Shown here piece by piece: positions 1 through 64,000 of a DNA stretch of 64,000 nt (position 1 is the first letter of the stretch; each line of letters begins with the position of its first letter). The position numbers were made by a program, and so were the translations under genes. Source of the DNA: Paracoccaceae bacterium (GTDB taxonomy: Bacteria > Pseudomonadota > Alphaproteobacteria > Rhodobacterales > Rhodobacteraceae); the NCBI GenBank assembly GCA_014654775.1, contig JACVZW010000007.1:384580-448579 (forward strand), in the 5' to 3' direction. The notes beneath the pieces were generated by a model. That model was not told the origin of the DNA and searched no databases. It was given only the letters and a program-made list of their open reading frames with translations.

Positions 1-269
1 GGTTCCGCCACATCACCTTTCCGCAGGCCTTTCGCATGATCCTGCCGCCCTTGGGCAATGATTTCGTGGCGATGGTGAAGGACAGTTCGCTGGTGTCCGT
101 GCTGGGCGTGGGGGACATCACGCAATTGGCCAAGGTCACGGCGGCGGGGAATTTCAAGTATTTCGAAACCTACAACGTGGCCGCGCTGATCTATCTGACC
201 ATGACGATCGGGCTTTCGCTGATGATGCGGCGGCTGGAGTTGCGGCTTAAGGCGCGCGAGACGCGCTAA
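1..269 (+). CDS. amino acid ABC transporter permease, C-terminal fragment (gene starts before window)
   Basis: Translation [39 protein letters not shown] is typical of His/Glu-type amino acid ABC permeases; open at the window edge. Confidence 0.9.
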
Positions 270-652
270 GCGTCGGGGGGCAGGCGGGAAAGTTCCTCTT
301 CCGCCGTGGCGCGCAGGCTGCGCAGGTCTTCCTTGGCGGCGGTGAGGTCGGTGATCTGGCGATCCAGCGCGTCAAGCTGGCGGTCGGCGAGTTTGAGCCA
401 GGTTTCCAGCTGCGGCCGCGTGCCCTTTTGGCGGTAGATCAGCAGCCATTGGCGGATTTCTTCAAGGCTGAAGCCAAAGCGGCGGCCGCGCAGGATGAGC
501 GTCATGCGCGCCACCTCGCGCGGGCCGTAAAAGCGGGCGCGGCCTTCCTTTTCGGGCTGCAGCAGTTCGATATATTCGTAATAGCGCAGGGTGCGCGGCG
601 TCACGTCGAACCGGGCGCACATCTCCTTGAAGCTGAGGCGGGTGTCGGACAT
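266..652 (-). CDS. MerR family transcriptional regulator
   Basis: [42 protein letters not shown]: MerR helix-turn-helix; start taken at the internal ATG of the longer ORF. Confidence 0.88.
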
Positions 653-781
653 GGGGCATCTCCTTGGCTGGAGCATAGGCCGATGAGGCCTTTGGCGCAA
701 CGAATTGCCGCGAGGGAAAGGCCGGGCCGGGGTTGCGCTTGGGCGGCGGGGCGCGATTATGGGGGCGGAAGGGGTTTGGCA

Positions 782-1228
782 ATGTCTGACGTTACGGCAG
801 AGGCAGTGGTCGCGCTGGCGCGGCGGTTCATCGAGGCGATCCCCCATTCGCGGGCGCTGGGGATGCGGCTGGAAAGCCTTGGCGAGGGGAAGGTCGTGAT
901 GACCATGCCCTATGACGCGCGCTTTGTGGGCGATCCGGCGACGGGCGTGCTGCACGGGGGCGCGGTGTCGGCGCTGATGGATACGGCCAGCGGGGCGGCG
1001 GTGATGTGCCATCCGTCGGCCCCTGTCTCGACCGCGACGCTGGACCTGCGGATCGACTATTTCCGCGCGGCGACGCCGGGGCAGGCGATCACGGCGCGGG
1101 CGGACTGCTATCACGTGACGCGGTCGGTGGCCTTTGTCCGGGTGACGGCGACGGATGAGGACGAGACCCGCCCGGTGGCGGCGGCGACGGGGGCCTTCAC
1201 GCTGGATCGGCCGAGGGGGGTGGAATGA
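782..1228 (+). CDS. PaaI family thioesterase (hotdog fold)
   Basis: [24 protein letters not shown] hotdog thioesterase motif. Confidence 0.85.
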
Positions 1229-1725
1229 CCCGCGAGAGGCTGGAACCCGTGCAGGTGATCAAGCAGCGGCGTGACGGGGCGCTGAAGGCGTTGCTGTCGG
1301 GGGTGCCCTATATCCAGTATCTGGGCATCCAGTTCGACCGCCGGGGAGATGAATTGACGGCGATCCTGCCGTTTGACGAAAAGCTGATCGGGAACCCATC
1401 CCTGCCCGCCTTGCATGGCGGCGTGACGGCGGCCTTCCTTGAGGTGGCGGCGATCATCGAGTTGTCGTGGTCGATCCTGTGGGAAGAGATGGAGGCGGGC
1501 AAGCTCGACCCCGCCGCGATTGCGGACAGGCCGCTGCGCCTGCCCAAGACGATCGACTTCACGGTGGATTATCTGCGCACGGGCCTGCCGCGCGACGCCT
1601 ATGCGCGGGCGCGGGTGAATCGGTCGGGACGGCGCTATGCGAGCGTGCATGTGGAAGCGTGGCAGGACAACCGCGCGAAGCTGTTTGCGCAAGGCACCGG
1701 GCATTTCCTGATGCCAGAGGCATAG
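1225..1725 (+). CDS. PaaI family thioesterase, second copy
   Basis: [21 protein letters not shown] motif; 4-nt overlap with the preceding thioesterase. Confidence 0.82.
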
Positions 1726-1921
1726 GTCGCCGCCGATCTGGGCGGGCGACCTTGGGTTGGTGGCGTCTGGGACAGCATCAGCAGAAGACGCGGGCGGTTT
1801 TCCGGTGGCCATGCAGGACAGGTGGCGCGGTTCTTGCTGATGCCGCGATTCCGCTAAAATGGGGATGACGCGCGCCGTTCACGCAGCAGTAGACCTTTCA
1901 ACTGCCATTGGAGATCTCTTG

Positions 1922-2986
1922 ATGCGTTTTCGTTTTGCCCTGGCTGGGGCTGCGCTTTGCGCGGCGCTGGTCGGCCCCGGCGCGATCCGCCCTGCCCTTT
2001 CGGACCAGATCCAGTTCAGCCCGGTTCCGCAGCACCGCGCCTTGGGCGTGACGCTGGGTGCCAGTGCTTCCGCATCGGGCGCCAAGGTGGAGGCGATGGG
2101 CCGCACCGACTTCAGCCCCGAGACGGTGACAACCCGGACGACGCGGACCGCAGCCGCGCCGCTGCCCACCCTGCGGTCTTGGATGCACGGGGATGTGGCG
2201 GGGGCTTGGGCTTCGGGGTTCCGCGGACAGGGTGTCACCATCACCGTGGTTGATGATTTCTCGAGCGCGAGCCGCAGCATCGGGGACCTTGGCACGGGTC
2301 GGCAATCGCTGCGCCATGGTGAATGGACGCGGCTTGAAGCATCTATGATCGCCCCGTCCAGCACGATGGCAACGCATGACTTCAACTCGGCCCGGACCGT
2401 GGCGCTGACGGCGAAGCGTTTGAACGTGGTCAACCTGAGCTATGGCATGATGGCCAGAGCGGGTTTCAGCCACACGCAGATCCGGTGGTCGGCGCAGGAA
2501 ACCTCGCTCATCAACTATGCGCGGGCCGGAAGTGCCGTGATCGCCAAGGCCGCCGGGAATGACGCGGTCGCGGTGGGGGCGGCGAACCGGTCGGGCAATG
2601 TGGATTACCTGAACCTTGCGCTGGTCGGCACCGCGTCGACGATCTTCGTTGGGGCGCTTGATCGCAATGGCGCGGTGAACAACCGGGCGAACCTTGCCAG
2701 CTATTCCAACTTCGCGGGCAGCAATGCCGCCGTCCAGCGGCAGTTCCTGAGCGTCGGGGTGCGGGGTGATCTGACGGGCCTTTACGGCACGTCCTTCGCC
2801 GCGCCGATCGTTTCGGGCTATGCGGCGGTGCTGGGCAGCAAGTTCACCACGGCGACCCCGGTGCAGATCACCAACCGGCTGCTGGATACCGCGCGCAGCG
2901 ACACGATCAACAATTACAGCGCCGCGATCCATGGGCGCGGCGAGGCGAGCCTGTCGCGCGCCATCGCACCGTCCAGCATCCGCTGA
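1922..2986 (+). CDS. S8 family (subtilisin-like) serine peptidase, secreted
   Basis: Signal peptide MRFRFALAGAALCAALVG; VVDD, RHGEW, AAGND and GTSFAAPIVSG catalytic motifs. Confidence 0.85.
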   Translation: MRFRFALAGAALCAALVGPGAIRPALSDQIQFSPVPQHRALGVTLGASASASGAKVEAMGRTDFSPETVTTRTTRTAAAPLPTLRSWMHGDVAGAWASGFRGQGVTITVVDDFSSASRSIGDLGTGRQSLRHGEWTRLEASMIAPSSTMATHDFNSARTVALTAKRLNVVNLSYGMMARAGFSHTQIRWSAQETSLINYARAGSAVIAKAAGNDAVAVGAANRSGNVDYLNLALVGTASTIFVGALDRNGAVNNRANLASYSNFAGSNAAVQRQFLSVGVRGDLTGLYGTSFAAPIVSGYAAVLGSKFTTATPVQITNRLLDTARSDTINNYSAAIHGRGEASLSRAIAPSSIR

Positions 2987-3083
2987 CGATGCCCTTGCCA
3001 GCGCCCGGCAGCGGGAGGCCGCAAGGCCGTTCCGCCCTGCCGGGCGCTGGTGCAATTGCGCACCCGGGCCGGAACCGCGCGGC

Positions 3084-3689
3084 ATGACCGAACCAGCATC
3101 CCCGCGTCAGGGCCGCACTGCGCTGCGCCCGACCAGCAGGTCGCGCCTGCCGCAGGGGGCGCTGTTTGCCCTGTTGCTGCAGGCCAGCGCGGCAACGGCA
3201 AGCGACACCCATCTGCTGGACATCTATGCCGGATCGGCGCGGTCCGATCAGGTGAGCGCCGTCAAATGGGACAGCTATGAGCTTGCCGATGGCGAGGTGG
3301 TGCAGTTCTACGACTGGTATGCGCCCGCCATCCCGGACCTGACGGTCCTGATGCTGACGCAACTGTCGGATGATTTTGGGATCATCTGGGGCGTTTCGTT
3401 TGGCGAGCGGGGTGAGAAATACCGCATCGACCCCGCCCTTCACCTTGGGCTGACGTGGCGGCTGCGTTTGTCAGAGGCGGCGACGCTGACCACCAGTGTG
3501 CATACCTTGATCGGTGGCCGTCTGCGCGAAAGCAGTTGCAGCGCCGATTATGGGATTTTTGGGGTGAGCGAGGTGAATTGCCGTTTGGCGGCATCGCTGC
3601 TGCCCCCGGAAGAAACCCTAAGCTATAAGTTCGACACGCCGGGCTGGAAGGAAAGCCGGGTCACAATCCGGTTCGAATATCGGTTCTGA
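3084..3689 (+). CDS. putative outer-membrane beta-barrel protein
   Basis: Internal hydrophobic signal region, alternating beta pattern, C-terminal ...VTIRFEYRF ending in Phe. Confidence 0.55.
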   Translation: MTEPASPRQGRTALRPTSRSRLPQGALFALLLQASAATASDTHLLDIYAGSARSDQVSAVKWDSYELADGEVVQFYDWYAPAIPDLTVLMLTQLSDDFGIIWGVSFGERGEKYRIDPALHLGLTWRLRLSEAATLTTSVHTLIGGRLRESSCSADYGIFGVSEVNCRLAASLLPPEETLSYKFDTPGWKESRVTIRFEYRF

Positions 3690-3784
3690 CAGCGGCCTTG
3701 GACGGGGCGGGGACTGAGCGCTTCGCGCAGCACGGAGCGGTTCCAAAGGCCCGCCGCCCCGGGAAAGGGACGGCGGCGCTGCGA

Positions 3785-4951
3785 TCAACTGGCCAGTGCG
3801 AACCGGGCGGAGGCGGGCTTGCCCGCAGGGCGGCTGCGCGCCGCTTTGGCGCCGCTGCCGATGTCGCCTGCAAGGCCGGACAGACGCAGGACGGTGGTGT
3901 TGATCTCTTCCACCGCGGTCGCCTGTTCCACCGACGTATCGGCGATAGAGGCGACGAGGGTGCCGGTTTCCTGAATTTCGGGGACAAGCTGGGTCAGGGT
4001 CGTGACGGCGGTGCGGGCGGCCTTCAGGCTGCTGGCCGTGGCGGTATCGATCTCGGCGGCCGCTTCGGCAGAGCGTTCGGCAAGTCGGCGCACTTCGGTG
4101 GCCACCACAGCGAAACCTGCGCCCTGCGCCCCGGCCCGCGCCGCCTCGACCGCCGCGTTGAGGGCGAGGAGGTCGGTTTGGCGGGCGATCTCGCTGACGA
4201 CCTTGATGCGGGTGGCGATCTCTTCCATCGCCTGCATGGTGGAGCGCACGGCCGCGCCCCCGGCCACGGCATTGTCCGACACGCGCAGCGCGGCATTCTT
4301 GGTGGCCTGTGCGGCGGTGGCGTTTTCCTTGATGGAGGCGGAAAGCTCTTCGATCGTGGCCGAAACCTCGGTCACCGATTCCGCCAGCGTATCGGCGATC
4401 TCGCGCTCTTGCGCGGCCTTGGCGAGGCGTTCGGCATCCAGCGCCTCGAAATAGGTCGAAATGCCGTAATCCATATCCAGCATGGCGAGGCGGAAGTAGA
4501 TCGACAGAAGGCGCGTCGCCTGCCCCGTCTTGATCCGCCCGAAGAGGCCGGAGGAGAGAAGGCGGGGGAAGACATCCTCGATAATGCCACGAAAGATCAG
4601 CGAGTAGCTGTCCATATACCAGCGCGGTTCAAGCCCGATGCGGGCATGGATGCGGCCGATGCGGGTGACCAGGGCGACGTAATCCTCATCGATCTTGCCG
4701 GAGGTGAGGCGTCCCCAATGCGTCAGCTGCAGCTGCTTGGCCCGTTCGGCATGCGCCTTGTCCTGAAAGAAGCGCGCGGTTTTCGGTGTCGTTAGGATCG
4801 TTTCATAGGCGCGATCGAGGATGGGCCCCAGTTCCGCCATCAGGGTGGGCGCATGCCGCCCCGCCAGTGCGAGATCCTCATCCGAAAGCCCGAGATAGGC
4901 CAGCCGTTCCTTCAGGTCCGATTGCATGATGCGCTCTTTCTTCCCGTCCAC
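3785..4951 (-). CDS. globin-coupled sensor methyl-accepting chemotaxis protein (soluble; start may be 4927)
   Basis: Protoglobin-like [47 protein letters not shown] followed by MCP signalling domain [40 protein letters not shown]. Confidence 0.9.
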
Positions 4952-5116
4952 AGGTCATTCCCTGCCCTTAAGGGTGCTACGGGCGTGCGTGGGGCGGGCT
5001 TAGCTCTCGTCAAGGTTGAAATATAAAATGTGAATATGTTGGATCTGGGATATTGGTTTTGGGGGGTGTGAGGGCCCCTTCCCCCGGCCCTGCCCTTTCG
5101 TCATTGTCGGGCCATC

Positions 5117-6442
5117 ATGACCGACCTGTCCCATACCCGCCTGCTGAAGATCGCGCTGCCTATCGTGATTTCGAACGCCACGGTGCCGCTTTTGGGGGCG
5201 GTGGATACGGGCGTGGTGGGGCAGATGGGAGAGGCGGCGCCGATCGGGGCGGTGGGGATCGGGGCGGTGATCCTGACCATGCTTTATTGGGTGTTTGGCT
5301 TCTTGCGGATGGGCACGACGGGGCTGGCCGCGCAGGCGCATGGGGCGGGCGATCGGGCCGAGCGGGGGGCGATCCTGCTGCGCGCGCTGCTGATCGGTGC
5401 GGGCGCGGGGGTGGTGTTCGTTCTGGCGCAGGGTTGGCTTTTCCGCGCGGCCTTTGCCATCGCGCCTGCGGGGGCAGAGGTAGAGGCCTTGGCGCGGGAT
5501 TACCTTGCCATCCGCATCTGGGGCGCGCCTGCGACCATTGCCGCCTATGCGGTGACGGGCTGGTTGATCGCGGTGGAGCGGACGCGGGGCGTGTTGCTGC
5601 TGCAGCTTTGGATCAACGGGGTGAATGTGGCGCTGGACCTGTGGTTCGTGCTGGGTCTGGACTGGGGCGTCGAAGGTGTGGCCATCGCCACACTGATCGC
5701 GGAGTGGAGCGGGCTGGTGCTGGGCCTGTGGCTGTGCCGCGACGGGCTTTTGCCCGTGTGGCGGGCGGCGGTGGCGCGTCTGGGCAATCGCGCGGCCTTG
5801 GGCGTGATGTTCGCGGTCAACCGCGACATCATGATCCGGTCCGTGCTGCTGCAGGCGAGTTTCACCACCTTTGTCTTTCTTGGCGCGCGGCAGGGGGATG
5901 TGGTGCTGGCGGCCAATCAGGTACTGATGCAGTTCCTGTCGATCACGGCCTATGCGCTGGACGGGTTCGCCTTTGCGGCCGAGACGTTGGTGGGGCAGGC
6001 GGTGGGGGCGCGGGCACGCGAGGCGGTGCGGCAGGCGGCGCGGATGGCAATGCTGTGGGGGGTGGCGGGCGCGATGGTGCTGGGGGCCCTGTTCGGGCTG
6101 GCGGGGCCGTGGATCATCGATGTGATGACGACCGCGCCCGAGGTGCGGGCGGCGGCGCGGGACTATCTGCCTTGGCTGGTGGTGGCGCCGGTGATCGGGG
6201 TGTTTTCGTGGATTTATGACGGCATCTTCATCGGGGCCACGCTGACGGCCGAGATGCGGCGGACGATGGCGATTTCGGTCGCGATCTATGGCGTGGCGCT
6301 GCTGGTGCTGCCGCCTGCTTTCGGCAATCACGGCCTCTGGGCTGCGCTGATGGTGCTGAACGCGGCGCGGGCGGTGACGATGGCGCGGGTCGCGGGGCGG
6401 GCGGAGGCGAAGGCCGCAACGTCACGGGGCGCGGCGGATTGA
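5117..6442 (+). CDS. MATE family efflux transporter
   Basis: Polytopic; LPIVISNATVPLLGAVDTGVVGQMG N-terminus typical of the DinF/MATE family. Confidence 0.9.
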   Translation: MTDLSHTRLLKIALPIVISNATVPLLGAVDTGVVGQMGEAAPIGAVGIGAVILTMLYWVFGFLRMGTTGLAAQAHGAGDRAERGAILLRALLIGAGAGVVFVLAQGWLFRAAFAIAPAGAEVEALARDYLAIRIWGAPATIAAYAVTGWLIAVERTRGVLLLQLWINGVNVALDLWFVLGLDWGVEGVAIATLIAEWSGLVLGLWLCRDGLLPVWRAAVARLGNRAALGVMFAVNRDIMIRSVLLQASFTTFVFLGARQGDVVLAANQVLMQFLSITAYALDGFAFAAETLVGQAVGARAREAVRQAARMAMLWGVAGAMVLGALFGLAGPWIIDVMTTAPEVRAAARDYLPWLVVAPVIGVFSWIYDGIFIGATLTAEMRRTMAISVAIYGVALLVLPPAFGNHGLWAALMVLNAARAVTMARVAGRAEAKAATSRGAAD

Positions 6443-6524
6443 CAGGGGCAACAGGCGCGGGCAGGTGCGCGGCTTGCCTTTGCCCTGCCATCGCGCGGGG
6501 GGCTTTTCAGACGGATCTTTCTCC

Positions 6525-7217
6525 ATGACCCACGGCCGTTTTGCCTCCCGCGTGCTGCTGGCCGTTCTGATGGGACTGCCGGGCATTGCCGCCCTGCCCT
6601 TCCTTGTGACCCTGCCGCCGGGGGTGCCACGGTTGGCGGCGGTGGCCAATCCGGCGATCCTGCTGATGCTGATGGCGCTGGCGGGGGCATGGGCCGCGCC
6701 GAGGATCGGACTGCGGTCGGCGCTGGTGCTTGGCTCGGCGGTGGAGGGGCGGGGGATGGTGCTTTGGGCCGGGATCGGTCTGGTGGCGGGTGTGGCGGTG
6801 GCGCTGGCCGATCATGCGCTGGCCCCGCTTTGGGTGGTGGACGGGGTGGCCACGCTGCGCGAGGGGCGCGGGGTGGGGTTGGTGGTGCTGGGCGTGCTGT
6901 ATGGCGGGATGACGGAAGAGGTGGTCTTTCGCTGGGGGCTGATGGCGCTGCTGGCGCTGGGTTTGTTGCGGGTGATGCCGCGCAAGGCGGCGCTGGCTGC
7001 GGCAGTGGCTTTGGCGGCGCTGGCTTTCGGGCTGGCCCATCTGCCTGCAGTTGCGATGGGGGTGGAGGTCGTGACGCCGCCCCTGCTGCTGCGGACCCTG
7101 ATCTGGAACGGGCTGCTGGGGCTGCTTTACGGCGTGGCGCTGCTGCGGCAGGGGCTGGAGGGGGCCATGCTGGCCCATGGGGCGACCCATCTGGGCTTTG
7201 CGCTGGTTGCGCTTTAG
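6525..7217 (+). CDS. CPBP family intramembrane metalloprotease
   Basis: EEVVFRWGLM and FGLAHLP motifs of the CPBP/Abi family. Confidence 0.82.
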   Translation: MTHGRFASRVLLAVLMGLPGIAALPFLVTLPPGVPRLAAVANPAILLMLMALAGAWAAPRIGLRSALVLGSAVEGRGMVLWAGIGLVAGVAVALADHALAPLWVVDGVATLREGRGVGLVVLGVLYGGMTEEVVFRWGLMALLALGLLRVMPRKAALAAAVALAALAFGLAHLPAVAMGVEVVTPPLLLRTLIWNGLLGLLYGVALLRQGLEGAMLAHGATHLGFALVAL

Positions 7218-7226
7218 GCCCGGGCT

Positions 7227-7988
7227 TCAGGCGCGCAGGAGGCGGAAACCCGCCGAGGCGGCCCAGCCTGCAAAGGCGGCCAGTGCAAGCGACAGCAGGC
7301 CATAGGCCCAAGGCGCCTCGCGCGAGAGGTTGAAGAGCAGGCGTTCCAGCCCCTCTTTCCGGACGCCGATGACGCGGGTCTGCGCATCGACGACGCGCCC
7401 CTCGCGGGTGAGGAAGATGCGCACGCGGTATTCGCCTTCGGTCAGGTTGGCGGGCAGCACGATATCGGCGCGGAAGAGGGTTTGTTCGGTGAACTCCACC
7501 GCGCCCTGCAGCACGCGGTAGCGGCCTTCGGTCAGGCGGATGCGCTGCATCGCCTCGATGAAGTTGGCGGTGTCGCCTGCCTCCGTCGCGGCGCCCACGG
7601 CGCGGATCACGCGGGGGAGCGAGATGCGGTGGCGCAGGTCCTCCGTCTCGGACAGGATCGAGCGCAGGGGGCCGGTGGTGGCAACGGCGTAGAAGGAGGG
7701 GGCGGCATCCACGGCGACGGCTTCGGTGTTGACCCAGATGCCCGCGACGCGGGCCTTCTTGCGGATGGTGACCGGGCTGTCCGGGCCTTCGACGGTGATG
7801 ATCACCTCGAGCGGGGTGTCGGGCGCGGGGGCGTCGCGCTTGACCGCGCCGTAGATCAGAATCTCGGACCCGTCGAAATTGGCGGTGATGGAGACGCGGT
7901 TCTGGCTCATGCCCGCGACGATGCCTTCGCTGGCCGTGGCGGGCGGGGCGAGCAGCGCGAAGAGAAGGGCCAGCGCGCGGCGGATCAC
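7227..7988 (-). CDS. TIGR02186 family membrane-anchored protein
   Basis: Signal peptide, IVAGMSQNRVSITANFDGSEILIYGAV, C-terminal TM; GTG start overlapping the TSUP gene end. Confidence 0.75.
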   Translation of the reverse strand: MIRRALALLFALLAPPATASEGIVAGMSQNRVSITANFDGSEILIYGAVKRDAPAPDTPLEVIITVEGPDSPVTIRKKARVAGIWVNTEAVAVDAAPSFYAVATTGPLRSILSETEDLRHRISLPRVIRAVGAATEAGDTANFIEAMQRIRLTEGRYRVLQGAVEFTEQTLFRADIVLPANLTEGEYRVRIFLTREGRVVDAQTRVIGVRKEGLERLLFNLSREAPWAYGLLSLALAAFAGWAASAGFRLLRA

Positions 7989-8902
7989 GGCAGGACCCCG
8001 GGCATGACGGAGTAAAGCTCGGACGGGCGGAGGAGAAGGTCGAGCGCGATCTTGACCGACACGGCCAGCACCAGAAGCGCCAGCAGGATGCGCAACTGTT
8101 CCGCCTTGAGCCGCACGCCGACCGAGGTGCCGATCTGCGCGCCGATCACTCCGCCGAGGATGAGGAGGAGCGCGAGCAGGATATCCACCGTCTGGCTGGT
8201 GACGGCATGCATGAAGGTGGTGAAGGCGGTGACAAAGATGATCTGAAAGAGCGAGGTGCCGACGACGACCTTGGTGGGCATGCCCAGAAGGTAGATCATC
8301 GCGGGCACCATGACGAAGCCGCCCCCCACCCCCATGATCGCGGCAAGGAAGCCCACCAGCGCGCCCACCGCAAGCGGCGGCAGGACCGAGATGTAAAGGC
8401 CCGAGGCGCGGAACTTCATCTTCAACGGCAGTCCATGCACCCATGTGTGCACATGCGACCGCCGGACCGGCCCGCCCTTCTGCGCCCGGAACCACGCGCG
8501 GAGCGATTCCTGCAGCATCATGCTGCCGATCAGGCCAAGGAAGAGGACATAGGAGAGTTGAACGAAAAGATCGACCTGACCCAGTCGCGTCATCCATTGA
8601 AAGACCCAGATGCCCACGCCTGATCCGGCCATCCCGCCCACCAGAAGCACGGTGCCCATGCGGAAATCCACCGCTTTGCGGCGCAGTTGCGCCAGCACGC
8701 CGGACACGGAGGAGGCCACCACCTGATTGGCCCCGGTCGCCACGGCGACGGCGGGCGGAACCCCGATGAAGAAGAGAAGCGGGGTGATCAGAAAGCCGCC
8801 GCCCACGCCGAACATGCCGGACAAAAAGCCCACCATGCCCCCCAGCCCCAAAAGCAGGAAGGCATTGACCGAGACCTCGGCGATGGGAAGGTAGAGTTGC
8901 AT
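7985..8902 (-). CDS. sulfite exporter TauE/SafE (TSUP) family protein
   Basis: GLGGMVGFLSGMFGVGGGFLITPLL repeated as GFLAAIMGVGGGFVMVPAM. Confidence 0.9.
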   Translation of the reverse strand: MQLYLPIAEVSVNAFLLLGLGGMVGFLSGMFGVGGGFLITPLLFFIGVPPAVAVATGANQVVASSVSGVLAQLRRKAVDFRMGTVLLVGGMAGSGVGIWVFQWMTRLGQVDLFVQLSYVLFLGLIGSMMLQESLRAWFRAQKGGPVRRSHVHTWVHGLPLKMKFRASGLYISVLPPLAVGALVGFLAAIMGVGGGFVMVPAMIYLLGMPTKVVVGTSLFQIIFVTAFTTFMHAVTSQTVDILLALLLILGGVIGAQIGTSVGVRLKAEQLRILLALLVLAVSVKIALDLLLRPSELYSVMPGVLP

Positions 8903-8980
8903 GGGCCTTGCCCGATGGGGAAGCGACGTCTGGCCAAAGGGTTGCGCCCCTTCGGCGGTGAAGTCAAACGCTTGCCCGCC

Positions 8981-9775
8981 TCATCGGAGGCCGCGCAGGA
9001 AATGCCTTAACACCCGTTCCAGTTTTGCCGCACCCAAGGGGGCCATGGCCTTGGTGTGTTCGTGGCTGATCTTTTCGTCCGACAGGCCTGCGGCCATGTT
9101 GGTGATGGTGGAGATGGCGGCGACCTTCAGCCCGAGGAAGCGGGCGAGGATGACTTCGGGCACCGTGGACATGCCGACGGCATCGCCGCCAAGGATGCGG
9201 ATGGCGCGGATTTCGGCGGGGGTCTCGAACGAGGGGCCGGAATACCAGGCGTAGACGCCTTCGGGGAGGGGGACGTTCTCGGCCTTGGCGCTGGCTTGCA
9301 GGGCGGCGCGGAGGGTGGGGTCGTGTGCGTCTCCCATCGGGACGAAGCGGGCGTCGGTGGGTTCGCCGATCAGCGGGTTGAGGCCGGAGAAGTTGATGTG
9401 GTCGGAGAGCAGCATCAGGTCGCCGGGGCGGATGTCGGGGCGGAGGGAGCCTGCGGCATTGGTGGCGATGAGGCTGTCCGCACCCAAGGCCTTCAGCAGG
9501 TCGAGCGCGGGGCGCATCGCGGCGGGGTTGCCCTTTTCGTAATAGTGTTCGCGCGCGCCGAAGACGGCGACGCGCACCCCTTCCAGATCGCCGATCACGA
9601 GGTTGGGGTTGTGCCCCGACACGCCCGCATGGGGAAAGCCCGGCAGATCGGCGTAAGGGATCGCCACCCCGTCGACCGCCCCCGCCAGATGGCCAAGGCC
9701 AGAGCCGAGGATCAGGCCCAACCGGACCGGGGCCGCGCCCGCGCGCGCGCGGACGAGGGAGAGGGTGTCGGTCAC
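8981..9775 (-). CDS. purine-nucleoside phosphorylase
   Basis: LILGSGLGHLA, GVSGHNPNLVIG, FGAREHYYEKG, VGMSTVPEVILAR motifs. Confidence 0.92.
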   Translation of the reverse strand: MTDTLSLVRARAGAAPVRLGLILGSGLGHLAGAVDGVAIPYADLPGFPHAGVSGHNPNLVIGDLEGVRVAVFGAREHYYEKGNPAAMRPALDLLKALGADSLIATNAAGSLRPDIRPGDLMLLSDHINFSGLNPLIGEPTDARFVPMGDAHDPTLRAALQASAKAENVPLPEGVYAWYSGPSFETPAEIRAIRILGGDAVGMSTVPEVILARFLGLKVAAISTITNMAAGLSDEKISHEHTKAMAPLGAAKLERVLRHFLRGLR

Positions 9776-9776
9776 C

Positions 9777-10748
9777 TTAACGTTCCTTCACATAGGGTTC
9801 GCCCCCCGCGCGCGGCGGGATGGCCTTGCCGACAAAGCCCGCCAGCACCAGCACGGTCAGCACATAGGGCAGCGCGTCGAGGAAGGGGACGGGGATCTTC
9901 ACCTGTACCACGGCCTGCACCACGTCGGGGCGCAGGGCGAGCGCTTGGAAGAAGCCGAACAGGAGGCAGGCCCAAAGCGCCGCCACCGGCCGCCATTTGG
10001 CGAAGATCAGCGCGGCCAGCGCGATATAGCCGCGCCCTGCCGTCATCTCGCGCCCGAAGCCTGCTTGCAGGGCGGTGGCCATATAGGCCCCGGCCAGACC
10101 GCAGAGGATGCCGGTGATGGCGACGGCGGCAAAGCGCAGGCCCACGACGGATATCCCCGCCGTATCCACCGCCGCCGGGTTTTCGCCCACCGCGCGCAGG
10201 CGCAGGCCAAATCGGGTGCGGAAGAGGATCCACCATGTCAGCGGCACGGTCAGGACAGCGATGTAGACCAGCAGCGAATGGCCTGAGATCACCTCGTAAT
10301 AGAGCGGGCCGAGGATGGGGACACCCTGCAATTCCTCGGCAAAGGGAAGGGTGATGGGGTTGAAGCGGGCCTCGCCCTCCAAGGGCGGGGTGCGGCCGCC
10401 TTGGCCGAAGAGGCGTTGCGCGACAAGGACCGTGATGCCGGAGGCCACGAAATTGAGCGCGACGCCGGAAATCAGTTGATTGCCGCGGAAGGTGATGGAG
10501 GCGACGCCGTGGATGCCCGCCATCAGCATGGAGGCAAGGATGCCCGCCATCAGCCCCGCCCAGACCGACCCCGTCAGGAAGGCGACGGAGGCCGAAGACA
10601 TGGCCGCCATCAACATCTTGCCTTCCAGCCCGATGTCGAAGATGCCCGCGCGTTCGGAGTAAAGCCCGGCGAGGCAGGCGAAGAGCAGCGGCGTCGCAAG
10701 GCGGATCGTGGAGTCGAGGATTTGCAGAAGCGTGGCGTAATCCATCAC
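9777..10748 (-). CDS. nucleoside-type ABC transporter permease
   Basis: RLATPLLFACLAGLYSERAGIFDIGLEGKMLM, typical BMP-family partner permease. Confidence 0.92.
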   Translation of the reverse strand: MMDYATLLQILDSTIRLATPLLFACLAGLYSERAGIFDIGLEGKMLMAAMSSASVAFLTGSVWAGLMAGILASMLMAGIHGVASITFRGNQLISGVALNFVASGITVLVAQRLFGQGGRTPPLEGEARFNPITLPFAEELQGVPILGPLYYEVISGHSLLVYIAVLTVPLTWWILFRTRFGLRLRAVGENPAAVDTAGISVVGLRFAAVAITGILCGLAGAYMATALQAGFGREMTAGRGYIALAALIFAKWRPVAALWACLLFGFFQALALRPDVVQAVVQVKIPVPFLDALPYVLTVLVLAGFVGKAIPPRAGGEPYVKER

Positions 10749-11851
10749 GCGGCCCCCTTCGCCATGCGTCCCGCGCGGAACAGGTTGAAGATCCAGGTCA
10801 GCAGCATCCGCACCATCATGTCGAGCGCGCCGGTGAAGAGGATGACAAGGCCTTGGACCACCGTCCGCATTTCGATCGGGATCTTGGTCCAGAGGCCAAG
10901 CTCTGCCCCGCCTTGGAAGAGGAAGCCGAAGAGCAGCGCCGCCAGCACCACGCCGACGGGGTGGTTGCGCCCCATCAGCGCCACCGCGATGCCGATGAAG
11001 CCCGCACCCGAGGCGGAGTTGCCCAGCAGGCGTTCCGCCTCACCCATCACGTTGTTGATGGCCATCATTCCGGCCAGACCGCCCGAGATCATCATGGCGA
11101 CCATGATGATCCCGAAGGGCGAGATGCCCGCATAGCGCGCAGCAGGCTCCGATTTGCCATAGGCGCGGATCGCATAGCCCAACCGCGTGCGCCACAAGAG
11201 CGCCCAGACCACCACCGCCATCGCCAGCGCGATGAAGAGCGTGACATTGGCGGGCACGCCGGAGGTGAAGATGAGGTTGAGGCCGGGAATTTCGTTCAGC
11301 GTGGGCAGGTGCGTTGCTTCGGGGAAGTTCGCGGTGGCCGGGTCCATCTGCCCGTCGGGGCGCAGCACATCGACCAGCATGAAGATCAGGAAGGCCGAGG
11401 CGATGTAGTTGAACATGATCGTGGTGATCACGATATGGCTGCCGCGCTTTGCCTGCAGATAGGCCGGAACCGCCGCCCATGCCGCGCCGAAGGCGGCCCC
11501 GGCGAAGGTGGCCCCGATCAGCGCCAGCGACCAATGCGGCCAAGGCAGGAACAGGCAGCAGAGCGCGACACCGAGGCCGCCAAGCTGCGCCTGCCCCTCG
11601 CCGCCGATGTTGAAGAGGCCCGCATGGAAGGCCACGGTCACGGCCAGCCCGGTGAACATGAAGGAGGTCGCGTAGTAAAGCGTGTAGCCCCAGCCATAGG
11701 CGTTCATCACGGACCCTTGGACCATGACGGTGATCGCCTCCCACGGGTCCTGCCCGATGGCGAGGATCACGAGGGCGGCGATGATCGCAGCCAGCAGCAG
11801 CGAGATCAGGGGGACAAGGGCCACATCGGCCCAGCGCGGCAGGCGTTCCAT
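10745..11851 (-). CDS. nucleoside-type ABC transporter permease
   Basis: AFHAGLFNIGGEGQAQLGGLGV; 4-nt overlap with next gene. Confidence 0.92.
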   Translation of the reverse strand: MERLPRWADVALVPLISLLLAAIIAALVILAIGQDPWEAITVMVQGSVMNAYGWGYTLYYATSFMFTGLAVTVAFHAGLFNIGGEGQAQLGGLGVALCCLFLPWPHWSLALIGATFAGAAFGAAWAAVPAYLQAKRGSHIVITTIMFNYIASAFLIFMLVDVLRPDGQMDPATANFPEATHLPTLNEIPGLNLIFTSGVPANVTLFIALAMAVVVWALLWRTRLGYAIRAYGKSEPAARYAGISPFGIIMVAMMISGGLAGMMAINNVMGEAERLLGNSASGAGFIGIAVALMGRNHPVGVVLAALLFGFLFQGGAELGLWTKIPIEMRTVVQGLVILFTGALDMMVRMLLTWIFNLFRAGRMAKGAA

Positions 11852-13395
11852 CAGGCGGCCTCTCCTGTTCCGGCCATCCCGGCCATCATCAGGCCGAGAT
11901 CGCGTTCATCGGTCGTCTCGGGGTCGCGGAAACCCATGATGCGGCCGTCGAACATCACCGCGATGCGGTCCGACAGGCTGCGGATTTCATCAAGTTCCAC
12001 GCTGACCAGAAGAATCGCCTTGCCCTGATCGCGCAGGGCGACGATCTGCTTGTGGATGAATTCGATGGCCCCGATATCCACGCCCCGCGTGGGCTGGCCC
12101 ACCAGAAGGAGGTCGGGGTTCCGTTCGATTTCCCGCGCAACGACGATCTTTTGCTGATTGCCGCCCGAAAAGCTTTTGGCCGCCAGCGTCGGGATGGGCG
12201 GGCGCACGTCGAAGGTGGCCATCTTGCGTTCGGTATCGGCGCGCAGGGCGTCGTTGTCCATGAAGAGGCTGTTCTTCTGGTATTCCGGCGCGTCGTGATA
12301 GCCGAAGGCCACATTCTCCCACGCGGTGAAATCCATGATCAGGCCAAGCGCCTGCCGATCCTCTGGCACATGGGCGATGCCCGCGGCGCGGCGGCTTCGC
12401 CCATCGGCACCCTTGCCCGAGAGGGGCAGGTCGGCCCCGTTCAGCGTGACCTTGCCCGTAGCGCGCGCGATGCCGCCCAAAGCCTCTAGCAGTTCCGACT
12501 GGCCGTTTCCGGCGACGCCTGCGATGCCGAGAATTTCGCCCGAGCGGATTTCGAAGCTGACGCCTTTCAGGCGTTCCACGCCATGTTCATCGACCACGCG
12601 CAGGTCTTCGACCTTGAGCACGGTGCGGCCCAGAAGGGCGGGCTTCTTTTCCACCTCCAACAGCACCTTGCGGCCCACCATCAGTTCGGCGAGTTGCTCG
12701 GGGCTGGTTTCCGCCGTCTTGACGGTATCGACCATGGTGCCGCGCCGCATGACGCTGACATTGTCGGTCGTTTCCATGATCTCGCGCAGCTTGTGGGTGA
12801 TCAGGATGATGGTCTTGCCCTGATCGCGCAGCCCCTTGAGGATGCGGAAGAGGTGATCGGCCTCGGCCGGGGTCAGCACGCCGGTGGGTTCATCAAGGAT
12901 CAGGATGTCGGCTTGGCGGTAGAGCGCCTTCAGGATCTCTACCCGCTGCTGATGGCCGACGGAGAGATCCTCGATCACCGCGTCGGGATCGACGTCCAGT
13001 TCGTATTCGCGCGACAGGTCTGTCAGCACCTTGCGCGCCTTGGCGAGGGAGCCTGCGAGCAGCGCGCCCTCCTCTGCCCCCAGCACGACGTTTTCGAGGA
13101 CGGTGAAATTCTGCACCAGCTTGAAATGCTGGAAGACCATGCCGATGCCCGCGCGGATGGCGCTTTGGCTGTCGGGGATGGTGGTGGCTTTGCCGTTGAT
13201 GAATATCTCGCCCGAATCGGCGCGGTAGAAACCGTAGAGGATGGACATCAGCGTGGATTTGCCCGCGCCGTTTTCGCCGATGATGCCGTGGATCGTGCCC
13301 TTGGGCACGGCGATGTGGATGTCCTTGTTGGCCTGCACCGGACCGAAGGACTTGGAAATGCCCTTCAGCTCGATGGCGTAACGCGCATCCGCCAT
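11851..13395 (-). CDS. ABC transporter ATP-binding protein (two ATPase domains)
   Basis: Walker A GENGAGKST, signature SVGHQQRVEILK, second-domain SGGNQQKIVVARE. Confidence 0.93.
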   Translation of the reverse strand: MADARYAIELKGISKSFGPVQANKDIHIAVPKGTIHGIIGENGAGKSTLMSILYGFYRADSGEIFINGKATTIPDSQSAIRAGIGMVFQHFKLVQNFTVLENVVLGAEEGALLAGSLAKARKVLTDLSREYELDVDPDAVIEDLSVGHQQRVEILKALYRQADILILDEPTGVLTPAEADHLFRILKGLRDQGKTIILITHKLREIMETTDNVSVMRRGTMVDTVKTAETSPEQLAELMVGRKVLLEVEKKPALLGRTVLKVEDLRVVDEHGVERLKGVSFEIRSGEILGIAGVAGNGQSELLEALGGIARATGKVTLNGADLPLSGKGADGRSRRAAGIAHVPEDRQALGLIMDFTAWENVAFGYHDAPEYQKNSLFMDNDALRADTERKMATFDVRPPIPTLAAKSFSGGNQQKIVVAREIERNPDLLLVGQPTRGVDIGAIEFIHKQIVALRDQGKAILLVSVELDEIRSLSDRIAVMFDGRIMGFRDPETTDERDLGLMMAGMAGTGEAA

Positions 13396-13453
13396 TTGGT
13401 TCCCCCTGTTCCCTATCCCGTCTTTGGTGCGGGTTCGGCCAGTCTTAGCAAAG

Positions 13454-13481
13454 ATGCCGCGCCAAGGGATTGGCGCGGCAT
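13454..13481 (-). other. intercistronic stem-loop between the BMP lipoprotein gene and ABC ATPase gene
   Basis: Perfect 11-bp inverted repeat ATGCCGCGCCA-agggat-TGGCGCGGCAT. Confidence 0.7.
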
Positions 13482-13505
13482 GATGTCGTGCGTGCCGTCA
13501 GGCGA

Positions 13506-14501
13506 TCAGAACGTCGCCGCCGGGCAGGTGTTGTCGGACATGTAGTCGTGGACCACCAGTTCGCCCGACTTGATCTTTGCCGCCGCTTCGTCGACAGCAG
13601 CCTGCATTTCCGGGGTCACAAGAGAGGCGTTGTTTTCGTCCATCGCGTAGCCGACGCCGTCATTGGCCAGACCCATGACGTTGATGCCGGGGGTCAGGTT
13701 GGTGCCTTCCTTGAAGGCCTCATAGACCGCGTTGTCGACGCGCTTGAGCATCGAGGTCAGGACCTTGCCGGGATGCATGTAGTTCTGGTTGCTGTCCACG
13801 CCGATCGACAGGATGCCTTCGTCGGCAGCGGCCTGCAGCACGCCCACGCCCGTGCCGCCTGCGGCGGCGTAGATCACGTCAGCGCCTTGCGCCTTTTGGC
13901 CCTTGGCGAGTTCCGCGCCCTTGACCGGGTCGTTCCACGCGGCGGGGGTGGTGCCGGTCATGTTCAGCACGACGGTCGCGTCGGGGTTCACGGCCTTGAC
14001 GCCCTGTGCATAGCCGCAGCCGAATTTGCGGATCAGCGGGATGTCCATGCCGCCGATGAAGCCGACGGTCCCGGTCTTGGAGGCCAGACCCGCCATCATG
14101 CCGACGAGGTAGGAGCCTTCATGTTCGTTGAACACGACCGATTTGACGTTCGGCGCATCCACGACCATGTCGATGATGGCGAATTTGGTGTCCGGGAAAT
14201 CCGGCGCAACCTTGGACAGCGCATCGCCAAAGGCGAAGCCGGTCATGACGACGGGGTTAGAGCCAGCCTCGGCCAGACGGCGCAGCGCCTGTTCGCGCTG
14301 GGCTTCGTCCTGCATCTCCAGTTCCTTGTAGGTGCCGCCGGTTTCCTGCGCCCAGCGCTCGGCCCCGTTGAAGGCGGCTTCGTTGAAGGATTTGTCGAAC
14401 TTGCCGCCAAGGTCGAAGATGATGGCGGGTTCGGCGGTGGCAACACCGGCGGTCAGCGCCAGAGTGGCAGCGGCGCCGAGGAATTGCTTCATGAGGGTCA
14501 T
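13506..14501 (-). CDS. BMP family ABC transporter substrate-binding protein
   Basis: Signal peptide MTLMKQFLGAAATLALTAGVATA; IIFDLGGKFDKSFNEAAFNGAERW. Confidence 0.92.
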   Translation of the reverse strand: MTLMKQFLGAAATLALTAGVATAEPAIIFDLGGKFDKSFNEAAFNGAERWAQETGGTYKELEMQDEAQREQALRRLAEAGSNPVVMTGFAFGDALSKVAPDFPDTKFAIIDMVVDAPNVKSVVFNEHEGSYLVGMMAGLASKTGTVGFIGGMDIPLIRKFGCGYAQGVKAVNPDATVVLNMTGTTPAAWNDPVKGAELAKGQKAQGADVIYAAAGGTGVGVLQAAADEGILSIGVDSNQNYMHPGKVLTSMLKRVDNAVYEAFKEGTNLTPGINVMGLANDGVGYAMDENNASLVTPEMQAAVDEAAAKIKSGELVVHDYMSDNTCPAATF

Positions 14502-14633
14502 AGGGATCTCCCGGTTGTTATTCTGTAGCCGTCTCACGCGCCACCCATCCCTTTGGCCGGGCAGCCGTTCACCGACAGTTTAGGGCGGATTCGCAACGGA
14601 GGGTCAACACCTCATTGTGAAGCCATGAGACCG

Positions 14634-14653
14634 ATTTGACTTATTGATCAAAT
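14634..14653. promoter_or_regulatory. putative operator upstream of the BMP transporter operon
   Basis: Perfect inverted repeat ATTTGA-N8-TCAAAT in the intergenic region upstream of the minus-strand operon. Confidence 0.35.
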
Positions 14654-14681
14654 GCAGGGCAGGCGACGTAGGGGCAAGCGG

Positions 14682-15098
14682 TCAGGCCAGGGTCCGCAGC
14701 ATCATGACGGCGCCGATGCGGGTGCCATCGGGACGGGCGTAATAGCTCGGGCGGCGGCCGGATTCGGCGAATCCCTGCGCGGCATAGAGCGCGCGGGCGG
14801 GGGCGTTGTCCTCGGCCACCTCTAGGAAGGCGGTGGCCGCCCCGCGCAGGCGGGCCTGATAGAGAAAGCGCGCCAGAAGCTTGCGCCCAAGGCCCCGGCG
14901 GCGGGATTCGGGGGCGACGGCGATGGTCAGAAGTTCCGCCTCGCCTGCCACGGCGCGGCCCAGCAGGAAGGCGGCATCCCCTTCGACCAGCAGAAAGGCA
15001 AGCGGATCGGTCAGGAAGGCCGCGAAGGCGGCCTCGGACCATGGCGGGGGCGTGGTGAAGGCGCGGGCATGCAGCGCGGCGAGATCGGCGGGCGTCAC
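14682..15098 (-). CDS. rimI: ribosomal-protein-alanine N-acetyltransferase-like GNAT
   Basis: TIAVAPESRRRGLGRKLL acetyl-CoA motif; GTGA overlap with tsaB. Confidence 0.82.
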   Translation of the reverse strand: MTPADLAALHARAFTTPPPWSEAAFAAFLTDPLAFLLVEGDAAFLLGRAVAGEAELLTIAVAPESRRRGLGRKLLARFLYQARLRGAATAFLEVAEDNAPARALYAAQGFAESGRRPSYYARPDGTRIGAVMMLRTLA

Positions 15099-15742
15099 GG
15101 CAGGATCACGGGCGGCGGATCGGAGGGCGGCGCGGCATCGGCCCCGCGCAGGTAGAAGGGCGCGGGACGCGGCTGGGGCTGGCCCAGCCGCGTGGCGGCG
15201 ATGCGGGCGATGGCATGGTGGAGCGGCAGGGCGGGTGGCAGGGCGCGGCCACCCAGGGCGGCGACGGCAGCCTCGGCCGCGCTGCCAGTAAAGCGGTCTA
15301 GGCCGCATTCATGGGGCAGCGCCGAGAGCGTGGTCAGCCGCGCATCATCTGGGCCATGGTCGAATTCCTGCAGGTAGATTTCGCCGCGTCTGGCATCTTC
15401 GACCACGGCGAGGGGGCGCGGCAGGCCATGAGCCAGCGCCTCGAGTCGCGTCACGCCGATGGCGGGGATGCCCAGCGACAGGGCCAGCCCGCGCGCCGCT
15501 GCCACCGCGATACGGATGCCGGTGAAATTGCCGGGCCCGGTGCCAACGGCCAGCGCCGACAGATCGCGCCAGCCCTGCCCGGTTTGCGCCAGCAGGTCTT
15601 CGCAGAGCGGCAGCAGGCGTTCGGCTTGCCCTTTGTCCATCGGCTCCCATGCCTCGGCCAGGATCCGGTCGCCCGACAGCAAAGCGGCCGCGCAATGCGC
15701 GGCCGATGTGTCGAAGGCCAGAATCAGGGGATCAGGCCGCAA
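15095..15742 (-). CDS. tsaB: tRNA threonylcarbamoyladenosine biosynthesis protein TsaB
   Basis: ILAFDTSAAHCAAALLSG, GTGPGNFTGIRIAVAAARGLA. Confidence 0.92.
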   Translation of the reverse strand: MRPDPLILAFDTSAAHCAAALLSGDRILAEAWEPMDKGQAERLLPLCEDLLAQTGQGWRDLSALAVGTGPGNFTGIRIAVAAARGLALSLGIPAIGVTRLEALAHGLPRPLAVVEDARRGEIYLQEFDHGPDDARLTTLSALPHECGLDRFTGSAAEAAVAALGGRALPPALPLHHAIARIAATRLGQPQPRPAPFYLRGADAAPPSDPPPVILP

Positions 15743-16292
15743 CGGGCCGGACCTCCAGCACCTCGGGGATGTAATGCCGCAGCAGGTTCTCGATCCCCAT
15801 CTTGAGCGTCAGGGTCGAAGACGGGCAACCCGCGCAGGCGCCTTGCATGTGCAGATAGACCACGCCCCGGTCAAAGCCGTGGAAGGTGATGTCGCCGCCA
15901 TCCTGCGCCACGGCAGGACGGACGCGGGTGTCGAGCAGTTCCTTGATCTGGCGGACGATGTCGCCATCCTCGCCGGTATGTTCGGCATGGCCGCCGGTGG
16001 CGCCCTCGCCTTCGATCACGGCGGCGCCGGACTGGTAATGTTCCATGATCGCGCCAAGGATCGCGGGTTTGATATGGTCCCACTCGGCCTTTTCAGCCTT
16101 GGTCACGGTGACGAAATCGGTGCCGAAGAAGACGCCCGTCACCCCGCCCGTGGCGAAGATGCGCCGCGCCAGCGGCGATTTCGACGCAGCCTCGGCATTG
16201 GGGAAATCGGCGGTGCCAAGTTCCAGCACGGTCTGGCCGGGCAGGAATTTCAGCGTGGCGGGATTGGGGGTGGATTCGGTCTGGATGAACAT
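15732..16292 (-). CDS. NifU family Fe-S scaffold protein
   Basis: MFIQTESTPNPATLKFLPG N-terminus and CAGCPSS motif. Confidence 0.93.
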   Translation of the reverse strand: MFIQTESTPNPATLKFLPGQTVLELGTADFPNAEAASKSPLARRIFATGGVTGVFFGTDFVTVTKAEKAEWDHIKPAILGAIMEHYQSGAAVIEGEGATGGHAEHTGEDGDIVRQIKELLDTRVRPAVAQDGGDITFHGFDRGVVYLHMQGACAGCPSSTLTLKMGIENLLRHYIPEVLEVRPVAA

Positions 16293-16430
16293 TTCGCCAC
16301 CTCCGAGGGGCTTGTCCGACTATTCCCCTCGGATATGCGCCCTCGGGCGGGGCCTGTCAAGTTTGGAACCGTTCTAAACTTTGCACGGCGTGGCTTTGCG
16401 CGGGCGGGCCGGATGCGGTAGACTCTCGCA

Positions 16431-17456
16431 ATGAGACTCATTTCCGCGCTCTGCACGTCTCTTGTGCTGGCGGCACCCATGGCCCGGGCCGACAGCCTGC
16501 GTGACCATGCGCTGACGCTTTTCTCGCCGCTGCCCGACCGGATCGCGCTGCTGGACGGTCGCCCGGTGACGGAGGCCGAAGTGGTGCTGGGGCGGATGCT
16601 GTACTTCGATCCCCGGCTGGCCGATGACGGGGCCACGGCCTGTGCCGATTGCCATGATCCGGCAACGGGGGGCGACGGGAACCGCCCGACCTCGACGGGC
16701 CATGCCTGGCAGAGCGGGCCGCAGAACGCGCCTACCCTTTTCAACGCCATGCTGAACCGCGCGCGGTTCTGGCAGGGCTGGGACGAGGACCTGCCCAGCG
16801 CCACCCTGCGCGATCCCTTTCGGGCCGAACGGATCGCCACGCCTGACCGGATGGTGGCGGTGCTGGCCTCCATGCCAGGGTATGTGGCGGCCTTCGAGGC
16901 GGCCTTCCCCGGCGAGGCGGACCCGATCCGCCCCGAGACGGCTGCGCGCGCGCTGGCGGCCTATGCGTCCACGCTGCTGACGCCCGCGCCATTCGACGAT
17001 TGGCTGCGGGGCGAGGATGCCGCCCTGTCCGAGGCGGCGCGCGAGGGGCTGGCCCTGTTCATCGACCGGGGCTGCGCGGGCTGCCATCAGGGGGTGAACC
17101 TTGGCGGCGACAGCTATCACCCCGTGCGGGTGGCGCGCGTGCCGGGGACCGAGTCGCTGCCCGAAAGCGGTGCCTGCTTCGCATTGGAAGAGGCGGATGG
17201 GGCGCAATACCTCTATCGCGCCGGAACGCTGCGCAATGTCACCCTGACCGCCCCCTATTTCAGCGAGGGCACCGTCTGGTCGCTGCCCCTTGCGGTGGAG
17301 ATCATGGGGCGGGCGCAGTTGGGTGCCGATCTGACCGAGGCGGAGGCCGACGCGATCACGGCCTTTCTGGCCACGCTGGAGGGGCGCCCGCCGCCGCTGA
17401 TGCTGCCGGTGCTGCCCGCCGAGACCGGGCTGACGCCAAGGCCGCAGGTGCAGTAG
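16431..17456 (+). CDS. cytochrome-c peroxidase / MauG-like di-heme protein
   Basis: Signal peptide; two CxxCH sites (CADCH, CAGCH); LGRMLYFDPRLADDGATAC. Confidence 0.88.
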   Translation: MRLISALCTSLVLAAPMARADSLRDHALTLFSPLPDRIALLDGRPVTEAEVVLGRMLYFDPRLADDGATACADCHDPATGGDGNRPTSTGHAWQSGPQNAPTLFNAMLNRARFWQGWDEDLPSATLRDPFRAERIATPDRMVAVLASMPGYVAAFEAAFPGEADPIRPETAARALAAYASTLLTPAPFDDWLRGEDAALSEAAREGLALFIDRGCAGCHQGVNLGGDSYHPVRVARVPGTESLPESGACFALEEADGAQYLYRAGTLRNVTLTAPYFSEGTVWSLPLAVEIMGRAQLGADLTEAEADAITAFLATLEGRPPPLMLPVLPAETGLTPRPQVQ

Positions 17457-17462
17457 AGGGGC

Positions 17463-17594
17463 CTAAGGCTCCCAATAGGCATACATCTGGGCGAGGGCCG
17501 CGCGGCAGCGCAGCGGATCGGTGGCGCGGCGCATCAACAAGCGCAGGGGGGCGGGCAGGATCAGGGAATAGGGGCGGCGATGGCGCATCGGCAT
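17463..17594 (-). CDS. small hypothetical protein (43 aa)
   Basis: MPMRHRRPYSLILPAPLRLLMRRATDPLRCRAALAQMYAYWEP; fills the gap between the peroxidase gene and usp. Confidence 0.35.
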   Translation of the reverse strand: MPMRHRRPYSLILPAPLRLLMRRATDPLRCRAALAQMYAYWEP

Positions 17595-17680
17595 GCTCCT
17601 TCCAGTCATCCTCCCTGTATGGATGATGCCGCAGTGCAGCACGTCCGTCACCGATTCTTGCCGCAGCGCGGCAGGCGGGG

Positions 17681-18136
17681 TCAGGTGATGCTTTCCAGCC
17701 GTTCCTTGGACATATCGCCCGGCACGATAGTGATGGGGATCGGCAGGTTGCCGGAATTGCGGCTCATCTGGGTGACCAGCGGGCCGGGGCCGGATTTCTC
17801 GGTCCCTGCGCCTAGGACGAGGACGCCGATTTCCGGGTCTTCGTTCACCTGTGCGAGGATTTCGACCACCGGGTCGCCTTCGCGGATCACCAGTTCGGGG
17901 TTGATCCCCTGCTTGTCGCGCATCCATTTGGCGAAGACCTCGAAATGCGCCTCGATCCTTTCGCGGGCCTCGGCGCGCATCAGGTCGGCCACGCCCATCC
18001 AGTGCTGATATTCCTCGGGCGGGATGATGGACAGGATGGTGACGCCGCCCCCGGTATGGGCCGCGCGCAGGGCGGCGAAGCGCATGGCGTTCAGGCATTC
18101 GCGCGTGTCGTCAAGGACGACGAGGAATTTCCGCAT
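17681..18136 (-). CDS. universal stress protein
   Basis: MRKFLVVLDDTRECLNAMRFAALRA ... VLVLGAGTEKSGPGPLV. Confidence 0.88.
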   Translation of the reverse strand: MRKFLVVLDDTRECLNAMRFAALRAAHTGGGVTILSIIPPEEYQHWMGVADLMRAEARERIEAHFEVFAKWMRDKQGINPELVIREGDPVVEILAQVNEDPEIGVLVLGAGTEKSGPGPLVTQMSRNSGNLPIPITIVPGDMSKERLESIT

Positions 18137-18264
18137 CTTCATCTCCCAAGGCGGGGGCATCATGCCGGGGGGGCGGGTCGCGTGCAAGACGCGGTTTTTG
18201 ACGCTGAGTCTAGGGTCGGAAACTGCATCAGTGTCCGGCGCGAAACCTGCGTCGGATTTCGCTG

Positions 18265-19131
18265 TCAGACCGGCTGCGAGGCGGCCCAGTCCATGTAAAG
18301 CCCGCGGATCTTTTCCGTCATGGCGCGCGTCCGATATTCGGTGCCGTCGAAGGCCTTGACCGAGGTCACCTTGGCGAAGTTGCCCGACAGGAACACCTCA
18401 TCCGCCGCATGAGCGTCGTCGAAGGTCAGCACCGTTTCATGCACCTCGATCCCTGCGGCGCGGGCGTTGGCGATGTGGCGGGCGCGGGTGATGCCCGCAA
18501 GGAAGGTGCCGTTGGGGATGGGGGTGAAGAGCGCGCCGTCCTTGACCAGAAAGACATTGGCCGTGGCGCTTTCGGCCAGATTGCCCATCGCATCGGCCAC
18601 CAGCGCATTGCCGAAGCCCTTGGCCTTGGCCTCGACCAGCATCCGTGCGTTGTTGGGGTAAAGGCAGCCTGCCTTGGCGTTGCAGACATTGTCCTCCAGC
18701 ACCGGGCGGCGGAACCGGGTGCGGGTGACGCTGGTCTGGAAGGCAGCGGGCGGCATCGCCACCTGTTCAAGGCTGATCGCAAAGCCTGTCTTGCCTTGGG
18801 CCGGGGCGACGCCAAGGTCGGACCCGTCGATCGCCCAATACATCGGGCGGATATAGACCGCCGCGCCGGGGGTATAGGCGCGCAGGCCGTCGCGGATGAT
18901 GGCCTCCATCTCGGCGGCGTTCACCGTGGGGGTGATCATCAGGGCGCGGGCGCTGTCATTCACCCTTGCGCAATGGCGGGCAAGGTCGGGGACCAGCCCG
19001 TCGAACATCCGCGCGCCGTCAAAGACCGACGAGCCCTGCCAGATGCCGTGATCGGCGGCCTTCATCACCGCGATATCGCCGTCATGCCAGCGCCCTTCGA
19101 AGAAGGTGCGGATATTCGTGCCGATGGTCAT
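18265..19131 (-). CDS. branched-chain amino acid aminotransferase
   Basis: class IV PLP aminotransferase; NAKAGCLYPNNARMLVEAKAKGF, ESATANVFLVKDG. Confidence 0.9.
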   Translation of the reverse strand: MTIGTNIRTFFEGRWHDGDIAVMKAADHGIWQGSSVFDGARMFDGLVPDLARHCARVNDSARALMITPTVNAAEMEAIIRDGLRAYTPGAAVYIRPMYWAIDGSDLGVAPAQGKTGFAISLEQVAMPPAAFQTSVTRTRFRRPVLEDNVCNAKAGCLYPNNARMLVEAKAKGFGNALVADAMGNLAESATANVFLVKDGALFTPIPNGTFLAGITRARHIANARAAGIEVHETVLTFDDAHAADEVFLSGNFAKVTSVKAFDGTEYRTRAMTEKIRGLYMDWAASQPV

Positions 19132-19192
19132 ACTGGGCCCTCCCTTTAGCGGGGCGGTTAAATCACCGCCTTGCGCCAAGGGAAAGGCCGGA

Positions 19193-21211
19193 TCAGGCGG
19201 CGTCGAGCAGGCCCCTGCCCTTCAACAGCGCCTCGACCCCCGGCATGCGGCCCCGGAAGCGGGTATAGAGAACCTCGGCCTCTTCCGACCCGCCCGCGCT
19301 GAGGATGTGCTTTTCCAGCAGCGCCGCCGTTTCGGGGTGGAAGGGATCGCCCGCCTCTTCAAAGGCGGCGAAGGCATCGGCATCCATCACCTCGGACCAC
19401 ATGTAGCTGTAATAGCCTGCCGAATAGCCGTCGCCGGAAAAGACATGCGCGAAATGCGGCGTGGCGTGGCGCATGCGGATGGCCTGCGGCATGCCGATCT
19501 GGTCCAGCACCTGCGCCTGCATGGCCATCGGATCGGCGGGGGCGGCGCCTTCGTGGAAGGCAAGGTCAACAAGGGCGGAGGCCACGAATTCCACCGTGGC
19601 AAAGCCCTGATCATAGGTGCCCGCCGCCAGAAGCCGGGCGCGCATATCGGCGGGCATGGGGTCGCCCGTCTGCCAGTGGCGGGCATATTCCTCCAGCACC
19701 GCGGGCACCTCGAGCCAGTGTTCATAAAGCTGGCTGGGCAGTTCCACGAAGTCGCGGGCGACCGAGGTGCCGGAGATGAAGCCGTGGGTCACGTCCGACA
19801 GCATCTGGTGCAGCGCGTGGCCGAATTCGTGGAAGAGCGTCCGAGCATCGTCCCAAGACAGCAGCGCAGGGTCGCCCTTGGCGAAGTTGCAAACATTCAC
19901 CACGATGGGCCGCTGATCGCCGCCCAGCTTTTTCTGCGACCGCATGGCGGAACACCACGCGCCGGAGCGTTTGGAAGAGCGGGCGAAGTAGTCGCCAAGG
20001 AAGACGGCGACATGCGCGCCCTTGCGGGTAACCTCCCAGCCGCGCACGTCCGCGTGATAGAAGGGGCCGTCGATTTCGCGGAATTCAAGGCCGAACAGGC
20101 GGGACGCGCAGCCGAACATGGCGGCCAGCATCGCCTCTAGCCCCAGATAGGGTTTCAGCGCGGCCTCATCGAGGTCATGTTCCGCCATCCGCCGCTTTTC
20201 GGAGTAATAGCGCCAGTCCCACGGTTCCAGCGCATCGGCGATGCCATCGGCATTCAGCATCCCCTCCAGCACAGCGGCATCCGACAGGGCCTTGACCCGC
20301 GCAGGCGTCCAGACCCGCATCAGTAGGTCACGCACCGCATCCGGCGTCTTGGCCATTTCGGGTTCCAGCTTGAAGGCGGCAAAGCTGTCATAGCCCAGAA
20401 GCTTTGCCCGTTCTTCGCGCAGGGCAAGGATTTCGGCGGCGATGGCGCGGTTGTCTTGGGCATTGCCGTTGGCGCCGCGCGCCACCCATGCCTCATAGGC
20501 CACCTGCCGCAGATCGCGGCGGGGCGAGAATTGCAGGAAGGGCACGATCAAGCTGCGGCTTAGGGTGACCACGGGGCCGTTCTGCCCCCGCTCTTTCCCC
20601 GCCGCACGGGCGGCATCGACGACGAAGGCGGGCAGGCCTTCGAGGTCTTCTTCCGCCAGAACCATGAACCAGTCGCGTTCATCGGCCAGCAGGTTCTGCC
20701 CGAAGGCCGTGCCAAGGACGGCCAGCCGCGCCTTTACTTCGGTCAGCCGATCCGCGGCCGCCCCCGTCAGTTCCGCGCCAGACCGGACGAACATCCGACG
20801 ATAAAGCGTCAGGACGCGCATCTGTTCGGCGTCCAGACCCAGCGCATCGCGGCGCTGCCAGAGGTCTTCGATCCGGGCGAAGAGGCGTTTGTTGTTGGTG
20901 ATCTCAGACGAAAAGGCGCTCATCTTCGGGGCAAGGTCGCGCATCAGCGCCTCGCGCGCATCCGTGCTGTCGGCCCCGGCAAGGTTGTAGAAGACGCCCG
21001 ACACGCGGTCGAGCGTGCCTTCGGCCAGTTCCAGCGCGGCGATGGTGTTGGCATAGGTCGGCGCCTCGGCCTGATCGGCGATGGCGGCGATGGCGGCGCG
21101 GGCCTCGGCCAAGGCGTGATCGAAGGCGGGGGCGAAATCCGCATCCCGGATCGCGGCGAAGGGCGGCAGGCCGAAGGGGGCGGTCCAGGGGGCAAGCAGG
21201 GGGTTGGTCAT
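19193..21211 (-). CDS. M3 family metallopeptidase
   Basis: HEFGHALH zinc motif. Confidence 0.95.
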   Translation of the reverse strand: MTNPLLAPWTAPFGLPPFAAIRDADFAPAFDHALAEARAAIAAIADQAEAPTYANTIAALELAEGTLDRVSGVFYNLAGADSTDAREALMRDLAPKMSAFSSEITNNKRLFARIEDLWQRRDALGLDAEQMRVLTLYRRMFVRSGAELTGAAADRLTEVKARLAVLGTAFGQNLLADERDWFMVLAEEDLEGLPAFVVDAARAAGKERGQNGPVVTLSRSLIVPFLQFSPRRDLRQVAYEAWVARGANGNAQDNRAIAAEILALREERAKLLGYDSFAAFKLEPEMAKTPDAVRDLLMRVWTPARVKALSDAAVLEGMLNADGIADALEPWDWRYYSEKRRMAEHDLDEAALKPYLGLEAMLAAMFGCASRLFGLEFREIDGPFYHADVRGWEVTRKGAHVAVFLGDYFARSSKRSGAWCSAMRSQKKLGGDQRPIVVNVCNFAKGDPALLSWDDARTLFHEFGHALHQMLSDVTHGFISGTSVARDFVELPSQLYEHWLEVPAVLEEYARHWQTGDPMPADMRARLLAAGTYDQGFATVEFVASALVDLAFHEGAAPADPMAMQAQVLDQIGMPQAIRMRHATPHFAHVFSGDGYSAGYYSYMWSEVMDADAFAAFEEAGDPFHPETAALLEKHILSAGGSEEAEVLYTRFRGRMPGVEALLKGRGLLDAA

Positions 21212-21304
21212 GGCGGCACTCCATTGCGCCCCCGAAAGCTAGGCAGGTGCGGGGCAAAGGTCCAGCCTCGGCACGGCGCGACGGGCGCGAATTCGTGACG
21301 CCAC

Positions 21305-21327
21305 GTTACGTTTACGTTTGCGTCAAC
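21305..21327. promoter_or_regulatory. putative MerR-type (LiuR-like) operator
   Basis: GTTACGTTTACGTTTGCGTCAAC upstream of the MerR gene; resembles TTTACGTTTACGT-type boxes associated with LiuR-like regulators. Confidence 0.45.
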
Positions 21328-21377
21328 TTGTCTGGTAAGGTGGCGTCAGATCACCAGATTCCGGTTTGACCTATCCC

Positions 21378-21797
21378 ATGACACCGCGAGCCGAGATGAC
21401 CAGCAAGGACGAGCTTCTTTCCATCCGCGAGATGTGCGACGCCTTTGAGGTGACGCCCCGCACCCTGCGTTTCTACGAGGCGAAAGAGCTGCTTTCGCCC
21501 CTTCGGCGCGGCACGGCGCGGCTTTACAGCTATCGCGACCGCGCGCGGCTGAAGCTGATCCTGCGCGGCAAGCGCTTTGGCTTTTCGCTGGAAGATATCC
21601 GGCAGCTTTTGGACATGTATGACCGCGAAGGCCGCCAGCAGGAGGCGCAGCTGCGCCGCACCTATGAGGTGGCGGCCGAACGGCTGGCCCAGATGGAACG
21701 CCAGCGCGCGGAATTGGACGAGGCGATCGTGGAATTGAAAGACCAGATGGCGTGGGGGGCTGGCGTGCTTGCCGCCTTCCGCAAGGCCGCCGAATAA
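21378..21797 (+). CDS. MerR family transcriptional regulator next to fatty-acid degradation genes
   Basis: [61 protein letters not shown]. Confidence 0.9.
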
Positions 21798-21810
21798 GGA
21801 GGAACGACAG

Positions 21811-23589
21811 ATGCCCAGCTATACCGCGCCGATCAAGGACATGCAGTTCGTCCTGCATGACGTGCTGCAGGTCACTGCCTCTGACATTCCGGGCTATGCC
21901 GATCTGGATACCGGTTTCACCGCCGCCGTTCTGGAAGAGGCGGGCAAGCTCGCCTCCGACGTCCTCGCGCCGCTGAACGCGGTGGGCGACCGCGAAGGGT
22001 GCCGGTTGGAGAATGGCGTCGTGCGCACGCCCACGGGGTTCAAGGCGGCCTTCGAGCAGTTGAAGGAGGGCGGCTGGACCGCGCTTGACTGCGATCCGGA
22101 TTATGGCGGGCAGGGGCTGCCCTATCTGATGGGCACGGCGGTGGGCGAGATTTTCGTCGCGTCGAACATGGCGCTGAACATGTATCAGGGCCTGACGCAT
22201 GGCGCCTATTCCGCGATCCATGCCCATGGCACGGCGGACCAGAAGGCGACTTACCTTCCCAAGATGGTGTCCTGCGAATGGACAGGCACGATGAACCTGA
22301 CCGAACCGCATTGCGGCACAGACCTTGGCCTGATGCGCAGCAAGGCCGAACCGCAGGCGGACGGCAGCTACAAGATCACCGGGCAGAAAATCTTCATCTC
22401 GGCGGGCGAACATGACATGGCCGAGAACATCATCCACCTCGTGCTGGCCAAGGCGCCGGGGGGTGGGGAGGGAACGAAGGGTATCTCTCTCTTCATCGTG
22501 CCGAAATTCCTTGTGAACGCGGACGGGTCGCTGGGGCAGCGCAATGCGCTGTCGGTCGGCAAGATCGAAGAGAAGATGGGCATCCACGGCAATGCCACCT
22601 GCGTGATGAACTATGACGGCGCGACGGGCTATCTGCTGGGCGAGTTGCACAAGGGCATGCGCGCCATGTTCACCATGATGAACGAAGCGCGGATCGGCGT
22701 CGGCGTGCAGGGCTATGCGGTGGCAGAGGCCGCCTATCAGAACGCGCTCGCCTATGCCAAGGACCGTCTGCAGGGCCGGGACGTGACCGGGGTGAAGAAC
22801 CCCGACGGGCCTGCCGATCCGCTGATCGTGCACCCGGATATCCGCCGCAACCTGATGGATCAGAAAAGCTTTGTCGAAGGGGCGCGGGCCTTCACCTTCT
22901 GGGGGGCGTCGCTGATCGACCGCGCGCATCGCACCGGGGATGCGGGGGCGGAGGGGCTGATTTCTCTGCTGACCCCGGTTATCAAGGGGTTCCAGACCGA
23001 CCGCGGCTTTGACGTCGCGGTGGCGGCGCAGCAGGTCTATGGCGGGCATGGCTATATCGAAGAATGGGGCATGTCCCAATTCGCCCGCGATGCCCGGATC
23101 GCAATGATCTATGAAGGGGCGAATGGGGTGCAAGCGCTTGACCTTGTGGCGCGGAAGCTGGCGGCGGATGGCGGCAAGCATGTCATGGCCTTCTTCGAGA
23201 TCGTGAAGACCTTCCTGAAGGAGAACGACGGGGATGAGCGGCTGAAGGCTGGCTTCCTTGATCCGCTGAAGGCAGCGTCCAAGGCGATGCAGGGGGCGGG
23301 GATGTATTTCATGCAGAACGGTATGAAATCGCCCAATGCCGCGCTGTCGGGCAGCTATGACTTCATGCATCTGATGGGTCATGTCTGCCTTGGCCTGATG
23401 TGGGCGAAGATGGCCAAGGCCGCCTATGCCGCACTGGATGCAGGTGCTGCGGACCGCGACTTCTACGAGGCCAAGATCGCCACGGGCCGCTATTACATGG
23501 CCCGCCAATTGCCCGCCTGCGCGATGCATCTGGCCCGGATCGAAAGCGGGGCCGAGCCTGTGATGGCGCTGAAGGCGGAGGCGTTCTAA
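21811..23589 (+). CDS. acyl-CoA dehydrogenase (large, C-terminal-extended type)
   Basis: [65 protein letters not shown]. Confidence 0.93.
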
Positions 23590-23601
23590 GCTGCGGGGGC
23601 G

Positions 23602-23625
23602 CAGAATTTTCATCCGAAAATTCTG
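23602..23625. repeat. family D AT-rich hairpin (D1)
   Basis: CAGAATTTTC-atcc-GAAAATTCTG, perfect 10-bp stem just after a stop codon. Confidence 0.6.
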
Positions 23626-23655
23626 CCTCCCCGACCGTTGATCCAGAGGTGCCCC

Positions 23656-23868
23656 ATGCCCAAGCGTTTCCGCCTGACCCGCCGCTTTCCCGTCGCCATG
23701 ACGGAAGACGGCTATCGCAAGCTGAAACGTTTCGCGCAGGAGGCGGGGCTGGATGAGGGCGAGGCGCTGTCCTTCCTGTTCGAGAATTTCGACTCTGTGA
23801 TGGACAAGGACAACCTGACCCACCGCCTGCGGCTGTTCAATTCGGAGCTGGACGACCGGAAGCGGTAG
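23656..23868 (+). CDS. conserved small hypothetical protein (70 aa)
   Basis: MPKRFRLTRRFPVAMTEDGYRKLKRFAQEAGLDEGEALSFLFENFDSVMDKDNLTHRLRLFNSELDDRKR; co-directional in the cluster. Confidence 0.6.
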   Translation: MPKRFRLTRRFPVAMTEDGYRKLKRFAQEAGLDEGEALSFLFENFDSVMDKDNLTHRLRLFNSELDDRKR

Positions 23869-23893
23869 CCTGGGGTGGTGAGGGGGGATTTTT

Positions 23894-23915
23894 GAGTATT
23901 TGGGCCAAGATGAAG
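23894..23915 (-). repeat. family B repeat, reverse orientation (B1)
   Basis: GAGTATTTGGGCCAAGATGAAG, exact reverse complement of B2. Confidence 0.85.
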
Positions 23916-23926
23916 AGGCAAGATCA

Positions 23927-23976
23927 CGCCGCATCCCGTGCCTAGGGCTTGGCTATCCGTCGGGCGGGATGCGGCG
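23927..23976. repeat. inverted repeat inside the B1-B2 interval
   Basis: CGCCGCATCCCG (23927-23938) and CGGGATGCGGCG (23965-23976), perfect 12-bp arms. Confidence 0.7.
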
Positions 23977-24054
23977 CTTCACCTTGGGCGGTCATCGGCT
24001 CTCCAGCCTGTACCGCTGGGGTGAGGCTGACGGGAAAAGATGAAGAAACCGTTG

Positions 24055-24076
24055 CTTCATCTTGGCCCAAATACTC
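24055..24076 (+). repeat. family B repeat (B2)
   Basis: CTTCATCTTGGCCCAAATACTC. Confidence 0.85.
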
Positions 24077-24124
24077 TGGGGGTCCGGGGGTGAAACCCCC
24101 GGGAGGTTGGTCTGGGAGGGCCGC

Positions 24125-24760
24125 ATGACCATGAAACTCTACTGTTTCGGTGAAAGCGGGAACGCGTACAAATGCGCGCTGGCCCTGACCATGACGGGCA
24201 CGGAGTGGGAGCCTGTCTTTGTCGACTTCTTCAACGGCGAGGCGCGCGGGGCGGCCTTTCGCGCGCTCAATCCGATGGGCGAGGTGCCGGTGCTGGTGGA
24301 TGGCGAGACGGTGCTGACGCAATCCGGCGTGATCCTCGACTACATCAGTTCCAAGACCGGGCAATTGGGCGGGCGTTCGGCGGCAGAGCGGCGGGAGGTG
24401 CTGCGCTGGCTCTTCTGGGACAATCACAAGCTGTCGACGCAGGTGGGGACCTGCCGTTTCCTGTCCAATTTCCTGCCCGCAGAAAAGCGGCCCGAGGGCG
24501 TGATTCCCTTTCTGCAAGGGCGGCTGAAGGCGGCTTATGCGGTTCTCGACGCCCATCTCACAGAGCGCGACTGGATCGTGGGGGATGGCCCCACCATCGC
24601 GGACCTCTCCTGCTGTTCCTACCTTTATTACCCCGAACCCTTCGGCTTTGACCGCAAGGACTGGCCCCAGATCGACCGTTGGCTGGACGGCATCGCCGCC
24701 TTGCCCGGCTGGAAACACCCCTATGACATGATGCCCGGCAATCCGTCCGACAGGGCGTGA
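24125..24760 (+). CDS. glutathione S-transferase family protein
   Basis: MTMKLYCFGESGNAYKCALALTMTGTEWEPVFVDFFNGEARGAAFRALNPMGEVPVLVDGE. Confidence 0.9.
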   Translation: MTMKLYCFGESGNAYKCALALTMTGTEWEPVFVDFFNGEARGAAFRALNPMGEVPVLVDGETVLTQSGVILDYISSKTGQLGGRSAAERREVLRWLFWDNHKLSTQVGTCRFLSNFLPAEKRPEGVIPFLQGRLKAAYAVLDAHLTERDWIVGDGPTIADLSCCSYLYYPEPFGFDRKDWPQIDRWLDGIAALPGWKHPYDMMPGNPSDRA

Positions 24761-24785
24761 TCCCGCGGGCATGAAGGAGACGACG

Positions 24786-25997
24786 ATGACCGACGCCTTT
24801 ATCTACGATGCCATCCGTTCCCCGCGCGGCAAGGGCCGCCCCGACGGCGCGCTGCACGAGGTCACCTCGGTCGCGCTCTCGGCCCGGATGCTTGATGCTC
24901 TGGCCGCCCGCAACGGGCTGTCGGGCCACGCGGTGGAGGATGTGATTTGGGGCAATGTCACGCAGGTGGGCGAACAGGGCGGCTGCCTTGCACGGTCTGC
25001 GGTGCTGGCCTCGGAGCTTGACCAGTCGATCCCCGGCCTTGCCATCAACCGCTTCTGCGCATCTGGCATGGAAGCGGTGAACCTTGCGGCCAATCAGGTG
25101 AAGGGCGGCGCGGGCGCGGCCTATATCGCGGGCGGGGTAGAGATGATGGGGCGCGTCGCGATGGGCAGCGATGGCGCGGCCATCGCGGTGGACCCGGCGC
25201 TGGCGATGAAGACCTATTTCGTGCCGCAGGGGATTTCTGCGGACATCATCGCCACGGAATATGGTTTCACCCGCGACATGGCCGATGCGCTGGCCGTGGA
25301 ATCGCAGCGCCGCGCGGCGGCGGCTTGGGCCGACAAGCGGTTCGCGAAATCCATCGTGCCGGTGACGGATCAGAATGGGCTGACGATCCTGTCCCATGAC
25401 GAATTCATGCGCCCCGGGACCGACATGCAAAGCCTTGGCGCGCTGAAGCCCAGCTTCAAGGAGATGGGCGAGGGAATGCCCGGCTTCGACAAGATCGCCC
25501 TGATGAAATATCCGCATCTGGAGCGGATCGACCATATCCACCATGCGGGCAATTCCTCGGGCATCGTGGATGGGGCGGCGGCGGTCCTGATCGGAAATGC
25601 GGAGTTCGGGCGCGCCCACGGGTTGAAACCCCGCGCGCGCATCCGGGCGACGGCCAAGATCGGGACGGACCCGACCATCATGCTGACGGGCCCCGTGCCG
25701 GTGACGGAAAAGATCCTGAAGGATTCAGGCATGTCGATTTCCGACATCGACCTTTTTGAGGTGAATGAGGCCTTCGCTTCGGTCGTCCTGCGCTTTCTGC
25801 AGGCCTTCGAGGTGGACCCGGCCAAGGTGAACCCGAATGGCGGGTCCATCGCGATGGGCCATCCGCTGGGCGCGACGGGGGCGATCATCATCGGCACCCT
25901 GCTGGATGAATTGGAGCGGACGGGCAAAGGTGTTGGCCTTGCCACGCTCTGCATCGCGTCGGGCATGGGTGCGGCCACGATCATCGAGAGGGTGTGA
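24786..25997 (+). CDS. acetyl-CoA C-acyltransferase (thiolase)
   Basis: INRFCASGMEAVNLAANQV, NPNGGSIAMGHPLGATGA, CIASGMGAA. Confidence 0.94.
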   Translation: MTDAFIYDAIRSPRGKGRPDGALHEVTSVALSARMLDALAARNGLSGHAVEDVIWGNVTQVGEQGGCLARSAVLASELDQSIPGLAINRFCASGMEAVNLAANQVKGGAGAAYIAGGVEMMGRVAMGSDGAAIAVDPALAMKTYFVPQGISADIIATEYGFTRDMADALAVESQRRAAAAWADKRFAKSIVPVTDQNGLTILSHDEFMRPGTDMQSLGALKPSFKEMGEGMPGFDKIALMKYPHLERIDHIHHAGNSSGIVDGAAAVLIGNAEFGRAHGLKPRARIRATAKIGTDPTIMLTGPVPVTEKILKDSGMSISDIDLFEVNEAFASVVLRFLQAFEVDPAKVNPNGGSIAMGHPLGATGAIIIGTLLDELERTGKGVGLATLCIASGMGAATIIERV

Positions 25998-26476
25998 TGC
26001 CCAAGCTCGACCTGTCCGCCGTCCCGGTGAAGACCGGGTCGATCTATCCCGCGCCCTATGCCGAGATGATGGCGGGGCGATCCTCGCTGCGGCTGGGGCA
26101 GGCGGGGGGGCTGACGCAATTCGGGGTGAACCTTGTGACGCTGGAGCCGGGGGGAATGTCGTCGCTGCGCCATTGGCATCTGCATGAGGACGAGTTCGTG
26201 ATGGTGACGGACGGCGAATGCGTCATGGTCACCGATGCGGGTGAAGAGGTGATGCGCCCGGGCGATTGCGCGGCCTTTCCGGCGGGCGTGGCGGACGGGC
26301 ATCATTTCATCAACCGCAGCGACGCCCCGGCGCGGTTCCTTGTCGTGGGGACAAAGGCCCCGCGCGAGGTGGGCACCTATTCGGATGTGGACCTGAGGGT
26401 GGTGATCGAAGGTGGCAGCGCCACGTTCACCCACAAGGACGGCACGCCTTACCTGCCGCCGGAGGAAACGCGGTGA
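25997..26476 (+). CDS. cupin domain-containing protein
   Basis: LEPGGMSSLRHWHLHEDEFVMVTDGECVMVTDAGEEVMRPGDCAAFPAG. Confidence 0.88.
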   Translation: MPKLDLSAVPVKTGSIYPAPYAEMMAGRSSLRLGQAGGLTQFGVNLVTLEPGGMSSLRHWHLHEDEFVMVTDGECVMVTDAGEEVMRPGDCAAFPAGVADGHHFINRSDAPARFLVVGTKAPREVGTYSDVDLRVVIEGGSATFTHKDGTPYLPPEETR

Positions 26477-26482
26477 TGTGGC

Positions 26483-26585
26483 ACCCCCTCCCCAACCCTC
26501 CCCCGCCTGCGGGGGAGGGAGTGGCACGCTTCCGCGCCCTTTCCCTCTCCCTCCCCCATCTGTGGGGGAGGGTTGGGGAGGGGGT
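26483..26585. repeat. family A repeat pair in inverted arrangement (A1)
   Basis: Perfect 22-nt inverted arms ACCCCCTCCCCAACCCTCCCCC (26483-26504) and GGGGGAGGGTTGGGGAGGGGGT (26564-26585) with internal CCCTCCCCC/GGGGGAGGG hairpins. Confidence 0.9.
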
Positions 26586-26606
26586 TGCCTTCCCCGGGGG
26601 GACGTG

Positions 26607-27068
26607 ATGCCGAAAGTCACCCCACCCGACTGGTTCGAAGAGAACCCGACCCACCCCATCCTCGGCCCCGGTCCCGGCCCCTATCGGGCGCAGCTTCTGT
26701 CCGATCCGGGCGGGATCACGCAATTCGGCGCCTTTCTGGAGGAACTTCCGCCCGGCTCCCGCTCTGGCCATCGGCATTGGCATGAGGCCGAGGATGAGAT
26801 GGTGGTGATGCTGTCGGGCGAGGTCGTCCTTGTCGAGGACAGGGAAACACCCCTGCGTGCGGGCGATGTGGCCTGCTGGCCGGCCGGGCAACCCTTAGGC
26901 CACCGACTGGACAATCGCAGCCAGGAACCCGCCCGCTACCTTGTCATCGGCACGCGGGCGGTCCGCGACCGCATCCATTACACAGACCATGACCTGATCA
27001 CGGAAAAGGACGGCGCGGCGCGCCGCTACCTGCACCGCGACGGCACCCTTTACGGAGAAACTCCATGA
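26607..27068 (+). CDS. cupin domain-containing protein (paralogue of preceding cupin)
   Basis: LPPGSRSGHRHWHEAEDEMVVMLSGEVVLVEDRETPLRAGDVACWPAG. Confidence 0.88.
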   Translation: MPKVTPPDWFEENPTHPILGPGPGPYRAQLLSDPGGITQFGAFLEELPPGSRSGHRHWHEAEDEMVVMLSGEVVLVEDRETPLRAGDVACWPAGQPLGHRLDNRSQEPARYLVIGTRAVRDRIHYTDHDLITEKDGAARRYLHRDGTLYGETP

Positions 27069-29251
27069 CCGATTTCACCTATGCCGTGGACGCAGACGGC
27101 GTCGCCACCATCACCTGGGACGTCACGGCGAAGTCCATGAACGTCATGTCGACGGAAGGCTTCGCCCTGCTCGACAGCCTGATCGACAGGGCCTTGGCCG
27201 ATGCGGGCGTGAAGGGCGTCATCCTGACATCCGGCAAGAAGGATTTCGCGGGCGGGATGGACCTGAACGTGATCGCCCAGATGCGGGCGGGGGGCGCGCA
27301 GGCCATCTTTGATGGCGTGATGCAGATGCATGGCGTGCTGCGCAAGATCGAACGGGGCGGAATGGACCCAAAGACGAAGAAGGGCGGCAAGCCCATCGTT
27401 GCGGCCCTGCCCGGCACGGCGCTGGGGATCGGCTATGAACTGCCGCTCGCCTGCCACCGGATCATCGCCGCCGACAACCCGAAGGCCAAGATCGGCCTGC
27501 CCGAGATCATGGTCGGCATCTTCCCCGGCGCGGGCGGCACGACGCGGCTGGTGCGCAAGATGGGCGCGATGATGGCCGCGCCCTTCCTGCTGGAAGGCAA
27601 GCTCTCGGACCCCAAATCCGCCAAGGCGGCGGGGCTGGTGGATGAGGTGGTGGCGCCCGACGCGTTGCTCTCGCGCGCCAAGGAATGGGTGCTGCAGGCC
27701 AAAGACGCCGATCTGGTGAAGCCGTGGGACGACAAGGGCTACAAGATGCCCGGCGGCGCGCCCTATCATCCGGCGGGCTTCATGACCTATGTCGGCGCGT
27801 CGGCCATGATCATGGGCAAGACGATGGGGGTCTATCCGGCGGCCAAGGCGCTGCTCTCCGCGGCCTATGAGGGCGCGCTGGTCCCCTTCGACACCGCGCT
27901 GAAGATCGAGGCGCGGTGGTTCACCTCTGTTCTGATGAACCCGTCTTCTTCGGCCATGATCCGGTCGCTCTTTATCAACAAGGAGGCGCTGGAGAAGGGG
28001 GCGAACCGCCCCAAGGTCGCCGATCAGACGGTGGCGAAGGTGGGCGTGATCGGCGCGGGCATGATGGGGGCGGGCATCGCCTATGTCAGCGCCAGTGCGG
28101 GCATCGAGGTGGTGCTGATCGACGCGGCGCAAGAGGCCGCCGATCGCGGCAAGGCCCATTCGGCGGACCTTTTGGACAAGGGGATGAAGCGCGGCAAGAT
28201 CACGGCCGAGAAGAAGGCCGAGGTGCTGGGCCGTATCATCGCCACCACCGATTACGCGGCGCTTGCGGGCTGCGACCTGATTGTGGAGGCCGTGTTTGAA
28301 GACCCGAAGGTGAAGGCGGACGTGACGGCGAAGGTTGAGGCGGCGGTGGGCGAGGGCTGCATCTTCGCCACCAACACCTCTACCCTGCCCATCTCGGGCC
28401 TTGCCAAGGCCAGCCAGCGGCCCGCGAACTTCATCGGCATCCATTTCTTCTCGCCCGTCGACAAGATGAACCTTGTGGAGATCATCCGGGGCAAAGAGAC
28501 CGGCGATGTCGCGGTGGCCAAGGCGCTGGATTACGTGCGCCAGATCCGCAAGACGCCCATCGTGGTGAACGACGCGCGCTTCTTCTACGCCAACCGCTGC
28601 ATCATCCCCTATATCAACGAAGGCATCCGCATGGTGGCCGAAGGGGTGGAACCCGCGCTGGTGGAGAACGCGGCGAAACTGGTGGGCATGCCCTTGGGGC
28701 CGCTGCAACTGGTCGATGAAACCTCCATCGATCTGGGCGTGAAGATTGCCAAGGCCACGCGGGCCGCGATGGGCGATGCCTATCCGGATGGCGCGGTCGA
28801 TGCGGTGCTGTTCTGGATGGCCGATCAGGGGCGCATGGGGAAAAAGGCCAATGCGGGTTTCTACGCCTATGACGCAGCGGGCAAGCGCGAGGGGCTGTGG
28901 GAGGGTCTGGCCGCGCAGTATCCGCTGGCCGAAAGCCAGCCCGACCTGACGACGGTGCAGCATCGCCTGCTGATGGCGCAGGTCCTAGAGGCGGTGCGTG
29001 CGCTGGAGGACGGCGTGCTGACCGATATCCGCGAAGGCGATGTCGGCGCGATCCTCGGCTGGGGCTTTGCGCCGTGGTCGGGCGGGCCCTTCTCGTGGCT
29101 CGACATCATCGGGGCCGCGCGGGCGGTGGAAATCTGCGATCACCTGACCGCCACGCAAGGCGCGCGGTTCACCGCGCCCGCCCTGCTGCGCGAGATGGCC
29201 GCGAAAGGCGAAGGCTTCTACACCAGCCGCTACGCCACGAAGGCGGCCTGA
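27065..29251 (+). CDS. 3-hydroxyacyl-CoA dehydrogenase / enoyl-CoA hydratase, fatty-oxidation alpha subunit
   Basis: crotonase half (LPEIMVGIFPGAGGTTRLVRK) fused to NAD-binding half (GVIGAGMMGAGIAYVSASAGIEVVLID). Confidence 0.94.
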   Translation: MTDFTYAVDADGVATITWDVTAKSMNVMSTEGFALLDSLIDRALADAGVKGVILTSGKKDFAGGMDLNVIAQMRAGGAQAIFDGVMQMHGVLRKIERGGMDPKTKKGGKPIVAALPGTALGIGYELPLACHRIIAADNPKAKIGLPEIMVGIFPGAGGTTRLVRKMGAMMAAPFLLEGKLSDPKSAKAAGLVDEVVAPDALLSRAKEWVLQAKDADLVKPWDDKGYKMPGGAPYHPAGFMTYVGASAMIMGKTMGVYPAAKALLSAAYEGALVPFDTALKIEARWFTSVLMNPSSSAMIRSLFINKEALEKGANRPKVADQTVAKVGVIGAGMMGAGIAYVSASAGIEVVLIDAAQEAADRGKAHSADLLDKGMKRGKITAEKKAEVLGRIIATTDYAALAGCDLIVEAVFEDPKVKADVTAKVEAAVGEGCIFATNTSTLPISGLAKASQRPANFIGIHFFSPVDKMNLVEIIRGKETGDVAVAKALDYVRQIRKTPIVVNDARFFYANRCIIPYINEGIRMVAEGVEPALVENAAKLVGMPLGPLQLVDETSIDLGVKIAKATRAAMGDAYPDGAVDAVLFWMADQGRMGKKANAGFYAYDAAGKREGLWEGLAAQYPLAESQPDLTTVQHRLLMAQVLEAVRALEDGVLTDIREGDVGAILGWGFAPWSGGPFSWLDIIGAARAVEICDHLTATQGARFTAPALLREMAAKGEGFYTSRYATKAA

Positions 29252-29856
29252 GCCGCATCCTGACGGGCGGCGATCCGCGCCGCCCGGTTTCCTTCGGCAA
29301 TCAGGTCCGCGACCAGACGGCGGGCCTCGGCCAGCCGCAGCGTGATCAGCCCGTCGCAGCGGAAGAGGTTCGCCGCCGCAGACCCGTGCCCGCCGCAGCC
29401 CAAAAGCAGGCTGCCCCCGGCAAAGATCACCTGCGGCGTGTCGAATTGCAGATGCACGATCGTCGTGTCGCGCGGGGCGCAGCGGCGGATGCCGTTCCAG
29501 CCGACAAGGGCCAGCGCGGGCACCATCACGAAGGGTTCGCCATATTCGTCTTCGGCCAGATCGCTTTCCAGCAGCACCATCTGCGCGGGCAGCAGTTCGA
29601 CGGGCTGGTCGTTCAGCATCGCGCCGGCGGGCAGGACGACAGGCCAAAAGGCGGGCGGCACCCATGCCGCCTGCCGCGAACAATGCACGGCGCGCAGCGG
29701 GACCTCGCCCTGTTCGAAGGTGAGGACGGTATCGCCTGCCACAAGCCGCCGCGCCTCGATCCAGCCATCGGGGGTAGACAGGCGGAGCGCGGCAGACAGC
29801 CCGTCCACAAGGATGGGCAGGGCCGCCGGTTGACCTGAAATCATCGAGGACTGCAT
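29230..29856 (-). CDS. Hint (hedgehog/intein) domain-containing protein
   Basis: LSTPDGWIEARRLVAGDTVLTFEQGEVPLRAVHCSR ... NDQPVELLPAQMVLLES. Confidence 0.7.
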   Translation of the reverse strand: MQSSMISGQPAALPILVDGLSAALRLSTPDGWIEARRLVAGDTVLTFEQGEVPLRAVHCSRQAAWVPPAFWPVVLPAGAMLNDQPVELLPAQMVLLESDLAEDEYGEPFVMVPALALVGWNGIRRCAPRDTTIVHLQFDTPQVIFAGGSLLLGCGGHGSAAANLFRCDGLITLRLAEARRLVADLIAEGNRAARIAARQDAAQAAFVA

Positions 29857-29966
29857 GGGATATGCCTTCTCGCTAGCGTCGATGAAAACAGATTGCCCGC
29901 CGGATTCGACGCGCAAAGGGCAGAAGACAGGCAATTCCGGGATGATTGTGTCCGGATCGGGAACGA

Positions 29967-30632
29967 TCAACCGATCGGATCGGGATCGAAACGATAGCCG
30001 AAACGGGCGATATCTGGCGCGCAAAGTGCCGCCAGCCGCGCGGCATCGGCATCGGAATAATAGGGCCGCCAGTCCCGCCCGCGCGCGCTGTCATTGGCGC
30101 GCGGCAGCGGCGTCAGGCGAAAGCCCAGATGCGCCTCAAACGGGGCAAGGTCTTCCTCCAGCCGCTCGATCCGGGCATAGAGCGCGGTCCGTTCCTGACC
30201 ATTGGCATCCCGCAGATAGGCGGGATAGGGCCATGCGGTGAAGGCGGCCACCGTCTGGGGATGGGCAAGGAAGGTGGAGAAATCCACCGCCTTGGCCAAA
30301 GCCACGGCCGGACTGTCGAAGCCCTGTTCGCGCAGCCAGTGGTAATAGCTGACCATCCGGTCCCAAGGGTTGCGGATCAGGGTGAGAAGGAACAGCCCGT
30401 CAAGCTCTGCCGCCGTCACCAGCCCATCGAGATCGGCCAGCGTGGAATGCTTCCACAGCCGCCCTTTGGCGGGCAGACCTTTCAGCCGCCCGCGCCGGGC
30501 GCGCGCCTTGGGCGTGTCGCCGATCAGGATGTCGTCCTTCATGGCGCGGGCCTCCAGCGCCAGCGTCAGCGCCGTGCCCCCGGTCTTGGGGATATGGATG
30601 AAGAGGTAACCCCGTCCGCGCGACAGGATCAC
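29967..30632 (-). CDS. sulfotransferase family 2 domain-containing protein
   Basis: GYLFIHIPKTGGTALTLALEARA; LTLIRNPWDRMVSYYHW; GTG start preferred. Confidence 0.82.
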   Translation of the reverse strand: MILSRGRGYLFIHIPKTGGTALTLALEARAMKDDILIGDTPKARARRGRLKGLPAKGRLWKHSTLADLDGLVTAAELDGLFLLTLIRNPWDRMVSYYHWLREQGFDSPAVALAKAVDFSTFLAHPQTVAAFTAWPYPAYLRDANGQERTALYARIERLEEDLAPFEAHLGFRLTPLPRANDSARGRDWRPYYSDADAARLAALCAPDIARFGYRFDPDPIG

Positions 30633-30654
30633 CGTCCACCGCCTCCAGCGGCCC

Positions 30655-30698
30655 AAGAATTTTCGAAAATTCTTGTCAAAATTCTTCGAAGAATTTTG
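30655..30698. repeat. family D tandem palindrome pair (D2)
   Basis: AAGAATTTTCGAAAATTCTT (30655-30674) + gt + CAAAATTCTTCGAAGAATTTTG (30677-30698), both perfect palindromes. Confidence 0.9.
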
Positions 30699-30714
30699 GG
30701 GCCTGCGGCCATAG

Positions 30715-31668
30715 TCACCCCACTCGATTGGGAAGGTCGCGCCCCTCCAGATGGGCGATGAGGTTCTCGACCGCCATCATCCCCATGTTCTCGCGCACCT
30801 CCAGCGCCGCCGTGCCCAGATGGGGCAGCAGCGTCACATTCTCCATCGCCATCAGTTCCGGCGGAACCTTGGGTTCGAATTCGTAGACATCAAGGCCCGC
30901 CCCTGCGATGCGCCCCTCGGCCAGCGTGGCGATCAGCGCCGCCTCATCCACCACATCGCCCCGCGCGATGTTGACGAAGATGCCCGAGGGCTTCATCGCG
31001 GCAAAGGCCGCCGCGTTGATCAGGTGATGGGTGGCCTTGCCCCCCGGCACCGCCACCACGACGAAATCCTGCGCCATGGCCTCGGCCATTCCCACCTGCC
31101 GCGCGGGCAGCCCCACATCGGCCACCGCCGAGCGGTTGTGGAACACCACCTCCATGCCAAAGCCGAAATGGCAGCGCCGCGCGATGGCCTTGCCGATACG
31201 CCCCATGCCGATGATCCCGACGGACTTCCCGCTGACATGGGTGCCCAGCATCTGCGTCGGCCCCCAGCCGACCCATTGGCCCGCGCGCAGGATACGCTCC
31301 CCCTCGCCCAGCCGCCGCGCCGTCATCAGGATCAGCGACAGCGCGATATCCGCCGTAGCATCCGTCACCGCACCGGGCGTGTTGCTGACCGCCACGCCAG
31401 CGGCCTTCGCCGCCTCCACGTCAATGTGATTGTAGCCCACCCCGAAATTCGCCAGCAGACGGCAGCGCGGCTGCGGCACATCGGCAAAGACCTCGGCAGA
31501 AAAGCGGTCGCCGAGCGTGGGCATGACCACGTCGAAATCGCGCAAGGCACTGCGCAATTCGTCGGCCGTCAGCACCCGCGCCTCTTCCGCGCGCAAAGTC
31601 ACGTCGAACCGTGCCTGCGCGGCGGCGAGTACCGTCGCCGGCATCCGGCGCGTGATCAAAAGCTTCAT
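30715..31668 (-). CDS. D-isomer 2-hydroxyacid dehydrogenase (glyoxylate reductase-like)
   Basis: GKSVGIIGMGRIGKAIARR; LPHLGTAALEVRENMG. Confidence 0.92.
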   Translation of the reverse strand: MKLLITRRMPATVLAAAQARFDVTLRAEEARVLTADELRSALRDFDVVMPTLGDRFSAEVFADVPQPRCRLLANFGVGYNHIDVEAAKAAGVAVSNTPGAVTDATADIALSLILMTARRLGEGERILRAGQWVGWGPTQMLGTHVSGKSVGIIGMGRIGKAIARRCHFGFGMEVVFHNRSAVADVGLPARQVGMAEAMAQDFVVVAVPGGKATHHLINAAAFAAMKPSGIFVNIARGDVVDEAALIATLAEGRIAGAGLDVYEFEPKVPPELMAMENVTLLPHLGTAALEVRENMGMMAVENLIAHLEGRDLPNRVG

Positions 31669-32003
31669 CAGAACATCCTCCCCCCCAGCGGCACATCCTG
31701 ATCCGGCGCAAGAAGGACAACCTCCCCCTCGGCATCCGGAACGCCCAGCACCAGCACCTCGGACATTACCTTGCCGATCTGGCGGGGAGGGAAATTCACC
31801 ACCCCCATCACCAATCGGCCCAGCAGCCCCTCTGGGGTATAGTGCCGCGTGAGCTGTGCGGAAGAGCGCTTCTCGCCGATTTCCGGCCCGAAATCGACCC
31901 AGAGCTTGATCGCGGGCTTCCGCGCCTCGGGATAAGGCTCCGCGCGCACGATCCGGCCCACGCGGATGTCCACCTTCTGGAAGTCATCATAGGTGATCGT
32001 CAC
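31668..32003 (-). CDS. tRNA-binding protein (CsaA-like)
   Basis: FQKVDIRVGRIVRAEPYPEARKPAIKLWVDFGPEIGEKRSSAQLTRHY. Confidence 0.9.
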   Translation of the reverse strand: MTITYDDFQKVDIRVGRIVRAEPYPEARKPAIKLWVDFGPEIGEKRSSAQLTRHYTPEGLLGRLVMGVVNFPPRQIGKVMSEVLVLGVPDAEGEVVLLAPDQDVPLGGRMF

Positions 32004-32803
32004 TTGCCCAGCTCCCGCCCGCGATCCGCCGCCGCCTTCACCGCCCGCGCCATCAGCCCCGGCAATTCCGGCATCAACACAGCCAAAGCCGCCGCCGTGG
32101 TGCCGCCCGGCGAGGTGACGTTGACGCGCAGCTGCGCCGCGCTGTCCGCCGACCGATGCGCCAGTTCCCCCGACCCGCAAACGGTGGCGCGGGCCAATTG
32201 CATGGCCACCTCGGGCGAAAGACCCTCCGCCTCTCCCGCTGCGGCCAGCGCCTCGATCAGATGGAAGACATAGGCCGGGCCAGAGCCGGAGACGGCGGTC
32301 ACCGCGTCGATCTGATGCTCGCCCTCAAGGATCACCGTCTCGCCCACGGCCGCCATCAGCGCCACGGCCAGTGCCATGTCGCCCTCTGACACATGGGCAT
32401 TGCGGCACAGCGCGGTGATCCCCCGGTTCACCATCGCAGGCGTGTTGGGCATGGTGCGCACGATGGGGGTGCGGTCGCCCAAGGCCGCCTCGAAAGCGGC
32501 GATCGTCGTGCCTGCGGCGATGGAGATGAACAGCGTCGTCCCATTGCCCAGCGCCTGCAGCGCGGGCAGCGCCGCGCCCATCATCTGCGGTTTCACCGCC
32601 AGCAGCGCCACGGCAGGGGCCGCAGGTACGCCCACATTCAGATGCACCCCCGACGCGCGCAGCCAATCCGACGGGTTGGGTTCGATCACCCAGACCGATC
32701 CCGCAGGCACACCTGCCTTGAGCCAGCCCATGAGCAGGGCCGTCCCCATCTTGCCACATCCCAGAAGAACCAGCCCGTCTTGGGCCACCCGTTCCAACGC
32801 CAT
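32000..32803 (-). CDS. proC: pyrroline-5-carboxylate reductase
   Basis: LLGCGKMGTALLMGWL; SGSGPAYVFHLIEAL; VTSPGGTTAAAL. Confidence 0.93.
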   Translation of the reverse strand: MALERVAQDGLVLLGCGKMGTALLMGWLKAGVPAGSVWVIEPNPSDWLRASGVHLNVGVPAAPAVALLAVKPQMMGAALPALQALGNGTTLFISIAAGTTIAAFEAALGDRTPIVRTMPNTPAMVNRGITALCRNAHVSEGDMALAVALMAAVGETVILEGEHQIDAVTAVSGSGPAYVFHLIEALAAAGEAEGLSPEVAMQLARATVCGSGELAHRSADSAAQLRVNVTSPGGTTAAALAVLMPELPGLMARAVKAAADRGRELGK

Positions 32804-32833
32804 CGCGTCCCCCGCCTGAATTCGGCGGGCAGG

Positions 32834-33337
32834 TTAGGCGCGCCCGTAAGCCTCGGCAATGGCGACCTTCATGGCATCCGCCGGGGTCCTGTCACCCCAA
32901 GAGACAAGCTGAAAGGCCGGATAGAACCGCTCCGCCGCCGCCACCGCCGCACCGATCAAGCGGTCGATCTGATCCGCCGTCGCGCATTGCCCGCCCGACA
33001 GCAGCAGCCCGTGCCGCCAAACCATCAGCTTCTGCTCTTCCCAAAAGGTGAAGGCCCCGGTCCATACCAGATCGTTGCAGCGGTTCAGCACGTCGAACAG
33101 CGCGCCCATCCGGCCCACCGGGGGTTCCATCTCGAAGGTGCAGATCAGGCGCAGCGTCTCGTCCTGCGCCGACCATGCGAGCGTCAGGCTATAGGTTCGC
33201 CACTGCCCTTCCACGGCCATCGCGATCTGATCATCGGTGACGCGGTCGAATTCCCAGTCATGATGTTCGGCCAAGGTTTCAACGATGTCGATCGGATGAA
33301 GATCGTCGGTGGTGAGAAAATCTTCCGCAAGCGACAT
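32834..33337 (-). CDS. YbjN domain-containing protein
   Basis: VAVEGQWRTYSLTLAWSAQDETLRLICTFEMEPP family pattern. Confidence 0.8.
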   Translation of the reverse strand: MSLAEDFLTTDDLHPIDIVETLAEHHDWEFDRVTDDQIAMAVEGQWRTYSLTLAWSAQDETLRLICTFEMEPPVGRMGALFDVLNRCNDLVWTGAFTFWEEQKLMVWRHGLLLSGGQCATADQIDRLIGAAVAAAERFYPAFQLVSWGDRTPADAMKVAIAEAYGRA

Positions 33338-33712
33338 TACCCGGCCTCATGATAACGCTTCTTCCGGGTACGAACCCACAAGAAGCTGGGCGTCTGGCAA
33401 GGGTCAGCGTTTGCCGGACGTGACCCTTACTAGATATGGTGTGACGAAAGCGGAAGTCTGTAAAGCGAATTCTGGCCAAATCTTCTGTGGACAAACGCTC
33501 CACAAGCCGGTCGGGCGGATCTGCGCCGAACGCGCGTGTCCGGGAACCGAAAGGCGGCAACCTATGCGCGTGGCGGCAGCGTTCACGCGTCCAGTTTTGG
33601 GTCTGGGAGACGTTCCGGGCGGTTAGCGGAAGGGGCAGCCACACCCGCAGCCGCCCTGTCATTCTGCTCTGCTGATTTGTCTGCGCTCTCGTCGCAGGTG
33701 CCGGCAGACAAC

Positions 33713-33736
33713 GAAAAAGGCGGCCCGCAGGCCGCC
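33713..33736 (-). terminator. intrinsic terminator for the UbiK-family gene
   Basis: On the minus strand GGCGGCC-tgcg-GGCCGCC followed by TTTTT. Confidence 0.7.
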
Positions 33737-33763
33737 CGCATCACCCCGGCAAAACGGCCGAAA

Positions 33764-34045
33764 TCACTCGGCCTTCTTCTTCGCCGCCTTCGATGCCTCG
33801 CCCGCCAACTTCGCCTCCAGCACGGCCAGACGGGCCTCCAGCGCCGCGTTTTCTTCGCGCGCCTTCACGGCCATGGCGCGGACGGCATCAAATTCCTCGC
33901 GCGTGACGAAATCGCGGTCGGCCATCCAGCGGTCGACCAGACCCTTCATCGCCGTCTCGGCCTCGGTCTTGGCCCCCTGCGCCACGCCCATGGCATTGGT
34001 CATCAGCTGCGACATGTCGTCGAAGAACTTGGATCGCGTCTGCAT
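33764..34045 (-). CDS. accessory factor UbiK family protein (BMFP)
   Basis: DMSQLMTNAMGVAQGAKTEAE ... VTREEFDAVRAMAVKAREENAALEARLAVLEAKL. Confidence 0.85.
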   Translation of the reverse strand: MQTRSKFFDDMSQLMTNAMGVAQGAKTEAETAMKGLVDRWMADRDFVTREEFDAVRAMAVKAREENAALEARLAVLEAKLAGEASKAAKKKAE

Positions 34046-34111
34046 CGCGGCACTCCTTTTCCTGCGCTCTATATGGCCCTGCTCGGGGCAGCGCACAAGC
34101 GGGGACCCCTG

Positions 34112-34133
34112 CTTCATCTTGGCACAAATACTC
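34112..34133 (+). repeat. family B repeat (B3)
   Basis: CTTCATCTTGGCACAAATACTC, one mismatch to consensus. Confidence 0.85.
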
Positions 34134-34180
34134 ACCTTGCACCGCCCACCGTCCGCGCCATCGCTCTGGGACGGGGTGCC

Positions 34181-34224
34181 TCTCCCTCCCCCGCAACGTG
34201 GGGGAGGGTCGGGGAGGGGGTGCC
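34181..34224 (+). repeat. family A repeat (A2)
   Basis: CCCTCCCCC-gcaacgt-GGGGGAGGG then tcGGGGaGGGGG. Confidence 0.85.
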
Positions 34225-34318
34225 CCGCCCCATGACCCCACGCCGCCGTGACCGGCGCGACGGTTGACTTCCCGCCCCCTTCCCCGGAAAACCACCGCGA
34301 CCCCCACGAGGAAGCCGC

Positions 34319-35200
34319 ATGTCCCCGATCCCCTTCCCCGACATCTCGCCCGAGATTTTCCGCATCGACCTCGGCGGCTTTTCCTTCGCGCTGCGCTGGT
34401 ATGCGCTGGCTTATATCGTCGGGCTGGTCGCGGGCTGGAAGATCATCGCGCGGATCGTCTCCACCCCCCGGCTTTGGCCGAAGGGGGCGCCCATGACGCC
34501 CGCACAGGTGGAAAACCTGCTGACCTGGGTCATCCTCGGCGTCGTGCTTGGTGGGCGGCTGGGCTTTGCCCTCTTCTACCAGCCGGGCTATTACCTGCAG
34601 AACCCGTTGCAGATCCTGCGCATCTGGGAAGGCGGCATGTCCTTCCATGGCGGCTTCCTCGGCGTCGTCGTCGCGGGCATCTGGTTCTGCCGCCGCGAAG
34701 GCATCCCGATGCTGTCGCTCGCCGATCTGATGGCCATCGTTGCCCCCATCGGCATCGGCCTTGGCCGCCTTGCCAATTTCATCAATGCGGAACTCTGGGG
34801 CCGTCCCACCACCCTGCCTTGGGGCGTGGCCTTCCCCGGCGAGGCGGCGCAGACCTGCCCCGGTGTCGTGGGCCTGTGCGGCCGCCACCCCTCGCAGCTT
34901 TACGAGGCGATGCTGGAAGGGCTGATCCTTTTCCTCGTCCTCCTGTATGTCACCTATCGCAAGGGCTGGCTCTCCACCCCCGGGCGCATCGCGGGGCTGT
35001 TCTTCGCGGGCTATGGCGCGGGGCGATTTGTGGTGGAATTCGTCCGCCAGCCTGACGCGCAATTCATCACCGAGGGCAATCCGCTGGGCCTTGCGCTGCA
35101 GATGGGCGGCTGGGGGCTGACCATGGGGCAGATCCTGTCGCTGCCCATGATCGCGGCGGGGATCTGGTTCATCGCCCGCGCGCGCCGCAGCACCGCATGA
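34319..35200 (+). CDS. lgt: prolipoprotein diacylglyceryl transferase
   Basis: [20 protein letters not shown]-like [25 protein letters not shown]. Confidence 0.95.
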
Positions 35201-36261
35201 CGGCGCTGGCCGCCCTCCTTGCGGCCCGGATCGCGGCCACGGGGCCGATGACGCTGGCCGAGTATATGGCCGACTGCCTCCTTCACCCGCAGCACGGCTA
35301 TTACGCCACGCGCGATCCCTTTGGGCGGGGCGGCGATTTCACCACCGCGCCCGAGATCAGCCAAATGTTCGGCGAGTTGGTGGGACTTTGCCTTGCGCAG
35401 GCTTGGCTCGATCAGGGCGCGCCTACGCCCTTCACGCTGGCCGAGCTTGGCCCCGGGCGCGGCACGCTGATGGCCGATGCGCTGCGCGCCACACGTGGGG
35501 TGCCGGGGTTGCACGCAGCCGCGCAGGTGGTGCTGGTGGAGGCATCGCCCACCCTGCGGCAAGTGCAGCGCGCCACGCTGAAGGATCACCCTGTCACATG
35601 GGCCGACGGTGTAGAGGCGCTGCCCGACGCGCCCCTTTTCCTGATCGCCAATGAATTCTTCGACGCCCTGCCCATCCGCCAGTTCACCCGTCAGGGGCAG
35701 GCTTGGGCCGAAACCGTGGTCGGGCTGGCCGGGGATCGGCTGACGCTGGGAAAAACCGCACCCACCCCCCTTGCCGCCTTGTCGCACCGTCTGGCCGACA
35801 CGGCCGAGGGCGATGTGGTGGAGCTATGCCCCGCCGCCGCCCCGATCATGGGCCAGATCGGCACGCGGATCGCTGCGCGTGGCGGCGCGGCGCTGATCAT
35901 CGACTATGGCGACTGGCGCTCGCAGGGAGACACGTTTCAGGCGCTGCGGGACCACCGCTTTGTCGATCCGCTGGCGGCGCCGGGCGACGCCGACCTCACC
36001 GCCCATGTGGATTTCGAAGCGCTGGCGCAGGCCTCCGCCCCCGCCCGCGCCAGCCGGATGATCACACAAGGCGCGTGGCTAGAACGGCTCGGCATCGGCG
36101 CGCGGGCCGAACGGTTGGCGCGCGGGCTGACGGGTGCGGCATTGCAGTCGCATCTTGCGGCGCATCGCCGCTTGACCGGGGCCACCGAAATGGGTTCGCT
36201 GTTCAAGGCGCTGGCCCTCTACCCCTCCTCTTTCCCGCCCCCGCCCGGATTTGACGCCTGA
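35197..36261 (+). CDS. SAM-dependent methyltransferase, MidA/NDUFAF7 family
   Basis: [46 protein letters not shown]. Confidence 0.93.
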
Positions 36262-36263
36262 GC

Positions 36264-37013
36264 ATGCTTGAAAAGATCACCTCCGACGCCCTGCCCGTGC
36301 ATCACGGCTTCTTCACCCGCAAGGGTGGGGCCTCTTCGGGCATTTTCGCGGGGCTGAACTGCGGGCCCGGATCGTCGGATCAGGCCGAGGTGGTGGCGAT
36401 CAACCGCGCCCGTGTGGCCGAGGCGATGGGGGTCGCGGCGGATCACCTGATCTCGATCCATCAGGTGCATTCGCCCGATGTGGTGCATGTCGCCGCGCCC
36501 TTGGCCGAACGCCCCCGCGCCGATGCGATGGTGACGGCCACGCCGGGGATCGCGCTGGGCGTGCTGACCGCCGATTGCCAGCCCGTCCTTTTCGCCGATC
36601 CAGAGGCACGGGTGATCGGCGCGGCCCATGCCGGATGGCGCGGCACCCGCGACGGGGTGCTGGAGGCAACGGTGGAGGCGATGGTCGGCCTTGGCGCGCG
36701 GCGGGACCGCATCGCCGCCGTGATCGGCCCCACGATCAGCCAGCCCGCTTATGAGGTGGGACCAGAATTCTTTGAAAGCTTCACCGATGATGACCGCGCC
36801 AATGCGCGCTTCTTCATCGCCGGTCAGAACGGGCGCTATCTCTTTGACCTGCCCGCCTTTGGCCTGTCGCGCCTGCGGGCGGCCGGCGTGGGCCATGCGG
36901 AATGGACGCGCCACTGCACCTATCGCGATTCGGAGCGATTCTTCTCCTACCGCCGCACAACCCATGCGGGCGAGGCCGATTACGGGCGTCTGATCTCCAC
37001 CATCCGGCTGTGA
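36264..37013 (+). CDS. pgeF: peptidoglycan editing factor PgeF (laccase-domain) family protein
   Basis: HHGFFTRKGGASSGIFAGLNCG; LTADCQPVLFADP; AAHAGWRGT. Confidence 0.93.
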   Translation: MLEKITSDALPVHHGFFTRKGGASSGIFAGLNCGPGSSDQAEVVAINRARVAEAMGVAADHLISIHQVHSPDVVHVAAPLAERPRADAMVTATPGIALGVLTADCQPVLFADPEARVIGAAHAGWRGTRDGVLEATVEAMVGLGARRDRIAAVIGPTISQPAYEVGPEFFESFTDDDRANARFFIAGQNGRYLFDLPAFGLSRLRAAGVGHAEWTRHCTYRDSERFFSYRRTTHAGEADYGRLISTIRL

Positions 37014-37284
37014 TTGCGGCGACATTCCGGCAAGGCCCCGCCACGGGATTGTCGCATTTGCGGAAACAATCTGGACCGATTGTCGCAAAAGTGGAAACGC
37101 AATAGCAAATTCAATGACTTACGGTCATCTTAGCGTCATGGCACGGCCGCCATAATTGCCCGCTCCGCAGCGCCGCGCGCCCAGCATTTTCCATCGATCC
37201 GGCCCAAACACTGCCGCAAACCGGGGGCAGATTTGGCTCAACCGGGCAACATGGCCCGCCACGGATCACGGACGGAGAGGGACG

Positions 37285-37437
37285 ATGAAAAAGGAACGCC
37301 GCTGGCTGAAATCGGTGATCGCCGCAAGCCTTGAGCCGATGCCGAACCTGCCTTGGCAGCGCGGCACCCGCCGCCGGCCCGAGGCGGTGAAGGCCGCTCC
37401 CGCCCCCCTGAAGCCGCGCGCCATCGCCGCGCGCTGA
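37285..37437 (+). CDS. small conserved hypothetical protein (50 aa)
   Basis: MKKERRWLKSVIAASLEPMPNLPWQRGTRRRPEAVKAAPAPLKPRAIAAR with GGAGAGGGACG ribosome-binding site and a terminator after it. Confidence 0.6.
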   Translation: MKKERRWLKSVIAASLEPMPNLPWQRGTRRRPEAVKAAPAPLKPRAIAAR

Positions 37438-37457
37438 TCGGCACGCCAAAGAATGCA

Positions 37458-37484
37458 AAAGGCCGGGCACCCTGCCCGGCCTTT
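37458..37484. terminator. bidirectional intrinsic terminator
   Basis: AAAGGCCGGGCA-ccc-TGCCCGGCCTTT between convergent genes. Confidence 0.75.
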
Positions 37485-37503
37485 GCCATTCAAGAACCCC
37501 GCT

Positions 37504-38004
37504 TCAAGCGCTGCGCGCCAACCGCGCCTCTAGCACATCAAAGGGCACGCCCGGCTGATCCTTGGCGCAGCGGATGACGAGGCTGGTCTTCACCGTCGCC
37601 ACATTTTCGGCCTTCAGCAACTCGCCAGTCAGAAAGCTCTGGAACGACGACAGGTCGGGGGCCACGCATTTCAGGATAAAGTCGATCTCACCGTTCAGCA
37701 TGTGGCATTCGCGGACCAGCGGCCAATTGCGGCACCGCTCTTCGAAGGTGGACAGGTCCGCCTCGGCCTGGCTTTGCAGGCGGACCATCGCGAAGACCTG
37801 CACCTCGAACCCCAGTTCGCGCGCGTCAATATCGGCGTGATAGCCCTTGATATAGCCCGCCTCTTCCAGCGTCCGAACCCGCCGCAGGCAGGGCGGGGCC
37901 GAGATGCCCACCCGCTTGGCCAGTTCCACATTCGTCATCCGCCCATCGGCCTGCAATTCGGCAAGGATGTGACGGTCGATCGGGTCAAGCTTCGATCCGG
38001 CCAT
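37504..38004 (-). CDS. Lrp/AsnC family transcriptional regulator
   Basis: LDPIDRHILAELQADGRMTNVELAKRVGISAPPCLRRVRTLEEAGYI. Confidence 0.94.
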   Translation of the reverse strand: MAGSKLDPIDRHILAELQADGRMTNVELAKRVGISAPPCLRRVRTLEEAGYIKGYHADIDARELGFEVQVFAMVRLQSQAEADLSTFEERCRNWPLVRECHMLNGEIDFILKCVAPDLSSFQSFLTGELLKAENVATVKTSLVIRCAKDQPGVPFDVLEARLARSA

Positions 38005-38058
38005 GGCGCATGGTTCCCTTCTTCCGGTCTATCATCGCATACCGGATTGACGGTCTAG

Positions 38059-39168
<1,110 letters not shown>

Positions 39169-39178
39169 CCGAACGTCC

Positions 39179-39222
39179 CAAATTTCTTCGAAGAAATTTG
39201 CAAAAGTTTTCGAAAACTTTTG
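39179..39222. repeat. family D tandem palindrome pair (D3)
   Basis: CAAATTTCTTCGAAGAAATTTG directly followed by CAAAAGTTTTCGAAAACTTTTG; both perfect 22-bp palindromes. Confidence 0.92.
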
Positions 39223-39452
39223 TTCGGCCTGTGCAGGCCGTTCGGCATTGAGGGAAGGGCGGGAAACGCCCTCCACGCTCCGCCCGTTGCTTTGGAACAG
39301 CGTTCCGCACCGCAGCGCAAGCGCGGCATTTCTGCCCTATTCGCGCCCGTTAACCCTTGTTTGCTGGAAATCCGTTCGCCGAAGGCGTAAAGCGCGCCCC
39401 GAAAGGCGGGGCTTTCCCGCCCAAGAGCATATCACCCAGAGGCCCGTTTCGC

Positions 39453-41159
39453 ATGACGCTCTCCAACACTGCCCCGATCCCCGAACTCTATGTCTCGCCC
39501 GAATCCGCTCAGAAGCTGAAGCATGAGGCGGCGGCGCTGCCGTCGTGGGATCTGACGCCGCGTCAGGTCTGCGACCTTGAACTTCTGATGAACGGGGGCT
39601 TCCACCCGCTCAAGGGCTTCCAGTCCGAAGCCGATTACAACGGCACCGTGGAAACCATGCGCACCGCCGACGGCACGCTCTGGCCGATCCCGGTGACGCT
39701 GGATGTCAGCCAAGCCTTTGCCGACAAGATCGAACCCGGTCAGGACATCGCGCTGCGCGATCAGGAAGGCGTCATCCTCGCCATCCTGTCGATCACCGAC
39801 AAATGGGTTCCGAACAAGGCGAATGAGGCGGAAAAGGTCTTCGGGGCCGATGACCTTGCCCATCCGGCCGTGAACTACCTGCACAACGTGGCGGGCCCGG
39901 TCTATCTGGGCGGCCCGATCACCGGCATCCAGCAACCCGTGCATTACGATTTCCGCGCCCGCCGCGACACGCCAAACGAGCTGCGCGCCTTCTTCCGCAA
40001 GATGGGCTGGCGCCGCATCGTGGCCTTCCAGACCCGCAACCCGCTGCACCGCGCGCATCAGGAACTCACCTTCCGGGCTGCGAAAGAGGCGGAAGCCAAC
40101 CTCCTGATCCACCCCGTCGTCGGCATGACGAAACCGGGCGACGTGGACCATTTCACCCGCGTCCGCTGCTATGAGGCGGTGCTGGACCAATACCCCGCCT
40201 CCACCACGCATCTGTCGCTGTTGAACCTTGCCATGCGCATGGGCGGCCCGCGCGAGGCGCTCTGGCATGCCATCATCCGCAAGAACCACGGGCTGACCCA
40301 TTTCATCGTGGGCCGCGACCATGCCGGTCCGGGCAAGAACAGCCAAGGCAAGGATTTCTACGACCCCTACGCCGCGCAGACGCTGGTGGCGGAACATCAG
40401 AAGGAAATCGGCATCGAAATGGTCGATTTCAAACAGATGGTCTATGTGCAGGAAAAGGCCCAGTATTACCCCGTGGACGAGGTGCCGGAAGGCTCCACCG
40501 TCCTCGATATTTCGGGCACCGAACTGCGCCGCCGCCTGCGCGAAGGGCTTGAAATCCCCGATTGGTTCTCCTTCCCGCAGGTCGTTACGGAACTGCGCCG
40601 CACCTCGCCGCCGCGCGCCAAGCAGGGCTTTACCGTGTTCTTCACGGGCCTGTCCGGCTCCGGCAAATCCACCATCGCCAACGCGCTGATGGTCAAGCTG
40701 ATGGAGATGGGCGGGCGTCCTGTCACGCTGCTCGACGGGGACGTGGTGCGCAAACACCTGTCCTCGGAGCTTGGGTTCAGCAAGGAACACCGCGACATCA
40801 ACATCCGCCGCATCGGCTATGTCGCATCCGAGATCACCAAGAACGGCGGCATCGCCATCTGCGCCCCCATCGCGCCCTACACCGCCACGCGGCGGGCCGT
40901 GCGCGAGATGATCGAAGCGTTTGGCGCCTTCATCGAGGTGCATGTGGCGACGAGCATCGAGGAATGCGAACGCCGCGACCGCAAGGGACTGTATAAGCTG
41001 GCGCGGGAAGGCAAGATCAAGGAATTCACCGGGATCTCCGACCCCTATGAAGCGCCGACCAATGCCGAACTGGTGGTGAACACCGAAGGCGCGGATGTGG
41101 ATTACTGCGCCCAGCAGGTGATCCTGAAGCTGGAAAGCATGGGCCTGATCAAGGCCTGA
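39453..41159 (+). CDS. bifunctional sulfate adenylyltransferase / adenylylsulfate kinase
   Basis: ATP sulfurylase motif FQTRNPLHRAHQELTFRAA plus C-terminal APS kinase with P-loop GLSGSGKSTIANAL. Confidence 0.95.
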   Translation: MTLSNTAPIPELYVSPESAQKLKHEAAALPSWDLTPRQVCDLELLMNGGFHPLKGFQSEADYNGTVETMRTADGTLWPIPVTLDVSQAFADKIEPGQDIALRDQEGVILAILSITDKWVPNKANEAEKVFGADDLAHPAVNYLHNVAGPVYLGGPITGIQQPVHYDFRARRDTPNELRAFFRKMGWRRIVAFQTRNPLHRAHQELTFRAAKEAEANLLIHPVVGMTKPGDVDHFTRVRCYEAVLDQYPASTTHLSLLNLAMRMGGPREALWHAIIRKNHGLTHFIVGRDHAGPGKNSQGKDFYDPYAAQTLVAEHQKEIGIEMVDFKQMVYVQEKAQYYPVDEVPEGSTVLDISGTELRRRLREGLEIPDWFSFPQVVTELRRTSPPRAKQGFTVFFTGLSGSGKSTIANALMVKLMEMGGRPVTLLDGDVVRKHLSSELGFSKEHRDINIRRIGYVASEITKNGGIAICAPIAPYTATRRAVREMIEAFGAFIEVHVATSIEECERRDRKGLYKLAREGKIKEFTGISDPYEAPTNAELVVNTEGADVDYCAQQVILKLESMGLIKA

Positions 41160-41196
41160 GGTTACGCGCAGGGTTCACCCTGCCCGCCCTAGTGAC

Positions 41197-41223
41197 AAAG
41201 GCCCCGCCATTGGCGGGGCCTTT
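41197..41223 (+). terminator. intrinsic terminator after the fused sat-cysC gene
   Basis: AAAGGCCCCGCCA-t-TGGCGGGGCCTTTccctttt-like tract. Confidence 0.75.
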
Positions 41224-41239
41224 CCCTTTAAGGCGAACT

Positions 41240-41860
41240 TCACCGCTCCGTCGCGCCCTTGCCTGACAGAATCTTGTCGTGGAACCCCGCGATCCGGCGC
41301 CGCCGCGTCTCGGCCTCCTTGGCCCCGTTCAGGGTGATGACGTAACTCCTCTGCCGCCCCAGCGTCAGCGCGTGGAAGGCCTCGGCAAGCGCGGGGTCCA
41401 TGTCCAGCGCCTCGATCAACTCTTCCGGCAAGACCACCTCGACCGCCGCTTTCGGCACGCGACGTCCGGCAGCAGCATGACCCATCGCCTCAGTCAGATA
41501 GGCGTGGATGACGGGGGCGAGTGCCGCCACCCGCGCGGGATCGGTAAAGCGGATCGTGTCCGGATGCTGGGTATTGGCCCCCTGCCGCTCCAGCACCCCT
41601 TCAGGATCGGCCATCAGCCCGGCATCGAAGAAGCTCAACCGGAAATCCCCCCGCAGCGCGCCGATCAGCGCCACGTTCCGCCCGACATGGACATAGCAGG
41701 GATGCCCCCATTTCACAGTCTCCTCCAGCCCCGCCGCAAGGCAAAGCTGCCGCAACGCAGCCACCCCCGCGCCCCAGCGCAGGGCGGAACAGTCCGCCGT
41801 ATCGAACCGCGCGCAGCGCCCGCAGCCCTTGGCGAAGTAGTCATCGATCTCGGTGATCAT
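41240..41860 (-). CDS. YdeI/OmpD-associated family protein (DUF1801-like N-terminus)
   Basis: LRQLCLAAGLEETVKWGHPCYVHVGRNVALIGALRGDFRLSFFDAGLM; C-terminal KEAETRRRRIAGFHDKIL. Confidence 0.85.
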   Translation of the reverse strand: MITEIDDYFAKGCGRCARFDTADCSALRWGAGVAALRQLCLAAGLEETVKWGHPCYVHVGRNVALIGALRGDFRLSFFDAGLMADPEGVLERQGANTQHPDTIRFTDPARVAALAPVIHAYLTEAMGHAAAGRRVPKAAVEVVLPEELIEALDMDPALAEAFHALTLGRQRSYVITLNGAKEAETRRRRIAGFHDKILSGKGATER

Positions 41861-42039
41861 GACGCGCCCAGCATGAAGGCCGCATCATGCAACAGAACGG
41901 CCTGATGGACTACCCGCAACGGAAGACCGCGTTCAAACCTTATCACGCCCGGGTCATCCGGAACGGTGCGGGACACGCGTCAGCAGGCGTGATGTCCTGA
42001 TCCGTGAAGGGAACTGACCCCAAGCCCTATCTCGGGCCG

Positions 42040-42582
42040 TCATTCTTCATCCAGTTCAAGCCAGAAGCGGTTCGCCACGAACCAGGTCACGGCGAAGAAC
42101 AGGCCCAGCCAGACGAAATCCGATAGCCCGTTGTAAACGGCCCAATGGGCGTCTGACACATTGCGCCAGACCACCTCATTCATCCCCGCCCGGACGATGG
42201 AGAGGCCGATCCAGACAGCATGCAGGACGGCCCACCCGCGCGAGGTCATGTGCAGGCTGTAGCCGAGTGTCCGGCGCAGAAGGCTTGGCCGCAGGGCAAG
42301 GCCGCCCGCGATGATCGCCGCAAATGCCAGCGATCCGATTGTCGGACTTATCTTCACATAGGTCGTGTCATCAAAGACAAGACCGGCCGCCAGAAGGACC
42401 ACGGACAAGGTAAAGACAGAAATTGCCAGCCAAGGCAGCGATTTGTCCCATCGCCAGCGCAAGAAGACCGCAGCGGCTGTCGCTACAGCCGCAAGCCCGG
42501 CCCCTAGGAACAGACCGCCCATGAAGCTGCCGGCGATGAACGCCAATCCGGGGACCAGTTCAACGGCAAGACGCTTGTCCAT
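42040..42582 (-). CDS. YciB/IspZ-family inner-membrane septation protein
   Basis: FDDTTYVKISPTIGSLAFAAIIAGG; LNEVVWR-like MNEVVWRNVSDAHWAVY. Confidence 0.8.
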   Translation of the reverse strand: MDKRLAVELVPGLAFIAGSFMGGLFLGAGLAAVATAAAVFLRWRWDKSLPWLAISVFTLSVVLLAAGLVFDDTTYVKISPTIGSLAFAAIIAGGLALRPSLLRRTLGYSLHMTSRGWAVLHAVWIGLSIVRAGMNEVVWRNVSDAHWAVYNGLSDFVWLGLFFAVTWFVANRFWLELDEE

Positions 42583-42632
42583 GCGACCCCGAACCCATCG
42601 CCACCATCACCACGGCCGCGCGGCTGACTGCA

Positions 42633-42863
42633 TCAATGCACGTTCACCGGCGCCATGTCGTTCTGCCGCGCCAGAGCAAAGGCCATCGCACGGTCGCGCA
42701 CCAGCGCCAGACGGTCGCCGTCCGTCGCATCATGCAGCGCGTAGATCGTCTGCAGCCCGCTTGCATGGGCCTGCACCTCGGCGGGCAGATCGGCCACCTT
42801 CACGGGCCGCACATAGACGATCCGCGACCCGCCTTCGGGCAGTCCTTCAAATTTCGTATCCAT
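42633..42863 (-). CDS. DUF1150 family protein
   Basis: IVYVRPVKVADLPAEVQAHASGLQTIYALHDATDGDRLALVRDRAMAFALARQNDMAPVNVH. Confidence 0.85.
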   Translation of the reverse strand: MDTKFEGLPEGGSRIVYVRPVKVADLPAEVQAHASGLQTIYALHDATDGDRLALVRDRAMAFALARQNDMAPVNVH

Positions 42864-42872
42864 GACAGACCC

Positions 42873-43295
42873 TCACTTCCGACCGGGGCGCGAACTGATG
42901 GCGATGGTCTGCACCACCGTCTCGGGCGTGGCCCGTTTCAGGTCGATGTGCAAAAGCCCATGCTCCATGCTGGCCCCCGCCACCTCTACCCCGTCGGCCA
43001 GCACGAAGCTGCGCTGAAAGGCGCGGCTGGCGATGCCCCGGTGCAGATAGACTCGCTCGCCCGTTTCCTCGGCCTGACGGCCGCGCACGACAAGCTGGCG
43101 ATCCTCCACCGTGATGGCGAGGTCCTCTTCGCGGAACCCGGCCACGGCGAGCGTGATGCGATAGGCATTCTCGGCCACAGCCTCGATATTGAAGGGCGGA
43201 TAGCCTTCCGCGGATTTGGCGGTGCGTTCCACCAGACGTTCCAGCTGTTCGAAGCCTAGCAGGAAGGGGTGGGTGCCAAAGGTCAGTTTCGTCAT
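42873..43295 (-). CDS. Hsp20 family small heat-shock protein
   Basis: YPPFNIEAVAENAYRITLAVAGFREEDLAITVEDRQLVVRGRQ; GIASRAFQRSFVLADGVEV. Confidence 0.93.
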   Translation of the reverse strand: MTKLTFGTHPFLLGFEQLERLVERTAKSAEGYPPFNIEAVAENAYRITLAVAGFREEDLAITVEDRQLVVRGRQAEETGERVYLHRGIASRAFQRSFVLADGVEVAGASMEHGLLHIDLKRATPETVVQTIAISSRPGRK

Positions 43296-43361
43296 CGGTC
43301 ATGTCCTTCGTCAAAGCGACATTCCCGGCGGTCCCGATCACGGCAACCGCCAGCCTATGAA

Positions 43362-43390
43362 ATATGGGGGCCCCTTCGCAGGGCTGCAAG
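43362..43390 (-). promoter_or_regulatory. putative RpoH (sigma-32) promoter of the hsp20 operon
   Basis: Minus strand CTTGCAG-N13/14-CCCCATAT, close to CTTGAAA-N-CCCCATNT, about 65 nt upstream of the hsp20 start. Confidence 0.6.
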
Positions 43391-43514
43391 CCCCCCTTCA
43401 GAGGGGCGAAGATGCGGATTTCCGCGATTTCCCGACAGATTCCTTCCCGCAAGGGCAGAGAATCACTATATTGATGAAAGGGAAAAAGAAGCCACTCACG
43501 CCAAAGGCAAGGCC

Positions 43515-43733
43515 ATGAACGCGCCCAGCGAAATGAACTTCGAAGACATGCTCCGCGTCCGTCTGGAAGTCCTCAAGCGCGAGCATCGCGATCTGGACGA
43601 GGCGATCCATGCGCTCGAAACCGCAGGACGCCCCGACCAACTGACCCTGCGTCGGCTGAAAAAGCAGAAACTCGCGCTGAAAGACCAGATCGTGAAGCTG
43701 GAAGACCAGCTGATCCCCGACATCATCGCCTGA
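43515..43733 (+). CDS. YdcH family protein (DUF465)
   Basis: LKREHRDLDEAIHALETAGRPDQLTLRRLKKQKLALKDQIVKLEDQL. Confidence 0.9.
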   Translation: MNAPSEMNFEDMLRVRLEVLKREHRDLDEAIHALETAGRPDQLTLRRLKKQKLALKDQIVKLEDQLIPDIIA

Positions 43734-43740
43734 CGGGGCG

Positions 43741-43803
43741 GATGGGCCGGATGGCCCATCCTACGCGATACCGTCGCCCGTAGGATGGGCCATCCGGCCC
43801 ATC
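43741..43803. repeat. family C REP-like pair in inverted arrangement (C1, BIME-like)
   Basis: GATGGGCCGGATGGCCCATCCTACG (43741-43765) and CGTAGGATGGGCCATCCGGCCCATC (43779-43803), perfect 25-nt inverted repeats. Confidence 0.9.
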
Positions 43804-43888
43804 ACCCGCTGCCGCATAGGCCAAGCCCTGCTTGCCCCCGCGTCCCAATCCACTATACCCGCCACAACCACACAATCCGGGGGCGCGC

Positions 43889-44374
43889 ATGGCCATCGAC
43901 GTTGGAATCATCATGGGGTCGCAATCCGACTGGGCCACGATGAAAGAAGCCGCCAGCGTCCTTGAGGAACTGGGCATCTCCTATGAGGCGAAGATCGTCT
44001 CGGCCCATCGCACGCCAGACCGGCTCTGGTCCTATGGCAAGACCGCCGCCGACCGCGGGCTGAAGGTCATCATCGCAGGCGCAGGCGGGGCGGCGCATCT
44101 GCCCGGCATGATGGCGTCCAAGACCCGTCTTCCCGTGATCGGCGTTCCGGTACAGACCAAGGCCCTGTCCGGTGTCGACAGCCTTTATTCCATCGTCCAG
44201 ATGCCCAAGGGCTTTCCCGTCGCCACCATGGCCATCGGCGCGGCGGGGGCGGCGAATGCGGGGCTGATGGCAGCGGGCATCCTGTCGCTTGCCGACCCCG
44301 CGCTGGCCCAGCGGCTGCAGGCATGGCGCGACGCCCTCTCTGCCTCTATCCCTGAGGAGCCGTCGGATGACTGA
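43889..44374 (+). CDS. purE: 5-(carboxyamino)imidazole ribonucleotide mutase
   Basis: [39 protein letters not shown]. Confidence 0.95.
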
Positions 44375-45434
44375 TCCCCTGCCCATGGGCGCGACCATCG
44401 GCATCCTCGGCGGTGGGCAACTGGGCCGCATGCTGTCGGTCGCCGCGGCCCGGCTCGGCTTCCGCACCCATATCTTCGAACCCAGCGCGAACCCGCCCGC
44501 CGCCCATGTGGCGGATCGGGTGACGACCGCCGCCTATGACGACCTCGCCGCGCTGGCCGCCTTTGCCGCTTCGGTCGATGTGGTGACCTATGAATTCGAG
44601 AACATCCCCACCGCCGCGCTGGACGTGCTGGAGGCGACGCATCCCATCCGCCCCGGCCGCCGTGCGCTGGCCGTCAGTCAGGACCGGATCGCCGAGAAGG
44701 ATTTCCTTACCTCGCTGGGCCTGACCACCGCCCCCTATGCGGCGGTGAACAGCCTTGCCGACCTGCAGCACGCCATCGCCCGCATCGGCACGCCCGCGAT
44801 CCTGAAAACCACGCGGCTGGGCTATGATGGCAAAGGGCAGGCGCGTCTGCGCAGCCCGGACGATGCCGAAGCGGCCCTTGCCCAGATGCAAGGCGCGCCC
44901 GCAGTTCTCGAAGGCTTCATCGACTTCAGCCACGAGGTCAGCGTCATCGCCGCCCGCGGCGCGGACGGATCGGTCGCCTGCTACGACCCCGGCGAGAATG
45001 TCCACAAGGACGGCATCCTTGCCACCACCACCATTCCGGCCCGCCTCTCGCCCGGCCAGCGCACCGATGCCATCCTCTTGGCCGCGCGCATCCTGAACGC
45101 GCTGGATTACGTGGGTGTCATGGGGGTGGAGTTGTTCGTCACCGCCGCTGGCCTGATCGTGAACGAGATCGCGCCGCGCGTGCACAATTCCGGCCATTGG
45201 ACACAGAACGGCTGTGCGGTGGACCAGTTCGAACAGCATATCCGCGCGGTCGCGGGCTGGCCCCTCGGCGATGGCTCCCGCCATTCCGACGTGGTGATGG
45301 AAAACCTGATCGGGGACGACGTCCTCCACGTGCCCGCCATCGCCAAGGAACGCAACGCCGCGCTGCATCTCTATGGCAAGGCCGAGGCCCGCCCCGGCCG
45401 CAAGATGGGCCATGTGAACCGGATCACGAGCTAA
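44367..45434 (+). CDS. purK: 5-(carboxyamino)imidazole ribonucleotide synthase
   Basis: [36 protein letters not shown]. Confidence 0.95.
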
Positions 45435-45453
45435 CCGCCAAGGCCCGCGCAGG

Positions 45454-45867
45454 TCACGCCTCCGGCGTGTCCGTATCCACCCCGCCCTGCGCCAGTTTCA
45501 CGCGCGCGCCGGCGGCCAACTGTTCATACCGGGCGCGGAAGGCCTCGATCTGCGCCTCTTCCAGTTCTTCCAGATCCATCAGCGCGTTATGCGCGCCCTT
45601 GGTGGCCCGGATCAGCTCGTCCAGCTTCAACTGGATCGCCGCCGTGTCGCGGTTCTGGGTGTTCTGGATCAGAAAGACCATGAGGAAGGTCACGATCGTC
45701 GTGCCGGTGTTGATCACTAACTGCCACGTGTCGGAAAAGCCGAAGATCGGCCCCGTGACGATCCATGTGGCGATCACGCCCAGCGCCAGCAGAAAGGTTG
45801 TTGGCCGCCCCGTCCAGCGCGACACCCGCTTGGAAACGCCGCCGTAGAAATCCGCGTTCATGGCCAC
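45454..45867 (-). CDS. low affinity iron permease family protein
   Basis: [41 protein letters not shown]. Confidence 0.92.
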
Positions 45868-46577
45868 CCCAGCCGTTCCACCGCCGTGCCATAGCCGATG
45901 CCGGGATCGAACTTCCCGTGACGCAGGAATTCCACCACTTCGGCGATGACCACGGGGTTCATCATCATGAAAGTGTGGGTGACGGGCAGCACCAGATGGT
46001 CTGTCATGCCCTTCACCCGCGTACTGTCCACCGAGACCTTGCCGTCATCCGCCCCCGGAATCACGGATGAATAGACCGGGTTGAGTGACCGGTCGCCGGC
46101 GATCACGCCCAACTCGTAATCCGGCAGGGGCAGGGCCTTTGGCACCGATCCCGGCCCGGTGCCAAGCTCCATCCCCGCTGGGCCATTCACCCATTCGAAG
46201 GCCCCGATATCGCCGAAGGCATCTACCAGTTCCGATCCGCCATTGGGCGGGGCCAGCATCACCACCCGCCCCATCCTTTCTGGCCGATGCCCCGCCAGCC
46301 AGCCGCGCGCCAGAATCCCGCCCATGGAATGGGTCACGAAATGCACCCGCTCCGCCCCGCATTGCGCCACCGCCGCACCGACGCGGGGGACCAGCTCCTC
46401 GATGGGAAATGTCGTCGAGGGATAGCCCTCGTTCACCACGCGGTACCCCTGCGCCTCCAGCGCCGCCGCCATGGGGACAAGCGAGGTGGAGGTCCGCGCC
46501 AGCCCGTGCAACAGCACGACGCAGTCCGCCTGCGCGGGGGCAGCCACGGCCAGAAGGAGGGCAACGATCCATCTCAT
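45858..46577 (-). CDS. alpha/beta fold hydrolase (lipase-like), secreted
   Basis: Signal peptide; [29 protein letters not shown]. Confidence 0.85.
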
Positions 46578-46650
46578 AGCTTCCACCCTAAACCCGCCGC
46601 ACCGAAAGGCCAAATCCCAACCGCGCGACCCGAAAATCCCCATCCGGCCC

Positions 46651-46672
46651 CTTCATCTTGGCCCAAATACGC
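46651..46672 (+). repeat. family B repeat (B4)
   Basis: CTTCATCTTGGCCCAAATACGC, one mismatch. Confidence 0.85.
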
Positions 46673-46711
46673 ACCGCCCTCCGCTCCGCCCGCGCGACCG
46701 GTCAGGCAAAG

Positions 46712-46760
46712 GCACCTCCCCTCTCCCCCGCACGGGGGGAGAGGGTCAGGGAGAGGGGGC
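46712..46760 (+). repeat. family A repeat (A3, variant)
   Basis: CCCTCTCCCCC-gcac-GGGGGAGAGGG then tcaGGGagaGGGGG. Confidence 0.82.
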
Positions 46761-46822
46761 GCGCGCCGCTCATCCCCCCGTCCCCATTTACAAACCCCCC
46801 GCCCCGCGCCACCCTGCATCCC

Positions 46823-47275
46823 ATGCCCTATCGCCCGCATCGCATCGCCGCCCGCGCCCTGATCCTGCACGAGGACCGCCTTCTCCTCGTCAATGCCTAT
46901 CCTGCGGGCAAATCCGATCTCTGGTGCGCGCCGGGGGGCGGGCTCAATCCCGGCCAGTCGATCCCAGAAAACCTCGCCCGCGAGGTGATGGAGGAAACAG
47001 GTCTCACCATCGCCGTCCACGCCCCCGCCATGGTGAACGAATTCCACGATCCCGCCACCGGCTTTCACCAGATCGACCTGTTCTTCCGCGCCACCATCAC
47101 GGGTGGCACGCTCGACCCGCGCTGGAAAGACCCCGAAGGTATCGTCACCAACCGCCATTTCTTCAGCCGCGATGACCTGATGCTGGGCCGCATCCGGTTC
47201 AAGCCAGACAGCCTGCCCGCCGCCGCATGGGGCGAAGTGCCGCTTTATGACGCGCTGGAAAGGATCGTGCGATGA
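46823..47275 (+). CDS. NUDIX hydrolase
   Basis: GGGLNPGQSIPENLAREVMEETG Nudix box. Confidence 0.92.
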   Translation: MPYRPHRIAARALILHEDRLLLVNAYPAGKSDLWCAPGGGLNPGQSIPENLAREVMEETGLTIAVHAPAMVNEFHDPATGFHQIDLFFRATITGGTLDPRWKDPEGIVTNRHFFSRDDLMLGRIRFKPDSLPAAAWGEVPLYDALERIVR

Positions 47276-47763
47276 GCCGCGCCTTCGTCAAGGAAGGCGA
47301 TGGTGCGCTGGACCCGCTGCCCGATCTGCCGATCTCGCCCCACCCGAACCATGTCACGCCCGCAGGCCTTGCCGCGCTGCAATCCCGCCTGCGCGACACG
47401 CAGGCACGGCTGGCCGCGCTGAAGGCCCGCCCCGACAGGCTGGACAAGCTGCCCGAAGCCGCCGCCGAACGCGACATCCGCTATATCGAGGCGCGGTTGC
47501 GCTCTGCCATCCTGATCGACCCCGCCACCCTGCCCACAACCGAGGTCGCCTTTGGCCTGATCGTCACCGTCCTTGATGACGACGGCGCGGAACTCCGCTT
47601 TCAGATCACCGGGGAAGATGAGGCGGATGCCGCGCAGGGCCGCATCACCCCGCACTCTCCCCTCGCGCGCGCGCTGATGGGCGCGCGCCCCGGCGATGTG
47701 GTGCGCTGGGCCAAACCCTCCGGCCCGCGCGATCTAGAAATCCTCCGGATAGACCGCCCATGA
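47272..47763 (+). CDS. GreA/GreB family elongation factor
   Basis: NHVTPAGLAALQSRL; ITPHSPLARALMGARPGDVVRWAKP. Confidence 0.88.
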   Translation: MSRAFVKEGDGALDPLPDLPISPHPNHVTPAGLAALQSRLRDTQARLAALKARPDRLDKLPEAAAERDIRYIEARLRSAILIDPATLPTTEVAFGLIVTVLDDDGAELRFQITGEDEADAAQGRITPHSPLARALMGARPGDVVRWAKPSGPRDLEILRIDRP

Positions 47764-48236
47764 TCCGCAGCCTTTCCCCCGATGCCGACCACGCCGCCGT
47801 CGCGGCCTTTCTGGACGAAGCCGCCGATTACTGGCTGCTCGCCGATGGCGAAGCCCCCGGTCCGCAGGCGGCAGAAGAGTTCTTCACCCAATGCCCGCCC
47901 GGCTGCGACCCTGCCGCCTCGCATCGTCTTGGTCTTTACCATGACGGGCGGCTGTCGGGTCTTGCCGAACTCAGCTTCGGCTTTCCTGCGCCGGGGGATG
48001 CCTATCTGGGGCTGATGATCCTCGCCCCGCGCCTGCGCGGGCAGGGGCTTGGCGCGGGCTTCCTCGCCCATGTCGAAACGCTGGCCCGGGATGCGGGCGC
48101 ACCCACCCTCTACCTTGCGGTGATCGAGGCCAATCCAAGGGGCCGCGCCTTCTGGGACAGCCACGGCTTCCGCCCCACCGGCCTAACTCGGCAGGATGAC
48201 CGCAACCTCATCCATCGCCTCGCGAAGCCGCTCTAG
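47760..48236 (+). CDS. GNAT family N-acetyltransferase
   Basis: LGLMILAPRLRGQGLGAGFLAHVETLARDAGAPTLYLAVIEANPRGRAFWDSHGF. Confidence 0.9.
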   Translation: MIRSLSPDADHAAVAAFLDEAADYWLLADGEAPGPQAAEEFFTQCPPGCDPAASHRLGLYHDGRLSGLAELSFGFPAPGDAYLGLMILAPRLRGQGLGAGFLAHVETLARDAGAPTLYLAVIEANPRGRAFWDSHGFRPTGLTRQDDRNLIHRLAKPL

Positions 48237-49047
48237 GCCAGCTCGCCCAAGCCACACCGCCCAACACCAGCGCCGCCGCCACGGCAAAGCGCCACCCCAC
48301 CGCCTCGCCCAACAGCACTGCGCCCCCCGCCGCCGCGATCAGCGGCACAGTCAGTTGCGCCACCCCGGCGCGGCCGGCCCCCAGCGCGGGCAGCACCGCA
48401 TACCACAGCGCATAGCCAAGGCCCGATGTGACGGCCCCCGACACCACCGCCAGCCACAGGCCCCGCGCCGTCGCGCCGCCCGTCTCGGCCCCGAGCAGCA
48501 GCGCCAGCAGGGTCGCGGGCAGCAGCGCCAGCGTGAAATTCCCCGCCGTCGCCGCCAGCGCATCGGTCGCCCCCCGGCCCGCCAACGAATAGACGCCCCA
48601 GCCCACGCCAGCCGCCGCCATCGCGGCAAAGCCCATCACCGCCCCACCTGCAGGCGCCACCAGCACCGCCAACCCCGCCAAGGCCAGCCCCGCCCCTACC
48701 CAACGCCGCGCAGGCACCGCCTCGCCCGCGCGCAGGGCGCCCGCGAACATCGTCATCTGCACCACCCCGAACAGGACAAGCGCCCCGGTCCCCGCATCCA
48801 ACTGCCCATAGGCCAGCGAAAAGCCGAACAGATAGACCGTCAGACCCGCCACCCCCGCGATGCTGCCCCGCCGCCAGCCCCCGCCCCGCAAAAAGACCAG
48901 CGCCAGCAGGATGATCGCCCCCGCCGCCAGCCGGACCAGCGCAAACTCCACCGCCCCGATCTCGCCCGCCCCCACCGCCATCCGGTTCAGCACCGAATTG
49001 GCGGCAAAGGCCACCATCACCAGCGCGGTCAGCAGGAAAAGCCTCAT
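48208..49047 (-). CDS. DMT family (EamA) transporter
   Basis: about 10 predicted TM segments, EamA pattern; convergent 29-bp overlap with the GNAT gene. Confidence 0.85.
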   Translation of the reverse strand: MRLFLLTALVMVAFAANSVLNRMAVGAGEIGAVEFALVRLAAGAIILLALVFLRGGGWRRGSIAGVAGLTVYLFGFSLAYGQLDAGTGALVLFGVVQMTMFAGALRAGEAVPARRWVGAGLALAGLAVLVAPAGGAVMGFAAMAAAGVGWGVYSLAGRGATDALAATAGNFTLALLPATLLALLLGAETGGATARGLWLAVVSGAVTSGLGYALWYAVLPALGAGRAGVAQLTVPLIAAAGGAVLLGEAVGWRFAVAAALVLGGVAWASWPRAASRGDG

Positions 49048-49949
49048 CCCCGCGCCACCGCGGGCGGCGACGAGGTGGCAAAAAGCACGCCGCCCAGCGC
49101 GATGGGGAAACCAATCAGGTGAAAGGCCTCCAACCGCTCGCCCAGAAAGACCACGGCCAGCCCCGCCCCGAAGACCGGCATCAGATGCAGGAAAAAGACC
49201 GCGCGCGACGGCCCGATCCGCGCCACGGCGGCATTATAGGACAACAGCGCCACGACCGACGCGAAGATGCCGGTGTAAAGCACCGACCCGATCCCCGCCG
49301 CCGTCAGCGGCACGGTCATCCCCTGCGCCACTTCCCAAAGATGCAGGGGCAGGATGAACCCCGCCCCCATCAACGCGATGAAGAAGGTCAGCCCCACCGC
49401 AGACAATTCCTTCGGTTTGAACTTCAACAGAACGGAATACAGGCCCCAAACCACCAGCGCGGCCAGAATCCACGCATCCCCCACGTTGAAATGCAGGTCC
49501 AACAGACGCCCCGGTTCGCCCCGCGCGATGATGAAGGCCACACCGCAGAAACTTACCCCAATCCCCGCCGCCTGCCGCGCCGTCAACCGCTCGCGCAGCA
49601 CGACAAAGGCGATGATGACGATGAAGACAGGCATGGTCGCGCTGACCAAAAGCCCGTTGATCGCCTCGGTCGAATGCAGGCCGATATAGGTCATCGACTG
49701 GAACATCGCCGCTGACAGCAGCGCCATCCCCGCCACCAGCGGCAGATGCGCCCGCACCACCGCCCAATCCCCCCGCAGCCGCGGCAGGGCGAAGGGCAGC
49801 AGGATCACCGCCGCCAGCGCCCAGCGCCAGAAGGTCAGCCCGAAAGGCGGCACATCCGCCCGGATCGCCCGCCCCAGCACCCAGTTCCCCGCCCAACAGA
49901 GCGAGGCAGTGGCCGCCAGCGCCGCCGCGATCATGAAATTCCTGTTCAT
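49044..49949 (-). CDS. DMT family (EamA) transporter
   Basis: LCWAGNWVLGRAIRADVPPFGLTFWRWALAA. Confidence 0.9.
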   Translation of the reverse strand: MNRNFMIAAALAATASLCWAGNWVLGRAIRADVPPFGLTFWRWALAAVILLPFALPRLRGDWAVVRAHLPLVAGMALLSAAMFQSMTYIGLHSTEAINGLLVSATMPVFIVIIAFVVLRERLTARQAAGIGVSFCGVAFIIARGEPGRLLDLHFNVGDAWILAALVVWGLYSVLLKFKPKELSAVGLTFFIALMGAGFILPLHLWEVAQGMTVPLTAAGIGSVLYTGIFASVVALLSYNAAVARIGPSRAVFFLHLMPVFGAGLAVVFLGERLEAFHLIGFPIALGGVLFATSSPPAVARG

Positions 49950-49990
49950 GCCCGCCAGCCTAGCGCCGCGAAGGGAAAGGCAAAACCCCC

Positions 49991-50012
49991 CTTCATCTTG
50001 GCCCAAATACTC
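49991..50012 (+). repeat. family B repeat (B5)
   Basis: CTTCATCTTGGCCCAAATACTC. Confidence 0.88.
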
Positions 50013-50056
50013 ACCCGCACGGCCAGCCCGATGCGCCACGCCAGAGGATCACCCCC

Positions 50057-50086
50057 CGTAGGATGGGCCATCCGGCCCATCCTGCG
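50057..50086 (+). repeat. family C REP-like element (C2)
   Basis: CGTAGGATGGGCCATCCGGCCCATCCTGCG; GTAG head plus palindrome, matches C1. Confidence 0.88.
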
Positions 50087-50098
50087 CCAAAAAACGAA

Positions 50099-50122
50099 AA
50101 GGGGCGGCCAAAAGGCCGCCCC
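50099..50122 (-). terminator. intrinsic terminator of groEL
   Basis: Minus strand AAGGGGCGGCC-tttt-GGCCGCCCCTT then TTCGTTTTTT. Confidence 0.8.
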
Positions 50123-50145
50123 TTCCCCCTCCAATCCGGAACGGA

Positions 50146-51813
<1,668 letters not shown>

Positions 51814-51835
51814 TCATGCGGGCAATGGCCCGTAG

Positions 51836-51855
51836 GGTGCGTGCTCGCACGCACC
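51836..51855 (+). repeat. GTAG-headed palindrome between groES and groEL (family E)
   Basis: cGTAGGGTGCGTGC-tc-GCACGCACC. Confidence 0.75.
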
Positions 51856-51863
51856 GCGCGTCC

Positions 51864-52151
51864 TCAGGAGATGATCCCGAGGATGTCGCTTTCCTTCATG
51901 ATCAGCAGTTCTTCGCCGTTCACCGTCACTTCGGTGCCCGACCACTTGCCGAACAGCACGCGGTCGCCCGATTTCACGGCCGGTGCGATGAGTTCGCCCG
52001 AATCCTTCCGTGCACCGTCGCCCACGGCGACGATCTCGCCCTCGGCGGGCTTTTCCTTGGCGGTATCGGGGATGATCAGGCCGCCCTTGGTCTTTTCGTC
52101 GCTCTGGACGCGGCGGACCAGCACACGGTCATGCAGCGGTTTGAATGCCAT
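51864..52151 (-). CDS. groES: co-chaperonin GroES
   Basis: [44 protein letters not shown]. Confidence 0.97.
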
Positions 52152-52189
52152 CTGAGAACACTCCCTACGGTTCCAGCTTCATGTGAGTT

Positions 52190-52216
52190 TTAGCACTCGG
52201 CTTACCTGAGTGCCAA
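52190..52216. promoter_or_regulatory. CIRCE element (HrcA operator) upstream of groESL
   Basis: TTAGCACTC-N9-GAGTGCCAA, one mismatch to consensus TTAGCACTC-N9-GAGTGCTAA. Confidence 0.93.
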
Positions 52217-52224
52217 CACCGCTT

Positions 52225-52253
52225 CAGTTAGGCAATGCTCCGGTGCGAGTCAA
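52225..52253 (-). promoter_or_regulatory. putative sigma-70 promoter of groESL
   Basis: Minus strand TTGACT-N17-TAACTG just upstream of CIRCE. Confidence 0.6.
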
Positions 52254-52354
52254 CACCCCCACCCCCCGGCCTTCCGTGAAAATTCGATGACAGGGACCAC
52301 GCCCCCTTTTTTCCTCCCGCCCGCGATGCCACCTTTCCCTCACCCTTTCCCGCC

Positions 52355-53374
52355 ATGGATGCAGCCATGTCCACCCCCCGCCTCTCCGCCATCCTTCTGG
52401 CCCTCGGTCTGACCCTTGCCATCGCCGCGCCCGCGCGGGCCGAATGTCTGGGCGAGAACCTGATCGACAGCATGCCCGAGGCCGAGCGGCGCGCCCTTTT
52501 CGATGCGGCGGACAAGGTGCCCCATCCGCGCGGCAATTTCTGGCGCGCCACGCGGGGCGACCAGACCATCCACCTGATCGGAACCTATCACCTCGACGAT
52601 CCGCGCCACGCCGCCACGATGGACCGCATCACCCCGCTGATCGACCAGTCGGCCACCGTCCTCGTCGAGGCGGGACCCGAGGAGGAGGCCGCGCTGATGG
52701 CCGATCTGGCGCGCGACCCCTCGCTGATGGTGCAGAACGACGGCCCCACGCTGCGCGAGGCGCTCAGCGATCCGGAATGGCAGCTCCTCGCCGATGCGAT
52801 GCGCGAACGCGGACTGCCACCCTTCATGGTGTCGAAGTTCCGGCCTTGGTATGTCTCGATCCTTCTGGCCCTGCCCGCCTGCAGTATTGATGGGATGCAG
52901 GAAGGTCTGGGCGGGTTGGACGGCCTTGTGATCGCTCGGGCGCAGGATCAGGGCATTCCGCTCAAGGCGCTGGAAAGCCATGACACCGTCTTCCGCCTCT
53001 TCGAGGCCATGCCGTTGGACGACCAACTGGCGATGATCCGCTCCTCCCTCGCCCTCGAACCGATCTCGGCGGACTATTCCGTCACGCTGGCGGATGCCTA
53101 TTTCCAAGGGGAATCGCGGGTGATCTGGGAACTGACCCGCGCCCTGTCGCTGCGCGTGCCGGGGCAGGACCCGGCGCAGGTGGCGGAGGATTTCGCCCGC
53201 ATGGAACAGGTGCTGATGACCGACCGCAACCGCGCCTGGATTCCGGTGATCGAGGCCGCCGCCGCCGAAGGCCCGGTCTTCGCCGCCTTCGGCGCGCTGC
53301 ACCTGCCCGGTGAAACCGGCGTGCTGCGCCTTCTGGAAGAGGCGGGCTTCACGCTAGAGCGCCTGCCGCTCTGA
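52355..53374 (+). CDS. TraB/GumN family protein
   Basis: IHLIGTYHLDDPRHAATMDRITPLIDQSATVLVEAGPEEE. Confidence 0.88.
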   Translation: MDAAMSTPRLSAILLALGLTLAIAAPARAECLGENLIDSMPEAERRALFDAADKVPHPRGNFWRATRGDQTIHLIGTYHLDDPRHAATMDRITPLIDQSATVLVEAGPEEEAALMADLARDPSLMVQNDGPTLREALSDPEWQLLADAMRERGLPPFMVSKFRPWYVSILLALPACSIDGMQEGLGGLDGLVIARAQDQGIPLKALESHDTVFRLFEAMPLDDQLAMIRSSLALEPISADYSVTLADAYFQGESRVIWELTRALSLRVPGQDPAQVAEDFARMEQVLMTDRNRAWIPVIEAAAAEGPVFAAFGALHLPGETGVLRLLEEAGFTLERLPL

Positions 53375-53395
53375 CCCGCGTCTGACCCGCGCCGC

Positions 53396-54211
53396 TCAGG
53401 TTCCGGCATAAAGCCGCATCAGCAGACGATGCAGCTTCATGTCGTTGTGGCTTTTGCGTTCGACGAAATCGGCCACCTCTTCGGGCAGCGTCTCGGGCCG
53501 CTTGATCTTGCCCACATTCATCCGCTTTTCCTTCAGGCGGACGAAGCCATGCGTCCGCGACAAATGATCGAGCGAGGCCGCAAGATGCTCCGTCACCCCC
53601 AGAAAGCTATAATGGCTGATGAACTTCTCCAGCGCGCGCTCGAAACTGTCCACCATCCCGACGGCCTGCGTCATCTGCACATCCAGCGGCAACTGCCGCA
53701 CATAGCTTGTCAGATCGGGAAACTGCTCGCGAAACCGCAGATGATCGGGATGCGCGTCCGAACAATTGTAGAAGTAGTTCGACACCGCCCGCGCCAGCGG
53801 ATCGCGCAGCAGCGTCGCGCATTTCAGCGGCAGGTCCTGACTGCGCCAGACCTGCAATTCCGGCCAGCCGAAATGGCCGATCAGCGCCTGCCGCACCGGC
53901 CGCTGCGTCTGCAGATACAGCGCATGGCGCATGTGCACCCGGAACGAAGCCGACGGATCGGCCCAATCCACCAGACGGACCTTGTCGAAGACGCGCTTCA
54001 AGCTGACGCCCAGTGAGATGCCGGCGGTCTTGGGGACATGCACGAACAGCATGACATCAGAGGCGCTGGCGAACTGGTCCGCCCGTGTCCAGCGCGGCGA
54101 GAACCGGCGCAGGAAGGCCTCCATCACCTCGACCGAGGTGCCGAATTCGGCGGCCAGACCGCGCGCTTCGCGCCTCGGATTCTCCCTCTCACTCGCTACA
54201 CTCTTCACCAC
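53396..54211 (-). CDS. sulfotransferase family 2-like protein
   Basis: VMLFVHVPKTAGISLGVSLKRVF; CATLLRDPLARAVSNYFY. Confidence 0.75.
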   Translation of the reverse strand: MVKSVASERENPRREARGLAAEFGTSVEVMEAFLRRFSPRWTRADQFASASDVMLFVHVPKTAGISLGVSLKRVFDKVRLVDWADPSASFRVHMRHALYLQTQRPVRQALIGHFGWPELQVWRSQDLPLKCATLLRDPLARAVSNYFYNCSDAHPDHLRFREQFPDLTSYVRQLPLDVQMTQAVGMVDSFERALEKFISHYSFLGVTEHLAASLDHLSRTHGFVRLKEKRMNVGKIKRPETLPEEVADFVERKSHNDMKLHRLLMRLYAGT

Positions 54212-54409
54212 GGCACCACCTCGTCACTGCCGCCACCTAGACCGCGCCTCGGGGCCGAGGTCAAGCCGTCCCCTGCCCCGGCCCCGGATCAACCGGACAG
54301 GATCGCCGCGCCTTCCTGCCGCAGTGCAGCATTTCCCTGCGCCCAAGCGTGACAAGCGCGCAGCCCTTGCCTATAAGCGCGCCAAAATCACCCATCCAAG
54401 GCGCATGTC

Positions 54410-55330
54410 ATGACCACCCTCGTCTTCGGCCACAAATCCCCCGACACCGATTCCACTGGCTCGCCCATCATCTGGGCATGGTACCTGTCCGAGGTGCGCG
54501 GCACCCCGGCCAAGCCCGTCCTGCTGGGCGAACCCAATACCGAAGCGGCCTTCGTGCTGCGCCACTGGGGGCTGGACCAGCCCGCCATCATCGCCGACGT
54601 GACGGCCGAGGACAGCGTCGTCATCGTCGACACCAACAACCCCGCCGAATTGCCCCCCTCGATCAACGAGGCCAAGATCCAAGGCATCATCGACCACCAC
54701 CTTCTGGTCGGCGGCATCAAGACCAAGACGCCGATCGACATCACCATCCGCCCGCTCGCCTGCACCGCGACCATCATGCACGACCTGATGGGCGATGCCG
54801 TCGCCAAGGCGCCCAAGGCCATCAAGGGCGCGATGCTCTCCTGCATCCTGTCCGACACGCTGGAATTCCGCTCGCCCACCACCACCCCGCATGACCGCGC
54901 GGTGGCCGAGAAACTCGCCGCCGATCTGGGGGTGGACATCACCGACCTCGCCACCAAGATGTTCGAGGCGAAATCCGACGTCTCCGCCTTCTCCGATGCC
55001 GCGCTGCTGCGGATGGATTCCAAGGAATACACCGTCGCGGGCAAAGAGTTGCGCGTCTCGGTGCTGGAAACCACCGCGCCCAAGGTGGTGCTCGACCGCA
55101 AGGACAGCCTGATGGCATCGATGGTCGACGTGGCCAAGGAAGACGGGGCCGATCAGGTGCTGCTCTTCGTCGTCGACATCATCCGCGAAGAGGCGACACT
55201 GCTGGTTCCCAATGACCTTGTGAAGCAGATCGCCGAAGCCTCCTTCGGCTGCACCGTTACGGGTGATACTGTCGTCCTGCCGGGGATCATGTCGCGCAAG
55301 AAGCAGATCATCCCAGCGCTGAAGCTCTGA
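54410..55330 (+). CDS. ppaC: manganese-dependent inorganic pyrophosphatase
   Basis: FGHKSPDTDSTGSPIIWAWYL; IIDHHLLVGGIKTKTPI; DHH family. Confidence 0.95.
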   Translation: MTTLVFGHKSPDTDSTGSPIIWAWYLSEVRGTPAKPVLLGEPNTEAAFVLRHWGLDQPAIIADVTAEDSVVIVDTNNPAELPPSINEAKIQGIIDHHLLVGGIKTKTPIDITIRPLACTATIMHDLMGDAVAKAPKAIKGAMLSCILSDTLEFRSPTTTPHDRAVAEKLAADLGVDITDLATKMFEAKSDVSAFSDAALLRMDSKEYTVAGKELRVSVLETTAPKVVLDRKDSLMASMVDVAKEDGADQVLLFVVDIIREEATLLVPNDLVKQIAEASFGCTVTGDTVVLPGIMSRKKQIIPALKL

Positions 55331-55360
55331 CAGCCGCCCCTGCCCTCGGCCTGCCGGGGT

Positions 55361-55402
55361 GCCCTCTCCCTCCCCCGGCACGGGGGAGGGTCGGGGAGGG
55401 GG
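55361..55402 (+). repeat. family A repeat (A4)
   Basis: CCCTCCCCC-ggcac-GGGGGAGGG then tcGGGGaGGGGG. Confidence 0.87.
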
Positions 55403-55434
55403 TCTCCCTCGCCATCCCGCGGAAAGGCCAGACC

Positions 55435-56310
55435 ATGACAGACCTCATCCCCAGCCTCGCTTCCATCGCCGACGGCTATGATGCCGTCTTCTGCGATCTC
55501 TGGGGTTGCCTGCACAATGGCCAGACCCCCTTTCCCTCCGCCGTCGCCGCCCTGCGTGCCTTCCGCGCGCAAGGCAAGACCGTGCTGCTTCTCACCAACT
55601 CTCCCCGCCCGAAATCCTCCGTCATCTCCCAGCTTGCCCGCATCGGCGTGCCGACCGACGCTTGGGATGAAATCGTGTCGTCCGGCGACGCCAGCCAATA
55701 TGCGATGCTGTCCGGCGCGGTCGGGACCCGCATCCACCATATCGGCGCGATCAAGGATGAAACCTTCTTCACCGACCTGCCCGCCGATGCCCCCGCCCTT
55801 GCCATCACCCGCGTCCCCTTGGCCGAAGCCGAAGGCGTGGTCTGCACCGGCCTGAAAGACGATCTGACCGAAACGCCCGAGGATTACCGCGCCAGCCTCC
55901 TGATGATGAAGGCGAAGGGCCTGACCCTGCTTTGCGCCAATCCCGACCTGATCGTCGATCTGGGCGAACGGCGCCTCTTCTGCGCCGGCGCGCTGGCGCA
56001 GGCCTATGAGGCGATGGGGGGCACCGCCCTCTACTACGGCAAGCCGCATCCGCCGATCTACGACCTCGCCCGCCGCCGCCTTGCTGCCCTGACCGGGCAG
56101 GACGAGGCGCGCATCCTCGCCATCGGCGACGGCATCGCGACCGACATTCAGGGCGGCATCGGCGAAGGGATCGACACGCTCTTCGTCACCGCGGGCATCG
56201 CGGCGCATGAATTCGGCCCCGATCCCGCCCAGCCTGACCCGGCCCGCCTGCGCGCCTGGCTGGACGCACAACAGCTTTCCCCCACCTACGGGATCCCCTT
56301 CCTCGCCTGA
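55435..56310 (+). CDS. TIGR01459 family HAD-type hydrolase
   Basis: YDAVFCDLWGCLHNGQTPFPSAVAALRAFRAQGKTVLLLTNSPR. Confidence 0.92.
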   Translation: MTDLIPSLASIADGYDAVFCDLWGCLHNGQTPFPSAVAALRAFRAQGKTVLLLTNSPRPKSSVISQLARIGVPTDAWDEIVSSGDASQYAMLSGAVGTRIHHIGAIKDETFFTDLPADAPALAITRVPLAEAEGVVCTGLKDDLTETPEDYRASLLMMKAKGLTLLCANPDLIVDLGERRLFCAGALAQAYEAMGGTALYYGKPHPPIYDLARRRLAALTGQDEARILAIGDGIATDIQGGIGEGIDTLFVTAGIAAHEFGPDPAQPDPARLRAWLDAQQLSPTYGIPFLA

Positions 56311-56515
56311 CGCGATTTCTGACGCGGACATCGCAGCGGACTGTGACGCACATTCCGCCGCCTCCGGCGCCGCCCCGGTTTCCGTGTCAGATTTCGCACC
56401 CACCTCGCAACATTCTTGCGCTAAAAGTCGCACTCAGGATAAAAAGTTACCCAACCGAATTGCGCCGCAGCGCGGCATCGGCTAGTGTCCCCCCAGCACA
56501 GTCAAGGATTCGGCC

Positions 56516-56971
56516 ATGTTCGCTCGCGCCATCGACAATCAGCCCCGCGGCACCATCTGCATCGAGGATCTCGAAATCGGGATGACTCGCTCGCTGCTGA
56601 AAACCGTGACCGATCGCGATATCGAGATGTTCGCCGAAGTCTCCACCGACCGGAACCCCGTGCATCTGGACGATTCCTATGCGCAGGACACCATCTTTCA
56701 GGGCCGCATCGCCCATGGAATGCTGACCGCTGGCCTCATCTCCGCCGTCATCGGGGAACAGCTTCCCGGCCATGGCACCGTCTATCTGGGCCAAAGCCTA
56801 AAGTTCATGGCCCCCGTCCGCCCCGGCGATACCGTCCGGGCCGAGGTGAAGGTGACCGCGATCGATCACGCCAAGCGCCGCGTCACCCTTGAAACCCACT
56901 GCGCCGTGGGTAATACCGTCGTCCTGAAGGGCGAGGCGCTGGTTCTGGCACCCTCGCGCAAGTTCGACTGA
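56516..56971 (+). CDS. MaoC family dehydratase
   Basis: ISTDRNPVHLD-like VSTDRNPVHLDDSYAQDTIFQGRIAHGMLTAGLISAVIGEQLPG. Confidence 0.93.
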   Translation: MFARAIDNQPRGTICIEDLEIGMTRSLLKTVTDRDIEMFAEVSTDRNPVHLDDSYAQDTIFQGRIAHGMLTAGLISAVIGEQLPGHGTVYLGQSLKFMAPVRPGDTVRAEVKVTAIDHAKRRVTLETHCAVGNTVVLKGEALVLAPSRKFD

Positions 56972-57006
56972 CACTGACGGGGCGGACACCCCGCCCCCGG
57001 GGAAAG

Positions 57007-57933
57007 ATGCGCGTTCACCACCACTGGCAAGGTCTGGGCATCGAGGCCCGTGGCGCCTCCGTCGCCATGGGCAATTTCGATGGCGTCCATCTGGGCCACC
57101 GTTCGGTGATCGATCTTGCGCGGCGCCCCGGCGCGCCCTTGGGCATCGTGACCTTCGAACCGCATCCACGTCAGGTCTTCGCGCCCGACGCCCCCCCCTT
57201 CCGCCTGATGAATGCCGAGGCCCGCGCCAACCGCCTTGCCAAGCTGGGCGTGGATCAGCTTTACCAACTGCACTTCGACAAGACGCTCGCCTCCCTCACC
57301 CCTGACGCCTTCGCCCGCGACGTGCTGGCCGAAGGCTTGGGCGTGTCCCATGTCGTCGTCGGCGCGGATTTCTGCTTCGGCAAAGGCCGCGCGGGCACCG
57401 CCGCCGACCTGACTGCACTGGGGCAACAGCACGGCTTCGACGTCACCATCGCCCCCCTCCTTTCCGTCGGCGGATGGGAAGTGTCCTCCACCGCCATCCG
57501 GCAGTCCCTGTCCGAAGGCCGCCCCCGCGACGCCGCCGCCATGCTGGGCCATTGGCACCGGATCGAGGGCGCGGTGATCCATGGCGAAAAGCGGGGCCGC
57601 GAATTGGGCTATCCCACCGCCAACATGTCCGTCGATGGCCTGCACCTGCCCCGCCACGGCGTTTATGCGGTGAAGGTCGACATCCTCTCCGGCCCGCAGG
57701 CCGGGGCGCATATCGGCGCGGCCTCGCTCGGCGTACGGCCCATGTTCGGCGAGAACCGTCCCAACCTTGAAACCTTCCTCTTCGATTTCGCGGGCGATCT
57801 TTACGGCCACCACCTCTCCATCGCCTTCGTCGATTTCCTGCGGCCCGAGTTGAAATTCGACAGCCTCGACGCCCTCATCGCCCAGATGGAGGCCGACTGC
57901 ACCCAGGCCCGCGCGATCCTCACGGCGCTGTAA
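57007..57933 (+). CDS. ribF: bifunctional riboflavin kinase / FAD synthetase
   Basis: VAMGNFDGVHLGHRSVID; GRELGYPTANM; ETFLFDFAGDLYG. Confidence 0.95.
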   Translation: MRVHHHWQGLGIEARGASVAMGNFDGVHLGHRSVIDLARRPGAPLGIVTFEPHPRQVFAPDAPPFRLMNAEARANRLAKLGVDQLYQLHFDKTLASLTPDAFARDVLAEGLGVSHVVVGADFCFGKGRAGTAADLTALGQQHGFDVTIAPLLSVGGWEVSSTAIRQSLSEGRPRDAAAMLGHWHRIEGAVIHGEKRGRELGYPTANMSVDGLHLPRHGVYAVKVDILSGPQAGAHIGAASLGVRPMFGENRPNLETFLFDFAGDLYGHHLSIAFVDFLRPELKFDSLDALIAQMEADCTQARAILTAL

Positions 57934-57937
57934 TCCC

Positions 57938-57981
57938 CAAATTTCTTCGAAGAAATTTGCAAATTCCGTCGAACGAATTTG
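57938..57981. repeat. family D tandem palindrome pair (D4)
   Basis: CAAATTTCTTCGAAGAAATTTG (identical to the first half of D3) followed by imperfect CAAATTCCGTCGAACGAATTTG. Confidence 0.9.
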
Positions 57982-58025
57982 ACCCACCCCTTCCCTTTTC
58001 CCCCGCCCCGTCGCACCTTCCGGCG

Positions 58026-58481
58026 ATGACCGACAAACTCCGCCCCCGCTTCTGGGAAACCGTTCCCCTCACCAAGATGACCCCCCCCGAATGGGAGGCG
58101 CTCTGTGACGGCTGCGGCAAATGCTGCCTGAACAAGATCGAGTATGAGGATACGGGCGAGGTGGATTACACACGCATCGCCTGCCGCCTGCTGGACGGTC
58201 AAAGCTGCCGGTGCAGCCAATACGAAATCCGCCACCAATTCGTCCCCGATTGCGTGCGCCTCACGCCCAAGACCCTGCCCAAGATCGCCTATTGGATGCC
58301 GCGCAGCTGCGCCTATCGTCTGCTTCATGAAGGCAAGCCCCTGCCCGACTGGCATCCCCTGCTGACCGGCGATCCCGAAAGCACCCATGCCTCCGGCAAT
58401 TCCGTGCGCGGCCTGACCATCCCCGAATTCGAGGTCGATGAGGATGACTGGGACGACTACATCATCGATGAGAAACCCTGA
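58026..58481 (+). CDS. YcgN family cysteine cluster protein
   Basis: WEALCDGCGKCCLNKIEYEDTGEVDYTRIACRLLDGQSCRCSQYEIR. Confidence 0.93.
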   Translation: MTDKLRPRFWETVPLTKMTPPEWEALCDGCGKCCLNKIEYEDTGEVDYTRIACRLLDGQSCRCSQYEIRHQFVPDCVRLTPKTLPKIAYWMPRSCAYRLLHEGKPLPDWHPLLTGDPESTHASGNSVRGLTIPEFEVDEDDWDDYIIDEKP

Positions 58482-59512
58482 TGTTCTTCGCCTCCGACAA
58501 CACCTCCGGCGTACCGACCCAGATCATGGCCGCGCTCGCCCACGCCAATGAAGGCTACGCTCGCAGCTATGGCGCCGATGACATCATGGCCCGCGTCACC
58601 GCCCGCCTGAGGCAGATCTTCGACGCGCCCGAGGCGCAGGTCCACCTCGTCCCCACCGGCACCGCCGCCAATGCGCTGGCCCTTGCCACACTCACCCCGC
58701 CTTGGGGCGCGGTTTTCTGCCACCGCCACGCCCATATCGCCGAAGACGAATGCGGCGCGCCGGAATTCTTCACGAACGGCGCAAAGCTCGTGCTGATCGA
58801 CGGCCCCCACGGCAAGATCACCCCCGCCGCGCTGACCGAATCCCTCGCCACCACCGGCGCCTCCGGCGTCCACGGCGTGCAGCGCGGCGCGCTCTCCCTC
58901 ACCAATGTGACCGAGGCAGGCACAACCTACACCCCCGCCGAAATCGCCGCCCTCACTGCCATCGCCAAATCCCACGGCCTGCCCTGCCATCTCGACGGCG
59001 CGCGCTTCGCCAATGCCCTTGTCGCCACCGGGGCCACGCCTGCCGAAATGACCTGGCAGGCGGGCATCGACGCGCTCTCCTTCGGGGGCACCAAAAACGG
59101 GCTTCTGGGGGTAGAGGCAGTCATCCTCTTCGACCCCGCCAAATCATGGGAGTTGGAACTCAGGCGCAAACGCGGCGGGCATCTCTTCTCCAAGCACCGC
59201 TTCCTCTCCGCGCAGATGGAGGCCTATCTGCAAGATGACCTCTGGCTCCGCCTCGCCGCCCATGCCAACCGGATGGGCCAGCGCCTCGCCTCCGGCATCG
59301 CCGCGATGAACAGCGCGGCCCTCACCCACCCGACACAGGCCAATATGGTCTTCGCCAATTGGGAACCCGGCGGCCATGCCCGGCTTCAGGCCGGCGGCGC
59401 AGTCTATTACGACCTCCGCCCGAAAGAGGGCCGCGAAACCGCCCGCATGGTCGCCTCATGGAACACGACCGAGGATCACGTCGACCGCTTCCTCGCCCAT
59501 CTCAAGGGCTGA
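58481..59512 (+). CDS. threonine aldolase family protein
   Basis: FASDNTSGVPTQIMAALAHANEGYARSYGADD; DALSFGGTKNGLLGVEAVI. Confidence 0.93.
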   Translation: MFFASDNTSGVPTQIMAALAHANEGYARSYGADDIMARVTARLRQIFDAPEAQVHLVPTGTAANALALATLTPPWGAVFCHRHAHIAEDECGAPEFFTNGAKLVLIDGPHGKITPAALTESLATTGASGVHGVQRGALSLTNVTEAGTTYTPAEIAALTAIAKSHGLPCHLDGARFANALVATGATPAEMTWQAGIDALSFGGTKNGLLGVEAVILFDPAKSWELELRRKRGGHLFSKHRFLSAQMEAYLQDDLWLRLAAHANRMGQRLASGIAAMNSAALTHPTQANMVFANWEPGGHARLQAGGAVYYDLRPKEGRETARMVASWNTTEDHVDRFLAHLKG

Positions 59513-59519
59513 CCCGCCC

Positions 59520-59541
59520 CTTCATCTTGGCCCAAATACTC
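59520..59541 (+). repeat. family B repeat (B6)
   Basis: CTTCATCTTGGCCCAAATACTC. Confidence 0.88.
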
Positions 59542-59580
59542 ATCTGCACCGATGCCACCCCCACCCCGGTCGCCTGAAGG

Positions 59581-59630
59581 CGCCCTCCCCTCCCCCGTTC
59601 TTCACGGGGGAGGGGCCGGGGGAGGGGGTC
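59581..59630 (+). repeat. family A repeat (A5)
   Basis: CCCTCCCCTCCCCCG-ttcttca-CGGGGGAGGGG then ccGGGGGaGGGGG. Confidence 0.85.
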
Positions 59631-59643
59631 CCCCCAAAGGCAC

Positions 59644-60237
59644 TCACCGCCCCGCCAGATGATCCTCCAGCAGGTCCAGCCGATCCTGCCCCCAGAACCT
59701 CTCTTCCCCCACGATATAGAAGGGCAGGCCGAACACCCCCCGTGCCACCGCCTCCTCAAGGTTCCGCACATAGACGTCCGCCGCCATGAACATCCCCCGA
59801 TCCGCCACGCCCGGATCGAACGCGTTCTCGGCGAGGATCGCCTTCACCACCTCATCCTCGGCGATGTTGCGCCCCTCGGCCCAGACCGCGCGCGGAAAGG
59901 CCTGTACCAGAGCCCCCAGATCGCCGCCCCCCGCCGCCTGCGCCGCGATGATGGCATAGCTCGCGGGCGCCGGGTTCACCGGAAAGAAGAAGGGATGCAG
60001 GTCCAGCTTCATCCCCAGCCGCTTGGACCACCGCGCCAGTTCCTGCAACCGGTACGCCTTGCGGCTTTCATGCCGCTCGGCCAGCACCTGCCCCCCCGTC
60101 CGCGGAAACAGCGCGGGCCCGTCCAGCGCCACATAGCGGATGCTCGCCCCCTGCCGCTCCGCGATCCGCTCCAGCCGATCGCCCGCCAGATAGACCCAAG
60201 GGGAAATGGGGGTGAAGAAGTAATCGATCTGCGCCAT
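59644..60237 (-). CDS. 2-hydroxychromene-2-carboxylate isomerase
   Basis: [23 protein letters not shown]-like thioredoxin fold; [25 protein letters not shown]. Confidence 0.92.
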
Positions 60238-60328
60238 TTGCACGCCCCTGCTTGCCTTCGGTTCCCAAGACCGTAACGCGGTGGTAACAGACGGCCAACA
60301 CCGAATCCGCCGCCCACCGGAGAGCCAA

Positions 60329-61348
60329 ATGCCCGCCATCACCGAGCCGAAACTGATTTCCGGCAACGCCAACCTGTCGCTTGCGAAATCCATCGCCCGC
60401 CGCATGTCGATGCATCGCGGCATGTCGGTGAACCTCGTCGATGCGCGGATCGAACGGTTCAACGATCAAGAGATTTTCGTAGAGGTGTTCGAAAACGTCC
60501 GGGGCGAGGATATGTATGTCATCCAGCCCACCTCGAACCCGGCCAATGACAACCTGATGGAACTTCTCATCATGGTCGATGCGCTGCGCCGCTCTTCGGC
60601 GGCCCGCATCACCGCCGTGATCCCCTATTTCGGCTATGCCCGTCAGGACCGCCGCGCCAAGGCCCGCACGCCCATCAGCGCCAAGCTCGTCTCGAACCTG
60701 ATCGAAACCTCCGGCGTGGACCGGGTCCTGACCCTCGACCTGCACGCGGCGCAGATTCAGGGCTTCTTCGACATCCCCGTCGACAACCTCTATGCCAGCC
60801 CCGTCTTCGCGCTCGACATCGAACACCATTTCAAGGGCGCGATGGAGGATCTGATGATCGTCTCGCCCGACGTGGGCGGCGTGGCCCGCGCCCGCGAACT
60901 GGCCAAGCGGATCAACGCCCCCCTCGCCATCGTCGACAAGCGGCGCGAAAAGGCGGGCGAAGTCGCGGGCATGACGGTCATCGGCAATGTCGAAGGCAAG
61001 AAATGCATCATCGTCGATGACATCTGCGACACGGCCGGAACGCTCTGCAAGGCGGCAGAGGTGCTGCTGGAGAATGGCGCGACCGAGGTCCATTCCTACA
61101 TCACCCACGGCGTTCTGTCGGGTCCGGCGGTGGAGCGGGTGCAGAATTCGGTGATGAAATCCCTCGTCATCACCGACTCGATCGAACCGACCGACCGCGT
61201 CAAGGCGGCCAGCAACATCCGCATCGTCCCCACCGCGCCGATCTTCGCGCAGGCCATCCTCAACATCTGGAACGGCACCTCCGTCTCGTCCCTGTTCGAG
61301 ACGGACACCCTCGTTCCGATCTATGAAGGCATGTATCAGCGCGGCTAA
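60329..61348 (+). CDS. prs: ribose-phosphate pyrophosphokinase
   Basis: [68 protein letters not shown]. Confidence 0.96.
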
Positions 61349-61363
61349 GCGGCGGCAGCGCCC

Positions 61364-61714
61364 TTAGGCGATGTCCCAATCCTCTTCGTCCCGCACCGGG
61401 CCGATCGCTGTCCAATCGGCGCGGACCCGGGCGATGCGCGTGTCGCCCCATGTGCGAAAGACAAGGTGAAAGCCCGACACCGTCACATTCTCGGCCGTGA
61501 TGTCCGCACGCATGTTGGTCTTGTGATCCATGTCCCACAGCGAGATGCCCACCAGCACGGCCGGAGGGGCAAGGAACTTCTCTCCGAACGTGACGGTGAA
61601 CCGGCTTTCCCGGTCGCCATCCCCCGTCCACATCACCCCATCCGTCGCGAAATCAGAAAACAGCACCCGGCTGCCCTGCTGAATACCGACAGAATTGGGG
61701 GAGAGACGCTTCAT
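61364..61714 (-). CDS. H-type lectin domain-containing protein
   Basis: GSRVLFSDFATDGVMWTGDGDRESRFTVTFGEKFLAPPAVLVGISLWDMDHKTNMRADITAENVTVSGFHLVFRTWGDTRIARVRADWTAIG. Confidence 0.85.
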   Translation of the reverse strand: MKRLSPNSVGIQQGSRVLFSDFATDGVMWTGDGDRESRFTVTFGEKFLAPPAVLVGISLWDMDHKTNMRADITAENVTVSGFHLVFRTWGDTRIARVRADWTAIGPVRDEEDWDIA

Positions 61715-61777
61715 CACCGGCTTTCTCATCTGGACCCTTCAACCCCATACTCTGCACAACATGTGCCACCATAGCAG

Positions 61778-61804
61778 AAGGCCCCGCCTTGGCGACGGGG
61801 CCTT
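61778..61804 (-). terminator. intrinsic terminator of the atp operon
   Basis: Hairpin AAGGCCCCG-ccttggcga-CGGGGCCTT between the atpC end and the lectin gene. Confidence 0.6.
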
Positions 61805-61830
61805 TCGCGTTTCCTACGTCCGCCGTTTGC

Positions 61831-62223
61831 TTACTGCCCGACCGCCGCGCGCAGCGCCAGCATGTCGTTGACCAGCTTGTCGGCAGTGTCCTTGTCCTCG
61901 GCACCGGCCGCGGCGTTCTTCGCCTCGGCCAGCAGCGCGTCGAACAGCGCCGCATTCGCCTCTTCCACCGGCACCGCACGCTCGGCCAGAACCGAAACCG
62001 TGCCCGCCGTGATCTCGGCAAAGCCGCCGGTCACGACATAGGCCTTGGCCCCGCCCGCACCGACCGCCTTCAGGATGCCGGGGCGCAGCGTGGTGATGGT
62101 GGGGGCATGCCCCTCCATCGCCGTCAGGTCACCCTCGGCCCCCGGGATCTGCACCTCGGTCGCGGCAACGGAGGCAAGCCTCCGCTCCGGCGAGACGAGG
62201 TCGAATTGCACCGTGCCTGCCAT
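61831..62223 (-). CDS. atpC: F0F1 ATP synthase subunit epsilon
   Basis: [47 protein letters not shown]. Confidence 0.96.
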
Positions 62224-62238
62224 CGGCCTGTTCCCTTC

Positions 62239-64000
<1,762 letters not shown>

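Follow-up and report, generated by a model that had tools for sequence, protein, structure and literature searches.

An oriented 22-nt motif in Rhodobacteraceae genomes with species dialects and hairpins at two preferred distances

Motif B, a 22-nt sequence made of two constrained blocks, CTTCATCTTGG (11 nt) and AAATACTC (8 nt), separated by 3-4 freely varying nucleotides, occurs in about 80-120 copies per genome, prefers the 3' ends of genes and is spelled differently from species to species. The best explanation, which is held tentatively and falls a little short of probable, is that B is a dispersed recognition site for a putative co-evolving trans-acting factor, located at the ends of transcription units beside hairpins. 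That such a factor exists and reads B is slightly more probable than not, and is suggested by the way in which the spelling of B changes between relatives.

Copies of motif B, hairpin spacing and two forms

The window, i.e. the whole 64,000-nt stretch of DNA that was analysed, held six copies of B at no more than one mismatch, four of them exact, where 100 dinucleotide shuffles gave an expectation of 0, and all six lay where a first-pass annotation had placed them (Table 1). In the window's own genome (G000; 4.52 Mb in 93 contigs), 84 copies were found at up to two mismatches, and the gapped core CTTCATCTTGG-N{0,6}-AAATACTC matched 85 times; the reversed control returned 0. The 11-mer CTTCATCTTGG occurred 102 times, mostly within B. 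The total thus comes to about 85-95 copies, mostly intergenic, or one per 45 kb. An open-access literature search found no description of B, and the strings CTTCATCTTGGC, AAATACTC and GAGTATTT returned nothing relevant among the matches listed. A reading of B as a hairpin in its own right (TTGG-C-CCAA) was ruled out, as the middle is freely variable and, in inverted pairs, frequently non-complementary; B has no conserved self-pairing and does not form the stem-loop with a tetranucleotide foot that characterises REP/RAYT elements.

Table 1. Copies of motif B and associated features in the window
Feature	Positions	Strand	Remarks
B1, exact	23894..23915	-	between the end of a zapA-like gene and a conserved 6S-like ncRNA
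B2, exact, of the hairpin-adjacent form	24055..24076	+	
Type D G-run/C-run hairpin beside B2	24084..24102	+	
B3, middle CAC, reads TTGGCACAAATACTC	34112..34133	+	divergent phasin-like/lgt spacer
Spacer R after B3, variable, 47 nt	34134..34180	+	
Palindrome A, REP-like, after B3	34181..34224	+	arms 34184-34192 and 34200-34208
B4, variant AAATACGC	46651..46672	+	whole site missing in G259, G264, G252 and G250
Palindrome A after B4	46716..46760	+	not found at the B4 locus in G255 or G089
B5, exact	49991..50012	+	downstream of a groEL-like gene (named from a C-terminal reading only)
Palindrome C (GTAG-headed) after B5	50058..50082	+	
B6, exact	59520..59541	+	7 nt past a stop codon
Palindrome A after B6	59586..59630	+	

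The interval between B1 and B2 (23916-24050) is conserved and non-coding, with a zapA-like gene upstream and a glutathione S-transferase-like gene downstream, and is kept even in G250. It looks like 6S RNA; Rfam gave no match for it or its surroundings around B1 and B2 at E<=1, and no match anywhere in the window at gathering cut-offs. Ends of zapA-like genes followed by B sites were seen in other genera too (L256, L261).

Palindromes were assigned by simple definitions to type A (CCCTCCCCC...), type C (GTAGGATGGG...) or type D (GGGGGGTSCGGGGGG...). On the AAATACTC side, 33 of the 90 B sites in G000 had one of these within 160 nt, 25 of them at 43-50 nt, eight at 1-3 nt and none elsewhere; the other 57 sites had no A/C/D palindrome, and some of these carried other hairpins at the same positions. 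Measured by one fixed rule from the end of B, the window palindromes begin at 47 nt (B3), 44 nt (B4), 45 nt (B5, type C) and 44 nt (B6). The distance of 47 matches that given in the first-pass annotation, and the two 39s reported there correspond to 44 here and reflect no more than a different choice of palindrome start. A scan independent of palindrome family, for perfect hairpins with an arm of at least 7 at 175 B sites in four species, found 29 hairpins starting at 45-54 nt in the 96 sites with a CCC middle, and 30 starting at 5-14 nt in the 79 non-CCC sites, with 15 in CCC-middle sites; on the opposite side of B, the same 175 sites showed no such peaks. Since hairpins of any sequence peak at two positions just as the A/C/D palindromes do, the spacing rule is genome-wide and independent of palindrome family. 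The near-constant spacing with interchangeable right halves, initially proposed for the window, is therefore a property of the genome. On the two points that the first-pass annotation had named as decisive, the outcome is split: distances are far from random, but the majority of B copies (57 of 90) have no A/C/D palindrome.

Two forms of B can be distinguished by their middle, albeit not absolutely. After form 2 (middle CCC) there usually come an A, AT-rich bases and a loose GC-rich block, in this order, and in many copies a hairpin some 45 nt away, whereas form 1 (other middles) is often directly followed by a G-run/C-run hairpin, e.g. GGGGGTCCGGGGG...CCCCCGG; the hairpin of B2, about 1 nt away, reads GGGGGTCCGGGGGTGAAACCCCCGG. 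A hairpin right after every B was considered and found not to be universal, with a mean folding z of -0.6 on the right vs -0.3 on the left, and is mainly a feature of form 1. Of 88 sites, 18 belong to inverted pairs whose members are separated by less than 60 bp, usually with form 1 facing form 2. Such a pair appears to consist of two separate sites and not of a single structure, because its middles are often non-complementary. The second form with its hairpin at 1-3 nt, the inverted pairs, the dialects and the strand bias all go beyond what had been noticed at first.

Further recurrent sequence was seen around B. Four copies with their spacers stand in tandem at locus L030 (G000 C19, about 73.7-74.0 kb), in steps of ~120 bp, in one orientation and with the GTTCACCTTGG variant. 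TTAAGGTTAA lies 7-16 nt past the GAAG end of several copies (e.g. L064, L073, L075, L018 and L261), also in another genus, and 9 of its 29 occurrences are no more than 80 nt from a B. GCCTCCGGCGG (or CCTCCGTCGG) immediately precedes GAGTATTT in many genera (L250, L255, L259, L267, L269, L276) and forms a third recurrent flank.

Species dialects, site turnover and mobility

Comparison of 31 orthologous pairs of sites between G000 and G089 showed 99.0% identity over the 19 core positions. The neighbouring 30 and 40 nt reached 73% and 77%, and flanking matches 86%; the core value is an upper estimate, because the motif itself served to locate the sites in both genomes. A direct reading of the six window sites in relatives agrees with this core constraint. 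Within it, each lineage has its own spelling: AAATACTC in G000, G089 and G255, AAATACCC in G251, G259, G258 and others, CTTCATCTCGG in G249 with position 21 mixed, and CTTCATCCTTG or CTTCACCTTTG in G250. At position 21, the own clade has T where its sisters have C, at 13/13 (G259), 5/5 (G264) and 5/5 (G252) orthologous sites, and these 23/23 comparisons share window loci among the three genomes and do not amount to 23 independent sites. At the lgt locus (B3), the rare middle CAC was kept across the T/C change, and this site was thus mutated in place and not replaced by another copy. Concerted substitution of this kind across scattered sites is indicative of either a trans-acting reader or drive: the spelling has changed in step at conserved places, species by species, so something appears to read B, and the reading would matter either for the cell or for the propagation of the motif itself.

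Relatives of B occur in some two dozen Rhodobacteraceae genera. An exact-dialect search (6 of 249 genomes) had given the misleading picture of a patchy element, and it was relaxed patterns that revealed the dialects. The pattern GAGTATTTN{3,6}CAARRWGAAG was present in 24 of 150 family genomes, several of which had only one to four copies, with up to 149 copies in one genome and 0 in reversed controls; its spellings are genus-specific, and genomes with no match may have further dialects or may lack the motif. In two genomes that have a main replicon, it carries nearly all of the sites (99/100 and 28/28; p=0.005 and 0.03). A plasmid origin was ruled out given the depletion of sites off the largest replicon, as was a phage origin, with 14 matching stretches among 2.9 million viral contigs.

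B and its palindrome are separable parts in a fixed positional relation, as B persists without a palindrome at two loci. At lgt, G000, G089, G258 and G259 have palindrome A, G252 has a degenerate one, and G255, G256 and G264 lack it but keep B; at the B4 locus, where four relatives lack the site altogether, G255 and G089 have B without A and only G000 has both. Sites are collinear between G258 and G259 over the 600 kb that were compared by hand, and no gained or lost sites, sought there in order to define an insertion unit, were found in that interval. Of 30 G259 sites sampled, by contrast, only about one in three was matched by a B at the corresponding place in G000; many sites thus turn over in the longer term.

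These observations bear directly on a mosaic mobile repeat (BIME/REPIN/PATE-like), a rather unlikely alternative in which B, spacer and palindrome would be small elements inserted via the single-stranded lagging-strand template, with B as the terminal or binding part for a transposase. Such a repeat would account for the fixed spacing and relative orientation of B to several palindrome families, the gain of the B4 site in one clade, the tandem array at L030, the spacer with A that recurs as one sequence at different loci and in G252, and a strand bias resembling that of lagging-strand-targeting elements (PMC6006769). However, B is constrained and mutates in place, its sites are stable between close relatives, and palindromes come and go without it. 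Moreover, no Y1 (TnpA-REP) transposase (PF01797) was found in G000, and none of 19 congeners had one above the cut-off (18 had no match and the remaining one a sub-threshold match only), while control genomes were positive. The first-pass proposal of one functional or mobile unit is therefore borne out with respect to fixed spacing, but B without A, collinearity, in-place conservation and the missing Y1 transposase all speak against a single mobile unit.

A DUS-like watermark, whose sites would be kept and homogenised via a receptor that takes up or transfers DNA of its own dialect and would have no cellular function where they stand, is improbable. It would explain in-place species dialects, inverted pairs near gene ends as found in DUS (PMC3630211) and the tolerance of intergenic positions, but not the 22-nt length, the fixed hairpin rule, the strand bias, or a number of ~100 copies in place of the thousands of DUS per genome (PMC3630211).

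Gene context and strand orientation

Gene context was assessed with a codon-based gene caller made for this analysis. B prefers the 3' ends of genes and its orientation is not tied to gene strand: tandem spacers contain 29 sites in one orientation and 22 in the other, convergent spacers 25 and divergent ones 6. Six sites were called within genes, the case of B5 being a start-site error. Flanking genes of all orientations, as reported at first, were confirmed, although divergent (promoter) spacers contain fewer B sites than their share of intergenic bases would predict (6 of 82 vs about 26%), and the gene context of these 82 sites supports the earlier view that the module is not a single gene's promoter.

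The enrichment at gene ends would also be expected of an intrinsic terminator or 3' UTR RNA element, in which a hairpin followed by GAGTATTT would end or stabilise transcripts. On the GAGTATTT strand the hairpin does lie upstream of a T-rich stretch, and some loci have a classic hairpin and T-run just before B. This explanation is nevertheless quite improbable given an orientation independent of gene strand in tandem spacers, the many CCC-type sites without a close hairpin, a T-rich-adjacent hairpin in only a subset of sites, a constraint that reaches 22 nt past the hairpin, and dialects that it leaves unexplained.

B is found predominantly on the C-rich strand, in line with the direction of replication. 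In G000, 59 of 70 solo copies were on the negative-GC-skew strand, in both gene directions (p=4e-9). Along the closed chromosome of G089 (3.90 Mb), B sites form three long runs, on the minus, plus and again minus strand. A single partition with two switches accommodates 73 of 89 solo sites; 300 permutations reached no more than 41 vs 57 observed. GC skew in sampled stretches broadly tracks this partition, though weakly near the presumed terminus. Skew was positive on the GAGTATTT strand at 24 of 28 sites in other genera and 24 of 30 in G259. With origin and terminus placed by skew and not by genes, GAGTATTT-N3/4-CCAAGATGAAG points mainly from origin to terminus. On base composition alone, 60-62% (intergenic) to 74-76% (third positions) of motifs of this kind would be expected on the favoured strand; the own genome, at 85%, exceeds this expectation, G089, at 70% by local skew, does not, and at weak skew no strand bias is seen. 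I regard the orientation of B as real, while strand composition may be part of its cause, perhaps largely so in G089. As a separate observation, third-position GC skew was about 0.3-0.5 at many B loci of the own genome, in both gene directions.

A KOPS/SRS-type replication-polar guide, read by FtsK or another translocase, is very improbable: about 80-85% of copies have GAGTATTT...GAAG on the leading strand, possibly in part for compositional reasons, and B is enriched on the main replicon, but B has 22 nt, is sparse and is evenly distributed between origin and terminus (KS p=0.52, G089), where KOPS have 8 bp and become denser towards dif (PMC5357621), and neither hairpins nor a 3'-end preference are KOPS features.

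A putative reader of B and comparison with known systems

If B is a recognition site for a trans-acting factor, as preferred here, the reader would most likely be a DNA-binding protein that contacts CTTCATCTTGG and AAATACTC across the unread middle. Its specificity would shift in a lineage and the sites would follow by point substitution in place, giving rise to dialects; a middle that varies between 3 and 4 nt is unusual for one rigid protein and counts against a single rigid reader. The likeliest specific mechanism would be that bound B acts as a boundary or roadblock between transcription units, as suggested by the avoidance of promoter spacers and the position of B beside hairpins at transcript ends. 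The hairpin might pause or protect the arriving transcript, and the orientation of B might leave the passage of the normal replication fork unhindered. Both the roadblock role and the permissiveness towards forks are guesses, and unlikely ones. It is similarly unlikely that the whole amounts to a family-wide Rhodobacteraceae system, with one dedicated co-evolving factor and ~100 oriented sites, many of them hairpin-paired at the two distances, as polar boundaries of transcription and replication, which would be a previously undescribed form of genome punctuation. The dialects offer a direct route to the reader, namely a protein with a preference for the spelling of its own species and with DNA-contacting residues that vary along with that spelling.

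None of the known families compared has all of its own defining properties in B, and REP/RAYT, KOPS and DUS each lack a defining one. B resembles REP/BIME/REPIN elements and their RAYTs (PMC2817692, PMC3116915, PMC3733652) in having ~100 copies, intergenic and close to gene ends, and in its inverted pairs and its association with palindromes. It differs from them in being non-palindromic, constrained at orthologous sites, subject to in-place dialects and in one orientation to its palindromes, with no RAYT found, and a REP-like GTAG head belongs only to the separate palindrome C. With the DUS of Neisseriaceae (PMC3630211) B shares lineage dialects and inverted pairs near gene ends, and differs in having roughly 20-30 times fewer copies, a longer two-block motif, hairpins at fixed distances and a strand bias. 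The leading-strand orientation of B is comparable to that of KOPS/SRS, with SRS reaching up to 85% (PMC5357621); unlike these, B is long, of low density and without a gradient to the terminus, and it occupies intergenic positions together with hairpins.
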